Part shown: one piece after another, positions 1 to 55,878 of the stretch
Numbering within the stretch: position 1 is the stretch's first letter
Layout of the letters: every line of letters starts with the position of its first letter
From: Clostridia bacterium
Lineage (GTDB): Bacteria; Bacillota; Clostridia; Christensenellales; Borkfalkiaceae
Assembly (NCBI GenBank): GCA_029066845.1
Contig: JAIEFR010000009.1
Coordinates: 1 to 55,878 of the forward strand
Direction of reading: 5' to 3'
Length of the DNA: 55,878 bases
Notes under the pieces: model-generated
Told to the model about the DNA's origin: nothing
Seen by the model: the letters and a program-made list of their open reading frames with translations, nothing else
Databases searched by the model: none
Made by a program: the position numbers and the translations under genes

Positions 1-2
1 CC

Positions 3-494
3 GGTCCCACTGGTCCCACGGGCGCAACAGGCGCCGACGGCGAAGTAGGTGCTACCGGTCCCACTGGTCCCACGGGCGCAACAGGTGCCGACGGTGAAGT
101 AGGCGCAACGGGTCCCACGGGTGCAACAGGCGCCGACGGTGAAGTGGGTGCAACGGGTCCCACCGGTCCTACGGGCGCAACAGGCGCCGACGGCGAAGTA
201 GGTGCTACCGGACCCACCGGTCCCACGGGTGCAACAGGCGCCGACGGTGAAGTGGGTGCAACGGGTCCCACCGGTCCCACGGGCGCAACAGGTGCCGACG
301 GTGAAGTAGGTGCAACGGGTCCCACCGGTCCTACGGGCGCAACAGGTGCAACGGGTCCTACAGGTCCCGAAGCAACAATTACTCCTGCGGCGGCGGTTCC
401 CGACGTCGAAAGCACGCCCACGCCCGAAGAAGTCGGCACAACGTTAAATGCGTTGCTCGCTTCTCTACGTGCGGCAGGCTTCCTTGCAACCTAA
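3..494 (+). CDS. Collagen-like triple-helix repeat protein, C-terminal part (5' end outside window)
   Basis: The frame is open from the window edge, so only the C-terminal part is visible. It consists of Gly-X-Y triplets built on an 18-residue unit, [18 protein letters not shown], encoded by near-identical 54-bp DNA repeats to about position 370. A short non-collagen tail follows, ending in [15 protein letters not shown]. This tail style, with a hydrophobic 'LLASLRAAG' end, is typical of BclA-like collagen repeat proteins of Firmicutes, which sit on the exosporium or cell surface as trimeric fibres. The nearly identical DNA repeats imply recent expansion and length variation. A surface or spore-coat role is inferred from the family. 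No start, signal or anchor can be seen here. Confidence 0.9.
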
Positions 495-508
495 AAATCA
501 AACAACAA

Positions 509-545
509 AAAGCCGAAAGCGGTTTTCCGCTTTCGGCTTTCCTTT
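509..545 (+). terminator. Rho-independent terminator of the collagen-like gene
   Basis: A perfect 14-bp stem (509-522 with 527-540) has a TTTT loop and is followed by a T-rich tail. It lies 12 bp after the stop codon. The T tract runs directly into the left attachment repeat, so the prophage inserted right behind this gene. Confidence 0.92.
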
Positions 546-569
546 TTGGTCGAGGCGACGGGATTTGAA
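543..569. repeat. Left attachment site (attL), copy of tRNA-Pro 3' end
   Basis: These 27 bp are identical to 10363-10389. They cover the CCA end, acceptor 3' strand and T arm of tRNA-Pro. After 569 the sequence diverges from the tRNA, so this is only a tRNA fragment left by integration. Confidence 0.93.
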
Positions 570-703
570 GCGGTGAGAAGTCGCAAAAACGGGGGCGTTT
601 TGCGGAATTTTTTCAAAAAAACGGGCAAATTTGCACGGTTTTTTGAAGCTTCCCCGAATTGCCCCCGCAATAAATCAAACGTTCAAAAATTCTACTGCAC
701 ATT

Positions 704-735
704 AAAAACTGCTTGTTTAAACGGGCAGTTTTTTT
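704..735 (+). terminator. Rho-independent terminator near the left prophage end
   Basis: A 9-bp stem (704-712 with 725-733) is followed by T residues. No gene precedes it inside the element. It would insulate the RNA promoter at 763-768 from read-through. Confidence 0.75.
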
Positions 736-762
736 CAATGAGAACCGCTCTGACACGCGCGA

Positions 763-768
763 TATAAT
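763..768 (+). promoter_or_regulatory. Candidate promoter (-10 TATAAT) of the structured RNA
   Basis: A perfect TATAAT is placed so that transcription would begin at about 775-781, exactly where a long perfect hairpin starts. No good -35 box is visible at 16-18 bp, so an activator or a phage-specific factor may be involved. Confidence 0.6.
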
Positions 769-775
769 CATTATC

Positions 776-1430
776 AGCTAAATGCCCGACATTTCATAGG
801 GATAACGCTTTATCCCGTGTCGGGCATTTGTAATCGTGCCGAAGGCACATACGACCGCATAGAGAGATAATTACGGGGTAAGGGTGAAACCCTTCCTTAT
901 TTTCGAATGGTTGCAGCGTGTGAAACCATTTGTTGATAACTTTGACAGAATACACGCGCAAACCGTTTGTTTTCAAACTACTCACGACCGCATAGGGCGT
1001 ACGGGTGCTTAAACCAGACAATTGGAAGTCTAACGACGTGACGCGCCTTGCAAATAGGAGGTAAAACCACCGATTTGTAAGGCGCATATACCAAACCTTG
1101 CGGTTTGGAGTAAGCTCCAAACCATATTATTGCGTGGGGGAGATATAAGCCTTGTAAAGTGATAAGTCTTTGATTTGCGCTTTCGCCTGGTTATCCCCTT
1201 GAAAGGGGAAAACAAACAAAATATGCCTGTCCGCGGCGCGCTTTCTTACTATCTGCCCGTAAGACGTGCCGCGGTTAATTCCCGTCTTGCGACCAGATAA
1301 CCACCACTTGATTATTTAAAGACGGCAGCCCCGTCTATTCGGTGATTTTTATTGCAGCGGCTCACCGTCGAAACAGTAGCAACAGCTTTGTTTCTGGCAC
1401 CTGACAGTTTAGCGACTTGTCGCGTGGTCG
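776..1430 (+). ncRNA. Candidate large structured RNA (about 650 nt) of the prophage
   Basis: There is no plausible ORF, but at least a dozen stems can be drawn. The main ones are 781-791/818-828 enclosing 799-805/810-816, 836-840/844-848, 880-885/889-894, 916-921/952-957, 965-969/974-978, 1043-1055/1073-1085, 1102-1110/1115-1123, 1231-1240/1265-1274, 1340-1345/1362-1367, 1370-1375/1389-1394 and 1412-1415/1420-1423. A long-range 7-bp stem, 1189-1195/1296-1302, encloses several of these. Two long stems contain G-U wobbles (1050 with 1078, 1238 with 1267) that pair only if the plus strand is the RNA. Alternative pairings (1091-1097/1102-1108 and 1258-1266/1283-1291) suggest pseudoknots or switching. 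Size, ornateness and prophage location recall ROOL and GOLLD RNAs, but membership cannot be decided by eye. The 3' end is uncertain. Confidence 0.7.
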
Positions 1431-1559
1431 GATCTTATACAATTGTGTTACACCCGTAAAAAAGCGTACTTTATAAATATGGCAAGTGATGTTTTACTTG
1501 TCAAATTTAGCAAGATTGTAAAAATTTTTTTATATATAGTGTCGCGGCTAATGCCAGAA

Positions 1560-1606
1560 CACAATATATTGTGGTATATCAAACCGCAAATATACAGTAT
1601 ATTGTG
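1560..1606. promoter_or_regulatory. Pair of NrdR-like boxes inside the prophage
   Basis: CACAATATATTGTG (1560-1573) is a perfect palindrome. TACAGTATATTGTG (1593-1606) is an imperfect copy centred 33 bp away, about three helical turns. NrdR boxes (consensus close to ACACWATATATWGTGT) normally occur as such pairs. The same 14-mer occurs at 55726. No ribonucleotide reductase gene is nearby, so the target in the phage is unclear. Confidence 0.5.
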
Positions 1607-1620
1607 GTTAAATTAAAAAG

Positions 1621-1650
1621 CGGTGATTTAAGCAAAGGCTTAAATCACCG
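1621..1650. other. Perfect 13-bp hairpin in the non-coding region
   Basis: CGGTGATTTAAGC (1621-1633) pairs without mismatch with 1638-1650 around an AAAG loop. There is no T tract directly after it on either strand, so it is not a typical terminator. In a single-stranded DNA phage such a hairpin could serve as an origin or packaging signal. Confidence 0.5.
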
Positions 1651-1740
1651 TGTGAATTGTTTTATTTTGTTGTGTGCGTTGTTCTGATGAACGCGCTGCA
1701 CGTTACGCTTAAATGGTTTATATCGCATAATTATCTTGTT

Positions 1741-1840
1741 TAGAGTGGTTGTAGGCCGCATTATTTTGGCTAGAGTAGTAATTCGATTTACTACTCTATG
1801 CAGATCTACGTTGAGTAGTTGCAGGCCGTACTAGTCTGGA
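1741..1840. repeat. Imperfect 30-bp direct repeat flanking an 11-bp hairpin (possible phage origin)
   Basis: Positions 1741-1770 and 1811-1840 match at 22 of 30 bases and share AGGCCG. Between them, TAGAGTAGTAA (1771-1781) pairs perfectly with 1788-1798. The second repeat overlaps the 3' end of the 72-residue ORF. Iteron-like repeats with a hairpin in the main intergenic region fit a replication or packaging site; this is inference. Confidence 0.4.
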
Positions 1841-2049
1841 TATTTATTTCTTTGTCGGTCGTACTTGTTCGAAAGCCGGCAAACGTTGCATTTAACGTTG
1901 CCGTTCTGTCCGAAGCTCCAACCGATGGAGCGCGCCGCCTGTGCGCCGTTGTAAATTCCGCGTTGGTTGTTTTGTGGAATTTCTTCTTGCTTGCCGCACT
2001 TGTCGCAGGTGCATAGAAATATATGTATGTCGTAACCTGTTACAGGCAT
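1831..2049 (-). CDS. Small Cys-rich zinc-ribbon-like protein of the prophage
   Basis: This 72-residue product has an N-terminal CTCDKC cluster (about residues 14-19) and a later CNVC pair, enough for one zinc site. A strong ribosome site, AAGGAG, lies 8 nt before the ATG at 2049. It is the last gene of the leftward block and lies 67 bp after its neighbour, next to the hairpin and repeat region. I do not recognise the family. By position and metal-binding look it could bind DNA or regulate late genes, but that is inference. It overlaps shadow frames on both strands. The ribosome site and the Cys pattern are why this frame was chosen. Confidence 0.65.
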   Translation of the reverse strand: MPVTGYDIHIFLCTCDKCGKQEEIPQNNQRGIYNGAQAARSIGWSFGQNGNVKCNVCRLSNKYDRQRNKYPD

Positions 2050-2116
2050 TTTTGTTTCTCCTTATGTGTGCACGTTGAATGGTTGCAAGTATTGAAACCA
2101 TTTAACGTTAAAAAAA

Positions 2117-2833
2117 TTACTTACTGGTAAGATCTTCGAAGTTAATTTGCCCGGCAAGCTGCGGCGCGGGTGCAGTAGTAGCGGGCGGCTCTGTAGTGGG
2201 TTGCGCAATCTTTTTCGGCTTTGCTTTTGGCTTCGGTTCTTCCGACGTCGGCGCGGCTGCGGGTGGTTTTGCAACATCTTCGGCGGTTTTTTTAGTTTTT
2301 TCGTCGCTCTGATGCGCTGCATCACTCGCACCGGGCGCGGCGGTGGAAGGCTCCGAAGGTGGTACAACGGCTGCGGGTTCACGTGTGGATCCATTCACCT
2401 GCGCTGCTGTTCCCGGTGTCGGCTCTACAGCTGCAGACGGTTTTGGTTGCTCGATAGCGGTGGTGGATTCGGCTTCTTCATTTGCTTCTTCAAGTGCTTC
2501 TACAGCTTCCCAACGTAAATTGAAATGTGAACGAATTTCGGCGTTTGCCTCACGGTTTGCAAGTTTTTTGGCTTCATTTTTGAATAGCCATAAAAAGCCG
2601 CGTTGTTTTGGTGTTTGAAGACTTTTCTTAAGAGTGTAAAAATATTTATCGTATTCGTACTCGCCGTCGAATTTTAGTGATAAAATTTCGGAAAGCTTTT
2701 TGTAAGTATCAGAATAATCGTTAAGCATTTTGTCATATAAAGGCTTGCCGAGAACTTCAATAGCTTCGTATAAATCACCACATTTTTTATAAAATTGTTT
2801 TTGCAGTTCTGCAAGTTTTTCTATAATATTCAT
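2117..2833 (-). CDS. Unknown prophage protein: helical N-terminus, long Ala/Pro/Glu-rich tail
   Basis: The chosen start (ATG at 2833, MNIIEKLAELQKQF) lies 4 bp after the stop of the Zot gene. A longer frame starting at 2944 would overlap that gene and is less likely. The product is 238 residues. The first 110 or so are charged and probably helical. The rest is low complexity, rich in Ala, Pro, Thr, Glu and Lys (many AP and PK steps), and ends in GQINFEDLTSK. There is no signal peptide and no membrane segment. Its position directly after the Zot ATPase suggests a cytosolic partner in assembly or DNA handling. The conserved-looking C-terminal peptide could be a docking motif. No family is recognised. 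Confidence 0.7.
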   Translation of the reverse strand: MNIIEKLAELQKQFYKKCGDLYEAIEVLGKPLYDKMLNDYSDTYKKLSEILSLKFDGEYEYDKYFYTLKKSLQTPKQRGFLWLFKNEAKKLANREANAEIRSHFNLRWEAVEALEEANEEAESTTAIEQPKPSAAVEPTPGTAAQVNGSTREPAAVVPPSEPSTAAPGASDAAHQSDEKTKKTAEDVAKPPAAAPTSEEPKPKAKPKKIAQPTTEPPATTAPAPQLAGQINFEDLTSK

Positions 2834-2837
2834 ACTT

Positions 2838-3650
2838 TTAATCTTCTTCAAGCTTCTTTCTATATTCAGGTGGTTCGGCGGGGTTGTACAGTTTAGCAAT
2901 GTTTTTCGGAAGCTTCTTGATGTTGGTTTTGCTTGGAAGCTCAAGCAAGCTGAAGTTTTCAGTTTCTCCCGGTAAAAATTCTTTTGCGCATTCGAAGCTG
3001 TCGTAATATTTGAAAATGTTGCCTACGTGTTCGTACGTTGTTTCGGTGTAAGTTTTTTCACCCGATTCTACGTACTGCAGATACTTGGCTGCGCCTTCGA
3101 ACTCGCGGCAAAACCACGTAGTTTTTACTATTCTTCCGAGTTCGTCTTTTTCGTGCTCCTGTTTTAAAATCTCAATAACGCGGTTAAGATTATCGCGTAC
3201 AAGCGTATTGATATTCATAATGCGGTGCACGTCGATATAAATATTAAGCCAGAAATGGCGGTTTTTGTTGCTTAGCTCGCTTGCCATTGCGGGCAAGTCC
3301 TTTTTGTGGCTGTCGTAAACTCTGTCCATTTCGGTCAAGAACGCAACGCCGTAGGGCATTATGGGCTGCGTTTCGTTGCCTTGGTTAGGCATACCGAAGT
3401 AGTAAGGGTTGAGCCAATAAGGGGAGTAAGTCTTTTTATATCCGATAGGTATGCTAACGTCAAAGTTAGCATAGAACGGGGCGCGGTCAGGTTTCGAGAG
3501 CGGCTTTTTACGTGCCTTGTTAAACTCTTCGATTTTGGCAATGCACTTGTTAAGGCGTGCCCGGCGTTCGGTTAATACGTACGTTTTAAGCTTGTAAACC
3601 AAAAACGAGGTTTTGCCCGCGCCCGTGCCGCCGACTATTGCGGTAATCAT
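2838..3650 (-). CDS. zot: Zot-family assembly/export ATPase (inovirus pI-like)
   Basis: This 270-residue P-loop protein has Walker A GGTGAGKT at residues 7-14 and a Walker B-like strand, VAFLTEMDRVY. A segment NKNRHFWLNIYIDVHR...LVRDN follows the Zot pattern of an Arg-His pair, a strand with an Ile-rich core, and a later Arg. In filamentous phages pI/Zot drives virion extrusion through the inner membrane. Most Zot proteins have a transmembrane helix after the ATPase domain and a periplasmic tail. Here the protein stops without any membrane segment. The gene just upstream (3647-3856, overlapping by 4 bp) encodes a small membrane protein that may supply the membrane part. This is the main marker gene for the inovirus assignment. 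Confidence 0.85.
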   Translation of the reverse strand: MITAIVGGTGAGKTSFLVYKLKTYVLTERRARLNKCIAKIEEFNKARKKPLSKPDRAPFYANFDVSIPIGYKKTYSPYWLNPYYFGMPNQGNETQPIMPYGVAFLTEMDRVYDSHKKDLPAMASELSNKNRHFWLNIYIDVHRIMNINTLVRDNLNRVIEILKQEHEKDELGRIVKTTWFCREFEGAAKYLQYVESGEKTYTETTYEHVGNIFKYYDSFECAKEFLPGETENFSLLELPSKTNIKKLPKNIAKLYNPAEPPEYRKKLEED

Positions 3651-3856
3651 TCTTTACTCTTAATCAGCTTAATTAAAATAACCGTTACGAATATGGCCGC
3701 GAGAATGCCGGCTCCGATAGTAAGCCCGGTGAACGTATTCAGGAGCGCACCGAACGTCGGAACGACGTCCGCGTAATATCCGAATAAAATTCTTGCCACT
3801 AATAGTGCTGCGAAGGCGATTAGTAAAAATACAGTAAATGCTATTGACTTTTTCAT
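3647..3856 (-). CDS. Small two-helix membrane protein, candidate major coat protein or Zot membrane partner
   Basis: This is a 69-residue product with start MKKSIAF at 3856. A longer frame from 3919 lacks a ribosome site. It has one hydrophobic helix near residues 6-25 (signal-like), a short region with Asp (YYADVVP), a second helix near 42-63, and a basic end, KLIKSKE. Inovirus major coat proteins are of this size and have a cleavable signal, an acidic N-terminus, one helix and a basic C-terminus that faces the DNA. No clean signal peptidase site is visible, so a role as membrane partner of the adjacent Zot ATPase is the alternative. The gene overlaps zot by 4 bp. No clear ribosome site precedes the ATG. 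Confidence 0.6.
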   Translation of the reverse strand: MKKSIAFTVFLLIAFAALLVARILFGYYADVVPTFGALLNTFTGLTIGAGILAAIFVTVILIKLIKSKE

Positions 3857-3893
3857 AATGATTGCATATAATGTAAATGAGGATTTACCTCTT

Positions 3894-3911
3894 AGGCGTT
3901 CCGGAACGCCT
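3894..3911. other. Perfect 18-bp palindrome upstream of the coat-like gene
   Basis: AGGCGTTCCGGAACGCCT reads the same on both strands. It lies about 40 bp upstream of the 69-residue ORF in the leftward transcript and could fold into a 7-bp hairpin with a CCGG loop. A role in mRNA stability, processing or protein binding is possible. Confidence 0.5.
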
Positions 3912-3952
3912 TCACCCACGTCAACCGAAGTAAAGTAAGGGGCGTGGGATTT

Positions 3953-4345
3953 TTATTTTTTAAAGCTTCTATGTTTCCAATTTTTAAGCTTGCGTTTGTA
4001 AGTTTTTCGGTGCTTAGGTTTTGCGTTGTGTACGCCGCGACGTACTTTGCGTAGTTCCTTATTTGTAAGCTTGTCGTTGGTGTTTTCTAAATCGTTGGGA
4101 TAAATAGGCTTATAAGTGCTGTCTGACTGTTTAATGCCCATTACGGTTTCACGCCCTACGACAGTATCTTTTGTCAAAGAGGGGTGGTTTTTGGGCTTTA
4201 AGATTACGCCCGGAATAAACGTTTTGCCGATTTTTCCTTCTTTGCCTTCAAGCTTAGAGAGTTTAACCAGAACGACGGCGCCGTCGTTCTTACGTTGTTT
4301 AATGGCTGCAACGCTGCGGCTTTTTTTATTTCGGGGCGTATTCAT
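3953..4345 (-). CDS. Very basic small protein of the prophage, probable nucleic-acid binder
   Basis: The 130-residue product is very rich in Lys and Arg. The N-terminus (MNTPRNKKSRSVAAIKQRK) and the last 40 residues (RKVRRGVHN, KHRKTYKRKLKNWKHRSFKK) are strongly basic. The middle, about residues 24-80, looks like a small beta domain containing FIPGVILKPKNHPS. There is no signal or membrane segment. It lies between the pIII-like gene and the coat-like gene. In an inovirus this place suits a DNA-condensing or single-strand-binding protein, but I do not recognise a family. A rolling-circle Rep is not supported: no HUH motif and no suitable Tyr motif were seen. Confidence 0.65.
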   Translation of the reverse strand: MNTPRNKKSRSVAAIKQRKNDGAVVLVKLSKLEGKEGKIGKTFIPGVILKPKNHPSLTKDTVVGRETVMGIKQSDSTYKPIYPNDLENTNDKLTNKELRKVRRGVHNAKPKHRKTYKRKLKNWKHRSFKK

Positions 4346-4377
4346 TAAATAGCCGTCTGTGGTTTTGAAAATTTTTC

Positions 4378-5937
4378 TTACCGCAGTTTTTTTTTAGATT
4401 TTCCGGCGCGCGACTTGCTTTTCGATTTACTTTTTGCTTTAGCTGGTGCGGCTTCTTTACGTTTTGCTATCCAACGGAAGGGGGCGGAAATTATGTACCA
4501 TAGCCCGGTTGCAATGTATTTCAATAACGTTGCAATGCCCTTAGCGGCGGGCGGGCATAATATGCAAAGAATGACCACGGCGGCAATAACGGCAATAACG
4601 CCGAGTAATGCGAGGATAGCCCAAACCCACGGTTGAACTTTTTTTGCCGTTGACGTTGTCGGTTGGTTGTCTGGCTTAAAGCCTTCGGAGCCGCCGAATT
4701 GGTGCTCGTTGGTCTGCTTGTTATCTACTACGCCGAGGTTGTAAACTTTGCCTTCACGTTCGAATTTAAGACGTAATATCATAACGTCGGAAACTTCGGC
4801 TGATTTAACGTCCGCATCGTCCGCGAATAGTGTACCGATAACGCCCGTTACTAACGGCAACCACAAATTACCGCTTTTAGCCTCTATCTGCGTTTCGTGG
4901 AAGCTAAGTACCCACTGCGTGCCGTCTAACTTGCCGCTTGTCGGGTTTGTAAGCTTATAGTCGGCGTTGTTCTGGTCGGCGATAAAATCTTTCGTGCTCT
5001 GGATTCTATTCCAGGTATACTTGTTGCCGGTTACGATATTTCCGCCGCCGACGTTCCCGGTCTTGTCCGAATATTTGACTGTTACGGGCTCGTGCTCGAT
5101 TTTTGCGCCGTATTCGTAGTCGTAAAATTTGCCCAGGTTATGCGATAAGTGCGTTACGTTGGTGCATAGTTTAGCGTTGATTTCGCGTTCGCAGAAGTAA
5201 ACGTCGGCTTCCATAAGCTTGTCTATGGGTTTGTCGGTGGAGAATGCGACAAAGTGTGCTACGGTCGCGCTGTTGGTTACTGTCCAACCCAAATTTACGC
5301 CGTCGCTGTATTGTACGTAGCCGACATATTTTTTTGGAATCTCTATAACCTCGCTGTCGGTCATTGTGTACGTAATGTCGTCGCCCACGGTGCACACCGT
5401 CCAGAACTGTCCGACGGCGTTTTCGACTTCGGATATGCTGTTTCCGTCTAGTGCTGCTTCGTCTATGCTGCTATCGTAGGGGCGCAAAATGTTTGAAATG
5501 TTGTAGTATCTGACTGCATCGCTTCGAAGCTCGAAGTCAAGAACCTTGTATTTGAAGAATACGTCCGTTGAATTAATATACTTAAGCTTATAGTTATTGA
5601 AGCCCAGACCGGTGCTGTTATCCATTTCCCGGGCGATATTTATAGAACTTGCTTTCAGACGTTGCTTTTGCCCGCTCGGTTGGTATACGTAAATTAAAAG
5701 CTCGCCGTCCGTGCTCTCGGCGATCTGAATAACGTTCAGGCTGTAATCTGTATCGTTGGGTTGATAATCAACGGTTTTGAAGTTGTTATCCTTTCTAAGG
5801 TCGTCCAGAACGTTGGAACCGCTTGTAGCGGCATAGACTACGCTTATGCCGCTACTTGCTACAAAGGAGAGAATGAATAACGTCACTAACAAAAACGCCG
5901 TGACGGTGTATGTAAATTTGCGTAATTGCTTATTCAT
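4378..5937 (-). CDS. pIII-like exported surface protein with C-terminal membrane anchor
   Basis: The start was set at 5937 (MNKQLRK), with GGGAG 9 nt upstream. A TTG start at 5955 is possible. The product is 519 residues. A signal peptide (about 1-35) ends VVYAAT. Then come some 390 residues of extracellular, beta-rich sequence with few Cys. Two hydrophobic stretches follow near the end (WVWAILALLGVIAVIAAVV and a second around LLKYIATGLWYII). The tail is extremely basic, made of KSKSKSK and KSKKKLR. Signal peptide, large ectodomain and C-terminal anchor with basic tail match the architecture of inovirus adsorption proteins (pIII). Sequence-level homology is not recognisable, as is usual for pIII. 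The gene overlaps the end of the 205-residue gene by 8 bp. Confidence 0.7.
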   Translation of the reverse strand: MNKQLRKFTYTVTAFLLVTLFILSFVASSGISVVYAATSGSNVLDDLRKDNNFKTVDYQPNDTDYSLNVIQIAESTDGELLIYVYQPSGQKQRLKASSINIAREMDNSTGLGFNNYKLKYINSTDVFFKYKVLDFELRSDAVRYYNISNILRPYDSSIDEAALDGNSISEVENAVGQFWTVCTVGDDITYTMTDSEVIEIPKKYVGYVQYSDGVNLGWTVTNSATVAHFVAFSTDKPIDKLMEADVYFCEREINAKLCTNVTHLSHNLGKFYDYEYGAKIEHEPVTVKYSDKTGNVGGGNIVTGNKYTWNRIQSTKDFIADQNNADYKLTNPTSGKLDGTQWVLSFHETQIEAKSGNLWLPLVTGVIGTLFADDADVKSAEVSDVMILRLKFEREGKVYNLGVVDNKQTNEHQFGGSEGFKPDNQPTTSTAKKVQPWVWAILALLGVIAVIAAVVILCILCPPAAKGIATLLKYIATGLWYIISAPFRWIAKRKEAAPAKAKSKSKSKSRAGKSKKKLR

Positions 5938-6547
5938 ATTCAGTGCTCCCGACAATATTTCCGTTACCCATATTTACGCCTGTAGGATATACGACGACGT
6001 TAAACGTCAGATTTATAACGTTCGTTTCGTTCTCGGACGTGACAACGATTTTTAAATAATCGTGCTTGAAATTCGACGTTGGAATACCCGTCAGACTTTC
6101 GCCGTACGTGCTCTCAAGCATTTCGTTCAAAAGCTTAGTGGGGCGCACGGTGAAATGGTCGTCTTCCCGGTCGATAACGAATTGTTTCGTTAAGTCCGGC
6201 ACGTCTGAAAAGTTGTACGCCTTTTCCGCGCCTTCGAAGGTGAAGCTTGCTTCGGTCGTTGCGTTGGGAAGTATTTTGACGTCGTAGCCCGCAGCGTTCT
6301 TGCCCAGGAACCCGAAAGCGTTTCCAACTTCGAAGCGATATTCTTTGTTAAGCTCCAAACCATAGCCGCCTTTGTCAGTCGTAATCGTCGTGTCGGCGTG
6401 CACTACATAGAACGTACTGAACTTCGATTTGAAGTTTTCCGTGTACCTTGCAATGAACGTGACGGCGAGAGCAACGGCAACCAGGGCGACGACCGCAATG
6501 ACTATCAATACGATTTTAAATGCAATTTTGCCTTTACTTTTCGCCAT
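5930..6547 (-). CDS. Membrane-anchored exported protein of the prophage (205 aa)
   Basis: A short basic N-terminus (MAKSKGKIAFK) is followed by one hydrophobic helix (about residues 10-33) and then a 170-residue extracellular domain rich in Thr, Val and Asn, with no Cys. This is a type II or uncleaved-signal arrangement. The start shares the MAKSK beginning with the next upstream protein (6550-7698). The two genes are 2 bp apart, so they may derive from duplication or share an export rule. It overlaps the pIII-like gene by 8 bp. Family unknown. Minor virion protein or receptor-binding component is the best inference from place and topology. Confidence 0.7.
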   Translation of the reverse strand: MAKSKGKIAFKIVLIVIAVVALVAVALAVTFIARYTENFKSKFSTFYVVHADTTITTDKGGYGLELNKEYRFEVGNAFGFLGKNAAGYDVKILPNATTEASFTFEGAEKAYNFSDVPDLTKQFVIDREDDHFTVRPTKLLNEMLESTYGESLTGIPTSNFKHDYLKIVVTSENETNVINLTFNVVVYPTGVNMGNGNIVGSTEYE

Positions 6548-6549
6548 AA

Positions 6550-7698
6550 TTAGTACCCGACTATATCCGAAGGCGTTAACGTTATATTCGAAGCTTTAAC
6601 TTCAAAGCCAGACCAGTCTTCAAACTCCAAGTCGTAACTGTCAGTTTCATATACGCCGATTTCAATGGTATAGCCGCTGCCGTCGTCATAATCACGTGTA
6701 AATCTGCTATGTAAATAAACTCGTACAGTTATCCAGGAATAGCCGTTCATTTGCTCGGGCTTTTGACCGTGCAAAAAGAATTCAGAAGCGGCACTCCAAG
6801 AACCGGAGCGGTCGTCTGCATAGCTATCGCCAATAAGTCCAATGACTACTTGACGTGCATTAAAAATGCCTTGTCCGATAAGGTTTTCGTCATAAGAAAT
6901 GAAAATTGAATAGGTATCCGAAGGCGACGTTTGGTCGCTGCTCGAATACGAATAGCCCTTTGAGCTCATAAAGCTTGCAAAGCCGGGCGCTTCAAACCGG
7001 AATTCAATGCAGTTTTCGCTGTCCGGCGCGACAGTGCCGCCATACCAGGACAAAACGTCAAGCTCATAGTCTGTGTCAATATCGTCTACGCCGCTGCAAA
7101 AAGCTGTGGAGATGCCGGTATGAACCCAGTCTACAGTTGCGGTTGCGTATAATTCAGGTACACGTTGAGAACGCGCCGTTACTATGATTTGTTCTTCAAA
7201 CCCTTTTACGATGCATAACGTCGCGTTTGTGCTGCCTTCTTCGTGATTTACATAAGCATAATTACCGATTTTCTTTCCGCTTGCCCAAGAGCTGGCGGGG
7301 TTTTTGAAATCGATGTTGATGTCGGTTTCCTGGTAAGTAGTATTTGCCGGCGTATATTCCACGCTAAGATAATAGTAGGAGTCGGCGGCAAGCTGCGCAA
7401 TTCCGTAGTCTGAATAAGCTTCGACCGGGATATACTCGCTTAAAAGCGCAATGCCGTTGCTCTCGCCTTCCGATATAACGGCGTTGCTTGTTTTGGTGCC
7501 GGTTTCTTCTGGAGCTTCCTTCTTGCCCCAGTTGTGGTACCAGGACGGCGTTGAATACCATTTGCCGCTTGTCTTGTCCCTTAAACCGATGCCGGCACCG
7601 CAGAACGCGCACACGCCGAGGAATACGAGAGCAAGAATAACCGCAAGAACGTTCTTCTTGCCTGTTTTTGCGCTGCTTTTTGCCTTACTTTTTGCCAT
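6550..7698 (-). CDS. Membrane-anchored exported protein of the prophage (382 aa)
   Basis: A strong TAAGGAG site lies before ATG 7698. The N-terminus is Lys/Ser-rich (MAKSKAKSSAKTGKK), followed by one hydrophobic segment (VLAVILALVFLGVCAF). A proline- and Glu-containing linker leads to about 300 residues of extracellular beta-type sequence with many Tyr, Ser and Asp, and DIVGY at the end. There is no second membrane helix. It is the first long gene of the structural block. It may be a tip or receptor-binding protein. I do not recognise the family. The pair 6550-7698 and 5930-6547 shares the same N-terminal motif and topology. Confidence 0.72.
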   Translation of the reverse strand: MAKSKAKSSAKTGKKNVLAVILALVFLGVCAFCGAGIGLRDKTSGKWYSTPSWYHNWGKKEAPEETGTKTSNAVISEGESNGIALLSEYIPVEAYSDYGIAQLAADSYYYLSVEYTPANTTYQETDINIDFKNPASSWASGKKIGNYAYVNHEEGSTNATLCIVKGFEEQIIVTARSQRVPELYATATVDWVHTGISTAFCSGVDDIDTDYELDVLSWYGGTVAPDSENCIEFRFEAPGFASFMSSKGYSYSSSDQTSPSDTYSIFISYDENLIGQGIFNARQVVIGLIGDSYADDRSGSWSAASEFFLHGQKPEQMNGYSWITVRVYLHSRFTRDYDDGSGYTIEIGVYETDSYDLEFEDWSGFEVKASNITLTPSDIVGY

Positions 7699-7837
7699 AG
7701 TCTTTTTATTCTCCTTATCCAGGCATAGCCCGGTTATTTCAATTTCAATGTGGGGCGGGGCTTTTACAGCCTCGTGCGTGTGCAGTGCCCGCCATACTGC
7801 GTAGTAACGTGTTTATTGCTTGCTGTGTCGAAGCTCC

Positions 7838-8038
7838 TTAATCATCATAGAAGCACGTAATATTTTCGATTGCTCCGACAACCTTTGTATAAGTTTGGTC
7901 GGTAGTAATAATTTCCTTGTTGTCTAAGGTAATGGAAGCTTTACCGTTCGTTAGTTGCACAACGTTGACCACGTGGTCAACGTTAATGAACAGGGGGTAG
8001 CCTTGATTAGTTACTTGAAAAAATTTGCCTAACGTCAT
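7838..8038 (-). CDS. Small FlbD-like protein of unknown role
   Basis: This is a 66-residue product with ribosome site GGAGGTGA before ATG 8038, overlapping the stop of the upstream 48-residue gene (ATGA). The pattern GYPLFINVDHVVNVV, NGKASITLDNKEIITT, then VVGAIENI resembles the small beta-barrel-like fold of FlbD and related short proteins: a strand, 'LN.D.I..I', 'I.L.nGk...t', then a helix. No catalytic residues or Cys are seen apart from one near the end. It is among the first genes read from the strong leftward promoter, so an early regulatory role is plausible. Untranslated sequence of about 140 bp separates it from the next gene. Confidence 0.7.
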   Translation of the reverse strand: MTLGKFFQVTNQGYPLFINVDHVVNVVQLTNGKASITLDNKEIITTDQTYTKVVGAIENITCFYDD

Positions 8039-8181
8039 TCGTCGTCACCTCCGTATTCGTCAGGTGCAGTACGTGCGGAAGAGCAGGCGGAACGGCAATC
8101 GCAATTATCACAATCACCGCCGCAGCCGTCTACGTCGGTTCGGGTGCGTATTCTTTCAAATTCTGAATACTCGTTGTACAT
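8035..8181 (-). CDS. 48-residue Cys-rich first gene of the leftward operon
   Basis: The start is ATG at 8181 with a very good TAAGGAG 8 nt upstream. The stop overlaps the next start (ATGA). The product has five Cys in a cluster, CGGDCDNCDCRSAC (residues 20-33), in a short acidic protein ending YGGDDE. This is enough to bind a metal ion. It is the first gene after the TTGACA/TATACT promoter and so should be made early on induction. No family is recognised. It could be a small regulator or an anti-repressor; that is only inference from position. Confidence 0.75.
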   Translation of the reverse strand: MYNEYSEFERIRTRTDVDGCGGDCDNCDCRSACSSARTAPDEYGGDDE

Positions 8182-8197
8182 AGTTGATTCTCCTTAT

Positions 8198-8260
8198 ATC
8201 GTTTTACGACTTATGAACAGTATAGTTTATCGTATTACGATTTGTCAATCGAATTTCGAT
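8198..8260. promoter_or_regulatory. Lysogeny switch: divergent promoter region with three operators
   Basis: On the minus strand TTGACA (8243-8248) and TATACT (8219-8224), 18 bp apart, form a strong promoter for the structural block. Three palindromes follow the plan WTCGNNNNNCGAW: ATCGTTTTACGAC (8198-8210, near the start of transcription), ATCGTATTACGAT (8229-8241, in the spacer) and ATCGAATTTCGAT (8248-8260, over the -35). They are centred 31 and 19 bp apart. The repressor gene starts 23 bp beyond. Binding of the repressor here would shut the leftward promoter. Confidence 0.8.
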
Positions 8261-8282
8261 TTTTTTGCTGTACAATTTTGAT

Positions 8283-8657
8283 ATGGACAGTTTTGGAATC
8301 AAGTTAAAAGAGCTTCGAAATGATAGGGGGCTTACGCAAAAAGCAATGGCGGAGCAGTTGAATATTTCAATTCCTACGCTGTCGCACTGGGAATGTGATT
8401 ATCAAGAACCTGCATTTAAAGATTTAATTATGCTTAGCACGTTTTTCAATGTAACCGTTGACGAGCTTCTGGGAATATCCGAGGGCGGCACAGTTCCAAC
8501 CGTATTGCCGGTTGGGGAGAGTTACACAAGAGAAGAGCGGCGATTAATAGAAGATTATCGGCAACTGAACCATTACAAGCAGGAGCTTATAAAAAACAAT
8601 ATAAAAGCAATGCTCCCCACCGAGGCGGAGAGCGCACAAAAGAATAATAGAAATTAA
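8283..8657 (+). CDS. Cro/CI-type HTH repressor of the prophage
   Basis: This is 124 residues from ATG 8283 (MDSFGIKLKEL). The helix-turn-helix spans about residues 5-60, with the pattern LTQKAMAEQLNISIPTLSHW and a following VTVDELLG typical of XRE-family regulators. The C-terminal 60 residues are charged and helical (YTREERRLIEDYRQL). There is no S24/LexA peptidase domain, so induction is not by RecA-driven self-cleavage. A TACAAT box ends 6 nt before the ATG and no ribosome site is visible, so the mRNA may be leaderless. It faces the three operators at 8198-8260 and is the likely immunity repressor. Confidence 0.9.
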   Translation: MDSFGIKLKELRNDRGLTQKAMAEQLNISIPTLSHWECDYQEPAFKDLIMLSTFFNVTVDELLGISEGGTVPTVLPVGESYTREERRLIEDYRQLNHYKQELIKNNIKAMLPTEAESAQKNNRN

Positions 8658-8666
8658 GGAGATTAT

Positions 8667-8861
8667 ATGTTATTAACTTTTAAAGAATTGAAGCTGAAAA
8701 GATTAAATAATAAAAAAGGTAAGTTGTTAAAGCGGTTATCTTCTTATTCAGATGAGAACGACCCACAAAGGACTTATAGAACAATAATTAATCTGCGTTT
8801 GGAAAAACTTCAACATAAGATAGTTAACGCCGAATACGCTATACGCAAAAGAAGGAAGTAA
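8667..8861 (+). CDS. Small basic helical protein downstream of the repressor
   Basis: This is a 64-residue, Lys/Arg-rich product (MLLTFKELKLKRLNNKKGK) with TAAGGAG 7 nt before the ATG and 9 bp after the repressor gene. It is predicted to be mostly helical and has no Cys and no membrane segment. Co-transcription with the repressor suggests a role in lysogeny, for example as a recombination directionality factor or co-repressor; excisionases are of this size and charge. The sequence itself shows no clear winged-helix signature, so the function is open. Confidence 0.7.
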   Translation: MLLTFKELKLKRLNNKKGKLLKRLSSYSDENDPQRTYRTIINLRLEKLQHKIVNAEYAIRKRRK

Positions 8862-8918
8862 TTACATTTTGCTTCGAAAAATGTAATTAAGTTATTAAAG
8901 ACTAAATAATATAAAATT

Positions 8919-8957
8919 TACTCCGTAGGCGCAATTGCCGAAAGGAGTATTTTTTTA
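8919..8957 (+). terminator. Terminator-like hairpin whose 3' arm contains a ribosome site
   Basis: TACTCC (8919-8924) pairs with GGAGTA (8944-8949) around an inner GGC/GCC pairing. TTTTTTT follows directly. The AAAGGAGT of the 3' arm is the ribosome site of the ORF starting at 8958. Formation of the hairpin would both end transcription and hide this site. A second 12-bp hairpin without T tract (8859-8889) lies just upstream. Confidence 0.6.
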
Positions 8958-9113
8958 ATGAATTTGTATGAAAAAGTTAAGAGGCTCGGGGAGCTGATTT
9001 CCGAACTTGCGGGGCTGTACGGCGAAATGTCGGACGACCTTCCGCAGCTGCACTTCGTGGGCGCACCCGTGCCCGCGGGGTCTGAAGTAAAAAAAATAGC
9101 TGTAACGTATTAA
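8958..9113 (+). CDS. 51-residue protein between the repressor block and the integrase
   Basis: ATG 8958 follows AAAGGAGT with 9 nt spacing. The product begins MNLYEKVKRLGELISELAGLYGEM, an amphipathic helix, then DDLPQLHFVGAPVPAGSEVKK and ends AVTY. Its ribosome site sits inside the terminator-like hairpin 8919-8957, so expression depends on read-through or refolding. The family is not recognised. Its size and place suit a regulator of integration or excision. Confidence 0.6.
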   Translation: MNLYEKVKRLGELISELAGLYGEMSDDLPQLHFVGAPVPAGSEVKKIAVTY

Positions 9114-9250
9114 AATTTCCTAACGCGGGGGTGATGGAGCAGAGAGAAAACGAAGAACAATCAGACGATGGCGGGCGCGATGGGGCGCACGGTATCGAAG
9201 AAAATGAAGCAGTAGGATTTTTGAAATTTTCTAAAATGGAGGTTTCAAAA

Positions 9251-10303
9251 ATGAAAAAATCGTTTTCCAAGTCATTTATTCAAAACGGGCGCATAGTCCA
9301 TTACCGCCGCAGAATACGCGGCAAAAATTCTTGTAGTTACGAAATACGGTACCGGCGGGACGGTTACAATATTTCAGTATCTGCACCCGACTTGCAGACG
9401 GCAAAAGAGAGATTTATAGAGGCGGTAAACCGCCCGGTGTCAGACTGCGGCGCGGCTCTGAACGTTCCGACCGGTTTTTGTGATTTCGCCGAATACTATT
9501 TCGAGAAGTTTTACAAGCGCCGTGTAGCTGCTAAGACGTACAAAACCGAAACGGGGCGATATAGAATTCACATCAAACCGTATTTCGGTGCAGTGCAGAT
9601 AAAGAGAATAACGCCTGAAGCGTGCCAAAATTTGATTGATAGCATACGTAATCGCGGTTTAGGAAAGACCGCCGACGAAGTGAAATGCATATTGAACGGC
9701 ATATTTAGTTGTGCTATCAGACATCAAATAATCAAATTTAATCCGCTTGATATTATCGTATATACGCCGCACGAGTGCGTGACGGGGACGGCGTTCACGA
9801 AGTCGGAAGAGTGGGAGCTGCTCTCCAGAACGGCGGGCACACCGTATCAGCTTATGTTTGCGGTTGCGCTTTATACCGGGCTTCGTCCGAACGAGTATAA
9901 CACGGCGCGTATCGAAGGCAGTTTTGTAATTGCGGTGAATAGTAAACGTAAGGACGGCAAGACAGAATGGAAGAAGATTCCGATTAGTTCGATGTTGCGC
10001 CCGTATCTTGAGAACGTGCAGGAGCTGAAATTCTACGGTGCAAACCGCATACGCGAGAAGCTGCACACGATTTACCCCAAACACGCGTTGAAAGATTTGC
10101 GCAAGACGTTTAACACACGTTGTCAGGAGTGCGGCGTTCTAGACGTCGCGCGCAAGCTGTTTATGGGGCATAGCCTCGGCAAGCTCGATAATACGTATAC
10201 GGGCGTTTCGGACGAATTTCTGTTGAAAGAGGGCGAAAAGCTCGATTACAAATACGAGGTTGCCCCCGAATTGCCCCCGAAGGATAAGAAAAGCGAGAAG
10301 TAA
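9251..10303 (+). CDS. int: Tyrosine recombinase integrase of the prophage
   Basis: This is 350 residues from ATG 9251, which has GGAGG 8 nt upstream. An in-frame extension to 9131 has no good ribosome site and adds an acidic stretch, so it was not used. The N-terminal arm-binding/SAM-like part (about 1-170) is followed by the catalytic domain: Arg212 in LYTGLRPNE, Lys281-Asp-Leu-Arg284 (Lys in place of the usual His), GH307S, and the nucleophile Tyr316 in NTYTG. It lies 63 bp from the tRNA-Pro attachment site, as usual for phage integrases. It catalyses insertion at the tRNA 3' end and, with a helper, excision. Confidence 0.95.
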   Translation: MKKSFSKSFIQNGRIVHYRRRIRGKNSCSYEIRYRRDGYNISVSAPDLQTAKERFIEAVNRPVSDCGAALNVPTGFCDFAEYYFEKFYKRRVAAKTYKTETGRYRIHIKPYFGAVQIKRITPEACQNLIDSIRNRGLGKTADEVKCILNGIFSCAIRHQIIKFNPLDIIVYTPHECVTGTAFTKSEEWELLSRTAGTPYQLMFAVALYTGLRPNEYNTARIEGSFVIAVNSKRKDGKTEWKKIPISSMLRPYLENVQELKFYGANRIREKLHTIYPKHALKDLRKTFNTRCQECGVLDVARKLFMGHSLGKLDNTYTGVSDEFLLKEGEKLDYKYEVAPELPPKDKKSEK

Positions 10304-10321
10304 GGCGCAAAAAAAGTAAGC

Positions 10322-10366
10322 AAAAAGCCCGATTTCAAGCTGTTTTTACTTGAAATCGGGCTTTTT
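10322..10366. terminator. Strong bidirectional terminator between integrase and tRNA-Pro
   Basis: An 18-bp perfect stem (10322-10339 with 10349-10366) has A and T tracts at its two sides. It can end the integrase mRNA rightwards and the tRNA transcript leftwards. It abuts the tRNA CCA end and the right attachment repeat. By position it would come with the phage, while the left copy of the repeat is preceded by the host terminator at 509-545. Confidence 0.93.
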
Positions 10367-10389
10367 TGGTCGAGGCGACGGGATTTGAA
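10363..10389. repeat. Right attachment site (attR), within tRNA-Pro
   Basis: This 27-bp copy is identical to 543-569 and forms the 3' end of the intact tRNA-Pro gene. Phage DNA thus restores the tRNA after integration. Confidence 0.93.
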
Positions 10390-10442
10390 CCCACGACCTT
10401 ATGGTCCCGAACCATACGCGCTACCAACTGCGCTACGCCTCG
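10367..10442 (-). tRNA. tRNA-Pro(CGG)
   Basis: The 76 nt include an encoded CCA. The acceptor stem is CGAGGCG/CGCCTCG with discriminator A. The anticodon loop is TTCGGGA, giving anticodon CGG for codon CCG. The T arm contains GGTTCAAATCC. Its 3' part serves as prophage attachment site. A promoter TTGACT-18-TATAAT (10493-10498 and 10469-10474, minus strand) lies about 30 bp upstream. Confidence 0.96.
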
Positions 10443-10519
10443 TTCAGTGCCGTACAAACGGCACTTTTATTATATTATTTTTTCGAGTTTTCAGTCAAAC
10501 AAAATTTCGCGGTAAATAA

Positions 10520-11617
10520 CTATTCGCCGTCGGTTTTGTCGGTTACGTCCGTAGCAGCGGGGGTTTCTGCTTTTTCGGGAGCGAGGTCTGCAAACGGGTC
10601 AACCTCGGGAGCTGCACCCGTATCCGCGGCTACAGCCTCGGGCTGAGGAACGGGCTTAACGAAAATGTTGTTCAGGTACTCGGCAATCTGCTCGACGGTA
10701 AGGGGTGACTTCTTGTCGTGGAAGAATGTCAACGTCTGCTTGCCGTCCGCACTCTTAACGATGACTTTGTTCTTCTTGGTCTCTATGGATGCAACTGTCA
10801 GATCGTTGCGGGTAACGGGGGTAACCTGAGGCGTGGCGGGAGCCGAATCACTCTTGATTGCGTGAAGCGAATTTTCGCTCAGAACGAATTCCATATTCGA
10901 GCTGCCGGAAGAAACCGAGATTACGCCTCTGCCGGTAATCAGAGCGGAAAGAACTCCTCCGATAATCCAGCCCGCATTCTTTGCTGCGGCTTTCTTTTTC
11001 TCGTCCTTGTCCGCAACGTTTACGGTGACGATATAGCACTGCGTGCCGTTGCCCGAGCACATATCCAAAGCCGCTTGCTGTCTTAAAGCAATGTTGCGCT
11101 GATTCTTATCCTGAGTAAATGCAAGAATAAGGAAGATAAGCGCGAAGATACCGCATATGACAGCGATAACGGTAGGGGTGCTGTTGCCTCCGACAAGATT
11201 GTAAGTAATGCCGTCGATTTCAACCGTTACGCGCGTAACTTTAACGCCGTCAGCCGTAAAGTAATAAGTGCCTTCCGCCAAATCGAAGCTTCCGCCTGCG
11301 GGAATGCGGATATAATCTTCGTCTTCGAGCCATTCCTTAGCAACGTCGTCGCTGCCGCTGAAATAAACTCTCAGTCCGTTATAGTTCTTTATAACGACCT
11401 CGCTGTCGCTGGTGTTTTTGATTTTTCCCACCAGATCGTACTCGTATGCTGAGTGCCTCTGTATTCTTATGGTTTCGCTTACTTCCACGGGGCATTCCTG
11501 CTTGGGTGAAAGCATAGGAATCAGAAAGCAAAGCGCTGCGGCAATAATAAATATTGCGGTAAAGCAAAGCAGAACAATCATAGGTACTCTGTTGTGCTTG
11601 ATTTTGGGTTGACTCAT
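10520..11617 (-). CDS. Membrane protein of unknown function with acidic C-terminal tail
   Basis: This is 365 residues with GAAGGAGAG before ATG 11617. A first membrane helix lies at about 13-36. An extracellular part with beta character follows (SETIRIQRHSAYEYDLVGKI... and an ADGVKVTRVTVEIDG stretch). A second helix lies near 153-172, and then about 190 cytosolic residues containing VIVKSADGKQTLTFF. The tail is rich in Ala, Glu, Asp and Pro. It has its own promoter, TTGACT-17-TAAAAT, in the divergent region 11640-11680. No catalytic motif is seen. A sensor or scaffold role is possible but unsupported. Confidence 0.7.
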   Translation of the reverse strand: MSQPKIKHNRVPMIVLLCFTAIFIIAAALCFLIPMLSPKQECPVEVSETIRIQRHSAYEYDLVGKIKNTSDSEVVIKNYNGLRVYFSGSDDVAKEWLEDEDYIRIPAGGSFDLAEGTYYFTADGVKVTRVTVEIDGITYNLVGGNSTPTVIAVICGIFALIFLILAFTQDKNQRNIALRQQAALDMCSGNGTQCYIVTVNVADKDEKKKAAAKNAGWIIGGVLSALITGRGVISVSSGSSNMEFVLSENSLHAIKSDSAPATPQVTPVTRNDLTVASIETKKNKVIVKSADGKQTLTFFHDKKSPLTVEQIAEYLNNIFVKPVPQPEAVAADTGAAPEVDPFADLAPEKAETPAATDVTDKTDGE

Positions 11618-11789
11618 AGTTTTTCTCTCCTTCTGTTAAATAATAACGTTATAATTTTACAACACGCTTTTTTTAAAGTCAACGCATTGCCGCAAAGTTT
11701 ATTGATATAGTCCCGCATTTTTCTTTACTGAACTGGAATTTTGTGGTAAAATTCTGCTATACAAATCAAAGTATAGGGGTAAAATTAAA

Positions 11790-12014
11790 GTGAGCGGCGA
11801 AGAATACAAACTCAGCGAAAAACAGAGAATACTCGGTATGTCGCTGTATGCGCGCAACGCGGCAAAGCAGACTATTGCGGCAATTATGATGGTGCTTGAA
11901 AACGACGAGCAGATTGACGATATGACCTGGTACATAGGTAAGAATCCGCAGGCTTCCGAGGAGGAGCTCATAGCCGTGGCTTATCAGATTGTAAAGGAGG
12001 CACACGAAAAGTAA
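11790..12014 (+). CDS. Small helical protein of unknown function upstream of the aminopeptidase
   Basis: This 74-residue product starts at GTG 11790 after an AGGGG site. The sequence (MSGEEYKLSEKQRILGMSLYARNAAKQTIAAIMMVL) looks all-helical and acidic, with no signal peptide. It ends 1 bp before the aminopeptidase start, so the two are an operon. A TTTACT-17-TAAAAT promoter lies about 50 bp upstream. No family is recognised. Confidence 0.65.
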   Translation: MSGEEYKLSEKQRILGMSLYARNAAKQTIAAIMMVLENDEQIDDMTWYIGKNPQASEEELIAVAYQIVKEAHEK

Positions 12015-12015
12015 A

Positions 12016-13242
12016 ATGGAAAAGGCACAACTTCAAAGATATGCGCGCCTTATCGCAGGCGGCGGACTCAACGTTAAAAAGGGACAAAAGGTAGTAATTC
12101 AGTGCGGACTCGACCAGCCCGAATTCGTGGCAATGGTCGTGGAGGAGTGCTACAAGCTCGGTGCGGAAACTGTCAGCGTAAAGTGGAGCTATATGCCCGT
12201 TGCAAAGCTCAACTATATTTACCGTTCGCTCGAAACGCTTTCTAAGGTGACGGATATAGAAAAGGCGGAGTGGCAGTCCAGGGTGGACAATCTTTCCTGC
12301 GTTCTGTGGCTCGATTCGGACGACCCCGACGGACTCAGCGGCACGGACAACGAAAAGATCTCCAAGGCGAATATGGCGCGTTATCCCATAATCAAACCCT
12401 ACCGCGACGCAATCGAAAACAAGTACCAGTGGTGCATAGCGGCGGTGCCCGGCAAGGAATGGGCGCACAAGGTGTTCCCCGAACTGCCCGTAGACGAGGC
12501 GGTTGAAAAGCTGTGGGAGGCTATTTTGTACACTTCCCGCGTGACCGAAGACCCCGTTGCGGAGTGGGAAAAGCACAACGCAAAGCTTGCACAGAGGTGT
12601 GAGTTCTTAAATAAATACAGATTTGACAAGCTGGAATACAAGTCGTCCAACGGTACCGACTTCACGGTAGGACTTAACCAGAAGGGAATTTTCTGCGGCG
12701 GCGGCGAAACCACGCTGGGCGCAAACGTCTATTTCAATCCCAACATACCCACCGAGGAAGTGTTCACCACGCCTATGAAGGGCAGGGCGGAAGGCAAGGT
12801 GGTTGCCACCAAACCGCTTTCCTATCAGGGCAAGCTTATCGAAAATTTCTGGGTGGAGTTCAAGGACGGCAAGGCTGTAAAGGTCGGCGCGGAAAAAAAT
12901 CAGGACTTGCTTGAAAAGATGATAGCAATGGACGAGGGCGCGGCATACCTCGGCGAGGTTGCGCTTATCGCCTACGATTCGCCCATAAACAATACGGGCA
13001 TACTCTTTTACAACACGCTTTTCGACGAAAACGCAAGCTGCCACTTGGCTCTCGGCAGAGGCTTCAACAACTGTCTGGAAAATTACGAGCAGTACACCAA
13101 CGAGGAGTGCAACAAGCTCGGCGTAAACAACTCTATGATTCACGTAGACTTTATGATAGGCAGCAAGGATATGTCTATCGTCGGCGTAACGACGGACGGC
13201 AAGCGCGTGCAGATATTCAAAAACGGCAACTGGGCAATTTAA
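12016..13242 (+). CDS. M29-family aminopeptidase
   Basis: The 408 residues are the usual length of the AmpS/PepS/AmpII family (peptidase M29). The N-terminal half carries the family signature of 'V..GQ.V.I......P.FV..V...CY.LGA..V.V.W'. In the C-terminal half a conserved block contains IHVDFMIGS, with the His and Asp that bind the two metal ions, and ILFYNTLFDENASCHLALG. It removes N-terminal residues from peptides in the cytosol, with zinc or cobalt. It is co-transcribed with the small ORF 11790-12014 and ended by a strong terminator. Confidence 0.93.
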   Translation: MEKAQLQRYARLIAGGGLNVKKGQKVVIQCGLDQPEFVAMVVEECYKLGAETVSVKWSYMPVAKLNYIYRSLETLSKVTDIEKAEWQSRVDNLSCVLWLDSDDPDGLSGTDNEKISKANMARYPIIKPYRDAIENKYQWCIAAVPGKEWAHKVFPELPVDEAVEKLWEAILYTSRVTEDPVAEWEKHNAKLAQRCEFLNKYRFDKLEYKSSNGTDFTVGLNQKGIFCGGGETTLGANVYFNPNIPTEEVFTTPMKGRAEGKVVATKPLSYQGKLIENFWVEFKDGKAVKVGAEKNQDLLEKMIAMDEGAAYLGEVALIAYDSPINNTGILFYNTLFDENASCHLALGRGFNNCLENYEQYTNEECNKLGVNNSMIHVDFMIGSKDMSIVGVTTDGKRVQIFKNGNWAI

Positions 13243-13259
13243 TAGATACGGTCAATGCA

Positions 13260-13294
13260 AGCGGGGCGCGATGTGAAATCGCGCCCCGCTTTTT
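13260..13294 (+). terminator. Terminator after the M29 aminopeptidase
   Basis: A 13-bp GC-rich perfect stem (13260-13272 with 13278-13290) has a 5-nt loop and a TTTTT tail. Confidence 0.93.
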
Positions 13295-13408
13295 CCTGCA
13301 AAAAAATTTTTAAAAATTTTTCTGATTTTGCAAACGATTGTGGTTTTTCTCAGGTATATATAGTGAAGAGTAGCAGAATAACTGCTTAAAACCGAAAAGG
13401 AGATTTTT

Positions 13409-14182
13409 ATGAAGAAATTGATTTTAGGCGTATTGACGTGCGTTGCGGTAATTTTCGGCGCGTCGCTGTGCGGCTGCAATAAGAGCACTATGAAATTTAC
13501 CGATTTTAAAGAGTACAAAAATTTCGACAAAAACATTTCCTGCATAGAGGTTTACTGGAACGTCGGCAAGGCTGAATTGAAAAACTTTACTATAACCGAT
13601 GAAAAGCAGGTGGGCGAGATAGTAAATTACTATTCGGAAGCGCAATTCGAGAAAACCGAGGATGAATACATCGGTACGCCGGGTCATATCGAATTTGTGC
13701 ACGAGAACGGCGATATACACGTTGCTTTGCTTGGACAATTATACGTCGGCAATAATTGTTATAATTACGCCGACAATTCGATATATTATAAAATCGAGGG
13801 AATCGGCATACGTCAAGGCGCAATTGCCCCGGTAATAACCAAGTTGGGGTACTTGGATTATTATAAAAATTTTAACGAATACGTTTCGCACATAGAAGCT
13901 GCCTGGGGCAGTTGCGGAGAAGAGACGATATATTTTACGATAGACGACAGCGCCGATGTGGAAAAAATCGTACAGTTCTATTTGGATACTGAACTCAAGT
14001 GCGATTACGAGTTTCTGAGCGGTAATCATTGCTCTATAAAGTTTGTATATGAAAACGGCGACACAAAAAATGTGGATCTAACTCAGATATACGACGGTAA
14101 AAGACCTTACAATTATACCGACAGGTCGATTTATTATATGATTAGAGAAATCGGCGTAGCAAAGGGAGTACTTAGTGATTAA
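13409..14182 (+). CDS. Lipoprotein with two tandem copies of an unknown domain
   Basis: The 257 residues start with a lipoprotein signal, MKKLILGVLTCVAVIFGASLCGC, with the lipid-bearing Cys in SLCGC. The mature part contains two related halves, about 28-135 and 145-255. Both have 'YKNF..YVSHIE..W' or 'KNFDKNISCIEVYW', then 'F.I.D...V..IV.(F)Y', then 'I.FV.ENGD', and end '(Y)NY.D.SIYY.I..IG...G'. This is an internal duplication of a roughly 110-residue extracellular domain. Function unknown. It has a good ribosome site (AAAAGGAG) and a TATATA-type promoter region, and stands alone between two terminators. Confidence 0.85.
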   Translation: MKKLILGVLTCVAVIFGASLCGCNKSTMKFTDFKEYKNFDKNISCIEVYWNVGKAELKNFTITDEKQVGEIVNYYSEAQFEKTEDEYIGTPGHIEFVHENGDIHVALLGQLYVGNNCYNYADNSIYYKIEGIGIRQGAIAPVITKLGYLDYYKNFNEYVSHIEAAWGSCGEETIYFTIDDSADVEKIVQFYLDTELKCDYEFLSGNHCSIKFVYENGDTKNVDLTQIYDGKRPYNYTDRSIYYMIREIGVAKGVLSD

Positions 14183-14189
14183 ATAAAAC

Positions 14190-14219
14190 AAAAGGCGCAA
14201 CCGTGCGGTTGCGCCTTTT
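14190..14219. terminator. Bidirectional terminator between convergent genes
   Basis: A 14-bp perfect stem (14190-14203 with 14206-14219) ends in TTTT on both strands. It serves the lipoprotein and the convergent SDR gene. Confidence 0.92.
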
Positions 14220-14221
14220 CT

Positions 14222-14995
14222 TTATCCGTAAATTTTGGAAACTATAAAGTTCACAAATCTCAAAGGGAATATTTTCGCAAGGAAGACTTCGAACTTGGAC
14301 AAGCCGCCCACGCTCACGCGCAGGGGCGGTTTTTTGCGCTTTATCTGTTTACAGATAATTTTCGCAACGTAGTCGGGGCTTTTGCCGTGCCGTTCGTCGT
14401 GCTCCATCTTTTTCACCGAGCGTTCGGCGCGCTTGTTTTCGCCCTCGCAAATGCGCGCGTCCGTAAACCCCGTCTTCGTGTCGCCGGGAAGCACCGCGCA
14501 TACCTTGATTTTTTTCGGTTTTAACTCCGTGGCAATCGCGCGCGAAAAAACTTCAACGCCCGCCTTGGTCGCGGAATACAGAGCCTGATAGGGCAGTGGA
14601 ATAATGCCGCCTACCGACGAAACGTTTATAATCTTTCCGCCCTCGCAAATGTAGGGCACTGCCTGCGAGCAGAGCACGCACAGCGCGGTAAGATTTATAT
14701 CGCAGATGGTCTTTATGTTGTCGGCGGAAATCTCGTCGATAGCCCCCGCAACGCCCATACCCGCGTTGTTTACAAGCACGTCTATTTTGCCCTCGCGCTC
14801 ATAAACCGTTTTCAAAATTTCCGCAGTCTTTTCGTGGTCGCGCACGTCCGCCTGAAAACATTCGAATTCACCCGAAAACTCCCTGCGCGCAATGCCGTAA
14901 ACTTTATAGCCGTTCTTTAAAAGTCTGTTTGCAACGCTAAGCCCTATGCCGCTCGTGGCGCCGGTAACAACAGCAACTTTTTTAATATCTTTCAT
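14222..14995 (-). CDS. Short-chain dehydrogenase/reductase
   Basis: This 257-residue protein starts at ATG 14995; a GTG at 15004 is an alternative that overlaps the upstream stop. It has the cofactor motif TGATSGIG near the N-terminus, NNAG, the catalytic Ser in INVSSVGG and YSATK with the catalytic Tyr and Lys. It is a classical SDR using NAD(P)H. The substrate cannot be read from the sequence. The later 'PGDTKTGF' and a basic C-terminal end (LSKFEVFLAKIFPLRFVNFIVSKIYG) recall SDRs that act on lipids or cell-envelope precursors. It follows the RlmI-like gene in one transcript. Confidence 0.92.
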   Translation of the reverse strand: MKDIKKVAVVTGATSGIGLSVANRLLKNGYKVYGIARREFSGEFECFQADVRDHEKTAEILKTVYEREGKIDVLVNNAGMGVAGAIDEISADNIKTICDINLTALCVLCSQAVPYICEGGKIINVSSVGGIIPLPYQALYSATKAGVEVFSRAIATELKPKKIKVCAVLPGDTKTGFTDARICEGENKRAERSVKKMEHDERHGKSPDYVAKIICKQIKRKKPPLRVSVGGLSKFEVFLAKIFPLRFVNFIVSKIYG

Positions 14996-15000
14996 AATTT

Positions 15001-16170
15001 TCACTCAACCTGCAACACGAAAAATTTGAGATACTGCGTTTCGTCCGCGCATAAAAGCGAGGGGTGGTCGGGAGCCTGAGTCTTGACCTCGACGCTGCGC
15101 ACTCTCCGTCCGCTTTCGCGCGCCGCCTCTATAAGCATCTTTTCGAAAAGCGGCATCGTCATATAGTGAGAGCAGGAGCAGGTAATTAAAAAGCCGCCGC
15201 TCTTCACAATCTTCATTGCGGTAAGGTTTATGTCCTTATAACCGCGGTATGCATCCTTGACTTCGTCAGCCGTCTTGCAGAATGCGGGCGGATCAAGAAT
15301 AACAGTATCGAACGTACGCTTATCTTTTCTGAATTGGCGCAGTACCTCGAACACGTCGCCCTGCAACGTTTCAACGTTTTCAAAGCCGTTCAGCTTGGCG
15401 TTGTCCTCAACGTTTTTGAGCGCAAGGGGGGATATGTCGCAGGCAATCACCTTTTTTGCAACCGTCGCCGCGTTCAGCGTAAAGCCGCCGCTGTTGCAGA
15501 AGCAGTCCAAAACTTCATCCGCGCCGCGGCAGTATTTTCTCGCCGCAAACCTGTTTTCCTTCTGGTCGAGGAAGTATCCCGTCTTCTGTCCGTTCTTGAC
15601 GTCAACCAGCATCTTCACGCCGTTTTCTTCAATCTGACAGTAGTCGCCAACCTCGCCGTACAGCAGCCCCTTGACTTCCGCCAAGCCCTCTTTTTTGCGC
15701 ACGGCAACGTCGCTGCGCTCGTAAATACCCTTGGGGTTAAACAACTCTGTAAGGCACTCGCATATGAGTTTTTTGCGCATATCTATGCCGAGGGAGAGGC
15801 ACTGAATTACCAGCACGTCGCCGTACTTATCGACTATAAGCGCGGGCAGATTATCGGCTTCCGCAAACACCATACGGTAACAGTTTTCGTAGCCGAGCTT
15901 TTTTCTGTAATCGTTTGCACTGCTTATCGCGTCCATATAGAACTGCTTGTCGTCGGTCTGATTTCCGCGGATAAATACGCGCACCAGAATTTTGGAGGCG
16001 TGGTTTATGTAGCCCTTGCCTATAAATCTGCCGTCGTTTGCGTACACTTCGGCAAGCGAGCCGTTTTTATCCTTGCCCTCGATGCGCGCAACTTCGTTTG
16101 CGTACACCCAGCTGTGACCCGCAACAATGCGTTTTTCCTCGTTCTTTTTTAAGTAAATACGATAGCACAT
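15001..16170 (-). CDS. rlmI: RlmI-like class I 23S rRNA (cytosine-C5) methyltransferase
   Basis: This is 389 residues from ATG 16170. The N-terminal PUA-like domain (RIVAGHSWVYANEV...GRFIGKGYINHASKILVRV) is followed by a Rossmann methyltransferase with motif I VLDCFCNSGGFTLNAA, an acidic ACDIS end of strand 2, DPPAF in motif IV and ITCSCSH with the Cys expected for C5 methylation. This arrangement is that of RlmI and its relatives. The start has no ribosome site. TAAAAT ends 7 nt before the ATG and TTGCAT is 17 bp further, so a leaderless mRNA is likely. It shares the divergent region with the ABC exporter at 16282. Confidence 0.88.
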   Translation of the reverse strand: MCYRIYLKKNEEKRIVAGHSWVYANEVARIEGKDKNGSLAEVYANDGRFIGKGYINHASKILVRVFIRGNQTDDKQFYMDAISSANDYRKKLGYENCYRMVFAEADNLPALIVDKYGDVLVIQCLSLGIDMRKKLICECLTELFNPKGIYERSDVAVRKKEGLAEVKGLLYGEVGDYCQIEENGVKMLVDVKNGQKTGYFLDQKENRFAARKYCRGADEVLDCFCNSGGFTLNAATVAKKVIACDISPLALKNVEDNAKLNGFENVETLQGDVFEVLRQFRKDKRTFDTVILDPPAFCKTADEVKDAYRGYKDINLTAMKIVKSGGFLITCSCSHYMTMPLFEKMLIEAARESGRRVRSVEVKTQAPDHPSLLCADETQYLKFFVLQVE

Positions 16171-16177
16171 ATGCAAG

Positions 16178-16273
16178 ATTTTATCAGATAGCTTGCATTT
16201 ATGCAAGCAATTGAGAATAATATGCGATTTTGCGCTTTCAAAGTTTGATTTTTGTATAGTTATTTGGTATAAT
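16178..16273. promoter_or_regulatory. Divergent promoter region with two start-proximal -10 boxes
   Basis: Leftward: TTGCAT (16201-16206) and TAAAAT (16178-16183), 17 bp apart and 7 nt from ATG 16170. Rightward: TTGATT (16245-16250) and TATAAT (16268-16273), 17 bp apart and 8 nt from ATG 16282. A perfect inverted repeat, GCTTGCAT TT ATGCAAGC (16191-16208), overlaps the leftward -35 and may be an operator. Neither gene has a ribosome site. Confidence 0.75.
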
Positions 16274-16281
16274 TTAGCAGT

Positions 16282-18054
16282 ATGAAAGATTTGCTCGTAT
16301 ACTTGAAACATTATAAATTGCAAAGCGTTCTTGCGCCGCTTTTTAAATTGTTGGAAGCAAGTTTCGAGCTGCTTATTCCCATCATAGTCGCGTCGGTCGT
16401 GGACAAGATAAACGCGGTCAATGCGGGCGGCGTGACGACGGCGGACGGAACGCGCTACGTAGTTTTCGCCTGCCTTATTCTTGTAGCCCTCGGCGTGGTC
16501 GGACTGATAAGCGCGGTGTGCGCGCAGTACTTCGCGGCGAAGGCGGCGGTTGGCTTTTCCAAAGAGCTGCGCAGCGATATGTTCAAAAAGGCGCAGTCGC
16601 TTTCGTATTACGAGATAGACAACCTCGGCACCTCGGCAATGATAACCAGAATGACTACCGACGTCAACCAGGTGCAGACGGGCGTCAATATGTGGCTCAG
16701 GTTATTTATGCGCTCGCCGTTCATCGTGTTCGGCGCAATGGTAATGGCGTTTTTGATAAGCGTCACCGCAGGGTGGGTGTTCGCCGTTACGATAGCCGTA
16801 CTCTTAATTGTCGTGTTCGGCATAATGCTGATAACCATTCCTATGTACCGCAAAACGCAGGGCAAGCTGGACAAGGTTACGGCGGCAACGCGCGAAACGC
16901 TTGTCGGGTCGAGGGTGGTGCGTGCCTTCTGCAAGGAGGGAGAGGAGATAAGGGAATTCGACAAACGCAATTCCGCGCTCACCAAATCACAGAAATTCGT
17001 GGGCGGCATTTCCGCTTTAATGAACCCTTTGACCTACGCTATAATAAACGTCGGCATAATAGTGCTCATTCACGTCGGCGCGGGCAGGGTGTACGACGGC
17101 GCGCTCACGCAGGGGCAGGTAATCGCGCTGTACAACTATATGTCGCAGATTTTAATCGAGCTTATCAAGCTTGCAAATCTGATCATAACCGTGACAAAGT
17201 GCTTTGCGTGCGCGGACAGGGTAAACGAAATTTTAAAGATGCAGCCCGCGCTTATACACGGCACGGCGGCGGAAGGCACGGCGGCAGAGGGCGCGCCCTT
17301 CATTAAATTCGACAACGTAAGTATGCGCTATTCGGGCGGCGGCTCGGACGCGCTCAACTCCATATCGTTCACGGTCAACGCGGGCGAAACGGTGGGTATA
17401 ATAGGCGGCACGGGCTCTGGCAAGAGTACCCTAGTCAATTTAATTCCCCATTTCTACGACGCGACCGAGGGCGAAATTTTGATTGACGGCGTAAACGTCA
17501 ACGCGGTAGGCGACGAAGCTCTGCGCGAGGAGTGCGGAGTCGTTCCCCAGCGCGCCGTGCTGTTCAAAGGCACGATAAGGGAAAATATCAAGTGGGGCAA
17601 CGAGAACGCCACCGACGAGCAAATAAATTCCGCGGTGGAGCTTGCCTGCGCGGCGGACGTCGTAAACAACAAGCCTGACGGACTGGACGAGCAGGTGGAG
17701 CAGGGCGGCAAGAATTTTTCGGGCGGTCAACGCCAGAGGCTGACCATAGCCCGCGCCCTAGTCAGGAAGCCCAAAATTTTAATTCTGGACGACAGCGCTT
17801 CCGCGCTCGACTACGCAACCGACGCGCAGCTTCGCAAAAACCTGCGCTCGCTCGACTATAACCCCACGGTGTTTTTGGTATCCCAGCGCACCAGTTCCGT
17901 GCGCTATGCGGACAAAATTTTGGTGCTGGACGGCGGCAATCTCGTCGGCTGCGGCACGCACGACGAACTGCTTGAAAACTGCGAGGTATACAGGGAAATT
18001 CACCTCTCGCAATACTCGGGCGGCGAGGAGCTTGCAAAGGGGGTGGAATTATGA
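16282..18054 (+). CDS. ABC exporter half, degenerate-site subunit
   Basis: The 590 residues hold six membrane helices (about 1-310) and an ATPase domain with Walker A GGTGSGKST (about 374-382), signature FSGGQRQR and Walker B ILILDDSASALD. The residue after the Walker B Asp is Asp instead of the catalytic Glu. This is the usual mark of the degenerate half of heterodimeric exporters such as BmrCD, LmrCD and TM287/288. The partner follows with a 4-bp overlap. Such pumps export drugs, lipids or peptides; the substrate is unknown. TTGATT-17-TATAAT ends 8 nt before the ATG, and there is no ribosome site. Confidence 0.93.
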   Translation: MKDLLVYLKHYKLQSVLAPLFKLLEASFELLIPIIVASVVDKINAVNAGGVTTADGTRYVVFACLILVALGVVGLISAVCAQYFAAKAAVGFSKELRSDMFKKAQSLSYYEIDNLGTSAMITRMTTDVNQVQTGVNMWLRLFMRSPFIVFGAMVMAFLISVTAGWVFAVTIAVLLIVVFGIMLITIPMYRKTQGKLDKVTAATRETLVGSRVVRAFCKEGEEIREFDKRNSALTKSQKFVGGISALMNPLTYAIINVGIIVLIHVGAGRVYDGALTQGQVIALYNYMSQILIELIKLANLIITVTKCFACADRVNEILKMQPALIHGTAAEGTAAEGAPFIKFDNVSMRYSGGGSDALNSISFTVNAGETVGIIGGTGSGKSTLVNLIPHFYDATEGEILIDGVNVNAVGDEALREECGVVPQRAVLFKGTIRENIKWGNENATDEQINSAVELACAADVVNNKPDGLDEQVEQGGKNFSGGQRQRLTIARALVRKPKILILDDSASALDYATDAQLRKNLRSLDYNPTVFLVSQRTSSVRYADKILVLDGGNLVGCGTHDELLENCEVYREIHLSQYSGGEELAKGVEL

Positions 18055-19814
18055 AAAACTCCTCAACCCAGTCGCAGGTTATAAAGCGCATTTTCAGACA
18101 ACTCAAAAAATACACTCCGCTCATTTTATTGTCGCTGCTGCTTGCGGTGGCAACGGTGGCAGGCAATCTGTTGCCGCCCGTGCTGTTCGGCGAGGCGATA
18201 GACTATATCGTCGATACGGGCAAAGTCGATTTCGATAAGCTTTTCTACTACTTCGTAATTATCGGCGGCATAGTGGGTGCCACGGCAATTGCTCAGTGGC
18301 TTATGGGCGTAATAAACAACCGCATAGTCTACGGCGTTATACGCGATATAAGGGCGCAGGCGTTCGCGCACATTCAGAACCTGCCGTTGAAATACATCGA
18401 CAGCCATTCCTACGGCGACGTGGTTTCGCGTTGCATAGCCGACGTCGATCAGTTTGCCGACGGTCTTTTAATGGGTTTCACGCAGTTGTTTACAGGCGTT
18501 ATCACCATAATAGCAACGCTGGTAATAATGTTCATATTCAACTGGATAATCGCTCTCGCGGTGTTCTTCATCACGCCGCTTTCGCTGTTCGTCGCAAAAT
18601 TCATTGCAAGCAGAACCTATTCGATGTTCAAAAAGACAACCAAAATAAGGGGCGAACAGACTGCTTTTATCGAGGAGATGACGGGCAACCTCAAAGTCGT
18701 TCAGGCGTTCGGCAGGGAGGACGAAAACCAGCAGAAATTCGACGAGCTCAACGAAGATCTCACTAAGGCATCGCTGTCGTCAATATTCTTCTCCTCGCTG
18801 ACAAACCCCACGACGCGCTTTGTCAACGCCTTAGTATACGCCGCGGTCGCACTTGCGGGTGCGCTGACGATAATCTATCCTGCGGTGCTTCCCGTCACGT
18901 TCGGCGTGGGCAAGCTGACTACGCTTTTGAGCTACTCCAACCAGTACACAAAACCGTTCAACGAAATCTCTGGCGTTGTCACCGAATTCCAGAACGCAAT
19001 CGCGTGCGCCGGCAGAATATACGAGCTAATCGACCAGCCCGCGCAGATACCCGACGCGGATAACGCAGTGGCAATAGAAAACGTCAGGGGCGACGTGCGG
19101 TTTGACGGCGTGGATTTCTCCTACGAGGAGGACAAACCGCTCATACGCAACCTCAATATCAGCGCAAAGGCGGGGCAGAGGATAGCCATAGTCGGACCTA
19201 CGGGCTGCGGCAAGACCACGCTTATCAATCTGCTGATGCGTTTCTATGACGTGCAGAGCGGCGAAATACGTGTGGACGGCACGGGCGTTACGGATATAAC
19301 GCGCAAATCGCTCCGCCAGAGCTACGGAATGGTGTTGCAGGACACCTGGCTGAAAAGCGGCACCGTCAGGGACAACATAAAGATAGGCAAGCCCGATGCC
19401 ACCGAGGAAGAAGTAATTGCCGCGGCAAAGGCAACCCATTCGCACAAATTCATTATGCAGATGAAGGACGGCTACGATACGGTGATAGGCGAGGACGGCG
19501 GCAACCTCTCGCAGGGGCAGAAGCAGCTGCTTTGCATAACGCGCATTATGCTCTGTTTGCCGCCTATGCTCATTCTGGACGAAGCCACTTCGTCGATAGA
19601 CACGCGTACCGAAATGAAGATACAGCAGGCGTTCGCCAAGCTTATGGAGGGCAGAACGAGCTTTATCGTTGCTCACCGTCTGTCAACCATAAAGGAAGCA
19701 GACCTTATACTGGTAATGCAAAACGGCAATATTATAGAGCAGGGAACACACGACAAGCTCATCGCGGCGGGCGGTTTCTATAAAAATTTATACAACAGTC
19801 AGTTTGCAAACTGA
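18051..19814 (+). CDS. ABC exporter half, catalytic-site subunit
   Basis: The 587 residues have six membrane helices and an ATPase domain with Walker A GPTGCGKTT (about 381-389), a non-standard signature LSQGQKQLL, and Walker B MLILDEATSSID with the catalytic Glu. The altered signature and the normal Glu complement the normal signature and Asp of the upstream partner. The pair has one working and one degenerate ATP site, as in BmrCD-like heterodimers. It begins 4 bp inside the upstream gene, so translation is coupled. The longer N-terminus (SQVIKRIFRQLKKYTPLI) is typical of the BmrD/LmrD side. Confidence 0.94.
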   Translation: MKNSSTQSQVIKRIFRQLKKYTPLILLSLLLAVATVAGNLLPPVLFGEAIDYIVDTGKVDFDKLFYYFVIIGGIVGATAIAQWLMGVINNRIVYGVIRDIRAQAFAHIQNLPLKYIDSHSYGDVVSRCIADVDQFADGLLMGFTQLFTGVITIIATLVIMFIFNWIIALAVFFITPLSLFVAKFIASRTYSMFKKTTKIRGEQTAFIEEMTGNLKVVQAFGREDENQQKFDELNEDLTKASLSSIFFSSLTNPTTRFVNALVYAAVALAGALTIIYPAVLPVTFGVGKLTTLLSYSNQYTKPFNEISGVVTEFQNAIACAGRIYELIDQPAQIPDADNAVAIENVRGDVRFDGVDFSYEEDKPLIRNLNISAKAGQRIAIVGPTGCGKTTLINLLMRFYDVQSGEIRVDGTGVTDITRKSLRQSYGMVLQDTWLKSGTVRDNIKIGKPDATEEEVIAAAKATHSHKFIMQMKDGYDTVIGEDGGNLSQGQKQLLCITRIMLCLPPMLILDEATSSIDTRTEMKIQQAFAKLMEGRTSFIVAHRLSTIKEADLILVMQNGNIIEQGTHDKLIAAGGFYKNLYNSQFAN

Positions 19815-19843
19815 ACCAAATACAAGCAAAAAAGGGAGTAAGA

Positions 19844-21421
19844 ATGTTACAAGTCAACAACGTATCGTTGCAGTACGGCAGTAAAAAACTTTTCGAGGAC
19901 GTAAACATCAAGTTTACGGGCGGAAATTGCTACGGAATAATCGGCGCAAACGGCGCGGGCAAGTCCACCTTTTTAAAGGTGCTCAGCGGCGAAATCGAGC
20001 CCAACAAGGGCGAGGTTATTATGGATAAGAACGAGAGAATGTCCGTTCTTATGCAGAACCAGAGCGCGTTCGATAACGTTTCCGTTCTGCGTGCGGTTAT
20101 GCTCGGTCACAAGCGCCTCGTTCAGATAATGGACGAGAAGGACGCCCTGTACGCCAAGGAGGACTTTTCGGAGGCGGACGGCGTGCGCGCAAGCGAGCTG
20201 GAAAGCGAATTTGCCGAACTCGGAGGCTGGGAAGCGGAGTACGAGGCGCAGACTCTTTTGAACGCACTTGATATAGGCGAAGAGTTTTACGACGTTTTAA
20301 TGGCGGACGTGGACGCAAAGCGCAAGGTCAAAATTCTGCTTGCGCAGGCGCTTTTCGGCAACCCCGACATATTGCTGCTGGACGAGCCCACCAACAACCT
20401 CGACATCAAAACGGTGCGCTGGCTGGAAAACTATCTTCTCGACTTCGAAAACACGATAATAATCGTGTCGCATAACAGGCACTTTTTAAACAAGGTCTGC
20501 ACGCACATCTGCGACGTGGACTACGGCAAAATCAATATGATGCTGGGCAACTACGACTTCTGGTACGAAACCAGCCAGTTGCTTGCGCGCCAGCAGAAGG
20601 ACCAGAACAAGAAGAACGAGCAGCGCGCCAAGGAGTTGCAGGAATTCATAGCGCGCTTCGCCGCAAACGCTTCTAAGTCAAGACAGGCGACGTCCAGAAA
20701 AAAGGAGCTTGAAAAGCTGACCATTTCGGACTTCAAGCCGTCGCTGCGCAAATATCCGTACATCGACTTCAAGTACGAAAAGGACATCGGCAACGACATT
20801 TTAATGGTGGAAGGTCTGACCAAAAAGGGCTATTTCGAAAACGTATCGTTCACCGTGCAGAGGGACGACAAGATAGGCATAGTCAGCGATAAGTCTACTA
20901 CAATTTCTATGCTCTACGACGTTCTTACGGGCAAGGCTCAGCCCGACTCGGGCACAGTGCGCTGGGGTAAGACCATTTCAGCTTCATACTTCCCCGAAAA
21001 CAACAACGAATTTTTCCAGGGATGCGAGCTCAATCTCGTCGAATGGCTCTCGCAGTTCTCCACCGACCACTACGAGGAGTATCTACGCGGCTGGCTGGGC
21101 AGAATGTTGTTCTCGGGCGAGGAGGCGTTAAAGCAGGCTAAAGTGCTTTCGGGCGGAGAAAAGGTAAGGTGTATGCTCGCGAAAATGATGCTGGAAGGCG
21201 GCAACTTCCTTATTCTGGACGAGCCTACCAACCACCTCGACCTCGAATCCATAACCGCGCTCAATAACGGTATGAAAAATTTCAAGGGCTGTATGCTGTT
21301 CACCTCGCACGACCAGGAGCTTATGAATACGGTTGCAAACCGCATCATCGAAATAAACGGCACCAAGCAGTTCGATAAAAACGTCACCTACGACGAATAT
21401 ATTGATATAATTACGAAATAA
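19844..21421 (+). CDS. ABC-F family ATPase with one intact and one dead ATP site
   Basis: The 525 residues hold two ATPase domains without membrane helices. Domain 1 has Walker A GANGAGKST and Walker B LLLDEPTNNLD, but at the signature position only ADVDAKRKVKIL is found. Domain 2 has signature LSGGEKVRC and Walker B ILDEPTNHLD, but its Walker A position reads GIVSDKSTT. Because sites form head-to-tail, Walker A 1 with signature 2 is intact, and both parts of the other site are lost. Between the domains is a charged helical linker (about 230-310). ABC-F proteins act on the ribosome in translation rescue or antibiotic resistance. It follows the exporter genes by 29 bp with an AAAAAGGGAG site. 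Confidence 0.9.
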   Translation: MLQVNNVSLQYGSKKLFEDVNIKFTGGNCYGIIGANGAGKSTFLKVLSGEIEPNKGEVIMDKNERMSVLMQNQSAFDNVSVLRAVMLGHKRLVQIMDEKDALYAKEDFSEADGVRASELESEFAELGGWEAEYEAQTLLNALDIGEEFYDVLMADVDAKRKVKILLAQALFGNPDILLLDEPTNNLDIKTVRWLENYLLDFENTIIIVSHNRHFLNKVCTHICDVDYGKINMMLGNYDFWYETSQLLARQQKDQNKKNEQRAKELQEFIARFAANASKSRQATSRKKELEKLTISDFKPSLRKYPYIDFKYEKDIGNDILMVEGLTKKGYFENVSFTVQRDDKIGIVSDKSTTISMLYDVLTGKAQPDSGTVRWGKTISASYFPENNNEFFQGCELNLVEWLSQFSTDHYEEYLRGWLGRMLFSGEEALKQAKVLSGGEKVRCMLAKMMLEGGNFLILDEPTNHLDLESITALNNGMKNFKGCMLFTSHDQELMNTVANRIIEINGTKQFDKNVTYDEYIDIITK

Positions 21422-21455
21422 ATTTGTCGGCGCAATCCGACAAAGGGGAAAATAA

Positions 21456-22511
21456 ATGAAGAGAAAGTTCTCGATAATAATCACGGTAGTCGCTGCGGTC
21501 TGCGCGGTTGCGCTTGCCGCGTGGGGCGGCTACGTGTTCTGCACGCAGGTTAAGGTAGGCGAGGAAACTCCCGAGCTGTACGCAAGTATTCCTATCTTTA
21601 TAATTCTGATATTTCTCGGCGCATTTCTGGACGAGCTAATACACGAAGGCGCGCACTTTATGATAGGCGCGTTCTGCTCTATGGGCGTCAAAGCGCCTAA
21701 AATCCGCATATTCAAAAGCTCCTCCGTGGAGGTATTTCCCAAAGGCGCAAAGTGCTTGAAACTGCGCTTTCTGCTCACGGCGGGCGCGGGCTTGTTTTTC
21801 GACGCGCTTATAATAGCTCTCGGCATAATCGCATTTTCGGTAAAGTCGGTGCCGCCTGTGCTCGGCATAGGGCTTCCCTACGCGCTTTATTCGTTCATAG
21901 TCAACGTCGTGCCGTTCGAATACCACAGCGGTAAAACCGACGGTCTTGTTATCTGGGAAGCGATAAGAAATGACCCGTCGTCGCGCGTTATGTTCAGGAT
22001 ATTGAAAATTCAGGGACTTGTAAACGGCGGCTTGATGCTTAAAGAAGTGGACGAGAGTTTGCTTCTGGACGTTCCGCAGCTGCCCGAGGACGACTTGAAT
22101 TTTATCATTTTAACCCAGCTCAGATACGAATACTATCTTGCAAAGGGCGACGACAGCACGGCTTATAAGTACTTCCTGCGCTATAAGGATTTGATTCAGT
22201 ATCTTCCCGACGAGTACGGCGAGGAGGCGACAGTAAGGCGCAAGGTCGAGGAGGAGATGGAAGACGACGAGGAAACCGACGAGGTTTTCGAAATTCCCCA
22301 GGCAAACGTGGAAAACGCTCTGGAAGACAAAAAGGAAGACGTAAAGCAAGCTGAGGAAGAAAAGCCTTCCGAACAACCTGCCGAGCAATCCGAGGAGCAA
22401 TCCGCAGAACAGCCAACCGAACAGGCGGAGGAACAACAGCCTGCTGCAGAGGAAGATGCGGAAGAAGCTCCCCAACCCGAAAAGAAGAAAAAGAAAAGTA
22501 AAAGCAAATAA
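21456..22511 (+). CDS. Membrane zincin (HExxH) of the DUF3267/M50-like type
   Basis: The 351 residues begin with a membrane helix (about 7-28). A second helix region carries FLDELIHEGAHFMIGAF, which contains the HEGAH zinc-binding motif. A third segment (LLTAGAGLFFDALIIALGIIAF) and a fourth (LGIGLPYALYSFIVNVVPF) follow, then VPFEYHSGKTDGLVI, which may hold the third zinc ligand as Asp. The soluble C-terminal part is helical and ends in a tail of about 80 residues made mostly of Glu, Gln, Ala and Pro, closed by KKKKKSKSK. The first 220 residues resemble site-2-protease-like and DUF3267 zinc peptidases. Substrate unknown. It follows the ABC-F gene by 34 bp and ends at a terminator. Confidence 0.78.
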   Translation: MKRKFSIIITVVAAVCAVALAAWGGYVFCTQVKVGEETPELYASIPIFIILIFLGAFLDELIHEGAHFMIGAFCSMGVKAPKIRIFKSSSVEVFPKGAKCLKLRFLLTAGAGLFFDALIIALGIIAFSVKSVPPVLGIGLPYALYSFIVNVVPFEYHSGKTDGLVIWEAIRNDPSSRVMFRILKIQGLVNGGLMLKEVDESLLLDVPQLPEDDLNFIILTQLRYEYYLAKGDDSTAYKYFLRYKDLIQYLPDEYGEEATVRRKVEEEMEDDEETDEVFEIPQANVENALEDKKEDVKQAEEEKPSEQPAEQSEEQSAEQPTEQAEEQQPAAEEDAEEAPQPEKKKKKSKSK

Positions 22512-22514
22512 ATA

Positions 22515-22542
22515 AAAAGCCGACACTTCAGCGTCGGCTTTT
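22515..22542. terminator. Bidirectional terminator
   Basis: AAAAGCCGAC (22515-22524) pairs with GTCGGCTTTT (22533-22542). It ends the zincin gene. Its right arm touches the stop codon of the convergent zinc-ribbon ORF. Confidence 0.88.
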
Positions 22543-22696
22543 AACTTATTCTCCACAGTCTGCCGAAGCAGTTGGGGCACACTCCGCGCCAGCTCAAAGC
22601 GCACAGCTTGCACACGTGATTTCCGCACGATTCGCACTCGTAAATCTCGCCTTCGGTCCAGTTTTTTCCGCCCTTAAAATCATTGCAACCGCTCAT
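22541..22696 (-). CDS. 51-residue zinc-ribbon protein
   Basis: The product has seven Cys in three groups: Cys21-x2-Cys24, Cys29-x2-Cys32 and Cys40-x2-Cys43, with a lone Cys4. The middle reads YECESCGNHVCKLCALSW. This is a clear metal-binding pattern, either two CxxC pairs for one zinc or a RING-like double site. ATG 22696 has no good ribosome site, which lowers confidence. The Cys spacing and the match of the stop codon to the terminator support a real gene. It is divergent from gyrB. Family and function unknown. Confidence 0.62.
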   Translation of the reverse strand: MSGCNDFKGGKNWTEGEIYECESCGNHVCKLCALSWRGVCPNCFGRLWRIS

Positions 22697-22794
22697 AAAA
22701 TCAGCTTGCGCAATTATTCGCCTTTTAATGCGTTTCAGTACTTACAAAAGCGTTAATTTTTGCCCGTTTTGCCCAGTAAATTTTGCTAAAACAT

Positions 22795-22823
22795 TTGCCT
22801 TATTTCTAATAATATGGTATAAT
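22795..22823 (+). promoter_or_regulatory. Promoter of gyrB-gyrA
   Basis: TTGCCT (22795-22800) and TATAAT (22818-22823) are 17 bp apart, about 75 bp upstream of the gyrB start. Confidence 0.8.
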
Positions 22824-22896
22824 AAAATAAATATAAACGCCTTTAAAAAATTGCTTGAAAAAGACGTTTGAAAAATCATTTATGAGAGGTGAAAAT

Positions 22897-24825
22897 ATGC
22901 CCGAAAAAGTGCGCTCCGATTACGATGCAAACAGCTTGAAAGCGTTGAAGGGGTTGGAGCCTGTAAGAGAGCACCCCGGAATGTACATCGGACCTACCGA
23001 CGAAAAGGGTCTGCACTGCCTTGTGAGAGAGGTCATCGACAACTCAATCGACGAGGCGCTTGCCGGCTACTGTGACAAGATTGAAGTTACCATATCCGCC
23101 GAGGGCTACTGCACGGTTAAGGACAACGGCAGAGGTATTCCCACGGGTATCAATAAGGAGGAGGGCATTTCGGGCGTGGAGCTCGCCCTTACAAACCTCA
23201 ACGCGGGCGGCAAGTTCGGCGGCGGCAACAAGGCGGGCGGCTATAAGATTTCGTCAGGTCTGCACGGCGTAGGCGTTTCGTGCGTAAACGCGCTTTCCGA
23301 TACGCTCATTGCCGAGGTGTGCCAGCGCGGACACAAGTTCCGTCAGGTCTATCACGAGGGCGTTCCCGAGGAGCCTTTGAAGATTGTAGAGGATACTGAT
23401 GCTACGGGCACGTCAATCTGTTTCCACCCCGATCCCACGATGTTCGAAACGGTTGACTTCAACTACGAAACGCTGAGAACGCTCCTTCGCGAGCTTTCTT
23501 ACCTCAACAAGGGGCTTACGCTCACGCTCACCGATTACCGCGGCGAAAAGGTGCGTACGGACACCTTCTGCTACGAGGGCGGCGTAGTTCACTTTATTCA
23601 GGACATAAACGAGGGCAAAAACGTTCTGTTCGCCCAGCCCGTCTACTTTGAAGAGAATGAGGGCGACGACAAATTCCTCGAAGTCGCAATTCAGTATAAC
23701 GACGGCTATTCGGAGCAGATTTTCCCCTTCTCCAACAATATCCGCCAGCCCGACGGCGGCACGCACCTGGACGGCTTCAAGGCGGCTTTGACCAAGGTCA
23801 TCAACGACGCGGGTCATAAATTAAAAATTTTAAAGGATAACGACAAGCTTTCGGGCGACGACGTACGCGAGGGCATAACCGCCGTAGTTTCGGTCAAGAT
23901 TGCCGACGCGCAGTACGAAAGCCAGACCAAGAGCAAGCTGTGCTCGACCTACGTGCGCGGCTTCGTTCAGAAGGCTGTCGTCGATAAATTCGGCACCTAT
24001 CTCGAAGAACACCCCGCCGAAACGAGAGAACTCGTTCTTCGCTGTATAACCGCTCAGCGCGCACGCGACGCGGCAAGGCTTGCAAGAGAAGAAACGAGGC
24101 GCAAGGGCGTTCTCGAATCGACCAAGCTTCCCGGCAAACTTGCCGACTGTTCGGACAAGCGTTCGGAGCTGTGCGAAATCTATATCGTCGAGGGCGACTC
24201 GGCGGGCGGCACGGCGAAGCAGGGGCGCGACAGACGCTTCCAGGCAATTCTGCCGCTGAGAGGTAAAATCCTCAACGTTGAAAAGGTGCGCATCAACCGC
24301 GTTCTCGAAAACGAAGAAATAAAGGCAATGATAACCGCTTTCGGTTGCGGCATACAGGAAAATTTCGACGAAAGCAAGCTCAGATACGACCGCATCATAA
24401 TAATGACCGATGCCGACGTTGACGGCTCTCACATAAGAATATTGCTTTTGACTTTCTTCTTCCGCTATATGCGCCCGTTGGTTGAAAACGGTCACGTCTA
24501 CGCCGCACAGCCGCCCCTTTACAAGGTGTCGGGCAAGGGCATAGAGGATACCTATCTCTACGACGACGCGGCTTTAACCAAATTCAGGGAGGAGCACCCC
24601 GACGGCAAATTCGAATTGCAGCGTTATAAGGGTCTTGGCGAAATGAACAAGGAACAGCTTTGGGAAACGACTATGGACCCCGCAAAGCGTACCCTTGTAA
24701 GAATAAACGTAGAGGACGCCGTAGAGGCGGACAAGATGTTTGCCCTTCTTATGGGCGAACAACCCGAGCTGAGAAGACAGTTCATTGAAGACAACGCCAA
24801 ACTCGTTGCCGAGTTGGATATTTAA
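22897..24825 (+). CDS. gyrB: DNA gyrase subunit B
   Basis: This is 642 residues from ATG 22897 with GAGAGGTG upstream. An upstream in-frame start at 22855 lacks support. The GHKL ATPase motifs are REVIDNSIDEALAG, DNGRGIPTG and GLHGVGVSCVNALS. The transducer follows, then the TOPRIM domain with EGDSAGGTAKQGRDR, PLRGKILNVEK and IMTDADVDGSHI, and the C-terminal QRYKGLGEMN segment. It lies 15 bp before gyrA. Gyrase introduces negative supercoils. The gyrA partner contains a GyrA-box, which makes gyrase more likely than topoisomerase IV (ParE/ParC). The usual dnaN-recF neighbours are missing. Confidence 0.95.
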   Translation: MPEKVRSDYDANSLKALKGLEPVREHPGMYIGPTDEKGLHCLVREVIDNSIDEALAGYCDKIEVTISAEGYCTVKDNGRGIPTGINKEEGISGVELALTNLNAGGKFGGGNKAGGYKISSGLHGVGVSCVNALSDTLIAEVCQRGHKFRQVYHEGVPEEPLKIVEDTDATGTSICFHPDPTMFETVDFNYETLRTLLRELSYLNKGLTLTLTDYRGEKVRTDTFCYEGGVVHFIQDINEGKNVLFAQPVYFEENEGDDKFLEVAIQYNDGYSEQIFPFSNNIRQPDGGTHLDGFKAALTKVINDAGHKLKILKDNDKLSGDDVREGITAVVSVKIADAQYESQTKSKLCSTYVRGFVQKAVVDKFGTYLEEHPAETRELVLRCITAQRARDAARLAREETRRKGVLESTKLPGKLADCSDKRSELCEIYIVEGDSAGGTAKQGRDRRFQAILPLRGKILNVEKVRINRVLENEEIKAMITAFGCGIQENFDESKLRYDRIIIMTDADVDGSHIRILLLTFFFRYMRPLVENGHVYAAQPPLYKVSGKGIEDTYLYDDAALTKFREEHPDGKFELQRYKGLGEMNKEQLWETTMDPAKRTLVRINVEDAVEADKMFALLMGEQPELRRQFIEDNAKLVAELDI

Positions 24826-24840
24826 GGGGAGGAGAAAGAT

Positions 24841-27384
24841 ATGGCTAAAAAACAGACCAGCCCCGAGCTTACCGAAGAATTTGTCAAAACTCTGGCAATG
24901 ACAAAGATGCTCGAGGTCGAAGTTGACGAAGAGCTTAAAAAATCGTTCATCGCCTACGCAATGGCGGTCAACGTTTCCCGCGCCATTCCCGACATAAGGG
25001 ACGGCTTAAAGCCCGTACACCGCAGAATTTTATATTCGATGCACGACCTCGGTCTTTACAACGACAAGGCGTTCAGAAAGTGCGCGCGTATCGTCGGTGA
25101 CTGCTTAGGTAAATATCACCCCCACGGCGACAGCTCGGTATACGACGCGCTCGTAAGACTTGCGCAGGACTTCACCATAAATATGCCCCTTGTCGAAGGA
25201 CACGGCAACTTCGGTTCGGTTGACGGCGACCCCGCCGCGGCAATGAGATACACCGAAGCAAGGCTTTCCAAAATCTCATCGGAAATGCTGCGCGATCTCG
25301 ACAAGGAAACGGTTGACTTCTACCCGACGTTCGACGATACGGGTATGCAGCCCACGGTATTGCCTTCGCGCTTCCCCAATATGCTTGTAAACGGCTCTGA
25401 CGGCATTGCCGTCGGTATGGCGACCAACATACCGCCCCACAACCTCGGCGAGGTTATAGACGGCGTCTGCGCGATGATAGACAATCCCGACATCGACGTG
25501 GACGAGCTTATGGAATACATTCCCGCCCCCGACTTTCCCACGGGCGCGCTCATTATGGGTCGCGGAGGTATAAGAAAGGCTTACAAGACGGGACGCGGCA
25601 ACATAGTTATCCGTTCGCGTTGCGAAATCGAGGACTATCAGAGCGGCAACCAGACCCGCCAGAGAATAATCGTCACCGAAATTCCCTATCAGGTCAACAA
25701 GGCGAAGCTCATCGAAACGATGGCAAACCTTGTAAAGGATAAGAGGATAGAGGGCATTTCGGACATCCGCGAGGAATCCGACCGCGACGGTATGCGCATA
25801 GTCATCGAAATCAAAAAGGATGCAAACGCGCAGGTCGTTTTAAACCTTCTTTACAAACACACCAATTTGCAGATTTCCGACGGTATAATAATGCTTGCCC
25901 TTGTGGACGGCGCACCCAAAATCTGCACTCTCAAAGATTTCATATATTACTATCTCGAACACCAGAAGGAAGTCATCCGCAGAAGAACCAAGTACGATTT
26001 GGCAAAGACCGAGGAGCGTGCTCACATCCTGCGAGGTCTGGTAATTGCCCAGGCTTCGATTGACGAGGTGGTGGAAGTCTGCCGCAGCGCAGTGGACAAG
26101 AACGACTGCGTGCAGAAGCTTACATCACGCTTCGAGCTGGACGTAAAGCAGGCTACTGCGGTTGCCGAACTCAGACTGTACAGACTGTCACATCTGGAAG
26201 TCGATAAGATTGCGGGCGAGTTGGACGAACTTGAAAAGGCTATCGCCGACTTCAAGGACATACTTGCAAACGAAAGCAGAGTATACGAAATCATAAGAGC
26301 CGACCTGCTTGAAATCAAGCGCAAATATCCCTCGGAGCGCAAGACGGAAATTGCCGTTGACTTCGGCGACATCGACGACGAAGATTTAATCCCCGAGGAG
26401 CAGGTAGTAATCTCGCTCACTCACTCGGGCTACGTCAAGAGGCTGCCCGTCGGCGAATACAAGGCGCAGCACCGCGGCGGCACGGGCATCACCGCCCACA
26501 GACCCAAGGAAGAGGACTTCGTGGAAAATATGTTCGTCTGCTCCACGCACGACAACATTCTGTTGTTCTCCAACCTCGGCAGGGTGTACTCGATTAAGGG
26601 TTACCACATACCGGAGGCGGCACGCACGGCGCGCGGCAGAGCGATAGTCAATATCGTTCAGATAGCTCAGGACGAGAAAATCGAAACCATAATACCTTTC
26701 AATTCGGAAAAGCAGTATATCTGCTTCGCAACCAAAAACGGTATGATTAAAAAGACGGACATTTCGCAGTTTGTCAGCATAAACCGCAACGGTAAAATCG
26801 CAATCAAGCTTAACGAAGGCGACAGCCTGATTTCCGTTCAGTACTGCTCGGAAGGCGACGAGATAATGGTTGCAAGCCGCAAGGGCAAGTGCATCACCTT
26901 CAAGCAGGAGGACGCCAGGCCTATGGGCCGCGATACCGCGGGCGTCAGGGCAATGAAGCTTGTCGGCAAGGACTGCCTTGTGGATATGATAGTTGTGGAC
27001 AAAGAAAAGGATATTATGACCGTCAGTGCAAACGGCTACGGCAAGCGTACCGACCCTTCGGCATTCCGTGCGCAGGGTCGTGCAGGCAAGGGTATAAAGG
27101 CTGGCACGTTCAACGAACTCACTGGCGCGCTCGTATCTATCAAGCAGGTCACCGACGATGACGACGCAATGCTTATCTCGGACGGCGGCACGATTATAAG
27201 AATGCACTGCTCGGATATTTCGCGCATAGGCAGAGCTTCAAGGGGCGTAAGGTTGATGAGGCTTAAAAACGGTGTTGTTGCAACCGTAGCGCTTACCGAG
27301 CGCGACGACGAAGCCGAAACGCAGGCGCCCGAGGAGAGCGCAGCCGACGTTCCCGAAGAGCCGGAAAACAACGACGAAGAATAA
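24841..27384 (+). CDS. gyrA: DNA gyrase subunit A
   Basis: The 847 residues begin, after an N-terminal extension of about 30, with the winged-helix domain ([20 protein letters not shown]), [21 protein letters not shown], and the catalytic Tyr137 in AAMRYTEAR. The C-terminal pinwheel has the GyrA-box variant QHRGGTG in place of QRRGGKG, and several 'vs..G...kt..s.f' blade repeats. The last 35 residues are acidic ([24 protein letters not shown]). It cuts and rejoins DNA with GyrB. It shares the gyrB promoter and has a GGGGAGGAG ribosome site. A terminator follows. Confidence 0.95.
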
Positions 27385-27404
27385 TAAAACAATAAAATAA
27401 TAAT

Positions 27405-27437
27405 CGCCCTGCGGTCATACGACCGCAGGGCGATTTT
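27405..27437. terminator. Terminator between gyrA and the convergent ATPase gene
   Basis: A 12-bp perfect stem (27405-27416 with 27421-27432) has an ATAC loop, followed by ATTTTT on the plus strand. Confidence 0.92.
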
Positions 27438-27450
27438 TCAATTAAGATTT

Positions 27451-30351
27451 TCAGCTTATCTTTTTCTTCTTTTTGGGATGGTCTTCGATGCGCTTTTTTG
27501 TGCTGTCCACAGAGGAGGGCATTATTATCTGCATAATCTTTATAAGCGACTGCGATATAGGGAACGCCGCTTCTATGGCAACCACAATGATGAGTATCTT
27601 CGAGTAGTGCCACTCAAGTTCGGACGTCATACCTGCGCACAGCATTTCTGCCGTAAATGGTACGGCCAAAGCCACAACGCTCAACGTCGCCATTACCACG
27701 AACAGTACAAGCCTGAAACCGTTGAAGGGCTGGCAGACTCTGAACAACATCACAAGTCCCGAGAAGGTCAACGCCAGCATACACATCGCCGTCTGGAAAT
27801 TATTGAACTCGCTTCCGCCCAGAGAGCACGTCAGATACATTGCCATAACGCACATAATCATCACGACGGCTCCCGAAATACTTCGGCTCATAACGTGTGT
27901 TATAAATTTGCCCTCAACTCTCGAATTGTTGGGTTGTAGCGAGAGGAAGAAGGAGGGAGCGCCGATAACCAGCACTTCCAGAAGAAGCATATTGCTCGGT
28001 ATGAACGGATACGCTTCCTGCATAATTATGAAAATCGTCGCAAGCACCGCAGTGAACAGCGTTTTCATAAGGTACAGCGAAGCCGAGTTTTTAATGTTAT
28101 TGATAACTCGCCTGCCCTCGGCAACGACCTTTGGCATATTGCCGAAGTTGTTATCCATAAGCACGAGGTGGCTGACGTTTCTCGCCGCTTCGCTTCCCGA
28201 GGCAACCGAAATAGCGCAGTCTGCTTCTTTTAGAGCCAGAATATCGTTTACGCCGTCGCCTGTCATAGCAACCGTGTTGCCCTCGGTCTTAATCGCGCGC
28301 ACTAAAATTGCTTTCTGTTCGGGCGTAACTCGTCCGAAAACGGTATACTTGTTGGCAACGTTTTCAACTTCTTTTTCGTTGAGTCCTTCAAGCGAGATAA
28401 ACTTATCCGCATTGTCAATGCCCGCGCGCTTTGCGACTTCCGAAACGGTAATGGGGTTATCGCCCGAAATTACCTTAACCTGAACGTCGTTGTCCTTGAA
28501 CCACTTAATGGTTTCAATGGCGTCCTCGCGGATATTGTCCGCAATCGAAATAACGGCAATGGGCTTTAAAAGCGTGGGCAGTTTGTCGCCGATAATGGGC
28601 GTGGAGGAGTGCGCAAGCACTATAACTCTAAGTCCCATCTGCGCGTACTGCTTTACAATTCTTTCTACCTTGTTGGGCAGGGGTTTAAGCACGAACTCGG
28701 GCGCACCCATTACGAAGGTGCCCACGTCGGTAAATGATACGGCGGAAAGCTTGCGCTTTGAGGAGAAGGGTATTTTCGCCGTCGGAGACAGCACGTCGCT
28801 GTGTCCGAAATGGTTGTAAAGCGCAATAGAGGTCTGGTTATTGTCGTCCAGCGCGGCAAGCATACTGCCCATAATGTCGTTTAGGGAGTATTCGCCGACA
28901 GTGTTCAATATAACCGCGTCGTTTACTTTCATTCGTCCGTCGGTAATGGTGCCCGTCTTATCCAGACACAGAACGTTTACACGCGCCAGCATTTCCAGCG
29001 AATAGAGGTCGCGCACCAGCGTATTGTTCTTGGTCAGTCGCAAAACGCCTACGGCAAGAGCGACGGAGGTAAGCAGCAGCATACCCGAAGGTATCATACC
29101 GATAACGACCGAACAAGTCTTTGCCAGCGCCTGGCTGTCCTTTAAGGATAGCAGCCACGCCGAAACGGCTACGCCCTCAACCGAGGCGGCGTTTCTCGTA
29201 ACAAGGAAAACGCCTATAGCTATCGGGAAGATAACGATGGAAACGACCTTGATAATCGCCTTCATCGAATTGATAAGCTCGGAATTAGGTCTCTTATATT
29301 TCTTTGCCTTCGCAGTCAGTTTTTCAAGGAAGGTTTCCTTACCGACTTTGTCAACTCTGCACTTGCCGTTGCCGCTCGCAATAAAGCTGCCCGCATACAG
29401 CACGTCGCCTATCTGCTTTTTAATGGATACCGACTCACCGGTAAGAAGGCTTTCGTTGACTTCAACGCTGCCCTCGGCAAGTATGCAGTCGGCGGGAACC
29501 TGGCTGCCCAGCTCCATAATAATAACGTCGTCAAGCACAAGCTCGCTGGTCGGCACCTCGACTATATCGCCGTCGCGTAGCACCTTAGTGGCGGATGACG
29601 CCATAATCGACAGTTTGTCGATTGCAAGCTTGGAACGTATTTCCTGTACGATACCGATAATTATATTCGCCGCCGTTATAACTATAACGAGGTAGTTGGT
29701 AACGCCCTGCATACCGGCAAGCAACAGCGCGATAAACGCGATAAGGCACAACAGGTTGAAGAACGTGCAGATGTTGCCGATAAATATGCTCGCGTACGAC
29801 TTGGAATACTTCTTGTTGGTGTCGTTAAAGAGGAACTGCTTGAACCTCGTTTCAACCTGTTCGGGGTTAAGTCCCTTGTTCAGGTCGGGCGTAAATCTGT
29901 CAACCTTGGTGTTTATATTCATCTTGGGATGACGTTTAAAATATTTAACGATTTTCGCCTTGTCGAAAGTTTCCTCTTTCGCTTCCGTAACCTCGCCGGC
30001 CGCAATGCGCTCGATAAAATCGGGCTGTTCGCCCTGTTCCAGCGCGTCCGCAACGGTAATAGCCGCTTCTTCGGCTTCCGCAACGGAGGCGGGGGCTTCG
30101 TCAGCCTCTACGGGCTGCGGCTTTGCAGGCTTCGCAACCGTCGCGCGTAAGCTCTTTTTCCGCTCGGCTTTCGGTTTTTCGATTTTCGGTTCTTCTGATA
30201 CGGGCTGAATTTCAACCGCCGCAACTTCGGACTCCGTTATAGGCGTTCCCGTATCTACGGCGCTCTCTTCAATCTTTTCTTCCTGGGGCGTTGCGCCTTC
30301 GGAAGCTTCCTGTAATGAAGACTTTTTTCCGCGATAAATAATTTTGCTCAT
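27451..30351 (-). CDS. P-type cation-transporting ATPase with long acidic N-terminal extension
   Basis: Of the 966 residues, the first 150 or so are Glu/Ala/Pro/Lys-rich and unlike a metal-binding domain (no CxxC). Then come the core parts: the actuator motif LLTGESVSI, the phosphorylation site CLDKTGTITD near residue 463, the nucleotide domain, and the hinge MTGDGVNDILALKEADC. The membrane motif in M4 reads IPSGM instead of PEGL or CPC, which excludes the heavy-metal type. The core looks like the CtpE-like group of HAD-IC ATPases, which have been linked to calcium. Ion specificity is inferred. It has an AAGGG ribosome site and stands alone between gyrA and serS. Confidence 0.88.
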   Translation of the reverse strand: MSKIIYRGKKSSLQEASEGATPQEEKIEESAVDTGTPITESEVAAVEIQPVSEEPKIEKPKAERKKSLRATVAKPAKPQPVEADEAPASVAEAEEAAITVADALEQGEQPDFIERIAAGEVTEAKEETFDKAKIVKYFKRHPKMNINTKVDRFTPDLNKGLNPEQVETRFKQFLFNDTNKKYSKSYASIFIGNICTFFNLLCLIAFIALLLAGMQGVTNYLVIVITAANIIIGIVQEIRSKLAIDKLSIMASSATKVLRDGDIVEVPTSELVLDDVIIMELGSQVPADCILAEGSVEVNESLLTGESVSIKKQIGDVLYAGSFIASGNGKCRVDKVGKETFLEKLTAKAKKYKRPNSELINSMKAIIKVVSIVIFPIAIGVFLVTRNAASVEGVAVSAWLLSLKDSQALAKTCSVVIGMIPSGMLLLTSVALAVGVLRLTKNNTLVRDLYSLEMLARVNVLCLDKTGTITDGRMKVNDAVILNTVGEYSLNDIMGSMLAALDDNNQTSIALYNHFGHSDVLSPTAKIPFSSKRKLSAVSFTDVGTFVMGAPEFVLKPLPNKVERIVKQYAQMGLRVIVLAHSSTPIIGDKLPTLLKPIAVISIADNIREDAIETIKWFKDNDVQVKVISGDNPITVSEVAKRAGIDNADKFISLEGLNEKEVENVANKYTVFGRVTPEQKAILVRAIKTEGNTVAMTGDGVNDILALKEADCAISVASGSEAARNVSHLVLMDNNFGNMPKVVAEGRRVINNIKNSASLYLMKTLFTAVLATIFIIMQEAYPFIPSNMLLLEVLVIGAPSFFLSLQPNNSRVEGKFITHVMSRSISGAVVMIMCVMAMYLTCSLGGSEFNNFQTAMCMLALTFSGLVMLFRVCQPFNGFRLVLFVVMATLSVVALAVPFTAEMLCAGMTSELEWHYSKILIIVVAIEAAFPISQSLIKIMQIIMPSSVDSTKKRIEDHPKKKKKIS

Positions 30352-30454
30352 AAATTCCCTTCGAGTTTATTTCAAAATTAAGTCTGATTATTTTTCTACC
30401 CCATAATTATAACACGTTGCGTGTTTTTTTTCAACAGAATAAAGCTCAATTTAA

Positions 30455-30483
30455 TTGCATTTGACTATTTTTTGCCGTATAAT
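30455..30483 (+). promoter_or_regulatory. Promoter of serS
   Basis: TTGCAT (30455-30460) and TATAAT (30478-30483) are 17 bp apart, about 40 bp before the start codon. No T-box leader fits in this short 5' end. A small AACAC/GTGTT hairpin with T tract (30412-30432) lies upstream. Confidence 0.8.
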
Positions 30484-30523
30484 ATTTCCATAATTTACAA
30501 TATATTAGCGGAGCAGGGTAAAA

Positions 30524-31819
30524 ATGATTGATATCAACCTTATAAGAAGCAATCCCGACCTGGTAAAAGAGAACATCAAAAAGAAATTTCAGGACGGAAA
30601 ACTGCCCCTCGTGGACGAAATTTTGTCGTTGGACGAAAAGAAGCGCGCATTGCAGCGCGAGGGCGACGAGAGGAGAGCTAAGCGCAACGAATACGCCAAA
30701 CAGATAGGTGCTTTAATGCGCGAGGGCAAAAAGGAGCAAGCGGAAGAAATTAAGCTTGCTTCCAAGCAGAACAACGACGCGGTTGCCGCAATCGAAGACG
30801 AGTGCGCAAAGGTTGAAGAGCAGCTCAAAAAGGATATGATGTCCATTCCCAACATCATTGCGGACGACGTTCCAATCGGTAAGGACGACAGCTGTAACGT
30901 GCAGTGGAACACCTATCTCGAAGCAAAGGAAAAGCCCTTCGAGGTGCCCTATCACCAGGAAATTCTGGAAAGCCTGGACGGCATTGACCTTGACAGCGCA
31001 AGGCGCACTTCGGGCAACGGCTTCTATTATCTGACGGGCGACGTTGCGCGCCTTCATTCTGCGGTTCTTACCTATGCCCGCGACTTTATGATTGACAAGG
31101 GCTTCACCTACTGTATTCCTCCGTTTATGATAAGGAGCGACGTCGTTTCCGGCGTTATGAGCTTCGAGGAAATGGACGGTATGATGTACAAAATAGAGGG
31201 CGAGGATCTGTACCTTATCGGCACTTCCGAACACTCTATGATAGGCAGATTTATGAACACCGTCATAGACGGCGCAAAGCTCCCCCAGACGCTCACGTCC
31301 TATTCGCCTTGCTTCCGTAAGGAAAAGGGCGCGCACGGCATAGAGGAAAGGGGTATCTACCGTATTCACCAGTTCGAAAAGCAGGAAATGATAGTAATCT
31401 GCAAGCCCGAAGAGAGCGACTATTGGTACGAAAAACTCTGGCAGTACACCGTAGAACTGTTCGTTTCTATGCAAATTCCCGTCCGCACGCTTGTGTGCTG
31501 TTCGGGCGACCTTGCCGATTTGAAGTACCGCAGTCTTGACGTAGAGGCGTGGAGTCCCCGCCAGAAGAAGTATTTCGAGGTGGGCAGCTGCTCCAACCTT
31601 ACCGATGCTCAGGCAAGAAGGCTGGGCATAAGGTACAAGGATACCGCAACGGGCAAAAACCAGTTTGCACACACACTCAACAACACCGTAGTTGCGCCTC
31701 CCAGAATGTTGATTGCGTTCCTGGAAAACCATTTGCAGGCGGACGGCAGCGTATTTATTCCCGAAGTCCTGCGCAAGTATATGGGCGGCAAGGAATATAT
31801 TTACCCTAAGAAAAAGTGA
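30524..31819 (+). CDS. serS: Seryl-tRNA synthetase
   Basis: The 431 residues are the normal length. The N-terminal coiled-coil arm that grips tRNA-Ser (about 30-105) begins after MIDINLIRSNPDLVKENIKK. The class II catalytic core follows with motif 2 SPCFRKEKGAHG, HQFEKQEMI, CCSGDLADLKYRSLDVEAW and motif 3 LNNTVVAPPRMLIAFLENH. It charges tRNA-Ser in the cytosol. The site GCGGAGCAGGG precedes the ATG. It overlaps the next gene by 4 bp (GTGA), so an exonuclease and an rRNA methyltransferase are in the same operon. Confidence 0.96.
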   Translation: MIDINLIRSNPDLVKENIKKKFQDGKLPLVDEILSLDEKKRALQREGDERRAKRNEYAKQIGALMREGKKEQAEEIKLASKQNNDAVAAIEDECAKVEEQLKKDMMSIPNIIADDVPIGKDDSCNVQWNTYLEAKEKPFEVPYHQEILESLDGIDLDSARRTSGNGFYYLTGDVARLHSAVLTYARDFMIDKGFTYCIPPFMIRSDVVSGVMSFEEMDGMMYKIEGEDLYLIGTSEHSMIGRFMNTVIDGAKLPQTLTSYSPCFRKEKGAHGIEERGIYRIHQFEKQEMIVICKPEESDYWYEKLWQYTVELFVSMQIPVRTLVCCSGDLADLKYRSLDVEAWSPRQKKYFEVGSCSNLTDAQARRLGIRYKDTATGKNQFAHTLNNTVVAPPRMLIAFLENHLQADGSVFIPEVLRKYMGGKEYIYPKKK

Positions 31820-32769
31820 ACTTACTGTTTTTCGATATAGAGTGCGCAAGCGTATATAAAACGACCGCAAAAATCTGCGCGTTCGGCTACGTTCTGTGCG
31901 ACGAGCATTTCAATATTATTGAAAAGGAAGATATCCTTATAAATCCCAAGGGCAAATTCCACCTGACCGACGGTAGCGGCGGTCACGGACTTGTGCTTCC
32001 GTACGAGTACGGGGAATTTAAAAAGTACCCCGTATTTCCTCAGGTGTACGACCGAATAAAAAAGCTTTTGGAGGATAGGAATAATCTCGTTTTCGGACAC
32101 GCCACGTTAAACGACGTCAATTATCTTGACCTGGAAACGCGGCGTTTCCATCTGCCGCCGTTCGATTTTACTTTTTCGGACAGCCAGCTTATGTATATGA
32201 CCTCCATAGGCGACTTTACGCGGCAGTTTTCTTTAAAAGACGTAACTAAAAACCTGGACGTGGAATTCACACCGCACCGCGCCGCCGACGACGCTTACGC
32301 AACTATGCGCGTTACCGAGGCTCTGTGCAAAAAGCATAATTGTTCGTGCGCGGAGCTGGAAGACGTACTGCGCATCAAGCGCGGAAAAATAACCAACCAT
32401 AGAATAATAAAGCCGACCTCCGCGGCGTTCGGCGAATACAAGAACGAGTGCGTAAGGAAGAAAGCCGAGCGTGCCAAATGCCGCAGCAAGTTTTACGGCA
32501 GGGTCAACCGCAGGCATACCGCTAAGTCGGACAAGCTCAAAGGTATGATATTCAATTTCTCGCGCCAGCTGGAATACAATACTGAGGTTTCGATACCGCT
32601 GGTTGATGCGGTCTTTTTATTCGGCGGCAAGTATACGCAAAAGCTTGCTGAGTGCAATACCTACGTCTGTGAAAAGGACGACGATACCGCGCGCACGCGC
32701 AAAGCAATCAGCGACGGCGTCGTAAGAATTATTTCCCCCGACGAGCTGAGGAAAATGATAGATGATTGA
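31816..32769 (+). CDS. DEDDh 3'-5' exonuclease with C-terminal BRCT-like domain
   Basis: The GTG start at 31816 overlaps the serS stop. The 317 residues begin with exonuclease motif I, LLFFDIECAS (Asp and Glu), then FGHATLNDVNYLD (motif II) and HRAADDAYATMRV (motif III, HxxxD). These are the DEDDh residues of DnaQ and RNase T-like enzymes. After a basic linker (RKKAERAKCRSKFYGRVNRRH) the C-terminal 90 residues (FLFGGKYTQKLAECNTYV...RKAISDGVVRIISPDELRKM) read as a BRCT domain. This order is known for DnaQ-like exonucleases of Firmicutes thought to act in DNA repair. It overlaps the next gene by 8 bp. Confidence 0.85.
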   Translation: MNLLFFDIECASVYKTTAKICAFGYVLCDEHFNIIEKEDILINPKGKFHLTDGSGGHGLVLPYEYGEFKKYPVFPQVYDRIKKLLEDRNNLVFGHATLNDVNYLDLETRRFHLPPFDFTFSDSQLMYMTSIGDFTRQFSLKDVTKNLDVEFTPHRAADDAYATMRVTEALCKKHNCSCAELEDVLRIKRGKITNHRIIKPTSAAFGEYKNECVRKKAERAKCRSKFYGRVNRRHTAKSDKLKGMIFNFSRQLEYNTEVSIPLVDAVFLFGGKYTQKLAECNTYVCEKDDDTARTRKAISDGVVRIISPDELRKMIDD

Positions 32770-34042
32770 ACTGCCGCAGAAATTTCAGGAGAGGATGAAA
32801 GAGGTGCTGGGTGCAGGCTTTCAGGCGTTTTTGTCGTCGTACGACAGACAGCCATACAAAGCTATCCGCGTGAACACTCTCAAAATCCCGGTTGAAGAAT
32901 TCAAAAAAATTTCGCCGTTTGCCCTTGTGCCTGTGCCGTGGGAATCAAACGGCTTTTACGTTACCGAAAATAAGGCGGGCAAAACAATTCACCACGCCGC
33001 GGGGCTTTACTACGTGCAGGAACCGTCCGCAATGAGCGCCGCGCCAAAGCTCAACGTAGCGGGTGGCGAGCGCGTGCTCGATTTGTGTTCCGCCCCCGGC
33101 GGCAAGGGTACCCAGCTTGCCCAGAGTATGAAAGGCGGCGGCATAATCGTACTGAATGAAATCAATTTTGCGCGTGCAAAAATTCTTTCGCAAAACGTCG
33201 AGCGGCTGGGCATAACCAACGCCGCCGTGGTCAGCGAAAGTCCCGAACGCATTGCGGAGCATTTCGAAGGTTATTTCAATAAAGTGCTCGTGGACGCGCC
33301 CTGCTCGGGCGAGGGTATGTTTTTAAAGGAAGAGAGCGCGATAAGGGAGTGGAGCGTGGAAAACGTTAAGTCGTGCGCCCAAAGACAGGCTCTCATTCTC
33401 GACTGCGCGCAACGGGCTTTAAAGCCCAACGGCTTACTCGTGTATTCAACCTGCACGTTCGCGCCAGAAGAGGACGAACGGCAAATCGAAAACTTCCTGA
33501 GTAAATACAAAAATTTCAAACTGCTGTCGATGGAAAAGCTCTATCCGCACGAGTGCGAAGGCGAAGGGCATTTTGTTGCTCTTTTGCAAAAGACCGACGG
33601 AGAGGAAGGCACGGTTGCTCCGTTTAAGTCGACCTTTACGGACAAAAAAGCGCTTTCCGAATACAGTGACTTTGAAAAAAAATATCTGCACCGCGCGCCT
33701 TTTCAAAACCTTCATTGCGCGGGTGACGTAATCTACTCGATTATGGACAACTGTCCGTCGCTGCCCTTCAAAACGTTGCGCACAGGTGTGCGCCTTGGTG
33801 AAATCAAATCGGGCAGAATAGAGCCGTGTCATTCGCTTGCAATGTGCCTGGAAAATACTCAGGCGAACGCAGTGGACGTGGACGAAAAGACTGCGCTTGC
33901 CTATCTTGGTGGCAACACGTTTGGCTGTTCCGAAAAGCTTTCGGGCTGGGTGCTTGTCACGTATCTCGGCTATCCGCTCGGCTGGTGTAAAGCGGTGGGA
34001 GGCATTGCAAAAAACCATCTTCCCAAGGGTTTAAGAATTTAA
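32762..34042 (+). CDS. RsmF/RsmB-like rRNA (cytosine-C5) methyltransferase
   Basis: The 426 residues belong to the NOL1/NOP2/Sun family: VLDLCSAPGGKGTQLAQ (SAM binding), LVDAPCSGEGMF and YSTCTFAPEEDE. The latter two contain the two Cys, one of which attacks C6 of cytosine. The C-terminal part (about 290-426) is the extra domain of RsmF-type enzymes, ending CKAVGGIAKNHLPKGLR, a pattern seen in Firmicutes RsmF. The base modified cannot be fixed from sequence. It is the third gene of the serS operon and is closed by a terminator. Confidence 0.92.
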   Translation: MIELPQKFQERMKEVLGAGFQAFLSSYDRQPYKAIRVNTLKIPVEEFKKISPFALVPVPWESNGFYVTENKAGKTIHHAAGLYYVQEPSAMSAAPKLNVAGGERVLDLCSAPGGKGTQLAQSMKGGGIIVLNEINFARAKILSQNVERLGITNAAVVSESPERIAEHFEGYFNKVLVDAPCSGEGMFLKEESAIREWSVENVKSCAQRQALILDCAQRALKPNGLLVYSTCTFAPEEDERQIENFLSKYKNFKLLSMEKLYPHECEGEGHFVALLQKTDGEEGTVAPFKSTFTDKKALSEYSDFEKKYLHRAPFQNLHCAGDVIYSIMDNCPSLPFKTLRTGVRLGEIKSGRIEPCHSLAMCLENTQANAVDVDEKTALAYLGGNTFGCSEKLSGWVLVTYLGYPLGWCKAVGGIAKNHLPKGLRI

Positions 34043-34051
34043 ACAACATAA

Positions 34052-34081
34052 AAGCGCTCCGCAGTTGCGGAGCGCTTATTT
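34052..34081. terminator. Terminator between convergent genes
   Basis: AAGCGCTCCGCA (34052-34063) pairs with 34066-34077. ATTTTTATTTT follows on the plus strand. Confidence 0.88.
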
Positions 34082-34091
34082 TTATTTTTAT

Positions 34092-37000
34092 TTACTTTTC
34101 TTCGTCGTCCGTGGGCTGTTCGCCTTCGGGTTTTGCTTCTTCGGTCTGCTCGGCTTGCGCTTCGCTTTCAACGCTTTCTTCCGTCGTCTGTTCCGCGCTT
34201 TCCTCGGTTGCAACTTCCTCGGTCGTCGCTTCGTCCTTTGCTTCGTCAGCGGCGGGGGTGTCGCTCAGCAAGCTCTCGTCAACTTCGTCCTCGGCAATAG
34301 CGGGAGCCTCGCCGTTCGCCTTAACGTACTTCTTCACGTAACGCTTGTTCTTATTGAAGTTGTAAGAATTCTTTCCTGCAGTCTTCTTGCGCCTGTGTTT
34401 CTTGACGAAATCTCTGATGAATATTGCCGCAATCGCAACAAATATCGCCGCAACCAGCGCAATCGAAGCCGCAAGCAGCCATACGTTTACGGGCGTATCG
34501 TTTTTGTCCGCTTCGTTGTCCGTATTGTTGTCGGGTACGGTAGGCGCACCGATAATCTCAATATCCTTATCGATTACCGAATAATCTATGAAGGCAGACA
34601 TCGTAAGATTGCTTTCGTCCTCGACTTTCAGTATAGCCAGACTTTCCTGATTATCGCTGTAGCTGTAAGAATAACCCGTCTGATTTTTCTCGGCGGTTTC
34701 CGCATTGAAGGGAATGAACGCCGCGGAATCGTAGAGCGAGAAGGTGTAGTATGCCGCCGCGTAGTTATACAGAGTGCTCTTCTTGTCGGCAAGATTTTCA
34801 AGGTCTGCTATGTTGCCGTCGTTGTCGGCAAGCTCGCCCTCGATATTTTCTCTGTAATCGGCAAGAATGTCGTTCGTATACGCGCCTACAAGTCCGTCGT
34901 AGGTAGACTGGTCAAGCGAGATGTTGCTGTAATCGAATACAACGTAGCTGTCCGCCGCGCCTTCTTCGTAGCTCGACTGTTCGTCGCGCTTGCCGCTCCA
35001 CAGCTCCAGTCTGTAATTCTTGGACTGGCTGCCGCCGTGGATATAGAAGGTAACGGTTACCCACTTGCCTGCGTACTTCGCGCCTGCCTCGGTAGTGGTG
35101 TCAATCGTGAACTGATAGGGGATATTCTCGGCTGCGCTGTTGTCGTAACGCAGTTTTGCAACGGTGGTATCGATGCCGTAAACAACCTTGTTCTTGTTGG
35201 TCTTGTTATTTTCAAGATAGCAGTAGGTTGCTTCGCCGCCCACGTCGCCGTTGTATTCGTAAACCTTGTTGTTGCCGACGCCGCCCGCAATCAGGTAGTG
35301 GGGAGCGTAAGCCGTCTTCTGCGCGTTCGCGTAATAGGTTTCGCCCTGCACAAGGTTCTCAAAGTTGACCTGCTCGCCGCTCTCGTTGTAGAAGGTTTCG
35401 TGCTCGAATTTTATATCGTAGTACTTGGAAAGGTTATAGATATTTGCGTAAAGCTTTCCGTCGCCGTTCTCGTACAGACCGTCCGCTCTCAAAGTATACG
35501 CAATATTTTCCTTCTTCTTGGAGGCGGAGGCATTCTCGTCGGGCTCACCCTTCAAAATGTTGCCGTCATCGTCGTACCAGAAATTGTATTCGGGCAGAGC
35601 GTAGTTGAGCACCTTGTTGCCCGCAACGCCGTCATCAACCAGGTAAACGTTTGCAATCGCGCCTGCGCTTGCCTTAACTCTCACGCTTACCGCAACGTAG
35701 CCGTCCGCCGAAACGGTTGCAACGTTGCCGTAATAGCCGTAGTTATAAATCTTGTTGTCGTCGCCGAAATTCTTTGTGGTGTTTACAATCAGCAGGGGCT
35801 GAACGGTGTAATTATCGAAAAGCTTGTTCCAGCTGTCCTCGCCGTTGCCGATAGCTTTAAGCCTGTCGTACCAGTCGCCGCTGTAATTGTTGTTTTCGAA
35901 GTTTTCCTTATTCAGAATACCGGCGTAAGCGTTGGAGTTGGTCTTGTCGTAATCGTCCTTGTCCGCCGCGTTGCCGTTGGGTGCAATGTTCAGACTGTTG
36001 CCGTACACGCCCGTGTAGGAGGAGGGAATTGCAAGATTGTCCTTAATTTCGTTCTTGTCGCCAAGCTCGGTATCGAAGTTATGGTTGGTGTTTGCTGCCG
36101 CTTCGGTAAACTCAAGCGTTGCCGCGTGCGCCGCGCCCGAGGAGTAGCCGTAAACGTCCTTGTCGAGCGACGTGAAGGAAAGGTTGGTCATTGCCATCCA
36201 GCCCGCCGTGTAGGAAGAAGTCGTCGTTCCCTTAATAGACGTATTGCCGAAGTTTACGACGATTTTGAACGTCTTGTCGTCTTCAGTGGTGTTGGAAACT
36301 CTTATAAAGCACTTAACCCAGCCGTTATAAACGTTTTCCTTGTCGCCTATATCGACAAACGCCTCGGTGGTGGAGTCCACGCTGAACTCGGACTTCTTGG
36401 TCTTGTCCTCTGTATCGATTACGGTAAATCTCGCCGCACTCGCGCCGTTCATATCGGAAGTTTTAACCCAGAACGAAATGAGCGCGTATTCGCCGTGTCC
36501 TAAAGTAAATTTTTCGTTATTTGTAATCTGCGCTTCGTAGCCTGCGCCCCTTGCGCTGAGGATAACCAGCGCGCTTGTCGAGTTGTTCTGAACTCCGGGG
36601 AGCTTGACAGCCGTATTTAAAGCGTCGGTAAGCACGTCGGTGTAGTCGCCCGCGTCAAGCTTCCAGTCCGCGCTGTCGGTAACGGTGGTATAGGTCAGAA
36701 GGTCGTCCTTAATATTTATGCCGTTTTTACCCAGCTTGTTGGGTATGAACGCCGTAGCCGCGCCGTTTTCAAGCGCGCCGAAATCGGATTTGTACTTGTT
36801 GTCGCCGTCGTTGTTCGCGCTCACGTACTTGCCCGTGCTCGTCTCTTCAACCGTAAGTCCCGCGGTAATTCCGCTTGCGCTTATCGCAAGCGCGTCCTCT
36901 GCGGTCGAGCTTGCAAGGTCTATAAAGAAGTGCCTGTCCGCAAAATTGTTTTCGTCAACTCTCTCTACGTAGCCGCCGTCCGTTCCGTTGGTTTGATAGG

Positions 37001-38171
37001 TTTCCTTGTCAACGCGGAACTCGGTCTTAGCGTCGTCGGGCGAAAGGGGATAGGAAACGTTAGTGCCGTTTGCAGTATCGATTTTCTCCTTGAACGCCGC
37101 GCATTTTTCTTCCATTTCGGCTCTGTTCAGGTATTTGGTCAGGGTCACGTCGTCAAAGAAAGCGTAGCCTTCAACCGTGTAAATATCGTCCTGACCGAGT
37201 CCGAGGGTAAGCGAAACGGTAGTATCGGCAAAGTTGCTTGCCTCAACGTAAATCGTGTACTGCACCCAGCCGTTGTCCGCGCCGTCGGCGTTAACCTTTT
37301 CGGTGTCAATATTTTTGATTATAAAGCTTTCCAGACTGTTGCCGCCGACCTGCGTATTGACTTTAATATACGCGCCGCGCTCCGATTCAACTTCCGTTCT
37401 CGTGCCTGTCGCGCCGTCGAAATACAGGTCGCTGGTCTTAACCCAAAGGGAAATTTCCGCCGCGGTGCCCGCTTCGAGCGTGGTGGTCGTGGAGGAAGAG
37501 AAGTATCCCTCGGTACCCGTGTAGTAATTGTTGCGGTAGTTGTGAATCATCAGGACGGAGCTTTCAAGGGGAGTTTCAAGCTTTTCGTCCAGATAGAGCT
37601 TGCCGTCCTCGTCCTCGTACGTGGTAACCACGCTGTCGTCCGCGGAATCTATTATCCTGCCCTGGTTATCGTAGCTGTACTTATGGGTGTAGGGGTTATG
37701 GATATACTCCTTGTCCTCGTCGCTTGCGGAGCTCTCCGTAGCCTTGTGGGGATTTACATAGGGCAAATCGTCGGTAAGCGCTCCGTTATAATCCTTCTTG
37801 TTCTCGTCGTCGCTCTTAAGGTCGTTGTTGTCTTCGAGAGTCTTGGGAAGGGTGGTGTCGGTAAGATAATCCCAGCGTTTTTTGCTTGTGTCTATAACGC
37901 CCGACATCGAAGAGGACGAATTGCCGTTTGTGCCGCCCGACCAGTTGTCGGGGTTGCTTATGGGGTATAAGCCCTTGTTGTCGGAATAAAATTCGAAATT
38001 GCCGTTCTTGATTACCTGACTGTCAAGCTTGGTAGTGGTCTTGTCGTCTTCATCCTCGGTCGGCTTGTCGGTCTGTGCGCATCCGGCGGAAAGTCCTATC
38101 ACAAGGGAGGTTGCTATTGCCGCAAAACCCATTGCCGCCGACTTTAATGCGTAACTCTTTCTTTTCTTCAT
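34092..38171 (-). CDS. Giant surface lipoprotein with C-terminal membrane helix
   Basis: The start at ATG 38171 (AAAGGTG before it) gives 1359 residues. A longer frame from 38324 has no ribosome site. A lipoprotein signal ends in GLSAGC (Cys31), so the N-terminus is lipidated. The ectodomain of about 1200 residues has several jelly-roll-like segments that recur with 'GTAAEISLWVKTSDLYFDG', 'LISFWVKTSDMNG', 'VSVRVKASAGA' and 'W V.(Y/F)YI.. S'. These patterns recall carbohydrate-binding or discoidin-like modules. Near the end a membrane helix (WLLAASIALVAAIFVAIAAIF) is followed by basic residues and a Glu-rich tail of about 80 residues. A lipoprotein with a second C-terminal anchor is unusual. 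Function unknown. Confidence 0.8.
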   Translation of the reverse strand: MKKRKSYALKSAAMGFAAIATSLVIGLSAGCAQTDKPTEDEDDKTTTKLDSQVIKNGNFEFYSDNKGLYPISNPDNWSGGTNGNSSSSMSGVIDTSKKRWDYLTDTTLPKTLEDNNDLKSDDENKKDYNGALTDDLPYVNPHKATESSASDEDKEYIHNPYTHKYSYDNQGRIIDSADDSVVTTYEDEDGKLYLDEKLETPLESSVLMIHNYRNNYYTGTEGYFSSSTTTTLEAGTAAEISLWVKTSDLYFDGATGTRTEVESERGAYIKVNTQVGGNSLESFIIKNIDTEKVNADGADNGWVQYTIYVEASNFADTTVSLTLGLGQDDIYTVEGYAFFDDVTLTKYLNRAEMEEKCAAFKEKIDTANGTNVSYPLSPDDAKTEFRVDKETYQTNGTDGGYVERVDENNFADRHFFIDLASSTAEDALAISASGITAGLTVEETSTGKYVSANNDGDNKYKSDFGALENGAATAFIPNKLGKNGINIKDDLLTYTTVTDSADWKLDAGDYTDVLTDALNTAVKLPGVQNNSTSALVILSARGAGYEAQITNNEKFTLGHGEYALISFWVKTSDMNGASAARFTVIDTEDKTKKSEFSVDSTTEAFVDIGDKENVYNGWVKCFIRVSNTTEDDKTFKIVVNFGNTSIKGTTTSSYTAGWMAMTNLSFTSLDKDVYGYSSGAAHAATLEFTEAAANTNHNFDTELGDKNEIKDNLAIPSSYTGVYGNSLNIAPNGNAADKDDYDKTNSNAYAGILNKENFENNNYSGDWYDRLKAIGNGEDSWNKLFDNYTVQPLLIVNTTKNFGDDNKIYNYGYYGNVATVSADGYVAVSVRVKASAGAIANVYLVDDGVAGNKVLNYALPEYNFWYDDDGNILKGEPDENASASKKKENIAYTLRADGLYENGDGKLYANIYNLSKYYDIKFEHETFYNESGEQVNFENLVQGETYYANAQKTAYAPHYLIAGGVGNNKVYEYNGDVGGEATYCYLENNKTNKNKVVYGIDTTVAKLRYDNSAAENIPYQFTIDTTTEAGAKYAGKWVTVTFYIHGGSQSKNYRLELWSGKRDEQSSYEEGAADSYVVFDYSNISLDQSTYDGLVGAYTNDILADYRENIEGELADNDGNIADLENLADKKSTLYNYAAAYYTFSLYDSAAFIPFNAETAEKNQTGYSYSYSDNQESLAILKVEDESNLTMSAFIDYSVIDKDIEIIGAPTVPDNNTDNEADKNDTPVNVWLLAASIALVAAIFVAIAAIFIRDFVKKHRRKKTAGKNSYNFNKNKRYVKKYVKANGEAPAIAEDEVDESLLSDTPAADEAKDEATTEEVATEESAEQTTEESVESEAQAEQTEEAKPEGEQPTDDEEK

Positions 38172-38350
38172 ATAACACCTTTCAAAAAGTTTGTTTTCAC
38201 ACCCTACTATTTTAATATAAAACCTCGCTTTTGGCAACTGATTATCGGCAAAGAAAGGATAAAAAAATTCATTATTATAAAATTTTTGCAAAAACTTTAT
38301 ATATAATAGTTTTTTTGCGCGCATACGAGGACGCGCGCAGGAACAAGGGG

Positions 38351-38719
38351 ATGAAAGTTTTGAAAAAAATTAACAAAAAAGCCGTTTACGGCGGGCTTGG
38401 ACTGGGCGCTGTAAACGGACTGTTCGGCGGTGGCGGCGGTATGATAGCCGTGCCCATTCTGGCGGACGTGCTCGGTTATCCCAGAAAGCAGGCGCACGCA
38501 ACGGCGATTTTGATAATCGCACCCGTCTGCGCGGTCAGCGCCATAACCTATATTCTGAACGGCTTCGTTGACTTGCCGGTGGTAATTCCCGCGGCTATCG
38601 GCAACGTAGTAGGCGGACTTCTGGGCGCAAAACTTTTGGGTAAACTCCCCAAAATATGGGTGGATATCGTCTTTATTGGGATAATGCTTGCCGCGGGCAT
38701 ACGTATGGTGATAGGTTGA
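38351..38719 (+). CDS. TauE/SafE family membrane protein, first half
   Basis: This is 122 residues from ATG 38351. A TTG at 38360 with AAGGGG at good distance is an equally possible start. It has three to four membrane helices, beginning YGGLGLGAVNGLFGGGGGMIAVPIL, which is the glycine-rich TauE/SafE hallmark, and ends with VDIVFIGIMLAAGIRMVIG. Full TauE/SafE transporters have about 250 residues with two such halves. Here each half is a separate gene and the second follows after 1 bp. The two probably form a heterodimer exporting sulfur- or carbon-containing anions. The substrate is unknown. Confidence 0.85.
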   Translation: MKVLKKINKKAVYGGLGLGAVNGLFGGGGGMIAVPILADVLGYPRKQAHATAILIIAPVCAVSAITYILNGFVDLPVVIPAAIGNVVGGLLGAKLLGKLPKIWVDIVFIGIMLAAGIRMVIG

Positions 38720-38720
38720 A

Positions 38721-39095
38721 ATGGCGTTTTTAATCTATCTTGCCGTCGGCTTGCTCGCGGGTATTTTGGGCGGTATGGGAATGGGCGGCGGCACTATTTT
38801 AATTCCCGCGCTCACCATATTTCTCGGGGTAAACCAGCACGTTGCCCAGGCAACCAACGTCATTGCGTTTCTGCCTATGGCGGCGCTCGTTCTGCCCGCC
38901 CATAAAAAGAACGGACTGTTGAGGACGGACGACGTCTGGGAAATAGTAATACCTGCGCTCATAACCACCGTGCTCGCTGGGTTTATTATGGCTGCGCTGC
39001 CCACGCAGGTGCTCAAAAAGCTTTTCGGCATTTTCCTGGTGTCGCTTGCGGTAAAACAGCTCTTTTCGCTTGTCACAAGCTTTCAGAAGGCTTGA
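38721..39095 (+). CDS. TauE/SafE family membrane protein, second half
   Basis: The 124 residues start MAFLIYLAVGLLAGILGGMGMGGGTILIPAL, again with the glycine-rich repeat of TauE/SafE. NQHVAQATNVIAFLPMA follows, and the protein ends with a hydrophobic helix (LFGIFLVSLAVKQLFSL). It is a half-length protein that complements the upstream gene. It begins 1 bp after that gene's stop codon, so production is coupled. Its end abuts the convergent SpoVB gene without a terminator between. Confidence 0.86.
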   Translation: MAFLIYLAVGLLAGILGGMGMGGGTILIPALTIFLGVNQHVAQATNVIAFLPMAALVLPAHKKNGLLRTDDVWEIVIPALITTVLAGFIMAALPTQVLKKLFGIFLVSLAVKQLFSLVTSFQKA

Positions 39096-40595
39096 TTATC
39101 CGCGCGAAAACAGCTTTTTGAATGGACGGACGGATACCATTTCCATACCGTAAAATGCAATTATCGCAAACGCGGAAACCACGCCGCCGCACAGTATGAT
39201 TTTCCAGACTGCAGGCAGTATTCCGTCAAACAGAGCGCCGAAAAGGTGCCCGAACGCGCACGCAAACGCGCATATCAGAACGCTTTTTACAAGATAACCG
39301 AAGTAATTAATGTCGGGGCAGTTCTTCTTTAACAGGCGCACGTTTAGCGCAGCCGTAATGACGAAACTCATCGTCAGCCCGACCATATAGGCGTTTATGC
39401 CAAGCAACCCCGTAAATATCAGAATTATCGCTATCATAGCCACTGCACCGGCAAAGAAGTAGATGAGAGTGCGCACTTCGTAATTCAGCGAATTCAATAT
39501 GGTCGTAGTAATCATCGAAATGCACATCGGCAGCATCATAAAGGAAAAACGCCTTATCACAACGCCGCTCAGCTCGCTTGCGTAGAACAGTTTGCCTATG
39601 TCCTCGCCCAGCGTAAACATAACGGGAATGAGTACGGTGGCGATCGCAACGGCTGATTTAAGCGTTCTCTCTATGTCGCGTCGTAAAAGCTCGGTGCGCT
39701 TCGCGTAGAAATTTTCGCTCATTTCGGGCGCAACGACTACGGCAATGGAGCCTATCAGCGAGTTGGGAATGAACAGCATAGGAACGCTCATTCCGAGAAC
39801 CGTTCCGTACAGAGCCAGCGCCTCGCTGCTCGAATATCCGCACGCACGGGATAAGAGGGCGGGCAGGAACATCGCCACGCACGAATTCAGAAGCGAAGTG
39901 GAAGTGCGCATTGCCGTTATGGGAAGCGAAGCTTTGGCAAGCGGCTTGAACTGCGACTTGGGGTTTACGAATTTACCGCCCTTTATGAAATACCAGCCGA
40001 GGGATACGGCAAAAGAGAATACATAGGAAATCAGAACAGCGATTATCGCCGCACGTGCGCCGTTTTTCGCCGTATGCGCAAAGCTGATGAGCACGCAGCC
40101 GCAGGCAACCATAACCGCATTTTCCGCAAGCTCTATGATGCTGTACGGCAAAAATTGCTTATTTCCCCAGAACGAACCGCGCATAATCGCGTAAATCGAA
40201 GTGAGGATAAGTCCGGGCAACAGCCATAGGAAAATATCCACGCAGTCCCTGTCGGGGAACAGGAAGGAATAGAGGTCACGTGCAAAAAACAACACAAGCG
40301 CCGCGGGAATGGTAAATAAAAGGGTAAGAAACACGCCGGAGGAAACTACGGCGTGTTTGCCCTTTGCGTTGCCCGTCGCCGTGTTCTTGGCGATAAGGCG
40401 CGAAACGGTAACTGGAATACCGCTCGAAGCTGCGGTTAAAAATACCGCGAATACCGAAAGGCAAATCTGATAAATGCCTAGCCCCTCGGCGCCGATCGAG
40501 CGCGACAAAATGATTCTGTAAACAAAGCTCAGCACCTTTTCGATTGTCGAAAAAACGGTAACCTGAGCCGCCGACTTGTAAATATTGCTCTTCAT
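39096..40595 (-). CDS. spoVB: SpoVB/MATE-like polysaccharide flippase
   Basis: This is 499 residues from ATG 40595; TTG codons further up are alternatives. There are about 14 membrane helices, with the start KSNIYKSAAQVTVFSTIEKVLSFVYRIILSRSIGAEGLGIYQI and SGIPVTVSRLIAKNTATG. These are the signatures of the SpoVB branch of the MOP flippases. SpoVB is needed for spore cortex in Bacillus. Close relatives (MurJ, YkvU) carry lipid-linked glycans in growing cells, so the exact substrate is not certain. There is no clear ribosome site. TAGAAT lies 7 nt before the ATG. Confidence 0.88.
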   Translation of the reverse strand: MKSNIYKSAAQVTVFSTIEKVLSFVYRIILSRSIGAEGLGIYQICLSVFAVFLTAASSGIPVTVSRLIAKNTATGNAKGKHAVVSSGVFLTLLFTIPAALVLFFARDLYSFLFPDRDCVDIFLWLLPGLILTSIYAIMRGSFWGNKQFLPYSIIELAENAVMVACGCVLISFAHTAKNGARAAIIAVLISYVFSFAVSLGWYFIKGGKFVNPKSQFKPLAKASLPITAMRTSTSLLNSCVAMFLPALLSRACGYSSSEALALYGTVLGMSVPMLFIPNSLIGSIAVVVAPEMSENFYAKRTELLRRDIERTLKSAVAIATVLIPVMFTLGEDIGKLFYASELSGVVIRRFSFMMLPMCISMITTTILNSLNYEVRTLIYFFAGAVAMIAIILIFTGLLGINAYMVGLTMSFVITAALNVRLLKKNCPDINYFGYLVKSVLICAFACAFGHLFGALFDGILPAVWKIILCGGVVSAFAIIAFYGMEMVSVRPFKKLFSRG

Positions 40596-40664
40596 CAACA
40601 ATATTCTACAAACCGAAGCTGCCGAATATTCACAAATTTTGTCGCATTTTAATATACTGTTAGT

Positions 40665-40934
40665 ATGTTTTCGCTCGTCAAGGAACAGGGGAAATACCTG
40701 CGCGTAAGGGGGCGGGTTAAAAAAGAGGATATAATTTCGGCTTTTTCGTGTCCCGTAGGCGACGTCTTTTGCGGAGCCGTAATAGAAATCAAGTCCCCAA
40801 AAAGATACTGCTACGCGCTTGCGGGCGATACGTACGCCACGGTTGCCGCGCGCGAAAGAGTAGACGAGCGGGAGTTAAGAGAACTTAACTCACATAAAAT
40901 CATATATCCGACTCTCAGAATCTGGCTGCCGTAA
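40665..40934 (+). CDS. Small LysM-domain protein
   Basis: The 89 residues have no signal peptide. The first half is unknown (VRGRVKKEDIISAFSCPVGDVFCGAVIEI). The second half (YCYALAGDTYATVAARERVDERELRELNSHKIIYPTLRIWLP) is a LysM domain that binds peptidoglycan glycans. LysM proteins without signal peptides are often spore-coat or cortex morphogenetic proteins made inside the mother cell, which fits the SpoVB neighbour. TTCACA-18-TATACT ends 6 nt before the ATG and no ribosome site is visible, so a leaderless mRNA is likely. Confidence 0.85.
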   Translation: MFSLVKEQGKYLRVRGRVKKEDIISAFSCPVGDVFCGAVIEIKSPKRYCYALAGDTYATVAARERVDERELRELNSHKIIYPTLRIWLP

Positions 40935-41020
40935 CACCATTGAGTGCGGCGGCATATAAATACAGTAACCGAAATATTACAGCATAAATGCTACGGCGTA
41001 TAAATTAAACGGAGGTAAAA

Positions 41021-41677
41021 ATGTCGTTCTTTTCCAATTTTCAATCGGACAAATGCCCGGGCACTATAAACGGCAATCCCTTAAACGGTATGTGCGAAAA
41101 GGTGTGCATACAGGCACAGAAAATTTTCGACGCGTGCATTAAGCAGGTGCAGTTAGAAAACTATACGTTAACGGTATCGTCTTTTACACCCGCCAATCCT
41201 ACATATCCGCTCACTTTCATAAGTATGCGCTCAACCAACGCGAGCGCAACGTTAACCAACGTAAGCGTAGATAGGCTTGCGGATAAACAGGGCTGCGCAA
41301 GAGTACAGGCAACGGTCAACATTCCCGTAGAGGTAGTGTACACCGACGCGAACGGAGTAGAGGGGGTTGCAACCGCAACCGTCAGCGTTTCCGAAGACGT
41401 GCTTTTATTCGTTCCCGCGCCCTCGATTATGCCCTACAAGGTAGTTGCGGAAGCTTCCGCAGTTTCTGCCGAGGGTACGTTCAACAGCGAAGCCGGAACG
41501 TTCACGGTGAACTCCTGCGTAAGCATAATCTTAAAGATTGCTATCGACGTGGAGATTCTCGTGCCCAGCTACGGCTACTGCGCAATTCCTCCCGCACAGG
41601 ACTATTCAAAAGAGGTCTGCGCAGGATTTTTCGAACTGCCGCTCTATCCGCAGGGCAGAAGCTGCAACTGCAAATAG
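41021..41677 (+). CDS. Cys-rich protein of unknown function, possible spore-surface component
   Basis: The 218 residues have a strong GGAGG site before the ATG. There is no signal peptide. The N-terminus MSFFSNFQSDKCPGTINGNPLNGMCEKVCIQ has three Cys. The middle 130 residues are beta-rich (TVSSFTPANPTYPLTFISM, VQATVNIPVEVVYTDANGV, ATVSVSEDVLLFVPAP). The C-terminus has further Cys, ending GRSCNCK. The absence of a signal, the Cys at both ends and the beta core resemble self-assembling, disulfide-linked coat proteins. The place next to LysM and SpoVB genes agrees. Family unnamed here. Confidence 0.7.
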   Translation: MSFFSNFQSDKCPGTINGNPLNGMCEKVCIQAQKIFDACIKQVQLENYTLTVSSFTPANPTYPLTFISMRSTNASATLTNVSVDRLADKQGCARVQATVNIPVEVVYTDANGVEGVATATVSVSEDVLLFVPAPSIMPYKVVAEASAVSAEGTFNSEAGTFTVNSCVSIILKIAIDVEILVPSYGYCAIPPAQDYSKEVCAGFFELPLYPQGRSCNCK

Positions 41678-41711
41678 GGGTAGTGTAAGGAAAACATATG
41701 CATCAATAAAC

Positions 41712-41738
41712 GGCGGTAAAATTAACGGTTTTACCGCC
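41712..41738 (+). terminator. Terminator after the Cys-rich protein gene
   Basis: GGCGGTAAAA (41712-41721) pairs with 41729-41738. A moderately T-rich tail (TATTTTGTTG) follows. Confidence 0.65.
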
Positions 41739-41871
41739 TATTTTGTTGTGTTTTTGCAAAGTAAGTAGTACTATGTCACACATAATCGCTCATTTTAAGC
41801 TAATTATAACAAAATATTAGCCTTTAAATAAAACGCTTTAAAAACGCACGAAAAAGTGCTATAATGGTTTT

Positions 41872-42567
41872 ATGAAGATATTTTCGATAAGTGATTTGCA
41901 TCTTTCGGGCACGTGCGATAAACCTATGGACGTGTTCGGTACGGGGTGGGAAGGTCACTTCGATAAAATTAAAAACGACTGGCAAAGCAAGGTTTCGGAA
42001 GACGATATCGTGCTTCTGTGCGGCGACACAAGCTGGGGTACGGTCCTTGAAGAAGGGCTGTTCGATCTGAACAGTTTAAAGGGACTGAAAGGTAAAAAAA
42101 TTTTTATCCGCGGCAACCACGACTACTGGTGGAACGGCATAACCAAGCTGCGCGACGCGGCGCCCGACGAAAGTTTTTACTTTCTGCAAAACGACTGCGT
42201 AAAGTTCGGCAACGTGGTAATCTGCGGTTCACGCGGATGGTCGTGTCCGGGCAGTGCGGACTACACCGAGCACGACGAAAAGCTGTATGCCCGTGAAGCC
42301 GAAAGGTTCAAGCTCTGCTTTAAGGCTGTCGAAAAGGTAAAAGAGGAGGGCGACGTGCTTCTGGTTATGACGCACTATCCGCCCGTAAATCCCAAGCTGC
42401 AGGACACGCTTTTTTCCGATCTGTTCAAACAAAACGGCGTAAGCAAGGTCATATTCGGTCACGTTCACGGACAAGCTTATTTCCCCTTGCGCACGGTCAA
42501 GGACGGAATAGAATACGTTCTTACGTCGTGCGATAAAGTCGGCTTTTCCCTGCAACGCATTTTGTAA
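41872..42567 (+). CDS. Calcineurin-like metallophosphoesterase
   Basis: The 231 residues carry the metal-site motifs in order: SDLHLS, CGDTSWG, RGNHDYWW, MTHYPP and FGHVHG. This is the YkgF/YvnB-like single-domain type, cytosolic, with unknown phosphoester substrate. TATAAT (41860-41865) ends 6 nt before the ATG and no ribosome site is present, so a leaderless mRNA is likely. The -35 TTTAAA (41837-41842) is weak. It stands alone before the pyrimidine operon. Confidence 0.9.
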   Translation: MKIFSISDLHLSGTCDKPMDVFGTGWEGHFDKIKNDWQSKVSEDDIVLLCGDTSWGTVLEEGLFDLNSLKGLKGKKIFIRGNHDYWWNGITKLRDAAPDESFYFLQNDCVKFGNVVICGSRGWSCPGSADYTEHDEKLYAREAERFKLCFKAVEKVKEEGDVLLVMTHYPPVNPKLQDTLFSDLFKQNGVSKVIFGHVHGQAYFPLRTVKDGIEYVLTSCDKVGFSLQRIL

Positions 42568-42596
42568 ATTATTATGAATTTTTTCGGCGGTTTTTC

Positions 42597-42625
42597 TTTA
42601 CTTTATTTATAAGGTGTGATATACT
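42597..42625 (+). promoter_or_regulatory. Promoter of the pyrimidine operon
   Basis: TTTACT (42597-42602) and TATACT (42620-42625) are 17 bp apart. Transcription would start near 42632, giving a leader of about 190 nt before pyrB. Confidence 0.7.
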
Positions 42626-42651
42626 TTTGAAAAAATAAAGGTTTTGGCAAA

Positions 42652-42711
42652 ATGAGAGCTTTAAAAATTGCCGTTTACGCAAGAAAAAGCGTGTTCGGCG
42701 AAACTTCATAA
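42652..42711 (+). CDS. Short leader ORF (19 residues) in the pyr leader
   Basis: ATG 42652 has an AAAGG about 10 nt upstream. The product MRALKIAVYARKSVFGETS stops 14 bp before the leader terminator. It may be a leader peptide for attenuation. Unexpectedly, the peptide resembles the N-terminus of large serine recombinases (KIAVYARKS.F...), so it may instead be the remnant of a mobile element. Translation is unproven. Confidence 0.35.
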   Translation: MRALKIAVYARKSVFGETS

Positions 42712-42724
42712 CTTTTAAAAGATG

Positions 42725-42784
42725 GCGGAATTACTGTCGCACAAACATTTTAAAATGTTTTAACGGCACAGTATCCGCTTTTTT
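42725..42784 (+). terminator. Attenuator-type terminator in the pyr leader
   Basis: GCGGA-AT-TACTGT (42725-42737) pairs with ACAGTA-TCCGC (42768-42778) around an inner palindrome (42743-42760). TTTTTT follows. It lies between promoter and pyrB, so the operon must be controlled by read-through. No PyrR-binding consensus was recognised. Confidence 0.8.
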
Positions 42785-42823
42785 ACTGCCGAAAACTAAT
42801 CATTGCAAGGAAAAACTTCACTT

Positions 42824-43753
42824 ATGCTCAAATCAAAGGATTTACTCGGTTTAAGAGATATCACGGCGGAAGAAATTACGTTGATTTTAGACAACGCCGA
42901 AGATATGAAAATGCGGTTGAAAAAAGGGCAGAAGAGTTTCGACCTTTTGAAAGGCAAAACTCTTGTTACGCTCTTTTACGAAAACAGCACGCGCACCCGC
43001 TCGTCGTTCGAGCTTGCGGGCAAGTACCTCGGCGCAACCGAAATAAACATTGCCGCGGCGTCAAGCTCTGTGCAGAAGGGCGAAACGCTCATAGACACGG
43101 GCAAGACGTTGCAGGCGTTAAAGACCGATTTCATCGCAATCCGCCATCCTATGGGCGGCGCGCCTTCGCTGCTTGCAAAGACCGTCGGCTGTTCGATACT
43201 CAACGGCGGCGACGGAATGAACGAGCACCCGACCCAGGCTCTTCTGGATATGCTTACGATGCGCGAACAGCTGGGCACGTTAAAGGGCATCAAGGTGGCG
43301 ATTCTGGGCGACATCAAGCACAGCAGGGTGGCAAAGTCCAACCTGTTCGGTCTGACCAAAATGGGCGCGGAGGTCTGGGTTTACGCACCCAAAACGCTCA
43401 TTCCCAAGGGCTTTGACGAACTCGGCGCTCACATAGCAACCTCGCGCGAGCAATGCGTGGAGGGTGCAAACGCCGTAATGGGGCTGAGAATACAGCTCGA
43501 AAGGCAGTCTGGCGGGCTTTTCCCGTCGCTGTCGGAATACTCGCGCTTCTACGGCGTGAACGACGCGGTACTCAAATACGCCGATAAAAACGCGGTAGTG
43601 CTTCACCCCGGTCCCGTAAACCGCGGAGTAGAACTCACACCCGCGCTGATTGACGGCGACAGAAGCAGAATAGAGGACCAAGTCACGAGCGGACTTGCCG
43701 TAAGAATGGCGGCGCTCAAGCTGCTGTCCGAATACAGGGAGGCGCATTTATGA
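42824..43753 (+). CDS. pyrB: Aspartate carbamoyltransferase catalytic subunit
   Basis: This is 309 residues from ATG 42824 (MLKSKDLLGLRDIT). A TTG at 42803 is an alternative. The carbamoyl-phosphate site ENSTRTRSSFELA and HPTQALLDML, and the aspartate-binding part with HPGPVNRGVEL, are all present. It makes carbamoyl-aspartate, the first committed step of UMP synthesis. No pyrI regulatory subunit follows. The gene overlaps pyrC by 4 bp (ATGA). It is the first gene of the pyrBCFKDE operon behind the leader terminator. Confidence 0.96.
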   Translation: MLKSKDLLGLRDITAEEITLILDNAEDMKMRLKKGQKSFDLLKGKTLVTLFYENSTRTRSSFELAGKYLGATEINIAAASSSVQKGETLIDTGKTLQALKTDFIAIRHPMGGAPSLLAKTVGCSILNGGDGMNEHPTQALLDMLTMREQLGTLKGIKVAILGDIKHSRVAKSNLFGLTKMGAEVWVYAPKTLIPKGFDELGAHIATSREQCVEGANAVMGLRIQLERQSGGLFPSLSEYSRFYGVNDAVLKYADKNAVVLHPGPVNRGVELTPALIDGDRSRIEDQVTSGLAVRMAALKLLSEYREAHL

Positions 43754-45021
43754 AAACATTAATACGCGGCGGAGAAGTCGTACTTTTAGACGGCGTTGAA
43801 AAGCTGGATATTCTCATAGAAGATAAAAAGATAGTAAAACTCGGCAAACAAATCAACGCCGACGGCGATTGCAAGGTGATAGACGCAGGCGGTAAGACGG
43901 TATTCCCCGGCATAATCGATATGCACGTTCACCTGCGCGAGCCCGGCTTCGAGGGCAAGGAAGATATAGAAAGCGGCTCCAAAGCGGCGGTTGCGGGCGG
44001 CGTTACGCAGGTTTGCTGTATGCCAAACACCGACCCGGTATGCGACAACGCAGTAGTCGTCAAATATATCAAAGCGCGCCAAAAAGAAGTTAATTTGTGC
44101 AAAATCAACCCGATAGGCGCGATTACCAAGGGCGAAAAGGGTGAAACGCTTGCCGACATCGGCAAAATGGCGCAGGCGGGCGCGGTTGCTATTTCGGACG
44201 ACGGCAGGTCGGTTATGAATTCGCTGATAATGCGCCTCGGTATGGAGTACGCAAGCGGCTTTAATCTGAAATGCCTTTGCCACTGCGAGGATATAAACCT
44301 TGTGGACGGCGGAGTGGTCAACGAGGGCAAAAATTCCACGCTGACGGGCTTGAAGGGCAGTCCCCGCGCGGCTGAGGACATAATGATTGCGCGCGACATT
44401 TCGCTTGCGGAAAGCCTGGACGTGCCCGTGCATATCTGCCACGTGTCCACGTACAGCGGCGTAGACATAATCCGCTCGGCAAAAAAGCGCGGCGTAAAGG
44501 TAACTGCGGAAACCTGTCCGCACTACTTCGTGCTCACCGACGATATAATCACAGATTTCGATACCTTCACAAAGGTCAATCCCCCCGTGCGCGAGGAGGT
44601 TGACAGGCTTGCGATTATCGAGGGGTTGAAGGACGGCACGCTCGACTGCATCGTCACCGACCACGCGCCCCATTCGCAGAAGGACAAGGAAGTGGAGTAC
44701 AACCTTGCGGCGTTCGGTATGAGCGGCATAGAAACCAGCTTTGCGCTGTCGTATACGCACCTTGTAAAGAAAGGTATAATGAGCCTTAACGAGCTTGCAA
44801 AGCTTATGTCCTACAATCCCGCAAAGACGCTGGGGCTCGAAGGCGGCGAGATAAAGGAAGGCGAGGTTGCCGACCTTGCAATAGTCGATTTAAACGAAAA
44901 ATACGTAGTAGACGGCAAAAAGTTCCTGTCAAAGGGCAAAAATACGCCTTTCAACGGCTATGAAGTGTACGGCAAAGTGCACACAACGATAGTTGACGGC
45001 GAAATAAAATATTCGTGCTGA
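43750..45021 (+). CDS. pyrC: Dihydroorotase
   Basis: The 423 residues belong to the class I dihydroorotase type: IDMHVHLREPGFEGKEDIESG (metal ligands His-x-His), CHCEDINL, HICHVSTYSGV and IVTDHAPHS with the last Asp ligand. It closes carbamoyl-aspartate to dihydroorotate in the cytosol. It starts inside the pyrB stop codon. The gap to pyrF is 51 bp with its own ribosome site. Confidence 0.96.
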   Translation: MKTLIRGGEVVLLDGVEKLDILIEDKKIVKLGKQINADGDCKVIDAGGKTVFPGIIDMHVHLREPGFEGKEDIESGSKAAVAGGVTQVCCMPNTDPVCDNAVVVKYIKARQKEVNLCKINPIGAITKGEKGETLADIGKMAQAGAVAISDDGRSVMNSLIMRLGMEYASGFNLKCLCHCEDINLVDGGVVNEGKNSTLTGLKGSPRAAEDIMIARDISLAESLDVPVHICHVSTYSGVDIIRSAKKRGVKVTAETCPHYFVLTDDIITDFDTFTKVNPPVREEVDRLAIIEGLKDGTLDCIVTDHAPHSQKDKEVEYNLAAFGMSGIETSFALSYTHLVKKGIMSLNELAKLMSYNPAKTLGLEGGEIKEGEVADLAIVDLNEKYVVDGKKFLSKGKNTPFNGYEVYGKVHTTIVDGEIKYSC

Positions 45022-45072
45022 GCACACGGAAAAATAAATAACTGAGAATATTTAAAAAGAGGGAAATTAAAT

Positions 45073-45987
45073 ATGGTTGACCAATTGATAGACAAAATAA
45101 TCGAAATGCAAAATCCCACCTGCGTCGGACTGGATACCGATTTCAGCTATCTGCCCGACGAAATGCGCGACGGAATGGCTACTTTCGAGGGCGTAGTCGA
45201 ACAGCTCATCGAGTTCAATATGAACATAATCGACAAGGTGTGCGACATCGTGCCCGCGGTTAAGGTGCAGGTTGCCTACTACGAGCAGTACGGCTACAAC
45301 GGTCTGCGCGCGTTCGATTACACCGTAAATTACGCTAAGGGCAGGGGGCTGTACGTCATTGCCGACTGCAAGCGCAACGACATAGGCTCCACGGCAAAGT
45401 GCTATTCGACCGCATATCTCGGCAAGACGGATATAAACGGCAAAAAGCTGAACGCCTTCCCCGCCGATATGCTCACGGTTAACGGCTATCTCGGCACGGA
45501 CGGCATCGCGCCTTTCGTTGAAGACGTAAAGAACAATAACAAGGGTATTTTCGTGTTGGTCAAAACGTCCAATCCTTCCAGCGGCGAATTGCAGAATTTA
45601 AAGCTCGAAAGCGGCGAAACGCTCTATGAGCGTATGGGTGCCCTCGTTGACGGCTGGGGCAAGGACTGCATAGGCAAATACGGCTATTCGGACGTTGGCG
45701 CGGTTGTAGGTGCAACCCATCCCGAGGAGGCGGCAAGACTGCGCAAACAGCTTAAGAATACGTTCTTCCTCATTCCCGGATACGGCGCGCAGGGCGCAAA
45801 CGCCGAAATGCTTAAATGCTGCTTCGACGAGCGCGGACTTGGCGGCATAGTAAATAACTCGCGCGGAATAATCTGCGCATACAAAAAGCCCGCTTACGCC
45901 GGAATGAGCTATGCGGAGGCGGCAAGGGCGGCGTGCATAGATATGCAGCGCGACCTGGTGAACACGATAGGTAAGATAGGCAGATGA
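45073..45987 (+). CDS. pyrF: Orotidine-5'-phosphate decarboxylase (long form)
   Basis: The 304 residues are longer than the 230-residue form. The active site reads VIADCKRNDIGSTAKCYS (Asp-x-Lys-x-x-Asp), with VGLDTDFSYLP at the N-terminus and PGYGAQGANAEM near the end for phosphate binding. The type is that of the longer OMP decarboxylases of Clostridia and Actinobacteria. It performs the last step to UMP. The stop overlaps pyrK (ATGA). Confidence 0.95.
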   Translation: MVDQLIDKIIEMQNPTCVGLDTDFSYLPDEMRDGMATFEGVVEQLIEFNMNIIDKVCDIVPAVKVQVAYYEQYGYNGLRAFDYTVNYAKGRGLYVIADCKRNDIGSTAKCYSTAYLGKTDINGKKLNAFPADMLTVNGYLGTDGIAPFVEDVKNNNKGIFVLVKTSNPSSGELQNLKLESGETLYERMGALVDGWGKDCIGKYGYSDVGAVVGATHPEEAARLRKQLKNTFFLIPGYGAQGANAEMLKCCFDERGLGGIVNNSRGIICAYKKPAYAGMSYAEAARAACIDMQRDLVNTIGKIGR

Positions 45988-46745
45988 AAGAGCTGATTGC
46001 CACTGTAAAGCAAGTTGAAAATATTGCCGAAAACGTGTGGGCACTGACGGTAACTCTGCCCGAAAGCGTCGGGGAAATCAAGGGCGGACAGTTCCTCAAT
46101 ATTTCCACGGGCGACGGCTCGCGCCTTTTAAAGCGTCCCTTCGGCATAGTAAAAGCCGAGGGCAACGACGTCACCGTTTGTTTTCAGGTAAAGGGCGAGG
46201 GCACTGTTGCGCTGTCGCAGGCAAAGGCGGGGGATAAACTCGCCGTGCTGTTGCCTTTGGGAAACGGCTTTATCATTCCCGAAAGTGCAAAAAATATCGT
46301 CGTAATAGGCGGCGGCGTGGGCATTTTTCCGCTCGTACCCGTAATTTGCGGCAATAAAGACAAAAAATTCTATTCATACATAGGCTTCCGCAACAAGAAT
46401 TGCGCCTGCCTTCTGGACGAGTTCGGCAAAAGCGAAAAGCTTACCGTTGTCACCGACGACGGCTCGCTGGGCAAAAAGAATAACGCCGTCAACGCGTATT
46501 TCGAGGATATAGACAACGTTCCCGCAGACCTTATAATCGCCTGCGGCCCTCCCGTAATGCTCAGGGCTTTAAAGCAGAAGATGGAAGAAAAAGGCGTAAA
46601 AACGCCCTGCCTTGTATCCCTGGAAGAGAGAATGGGCTGCGGCATAGGCGCGTGCCTTGTCTGCGTTTGCAAAAAGAGCGACGGTTCCAACGCGCGCGTC
46701 TGCAAGGACGGTCCCGTATTCGACATAAATGAGGTGCAACTGTAA
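45984..46745 (+). CDS. pyrK: Dihydroorotate dehydrogenase electron-transfer subunit
   Basis: The 253 residues form a ferredoxin-reductase-like protein. FAD-binding RLLKRPFGIVKAEG, NAD-binding IGGGVGIFPLVPV, and a C-terminal 2Fe-2S motif with CGIGACLVCVCKK and a later Cys. It passes electrons from PyrD to NAD. The neighbouring class 1B PyrD is its partner. It overlaps both pyrF and pyrD. Confidence 0.95.
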   Translation: MKELIATVKQVENIAENVWALTVTLPESVGEIKGGQFLNISTGDGSRLLKRPFGIVKAEGNDVTVCFQVKGEGTVALSQAKAGDKLAVLLPLGNGFIIPESAKNIVVIGGGVGIFPLVPVICGNKDKKFYSYIGFRNKNCACLLDEFGKSEKLTVVTDDGSLGKKNNAVNAYFEDIDNVPADLIIACGPPVMLRALKQKMEEKGVKTPCLVSLEERMGCGIGACLVCVCKKSDGSNARVCKDGPVFDINEVQL

Positions 46746-47656
46746 TGGCAAATTTAAGTGTTGAAATCTGCGGCGTAAAACTTAAAAACCCTGTCATTGC
46801 GGCAAGCGGCACCTTCGGCTTCGGCAGAGAGTTCGACGAGGTGTACGACATAAGCTGCATAGGCGGCGTGTCAACCAAGGGACTGACGAATGCGCCCCGC
46901 CTCGGCAATCCCGTGCCCAGAATAGCGGAAGGTCACGGCGTCATTTTAAACGCGGTGGGACTGCAAAATCCCGGCGTAAAGCACTTTATCGAAAACGATT
47001 TGGACTTTTTAAAGAAAAAGGGAGTTGCGGTAATCGCCAACGTCGCTGGCAGCACTCTGGAAGACTACGGCACAATCTGCCACACCCTTGACGGGCTTGT
47101 CGATATGGTGGAGCTCAATATTTCCTGCCCAAACGTGCGCGCGGGCGGTATGGCTCTCGGCATAAAGCCCGAAAATATCGAAGAGGTAACCGCACTTTCC
47201 AAAAACAATTTAAAGAAAACGCCCCTTATGGTCAAGCTCTCGCCCAACGTCGAAAGCATTGCAACCAACGCGATGGCGGCGGAAAGGGGCGGCGCGGACT
47301 GCATATCGCTTGTCAATACCTTTACGGGTATGGTAATCGACCTTGAAAAACGCAGACCGATTATTGCCAACAACACGGGCGGCGTATCGGGCGCGGGCAT
47401 AAAGCCCATTGCGCTCAGAATGGTCTACGAAGCGGCTCACGCCGTAAAAATTCCCGTCGTCGGTATGGGCGGCATAATGAGCGGCAAGGACGCACTTGAA
47501 TTTATGATGGCTGGCGCAAAGGCGGTGCAGGTCGGTACGGCAAACTTTGCCGACGCGCTTGCAATGCCAAGAATTATAAACGAAATGAACGGCTGGCTGG
47601 ACAAGCACGGCATTAAAAACGTAAACGAAATAGTCGATACTTTGCAATTAAACTAA
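46745..47656 (+). CDS. pyrD: Dihydroorotate dehydrogenase, class 1B
   Basis: The 303 residues make a TIM barrel with FMN. The catalytic base is Cys in ELNISCPNVRAGGMALG, which marks class 1, and the PyrK partner marks class 1B. VVGMGGIMSGKDALEFMMAGAKAVQVGT binds the FMN phosphate. It oxidises dihydroorotate to orotate with NAD as final acceptor. The ATG shares a base with the pyrK stop codon (TAATG). Confidence 0.96.
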   Translation: MANLSVEICGVKLKNPVIAASGTFGFGREFDEVYDISCIGGVSTKGLTNAPRLGNPVPRIAEGHGVILNAVGLQNPGVKHFIENDLDFLKKKGVAVIANVAGSTLEDYGTICHTLDGLVDMVELNISCPNVRAGGMALGIKPENIEEVTALSKNNLKKTPLMVKLSPNVESIATNAMAAERGGADCISLVNTFTGMVIDLEKRRPIIANNTGGVSGAGIKPIALRMVYEAAHAVKIPVVGMGGIMSGKDALEFMMAGAKAVQVGTANFADALAMPRIINEMNGWLDKHGIKNVNEIVDTLQLN

Positions 47657-47671
47657 AACGGAGAAAATAAA

Positions 47672-48334
47672 ATGGAACTTACCTACAAGCAGCAGTTTAT
47701 AAAATTTATGGTGGATAACGGCGTATTGAGATTCGGCGAATTTACGCTGAAGAGCGGAAGAAAAGCGCCTTACTTTATCAATACCGGCAACTACAAAACG
47801 GGCTCCCAGCTTGCGCGCCTGGGCAAATATTATGCCGCCTGCATACAGCAGAACGGCTTAAAGGCGGAAACCTTAGTTGGTCCCGCATACAAGGGCATAC
47901 CCCTTGCCGTCACCACGGCGGTGTCGCTTGCCAACGACTACGGCGTAGACATCAACTATTGCTTTGACCGCAAGGAGGTCAAGGACCACGGCGAGGGCGG
48001 TCTGTTCGTCGGCAAACAGCTGGTTGACGGCGAAAAGGTCATTTTAATTGAGGACGTTATGACCTCGGGCAAGGCGCTCCGCGAAATGCTTCCCAAGCTC
48101 AAAGCGGCGGCAGACGTGCAAATCGCGGGTATGATTATTTCGGTTGACAGAATGGAGCGCGGTCTGGAAAGCCAGCTTTCCGCAGTTCAGGAAGTCTATA
48201 AGGAATTCGGCGTAAAGGTGTATTCCATCGTCAATATGACCGACATTATCGAAGCTATCGAAAGCGGCATAATCGAAGGAAAGGAGTACCTTGGCAAGAT
48301 GAAGGAATACCGCGCAACCTACGGCGTGGAGTAA
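47672..48334 (+). CDS. pyrE: Orotate phosphoribosyltransferase
   Basis: The 220 residues include the PRPP-binding loop VILIEDVMTSGKALREM and the N-terminal FTLKSGRKAPYFINTGNYKTG. It joins orotate and PRPP to OMP. It is the last gene of the operon, with ACGGAG upstream. It ends 0 bp from the convergent deacetylase gene, so no terminator of its own is visible. Confidence 0.96.
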   Translation: MELTYKQQFIKFMVDNGVLRFGEFTLKSGRKAPYFINTGNYKTGSQLARLGKYYAACIQQNGLKAETLVGPAYKGIPLAVTTAVSLANDYGVDINYCFDRKEVKDHGEGGLFVGKQLVDGEKVILIEDVMTSGKALREMLPKLKAAADVQIAGMIISVDRMERGLESQLSAVQEVYKEFGVKVYSIVNMTDIIEAIESGIIEGKEYLGKMKEYRATYGVE

Positions 48335-49024
48335 TCAGAACACTTCAAAGGCATAGCCTTTGTTCTTGTAATATTTAATAACGCTTTTCAGTGCTTGCGC
48401 AGTCACGGTCTTGTCGGTCGTGTCGTGCGCAAGCATTACTATATGGTCGCGGTTTGCGGGAGTGTTTATCGCCGCCTTCAAAAGGTCGTCGGTGGTGGCG
48501 TTGCAAATCTCCGCGTCGCGCATCGAAGCGTTCCAGTCAACGTAGCGCATACCGTGCGCCGTCACCGCGTTTATTAGTTCCTGGCTAAGTCCGAAGCTTC
48601 CCCCGGGGAAACGGTATACCGTAGCGTATTCGCCCGTCACGTCGTGAATAAGCTCGTTACAGCGGTCAATGTCCGCCAGCAGATTTTCCACGGAAGAATA
48701 AATATCTTTGTAAACGTGGGAATAGGAGTGCACGCCAACCGTGTGCCCCTCGTTGAACTCGCGCTCGATAAGGTATTTTCTGCGTTCTGCAAGCTTACCG
48801 ACGATAAAAAAAGTGGCTTTAACGTTTTCCTCTTTCAGAACGTCTAAAATCTTGGGGGTAACTTTGTCGCTGGGGCCGTCGTCAAAGGTCAGGTATACGC
48901 ACTTTTTCGGCTCTTCGGCAAGCGCAATGCGCGGCTTGACCATTTGCGTTATATTCAGAAACTGGGTTGCCACCAGCACGAACAAAAGCATAAATGCGCA
49001 TATAACCGTGTTTTTCCTGTTCAT
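48335..49024 (-). CDS. Membrane-anchored polysaccharide deacetylase
   Basis: The start is not certain: ATG 49024 (MNRKNTVIC) is chosen, with 49030 (ATG) and 49051 (TTG) as alternatives, and no ribosome site is clear. After a membrane helix (about 5-22) comes the NodB domain with TFDDGPS, HTVGVHSYSH (HxxxH), RFPGGSFG and the closing AHDT. These hold the metal triad Asp-His-His and the catalytic base. Such enzymes (PdaA-like) remove acetyl groups from peptidoglycan or muramic acid during sporulation or lysozyme defence. Confidence 0.92.
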   Translation of the reverse strand: MNRKNTVICAFMLLFVLVATQFLNITQMVKPRIALAEEPKKCVYLTFDDGPSDKVTPKILDVLKEENVKATFFIVGKLAERRKYLIEREFNEGHTVGVHSYSHVYKDIYSSVENLLADIDRCNELIHDVTGEYATVYRFPGGSFGLSQELINAVTAHGMRYVDWNASMRDAEICNATTDDLLKAAINTPANRDHIVMLAHDTTDKTVTAQALKSVIKYYKNKGYAFEVF

Positions 49025-49125
49025 ACACATAGCTTGCGCAAAATTTTCCAAATTTTACAAAGATACGAAAAAACGCTTGATTTTATTTGCAAATTGATAT
49101 AATATGTTTAAGCAATTGAATAAAC

Positions 49126-49201
49126 GCTACTGTGGCTCAGTTGGTAGAGCAGCTGATTCGTAATCAGCAGGTCGCCGGTTCAAGTCCGGCCAGTAGCTCC
49201 A
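49126..49201 (+). tRNA. tRNA-Thr(CGT)
   Basis: The 76 nt include an encoded CCA. The acceptor is GCTACTG/CAGTAGC with discriminator T, the anticodon loop TTCGTAA gives CGT (reads ACG), and the T arm is GGTTCAAGTCC. A TATAAT-type promoter lies 25-35 bp upstream. The 3' 31 bp (49169-49199) are repeated at 49365-49395. Confidence 0.96.
49169..49199. repeat. Direct repeat 1: 3' end of tRNA-Thr
   Basis: These 31 bp are identical to 49365-49395 and cover the anticodon-stem end, T arm and acceptor 3' strand. This is the usual target of tyrosine integrases. Confidence 0.92.
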
Positions 49202-49239
49202 AAAAGAAGCCCCTACGTTTTTGTGGGGGTTTCTTTTTG
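49202..49239 (+). terminator. Terminator of tRNA-Thr
   Basis: AAAAGAAGCCCC pairs with GTGGGGGTTTCTTTT with small mismatches. A T tract ends it at 49239. Confidence 0.82.
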
Positions 49240-49364
49240 ATGTTTATTGCTTGATAAGAACCGTCCGCGCCTGCTGATTAAAAGTAAGGGATCCCCAAAA
49301 AAATTTGAGGGTATGAAGCAATATAAAATGAAAGCCGACTAACAAAGTTTTTTGGGGTTACAAA

Positions 49365-49395
49365 AGGTCGCCGGTTCAAGTCCGGCCAGTAGCTC
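49365..49395. repeat. Direct repeat 2: orphan copy of the tRNA-Thr 3' end
   Basis: This is a 31-bp perfect copy without the rest of the tRNA. The 165 bp between the two copies hold the tRNA terminator and a 15-bp inverted repeat with one mismatch, CCCCAAAAAAATTTG against CAAAGTTTTTTGGGG, and no gene. It is either a scar left after excision of an integrated element or one border of an island that extends right. Confidence 0.9.
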
Positions 49396-49489
49396 TAGAA
49401 AAATACTTGCTTTAAAATATAGTAAGTATTTTTTTTGTTGATATATTTCTTTTTTTGTTGTATAATTTGATTTATAAGGAGCATTACAA

Positions 49490-50377
49490 ATGAAAGTTTT
49501 TATAAGTTGGTCTGGTGAATTTAGTAAAAGAATAGCATTATTGATTAAAGACTGGATAGAACAATGTATACAATCTATTGAGGCATTTGTTTCTGATGAA
49601 GATATTGAAAAGGGCGAAAATTGGTCAGCAAGATTAACAAATGAATTATCAAATACAAATTATGGAATAGTTTGTCTAACTAGTGATAATATATCTGCAC
49701 CTTGGATACATTTTGAGGCAGGAGCTTTATCAAAGCTAGTTGATTCAAGAGTTTCGACTATTGCAGTAGATATTCAATATTCAGAAATTAAAGGTCCATT
49801 AAGCAGTTTTCAAAATACTAAATTAGAAAAAGAAGATATGTTTAGTCTTTTAAAGTCAATAAATAATAGTATTGAGAAAAGTGGAGAGAAAAATTTAAGC
49901 GACGAGAAGCTAAAAAACAGTTTCGATGCTTTTTGGCAAACTTTCAACATTAAACTTAAGAAATTGTTTGATGATCACAAAAAAGAGCCAGTGAAAAAAC
50001 AAACAAGTAAAATGCAAATACAACAAGAATCTTTTGATGAGCTTTTACAGTTAATGCGTAATCAAAACGCAATAATTACTGACCCTTCAAGATTGTTACC
50101 TATTGAATATATTGATTACATAGTTAATCAAATTAGAAGAGGTGGAAATGATGAAATACTTTTTGAAATAATTTATAGGCATATTAAAAATTCAATAGGG
50201 TTATTAAGAAATTTTGGATTTGAAAATGAAGAATATTTTTTAGACTCGGTTATGTTTTTAATAGAAGAAATATCAGGGTTTAGCAAGGATTGGCGATTAA
50301 GATTAAGACCTTTAAAAGAAGAGATAAACTACATATGTTTAAAAAATGACAAAATAAAAAGAATACCAAAAGATTAA
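49490..50377 (+). CDS. TIR-domain protein, probable antiphage defence gene
   Basis: This is 295 residues. The N-terminal 130 or so form a TIR domain: MKVFISWSG, FVSDEDIEKGENWSARL, NYGIVCLTSDNISAPWIHFEAGALSK. Glu76 in FEAGAL is placed as the catalytic Glu of NADase-type TIRs. A charged middle is followed by a helical C-terminal domain of unknown type. The gene is strikingly AT-rich, unlike its neighbours, and lies behind the duplicated tRNA-Thr end, so it was probably acquired. Its own promoter TTGATA-17-TATAAT (49438-49466) and AAGGAG precede it. Bacterial TIR proteins use or break NAD in defence (Thoeris and similar). A lone TIR gene without a recognised partner is seen here. Confidence 0.82.
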   Translation: MKVFISWSGEFSKRIALLIKDWIEQCIQSIEAFVSDEDIEKGENWSARLTNELSNTNYGIVCLTSDNISAPWIHFEAGALSKLVDSRVSTIAVDIQYSEIKGPLSSFQNTKLEKEDMFSLLKSINNSIEKSGEKNLSDEKLKNSFDAFWQTFNIKLKKLFDDHKKEPVKKQTSKMQIQQESFDELLQLMRNQNAIITDPSRLLPIEYIDYIVNQIRRGGNDEILFEIIYRHIKNSIGLLRNFGFENEEYFLDSVMFLIEEISGFSKDWRLRLRPLKEEINYICLKNDKIKRIPKD

Positions 50378-50386
50378 TTCATTAAT

Positions 50387-50419
50387 AAAAAAGGTTTGGA
50401 ATTTATCCAAACCTTTTTT
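50387..50419 (+). terminator. Terminator of the TIR gene
   Basis: AAAAAAGGTTTGGA (50387-50400) pairs perfectly with 50406-50419, which ends in TTTTTT. Confidence 0.92.
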
Positions 50420-50490
50420 ATTAATCCAATAAAGTTAATACCTATTTTTTGTCCAACATCTTCACAATTTTCAGGAATTAGGTTGTTTTC

Positions 50491-50519
50491 TTGATTTTTC
50501 TTTAAATTTATGCTACACT
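50491..50519 (+). promoter_or_regulatory. Promoter of the structured leader RNA
   Basis: TTGATT (50491-50496) and TACACT (50514-50519) are 17 bp apart. The first base after the usual 6-7 nt, about 50526, is exactly the start of the long hairpin. Confidence 0.78.
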
Positions 50520-50525
50520 GTCCAC

Positions 50526-50662
50526 GCTATACATTTTAATTATCTCAAACAAAGGGAATACTTTTGGTAAAAATGTATTCTCTCGCCTTTGTTTGAGGAA
50601 AATGTATAGCAACATTGAGAGATGCGTTTTTCGGCGTGTTTCTCAATGAAGCACGCTTTTTT
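50526..50662 (+). ncRNA. Structured leader RNA or small RNA with terminator (about 137 nt)
   Basis: A long interrupted hairpin: GCTATACATTTT (50526-50537) with 50599-50610, CTCAAACAAAG (50544-50554) with 50587-50597, and GAATAC (50556-50561) with 50575-50580. A second part offers two exclusive foldings: CATTGAGA (50613-50620) with TCTCAATG (50641-50648), or GCGTG (50634-50638) with CACGC (50652-50656) followed by TTTTTT, which is a terminator. GGAGG of the lipoprotein gene follows 5 nt later. This is the layout of a switch with antiterminator and terminator. A stand-alone small RNA of 6S-like shape is the alternative. No known class is recognised. Confidence 0.72.
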
Positions 50663-50676
50663 ATTTTGGAGGTTTT

Positions 50677-51114
50677 ATGAGAAAGGTATTTATTGGTTTT
50701 TTGGCAGGCATTTTGTGTATCCTGATCTTTGCTATATCTGCCTGTGGTGGTGATAAGAACGGAACGTATTATCCGACTAACGAGGAAATGAAAACTAATC
50801 TTGAAAATAACGGTTATGTTGTTACCTTATATCAAGACTTATCCGACAACGACGGAAAGCATCACGAGGGGACATTATTATTTGCAAGTAAAAATCGTGA
50901 GGGTAAGAAAGAAGAGTATCTGTATTTTTACCGTTTTGACAATGTAACTTCCTGTGAATACTTTTATAATTCATTGGAAAATAATTGTGAAAATTATAAT
51001 TCGTTGGTGAAAATCGAAAATGACGAAAAATTTGGCAATATTGTGTATTGCGGAACAGAAAACGCTGTAAATTCTGCGGGTATCAAAGTTGTCAACGTTG
51101 TCGTGAATGTATAA
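50677..51114 (+). CDS. Small lipoprotein under control of the structured leader
   Basis: The 145 residues begin MRKVFIGFLAGILCILIFAISACGG, a lipoprotein signal with the lipid-bearing Cys in ISACGG. The mature domain is about 120 residues, with YYPTNEEMKTNLENNGYVV, a Tyr- and Asp-rich middle and two Cys pairs likely to form disulfides. No family is recognised. GGAGG lies 6 nt upstream of the ATG. Codon use is more AT-rich than in the surrounding housekeeping genes, like the TIR gene, so it may belong to the same acquired segment. Confidence 0.8.
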   Translation: MRKVFIGFLAGILCILIFAISACGGDKNGTYYPTNEEMKTNLENNGYVVTLYQDLSDNDGKHHEGTLLFASKNREGKKEEYLYFYRFDNVTSCEYFYNSLENNCENYNSLVKIENDEKFGNIVYCGTENAVNSAGIKVVNVVVNV

Positions 51115-51222
51115 AGTATTATATAAAAGTAAAGAATTTTATTTGTTTTTACCGCAATAAATAATACTCCGCTGAAGGAATATAGCACATAAAAGGGCGG
51201 CGGTGCGCAATAAAATAGCTGT

Positions 51223-51897
51223 ATGAGAATAAACGGTAAAATGCGGCTTTTTATAATCTGCGCGGTGGCGGCGGTTGTGGTTGCCGCAATAATTTTAATC
51301 TGCGCGGTGCCGTTCGGCGCAAGCAAGCTGGGATACAATTCAACCTTTTACTACGTGTGCTACGACAGCCCGTCCGACGCGCACTCGGCAAGCTCGATGT
51401 CCTCGGTCGTGCACAGCTACGGCGGCGCGGGCTACATAATCGAAAACAATGGCAAATATTTTGTCACGGTGTCCTGTTATTATAATAAAAACGACGCGCA
51501 GTCGGTCAGCGCGACTCTCAACAAAAAGGGGCTTAAATGCTCGGTGCTGGAAGTAGAGGCGGGCGATTACGAGCTGGGCGGCTCGGCGCGCGGCAACAAG
51601 GAAAAATATCTGGGCAATCTCAACACCCTGACGTCGCTTTCCCGGCTGTGCTACGACCTTGCAAACTCTCTGGACGGCTATTCGTGCGACCAGTCGGGCG
51701 CAAAGGCGGTGTTGCTGGACGTCAAGACGGGGCTGGACGGGCTTGCGCGCAACAACGCGGCAAACTGCTTTTCGTCGGAAATAGCCAATCTGTGCGCAGA
51801 GTGTGACGACGTTTCGCACGGCTACGTATTTTCCTACGACGTGCGCCGCTTGCAGATTGCTATAATCGACAGCATCGTCAATATCAGATTGTATTAA
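51223..51897 (+). CDS. Membrane-anchored protein with SPOR-like domain
   Basis: The 224 residues start with a basic end and a membrane helix (about 8-30). The next 75 (STFYYVCYDSPSDAHSASSMSSVVHSYGGAGYIIENNGKYFVTVSCYYNKNDAQSVSATLNKKG) follow the strand-helix-strand-strand-helix plan of SPOR domains, which bind denuded peptidoglycan. The C-terminal part is helical with several Cys. This reading is based on pattern, not on a proven match. TAAAAT (51211-51216) ends 6 nt before ATG 51223 and no ribosome site exists, so a leaderless mRNA is possible. The -35 is poor. Confidence 0.7.
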   Translation: MRINGKMRLFIICAVAAVVVAAIILICAVPFGASKLGYNSTFYYVCYDSPSDAHSASSMSSVVHSYGGAGYIIENNGKYFVTVSCYYNKNDAQSVSATLNKKGLKCSVLEVEAGDYELGGSARGNKEKYLGNLNTLTSLSRLCYDLANSLDGYSCDQSGAKAVLLDVKTGLDGLARNNAANCFSSEIANLCAECDDVSHGYVFSYDVRRLQIAIIDSIVNIRLY

Positions 51898-51907
51898 AAC
51901 ATTTTAA

Positions 51908-51936
51908 TTGACGGACAGCTTAATTTGTGATAAACT
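51908..51936 (+). promoter_or_regulatory. Promoter of thyA-dfrA
   Basis: TTGACG (51908-51913) and TAAACT (51931-51936) are 17 bp apart, about 28 bp before the thyA ATG with GGGAGG between. Confidence 0.8.
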
Positions 51937-51963
51937 GTCTAAGACAATCGGGAGGTTTTTGCA

Positions 51964-52794
51964 ATGAGCTTGGCGGACAAGATGTTTGTGGAAAATATGA
52001 AGGACATAATGGAGAACGGAGTGTGGGATAAAGACCTGCCCGTCCGTCCCAAGTGGAGTGACGGTACGCCCGCGCACACGGTAAAAAAATTCGGCATAGT
52101 CAACCGCTACGACCTGCAAAAGGAATTCCCCATACTCACAATCCGCCGCACGGCGTTCAAGTCGTGCATACAGGAGCTGTTGTGGATATGGCAGAAAAAG
52201 AGCAACAACGTTCACGACCTGAAACCGCACATCTGGGACCAGTGGGCGGACGATAACGGCAGTATAGGCAAAGCCTACGGCTACCAGCTGGGCGTCAAGC
52301 ACAAGTATAAAGAGGGCGAGTTCGACCAGGTTGACAGAGTGCTTTTCGACCTCAAAAACAACCCCGCGAGCCGCAGAATTATGACGAATATCTATAATTT
52401 TGCCGACCTTCACGAAATGAATTTATACCCTTGCGCGTATTCAATGACCTTCAACGTGTCGGGCGATACGCTCAACGGCATACTCAACCAGCGTTCAAAC
52501 GATATGCTTACGGCAAACAACTGGAACGTAGTGCAGTACGCGGTGCTTCTGATAATGTTCGCGCAGGTTTCGGGGCTTAAAGCGGGCGAGCTGGTGCACG
52601 TCATAGCCGACGCGCACATCTACGACAGGCACATAGATATGGTCAAAGAAATTATTGCGCAGGAGCAGTTTGCCGCGCCGCGCATAGAGGTTGACCCTTC
52701 AATCAAAAATTTCTACGACTTCACAGAGGACAGCTTCAAGCTGGTCGATTACAAGTTTAACGAAAAGAAGTACGAAATCCCCGTCGCGGAATAA
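51964..52794 (+). CDS. thyA: Thymidylate synthase
   Basis: The 276 residues are of normal length. Catalytic Cys lies in NLYPCAYSMTFNVSGDTLNGILNQRSND, with the dUMP-binding Arg/Ser and Asn, and HVIADAHIYDRHIDMV near the end. It methylates dUMP to dTMP using methylene-tetrahydrofolate and makes dihydrofolate. The next gene, dfrA, 8 bp downstream, recycles this dihydrofolate. The His usual after the catalytic Cys (PCH) is Ala here (PCA), a known variant. Confidence 0.95.
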   Translation: MSLADKMFVENMKDIMENGVWDKDLPVRPKWSDGTPAHTVKKFGIVNRYDLQKEFPILTIRRTAFKSCIQELLWIWQKKSNNVHDLKPHIWDQWADDNGSIGKAYGYQLGVKHKYKEGEFDQVDRVLFDLKNNPASRRIMTNIYNFADLHEMNLYPCAYSMTFNVSGDTLNGILNQRSNDMLTANNWNVVQYAVLLIMFAQVSGLKAGELVHVIADAHIYDRHIDMVKEIIAQEQFAAPRIEVDPSIKNFYDFTEDSFKLVDYKFNEKKYEIPVAE

Positions 52795-52802
52795 GGAGTT
52801 TT

Positions 52803-53303
52803 ATGAAAGCAATTTTACACGCAGATAAGGAGTGGGGCATAGGCAAGAGCAACGGGCTTATGTTCAAAATCCCCGCCGATATGAATTTTTTCAGGGAAAC
52901 GACTACGGGCAACGTAGTGGTAATGGGCAGCAACACGCTCAAATCCTTCCCCGGCGGCAACCCCTTGAAAAACCGCACCAATATCGTGCTCTATCCCGAC
53001 GGCGAGGACAGGGACGACTGCAAAATCGTAAAAAGCCTTGAAGAGCTTTTCGCCGAAATCAAAAAGTACGATAAAGACAAAGTTTTCGTAATAGGCGGCG
53101 CGATGATGTACAAAACGCTTTTGCCCTATTGCGACGAGGTGCTTGTTACCAAGGTGGACGCGGTAGGCGGCGCGGACGCATACTTTGAAAATCTGGATAA
53201 AAACCCGAATTTCACGCTCGTCTACAAGTCGGACGACGTTGAAACCAACGGCTACAAAATAAATTTTTGCACTTACAGGAATGAAAATGTCACAGAATAT
53301 TAA
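52803..53303 (+). CDS. dfrA: Dihydrofolate reductase
   Basis: The 166 residues follow AAGGAG. The start MKAILHADKEWGIGKSNGLMFKIPADMNFFRETTTGN has the Met20-loop region and the substrate Asp. VVMGSNTLKSFPGG and VFVIGGAMMYKTLLPYCDEVLVTKV bind NADPH. It reduces dihydrofolate to tetrahydrofolate. It is coupled with thyA upstream. The 3' end overlaps the next gene by 17 bp. Confidence 0.94.
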   Translation: MKAILHADKEWGIGKSNGLMFKIPADMNFFRETTTGNVVVMGSNTLKSFPGGNPLKNRTNIVLYPDGEDRDDCKIVKSLEELFAEIKKYDKDKVFVIGGAMMYKTLLPYCDEVLVTKVDAVGGADAYFENLDKNPNFTLVYKSDDVETNGYKINFCTYRNENVTEY

Positions 53304-54213
53304 GATTATAGACGCGCACGCGCACGTAGCGCAGTGCATTGCGGGCTTCACTTCGCGCGGCGAGCTTAGGGCGGCAGGCAGCGGCTATGCCGTTTACGCC
53401 GACGGACAGACCTTTAAAATGATACCCGACGGTATGGGCGAGGTCGGCGTTACACCCGAAAGCCTTATAAAGGTAATGGACAAAAATTCGGTTGAAAAAG
53501 CTGTCCTTTTGCAGGGGCAGTTTTTCGGCTTTCAGAACGAGTACACGGCGCAGGCGGTTGCAAAATACCCGTCGCGCTTCGTCGGTGCGGGCGCATACGA
53601 CCCGTTCTGCACTAACGTAGACGCGGTCAAGCACCGTCTTTTCAAAGAGCTCGGCTTCAAAATCGTCAAGTTCGAGCTTTCCAACGGCTCGGGCTTAATG
53701 GGCTATCATCCGCGCGTGGACGTCAACGGCGAAATGATGCGCAGGGAGTATACCTATGCGTGCGACAACGGGCTTGTCGTCACCGTCGATTTGGGCAGAC
53801 CGAACAATCCCTGCTGGCAGGTGGACGCGCTTGCTGCGGCGGCAAAGGACTTCCCGCAGCTCAAATTCGTCGTCTGTCACCTGCTTGCACCGCAGAGGGA
53901 GGACAACCTGATTTTAACCGAAGCCCTCTGCAAGCTTGCTTTGCCCAACGTGTGGTTCGATTTGTCCGCGCTTGCGGCAAACCAAAGACCCGAAACCTTC
54001 CCTTATCCGACGGCGGTTGAGCATTTAAGAACGGCAAAGTCGGCGGTGGGTGCCGAAAAGCTTATGTTCGGCAGCGATATGCCCGGGTGCCTCTGCCGCG
54101 ACAGCTATGCCAATCTCGTGCACTATATCACCGAAAGCGGCGTATTCGACGGCGACGAACTGCAACAGATAATGTATTCTACGGCGGATAAAATCTACTT
54201 CGGTAAACAGTAA
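53287..54213 (+). CDS. Amidohydrolase-family metal-dependent hydrolase
   Basis: This is 308 residues from ATG 53287, with AGGA 7 nt upstream. ATG 53281 would be too close. It has a TIM-barrel start IIDAHAHVAQ (His-x-His), then a middle KFVVCHLLAPQ with a His ligand, and the closing FGSDMPGCL with the Asp. This is the amidohydrolase_2 type, related to ACMS decarboxylase, with unknown substrate. Its start lies inside dfrA, so it is translationally coupled to the folate genes. A folate- or pterin-linked role is possible but unproved. Confidence 0.87.
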   Translation: MSQNIKIIDAHAHVAQCIAGFTSRGELRAAGSGYAVYADGQTFKMIPDGMGEVGVTPESLIKVMDKNSVEKAVLLQGQFFGFQNEYTAQAVAKYPSRFVGAGAYDPFCTNVDAVKHRLFKELGFKIVKFELSNGSGLMGYHPRVDVNGEMMRREYTYACDNGLVVTVDLGRPNNPCWQVDALAAAAKDFPQLKFVVCHLLAPQREDNLILTEALCKLALPNVWFDLSALAANQRPETFPYPTAVEHLRTAKSAVGAEKLMFGSDMPGCLCRDSYANLVHYITESGVFDGDELQQIMYSTADKIYFGKQ

Positions 54214-54272
54214 TATAAGCTCTGCTTATGGCTAATATAAAAAACTACAAAGGCGGCAGTATTGCATAAAAT

Positions 54273-54301
54273 TTGCATAATATCAAATATAATGGTATAA
54301 T
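54273..54301 (+). promoter_or_regulatory. Promoter of gdhA
   Basis: TTGCAT (54273-54278) and TATAAT (54296-54301) are 17 bp apart, about 37 bp before ATG 54338. TAAGGAG gives the ribosome site. Confidence 0.82.
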
Positions 54302-54322
54302 TGCTTCAAATTAAACCGTTAA

Positions 54323-55672
<1,350 letters not shown>

Positions 55673-55680
55673 GCAATAAA

Positions 55681-55716
55681 AAACGCCGCGCGGCAGTATG
55701 CTGCGCGGCGTTTTTG
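55681..55716 (+). terminator. Terminator of gdhA
   Basis: A GC-rich stem, AACGCCGCG with CGCGGCGTT, has a smaller CAG/CTG inner hairpin and is followed by TTTTT. Confidence 0.92.
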
Positions 55717-55725
55717 CTTTTCAAC

Positions 55726-55739
55726 CACAATATATTGTG
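55726..55739. promoter_or_regulatory. NrdR-like box
   Basis: CACAATATATTGTG is the same perfect palindrome as at 1560-1573 in the prophage, here continued as ...TGTGT. It is about 50 bp upstream of a promoter leading to a gene that leaves the window, so that gene could be a ribonucleotide reductase. No clear second box is seen. Confidence 0.5.
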
Positions 55740-55786
55740 TTTTATGCAAAATTAACAACTATTTTAAACTTTTTTGTAAAAAAGTA

Positions 55787-55878
55787 TTGAAATTATATAA
55801 ACGATGTGATATAATTCATACACTGAAAATAGATTTTATGTGAGGAAACTTATTTGAAGATGTTTAGAATGGCGAGTG
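55787..55878 (+). other. Promoter and likely start of a gene running out of the window
   Basis: TTGAAA (55787-55792) and TATAAT (55810-55815) are 17 bp apart. GAGGAAAC precedes a possible TTG at 55855, or ATG at 55860 (MFRMAS...). Only 6-8 codons are visible. With the NrdR-like box upstream a reductase gene is plausible, but nothing in the peptide proves it. Confidence 0.4.

Follow-up and report, generated by a model that had tools for sequence, protein, structure and literature searches.

Filamentous phages are rolling-circle replicons that need a Rep nickase. The Ff phages encode such a nickase, and their noncoding intergenic region carries the origins and the packaging hairpin. ColE1-type plasmids are, by comparison, RNA-primed and have no Rep protein. 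In the part of Roux et al. (2019, PMC6813254) used here, replication genes are among the most exchanged inovirus genes, the replication modules are proteins (RCR endonucleases and transposases), and a noncoding module does not appear. The consulted portion of PMC12286853 describes ROOL and GOLLD as phage and prophage elements that are large, noncoding, and structured, often lie near tRNAs, and contain pseudoknots. The NrdR boxes of ribonucleotide reductase (RNR) promoters are, according to the consulted part of PMC12051234, paired 16-bp AT-rich palindromes with 15- to 17-bp spacers; NrdR is reported to repress at this distance between boxes and to bind when loaded with dATP and ATP.

Here, we analyze an inovirus prophage in which the slot likewise corresponds to a replication module but holds noncoding DNA instead of a protein gene. 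Like the Ff intergenic region, the module is noncoding, hairpin-rich, and located between the end of an operon and the next gene block; Ff phages have a Rep nickase, whereas none was found in this prophage. As in ColE1-type plasmids, no initiator was found in the module-type phage, and we propose that a structured transcript of some hundred bases runs leftward; unlike them, the element is a phage that packages single strands, and these plasmids have no sequence match to the module. The module shares with ROOL and GOLLD that it is large, structured, and phage-borne, but it has no Rfam match and its slot points to replication. Compared to the NrdR boxes of RNR promoters, the boxes found here are phage-borne, often three in number, and have no adjoining RNR gene. 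In searches of the open-access literature on noncoding or structured RNA in inoviruses, Rep-less filamentous phages, NrdR boxes in phages, cryptic inoviruses, and bajarodino viruses, we found nothing describing such a noncoding module.

Results

An inovirus prophage with a noncoding stretch next to the att site

The window, a 55,878-nt stretch of DNA that was analyzed as a whole, comes from a Clostridia bacterium (Borkfalkiaceae; GCA_029066845.1, contig JAIEFR010000009.1). The inovirus prophage occupies its left part (543–10389) as a 9.8-kb element bounded by att repeats (Table 1). It has the Zot/pI-type ATPase, the coat-like membrane proteins, and the size (about 5 to 10 kb) that characterize inoviruses, and its genes are open in the window. 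Zot is used here as a family name; no toxin was seen in the prophage. To the left of the prophage, positions 1–494 contain a collagen-like gene with GATGPTG repeats that is cut at the window start. In the circular phage, the region under study is flanked on one side by the integrase with its att site and on the other by the operon's 3′ end. The inverted repeat at 705–735 was missed by the terminator scan, its loop being long. The host genome also contains a second Zot-bearing element (L070, on the 4.4-kb contig G000:C23), which may serve as a helper; up to the contig end, it shows no replication gene.

Among phage records, bajarodino virus 12 (PQ006185.1, referred to as L004), a circular 9,828-bp genome from Peromyscus faeces, is the closest. 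Its recognizable genes are in the order seen in the window prophage, and a 1.5-kb noncoding stretch is found at the corresponding position. This record was the only relevant match of the DNA search against phage records; matches to three Mycobacterium phage tRNAs and to Staphylococcus phage 6ec (two records) were short and weak and were discarded. The same search with another module-type element, L061, gave no match.

Table 1. Positions of the features discussed (window coordinates).
Feature	Position	Strand	Remarks
att repeat	543–569 (left copy); 10363–10389 (right copy)		Exact 27-bp direct repeat, tRNA-Pro 3′ end
Inverted repeat, then T run	705–735	+	By eye; possible integrase-transcript terminator in circular phage
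Palindromic hairpin (terminal hairpin of the sequence-only reading)	780–829	both	12-bp arms and inner 7-bp stem; perfect
Double hairpin	863–935	+	Common to phages of the group, module-type and Rep-type
Candidate pseudoknot domain	1231–1299	−	UAUCUG (1299–1294) and CAGAUA (1255–1250) in loop of two-part stem
Hairpin H2	1320–1336	−	Kept in six modules
Element P1	1400–1431	−	Best-conserved module piece
AGTACGCTTTTTT	1458–1470	−	Same letters in 7 of 9 aligned loci; not in L036 and L102
Promoter-like TTGACA-17-CATATT	1476–1504	−	Directed toward module; contains GACAAG-N10-CTTGCC (1481–1502)
Three NrdR-type 16-bp boxes	1527, 1559, 1592 (1527–1607)		Spacers 16 and 17 bp
Terminator-like hairpin	1621–1650	−	Of the minus-strand operon
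Phage operon	1831–8038	−	Small zinc-ribbon-like and coiled-coil-like proteins, Zot-like ATPase, membrane and coat-like proteins, 66-aa protein
Zot-like morphogenesis ATPase gene	2838–3650	−	Homologous to annotated Inoviridae
Repressor (8265–8657), 64-aa ORF, tyrosine integrase (9131–10303)	8265–10303	+	
tRNA-Pro	10367–10442	−	

The slot contains either a Rep-like gene or a noncoding module

Zot homologues were detected in 29 of 93 genomes of the genus and, at E 1e-10, in 75 of 398 genomes of the family (the window's own genome included). The regions retrieved were 40 with a Zot homologue or related block at their center, nine more (four of them with modules), and a further 40 from the family. 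The 86 loci counted were the window, L004, L035–L074, L101–L104, and L123–L162. A Rep-like gene was found in the slot of 47; 13 had a noncoding module and no Rep that we could find, and 26 received no class, many of them being cut by contig ends and some having ORFs that lack identity. One of these 26, L040, has DNA-methylase-like and PAPS-reductase-like genes in the slot.

Rep-type loci were recognized by tblastn with 14 Rep queries (26 and 20 loci) and, for L138, by a match to Pfam Rep_1; several of these assignments, e.g., L126, L127, and L140, are weak matches. The Rep-like proteins are of unrelated kinds: winged-helix (RepO-, DnaD-, and Rep3-like), HUH (REP_ORF2-G2P), and CRESS-like Viral_Rep. 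The winged-helix gene of L048, one among those examined, is adjoined by a DnaB helicase gene.

The module-type loci are the window, L004, L035, L036, L038, L052, L061, L101, L102, L103, L104, L123, and L151; the absence of Rep applies to the sequence at hand, complete elements being the window, L004, and L061 only. The 14 Rep queries found no match in the module-type loci by tblastn except in L104, where the match covers only the C-terminal part of Rep-like proteins and lies beyond the tRNA as seen from the integrase. L123 and L151 were called by reading, as they contain no Rep match and no long sense ORF in the stretch; they are 69% identical to each other over 141 columns, and neither has a blast match to other modules. 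No Rep was recognized among all 12 phage ORFs of the window (Pfam and PHROGs), among the proteins of L061 (12 against Pfam, 9 against PHROGs, Zot by homology), or in L004, where 9 of 14 annotated genes were compared with PHROGs, Zot, repressor, and integrase were assigned by homology, and a 52-aa gene and a gene spanning the record start were left out of the scan.

Module and Rep genes alternate on the Zot tree

The Zot tree has 55 tips (8 module-type and 47 Rep-type), since the contigs of five module-type loci carry no Zot. The type changes seven times along the tree, and well-supported branches force at least six of these changes. With random labels, 7.6 changes are obtained; the module types are therefore not clustered. 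Well-supported neighbors of opposite type are the window and L037, L061 and L062, L004 and L053, and L038 with L052 next to L039; L123 and L131, also opposite in type, form a less well-supported pair. The tree has several long end branches, that of L151 being the longest. In the Rep-type prophage L063, two coat-like proteins are 82% and 86% identical to those of the window, its Zot is far diverged, and the slot contains a winged-helix Rep-like gene. Sequence is nevertheless shared between modules from different Zot clades; the module thus appears to move as a unit between phage backgrounds, a behavior known for inovirus replication genes (PMC6813254). Functional replacement of the replication gene by a noncoding module is the best-supported claim of this analysis.

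Hairpin richness is not specific to the module

The region 776–1430 had been read from its letters as a large, ORF-free, plus-strand RNA. Folding and the stem scan bear out its many stems and strong fold, and the region is indeed noncoding and structured and occupies the left end of a prophage that is inovirus-like. It has no convincing ORF, the only frames being TTG-started ones on the minus strand (108 and 61 aa) that run over palindromes. The plus-strand fold of 770–1440 has an energy of −240.2 kcal/mol (z = −7.5, 20 shuffles). For 740–1445, z was similar on the two strands (−7.6 on plus and −5.9 on minus, 60 shuffles), and the palindromes of the region fold on both strands.

Corresponding stretches of four Rep-type relatives (L142, L063, L046, and L039) have z values from −3.9 to −10.6, the L046 and L039 stretches partly overlapping a predicted ORF end and the L142 stretch containing two opposite-strand predicted ORFs that were taken as spurious. 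Values for four coding stretches of the window range from 0.4 to −3.3. Three module-type elements (L036, L101, and L038) fold weakly on either strand (z = −0.7 to −2.0). Hairpin richness exceeds chance, yet it is not distinctive within the phage group. We rejected it as a sign of a special RNA, the noncoding stretches of Rep-type phages being equally rich.

The TATAAT box said to stand right before a perfect hairpin does exist (763–768), and the 12-bp arms of the hairpin are perfect; a promoter role is not borne out, as TATAAT belongs to no scored plus-strand site. For most of 776–1000, no stem is supported by homologues apart from one double hairpin common to Rep-type relatives. This GGGGTAAGGG..CCCTTCC structure occurs as a double or single hairpin, in either orientation and in module-type as well as Rep-type phages, at 863–935 and in L039, L046, L063, L103, L139, L140, and L147; in some copies, it is followed by an AATGGTTGC..AACCATT hairpin. 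It is a candidate packaging or origin signal. GC skew of L004 did not reveal a clean origin signal.

A conserved core leans toward the minus strand

P1 is present in seven loci from different Zot clades (the window, L035, L036, L052, L102, L103, and L104), and longer similarity links the window to L052, the window to L103, and L035, L036, and L102 to each other. Consensus folding with alifold (50 column shuffles each) gave z values that were more negative on the minus strand in every group. Plus/minus values were −4.1/−5.5 for L035, L036, and L102; −5.5/−7.0 for L035 and L102; −2.6/−3.7 for L038 and L101; and −3.1/−5.0 for the window, L103, and L052. Because L035 with L102 is a subset of the first group, three of the four groups are independent.

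H2 has two covarying pairs across six elements, and its G-U pairs fit the minus strand. When read on the minus strand, 96.7% of cells pair, a level reached in 0 of 500 shuffles, with a covariation of 0.48 versus 0.15 in shuffled alignments, the helix having been picked after the sequences were read and six related sequences being few. On the plus strand, 90.0% of cells pair and covariation is 0.29 versus 0.08; the signal is weaker because two G-U pairs turn into A-C. The check for stems kept in homologues by compensatory changes favors conserved structure for a core inside about 1231–1431, on the minus reading.

In the candidate pseudoknot domain, the letters differ between elements and stay complementary (UAUCUG:CAGAUA in the window, ACUUCUG:CAGAAGU in L103, and GUGUCUG:CAGACAC in L052). 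Layouts resembling it are seen in L038 and L101, where homology is unsure. Over 11 modules, 23 hairpin-loop pseudoknots were found versus 10.7 expected, which is near chance per element; the one shared by the window, L103, and L052 is therefore a candidate only. Wobble counts in this domain provide no unbiased strand test because its helices were chosen on the minus reading.

G-U pairs fitting the plus strand alone had been put forward for the region; a symmetric stem scan found four plus-type and four minus-type wobbles in the window. Wobbles in all stems of 11 modules (41 plus-type versus 45 minus-type) favor neither strand, and alifold, H2, and the best promoter lean toward the minus strand, contrary to the proposed plus-strand RNA. 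The phage structural genes have minus sense, and minus is presumably also the strand that is packaged; the strand evidence therefore fits an RNA and folded viral DNA alike.

Similar sequence is found at the left end of the modules of L004 (6690–6900), L035 (9200–9340), and L102 (6000–6057). By eye, the L004 stretch contains a very small hydrophobic minus-strand ORF with a plus-strand terminator opposite, an arrangement that by analogy looks like a type I toxin-antitoxin pair. To the right of the module, L038, L052, L101, and L123 have, also by eye, a winged-helix-like protein of ~80 aa that is absent from the window; that of L052 has no significant Pfam match.

No Rfam family matches the module

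A likeness to ROOL and GOLLD had been suggested. In the window and the 12 other module-type loci, no match to the module reached the Rfam gathering score, and introns, HEARO, and every other Rfam family were likewise ruled out, with no match in any module. No related locus was found in IMG/VR, which was scanned by pattern and by Zot. The pattern scan of GTDB contigs returned 10 stretches, 6 of them Clostridia loci already collected and 4 in scattered phyla that were taken as chance matches. An order-wide pattern scan hit 1 of 396 genomes, the window's own.

A promoter-like block with NrdR-type boxes adjoins the core

Upstream of P1 on the minus strand follow AGTACGCTTTTTT, an inverted repeat, a −35/−10 pair, an A/T-rich stretch, and two to three NrdR-type boxes. 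The conserved promoter block is missing from L036 and L102. The minus-strand site at 1504–1476 is the best of four promoter-like sites in 490–1900 (10 of 12 matches); alone it is weak evidence, because 3.0 sites are expected from shuffles. TTGACA-17-CATATT is present in the window, L035, and L101 and, in weaker form, in L004, L038, and L052. The inverted repeat GACAAG-N10-CTTGCC is found in five loci. As GGCAAG-N10-CTTGTC, it was considered as an operator of the phage repressor and rejected, there being no copy upstream of the repressor. CCGAAAAAAAGCGTAC with TTATAA, from the block adjoining P1, recurs in another genus of the same family (L105, 7503–7530), where it precedes a Mob_Pre relaxase gene by ~430 bases; this sequence match may be due to chance.

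The 16-bp boxes were scanned with what we take to be the NrdR consensus. The window boxes match it in sequence and have the layout of NrdR operators (16-bp boxes with a 15- to 17-bp spacer). Pairs of boxes 30 to 34 bp apart were found in 9 of 13 module-type loci and are absent in L061, L103, L104, and L151. Among the first 46 loci, they occur in eight, all module-type, compared to 0.1 expected per set from shuffles. The second set of 40 has them in L123 (module-type) and in L131 and L142 (Rep-type), on the att side and not on the operon side. These att-side pairs are located directly at att (L123, 4719–4765, and L131, 2690–2736, both in reverse-complement coordinates; L142, 2466–2512) and are possible integrase arm sites or a host-factor site. 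L131, L142, and L103 share a TTTGACACT-like stretch just inside att.

The host has two ATP-cone ORFs: one of 157 aa, presumed to encode NrdR, and one of 726 aa, presumed to encode the anaerobic RNR, which has an NrdR-type box about 100 bp upstream. A strong NrdR-type box (15 of 16) is also seen at 55725–55740, near the right end of the window and outside the prophage. As there is no other gene leftward before the att site, the module is the likeliest target of the window boxes.

Discussion

Our leading reading, held with no more than middling confidence, is that the region is a filamentous-phage replication module and that this lineage exchanges a protein initiator for a noncoding module in one slot. 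Given that module and Rep gene have traded places repeatedly, the module probably starts phage DNA copying without a protein. It would do so as origin DNA with a minus transcript or as a folded single strand. Host enzymes would then begin to copy the phage circle with no Rep from the phage, the module giving, for example, a primer, and NrdR would couple module-driven copying to the host dNTP supply. That the leftward promoter beside the NrdR-type boxes makes a structured minus transcript is supported but not proven, and we infer that the module acts through RNA and through priming. The fullest version, a filamentous-phage replicon without an initiator protein in which a structured RNA from an NrdR-box promoter starts circle copying by host enzymes and in which this RNA-based module can be swapped freely with initiator genes of the HUH, CRESS-like, and winged-helix kinds, is tentative and, taken as a whole, unlikely.

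The stretch may instead be an ordinary filamentous-phage intergenic region whose hairpins act in viral-strand single-stranded DNA (packaging, strand origins), with an overlooked Rep or one supplied in trans by a helper, and no functional RNA; we consider this somewhat unlikely. The comparable hairpin richness of Rep-type noncoding stretches, palindromes that fold on both strands, and the neutral wobble count agree with it, but the failure to find a Rep and the preservation of the core with covarying H2 across backgrounds do not. Helper dependence is the main rival to the replacement reading. Among the seven host genomes of module-type elements for which Zot was available, four have two or three Zot loci, whereas the other three (G038, G112, and G139; assemblies 81 to 91% complete) have only one, and L004 was deposited as a complete circular phage genome.

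A regulatory or scaffold RNA akin to ROOL and GOLLD, working outside replication and present in the slot by accident, would explain a structure that is conserved without a gene and the promoter-like block and boxes adjoining it. We regard it as improbable: it has no Rfam match, and repeated swapping with Rep-like genes is not expected for an unrelated accessory. Decay, by which module-type elements would have lost Rep and the noncoding stretch would be remnant DNA, draws on the fact that all module-type elements but one were taken from genome assemblies, where several lie on short contigs. It is highly improbable, since L004 is a circular phage record, the phage genes of the window are open, the core is kept between backgrounds, and H2 is kept by compensatory changes.

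If the replacement reading is true, a single phage group has exchanged a noncoding module with unrelated initiators, in one direction or the other, at least six times; this would amount to a natural experiment on the essential contribution of an initiator. It might also account for inoviruses whose replication gene escapes annotation, and the NrdR-type boxes would link phage copying to the host's sensor of DNA precursors.
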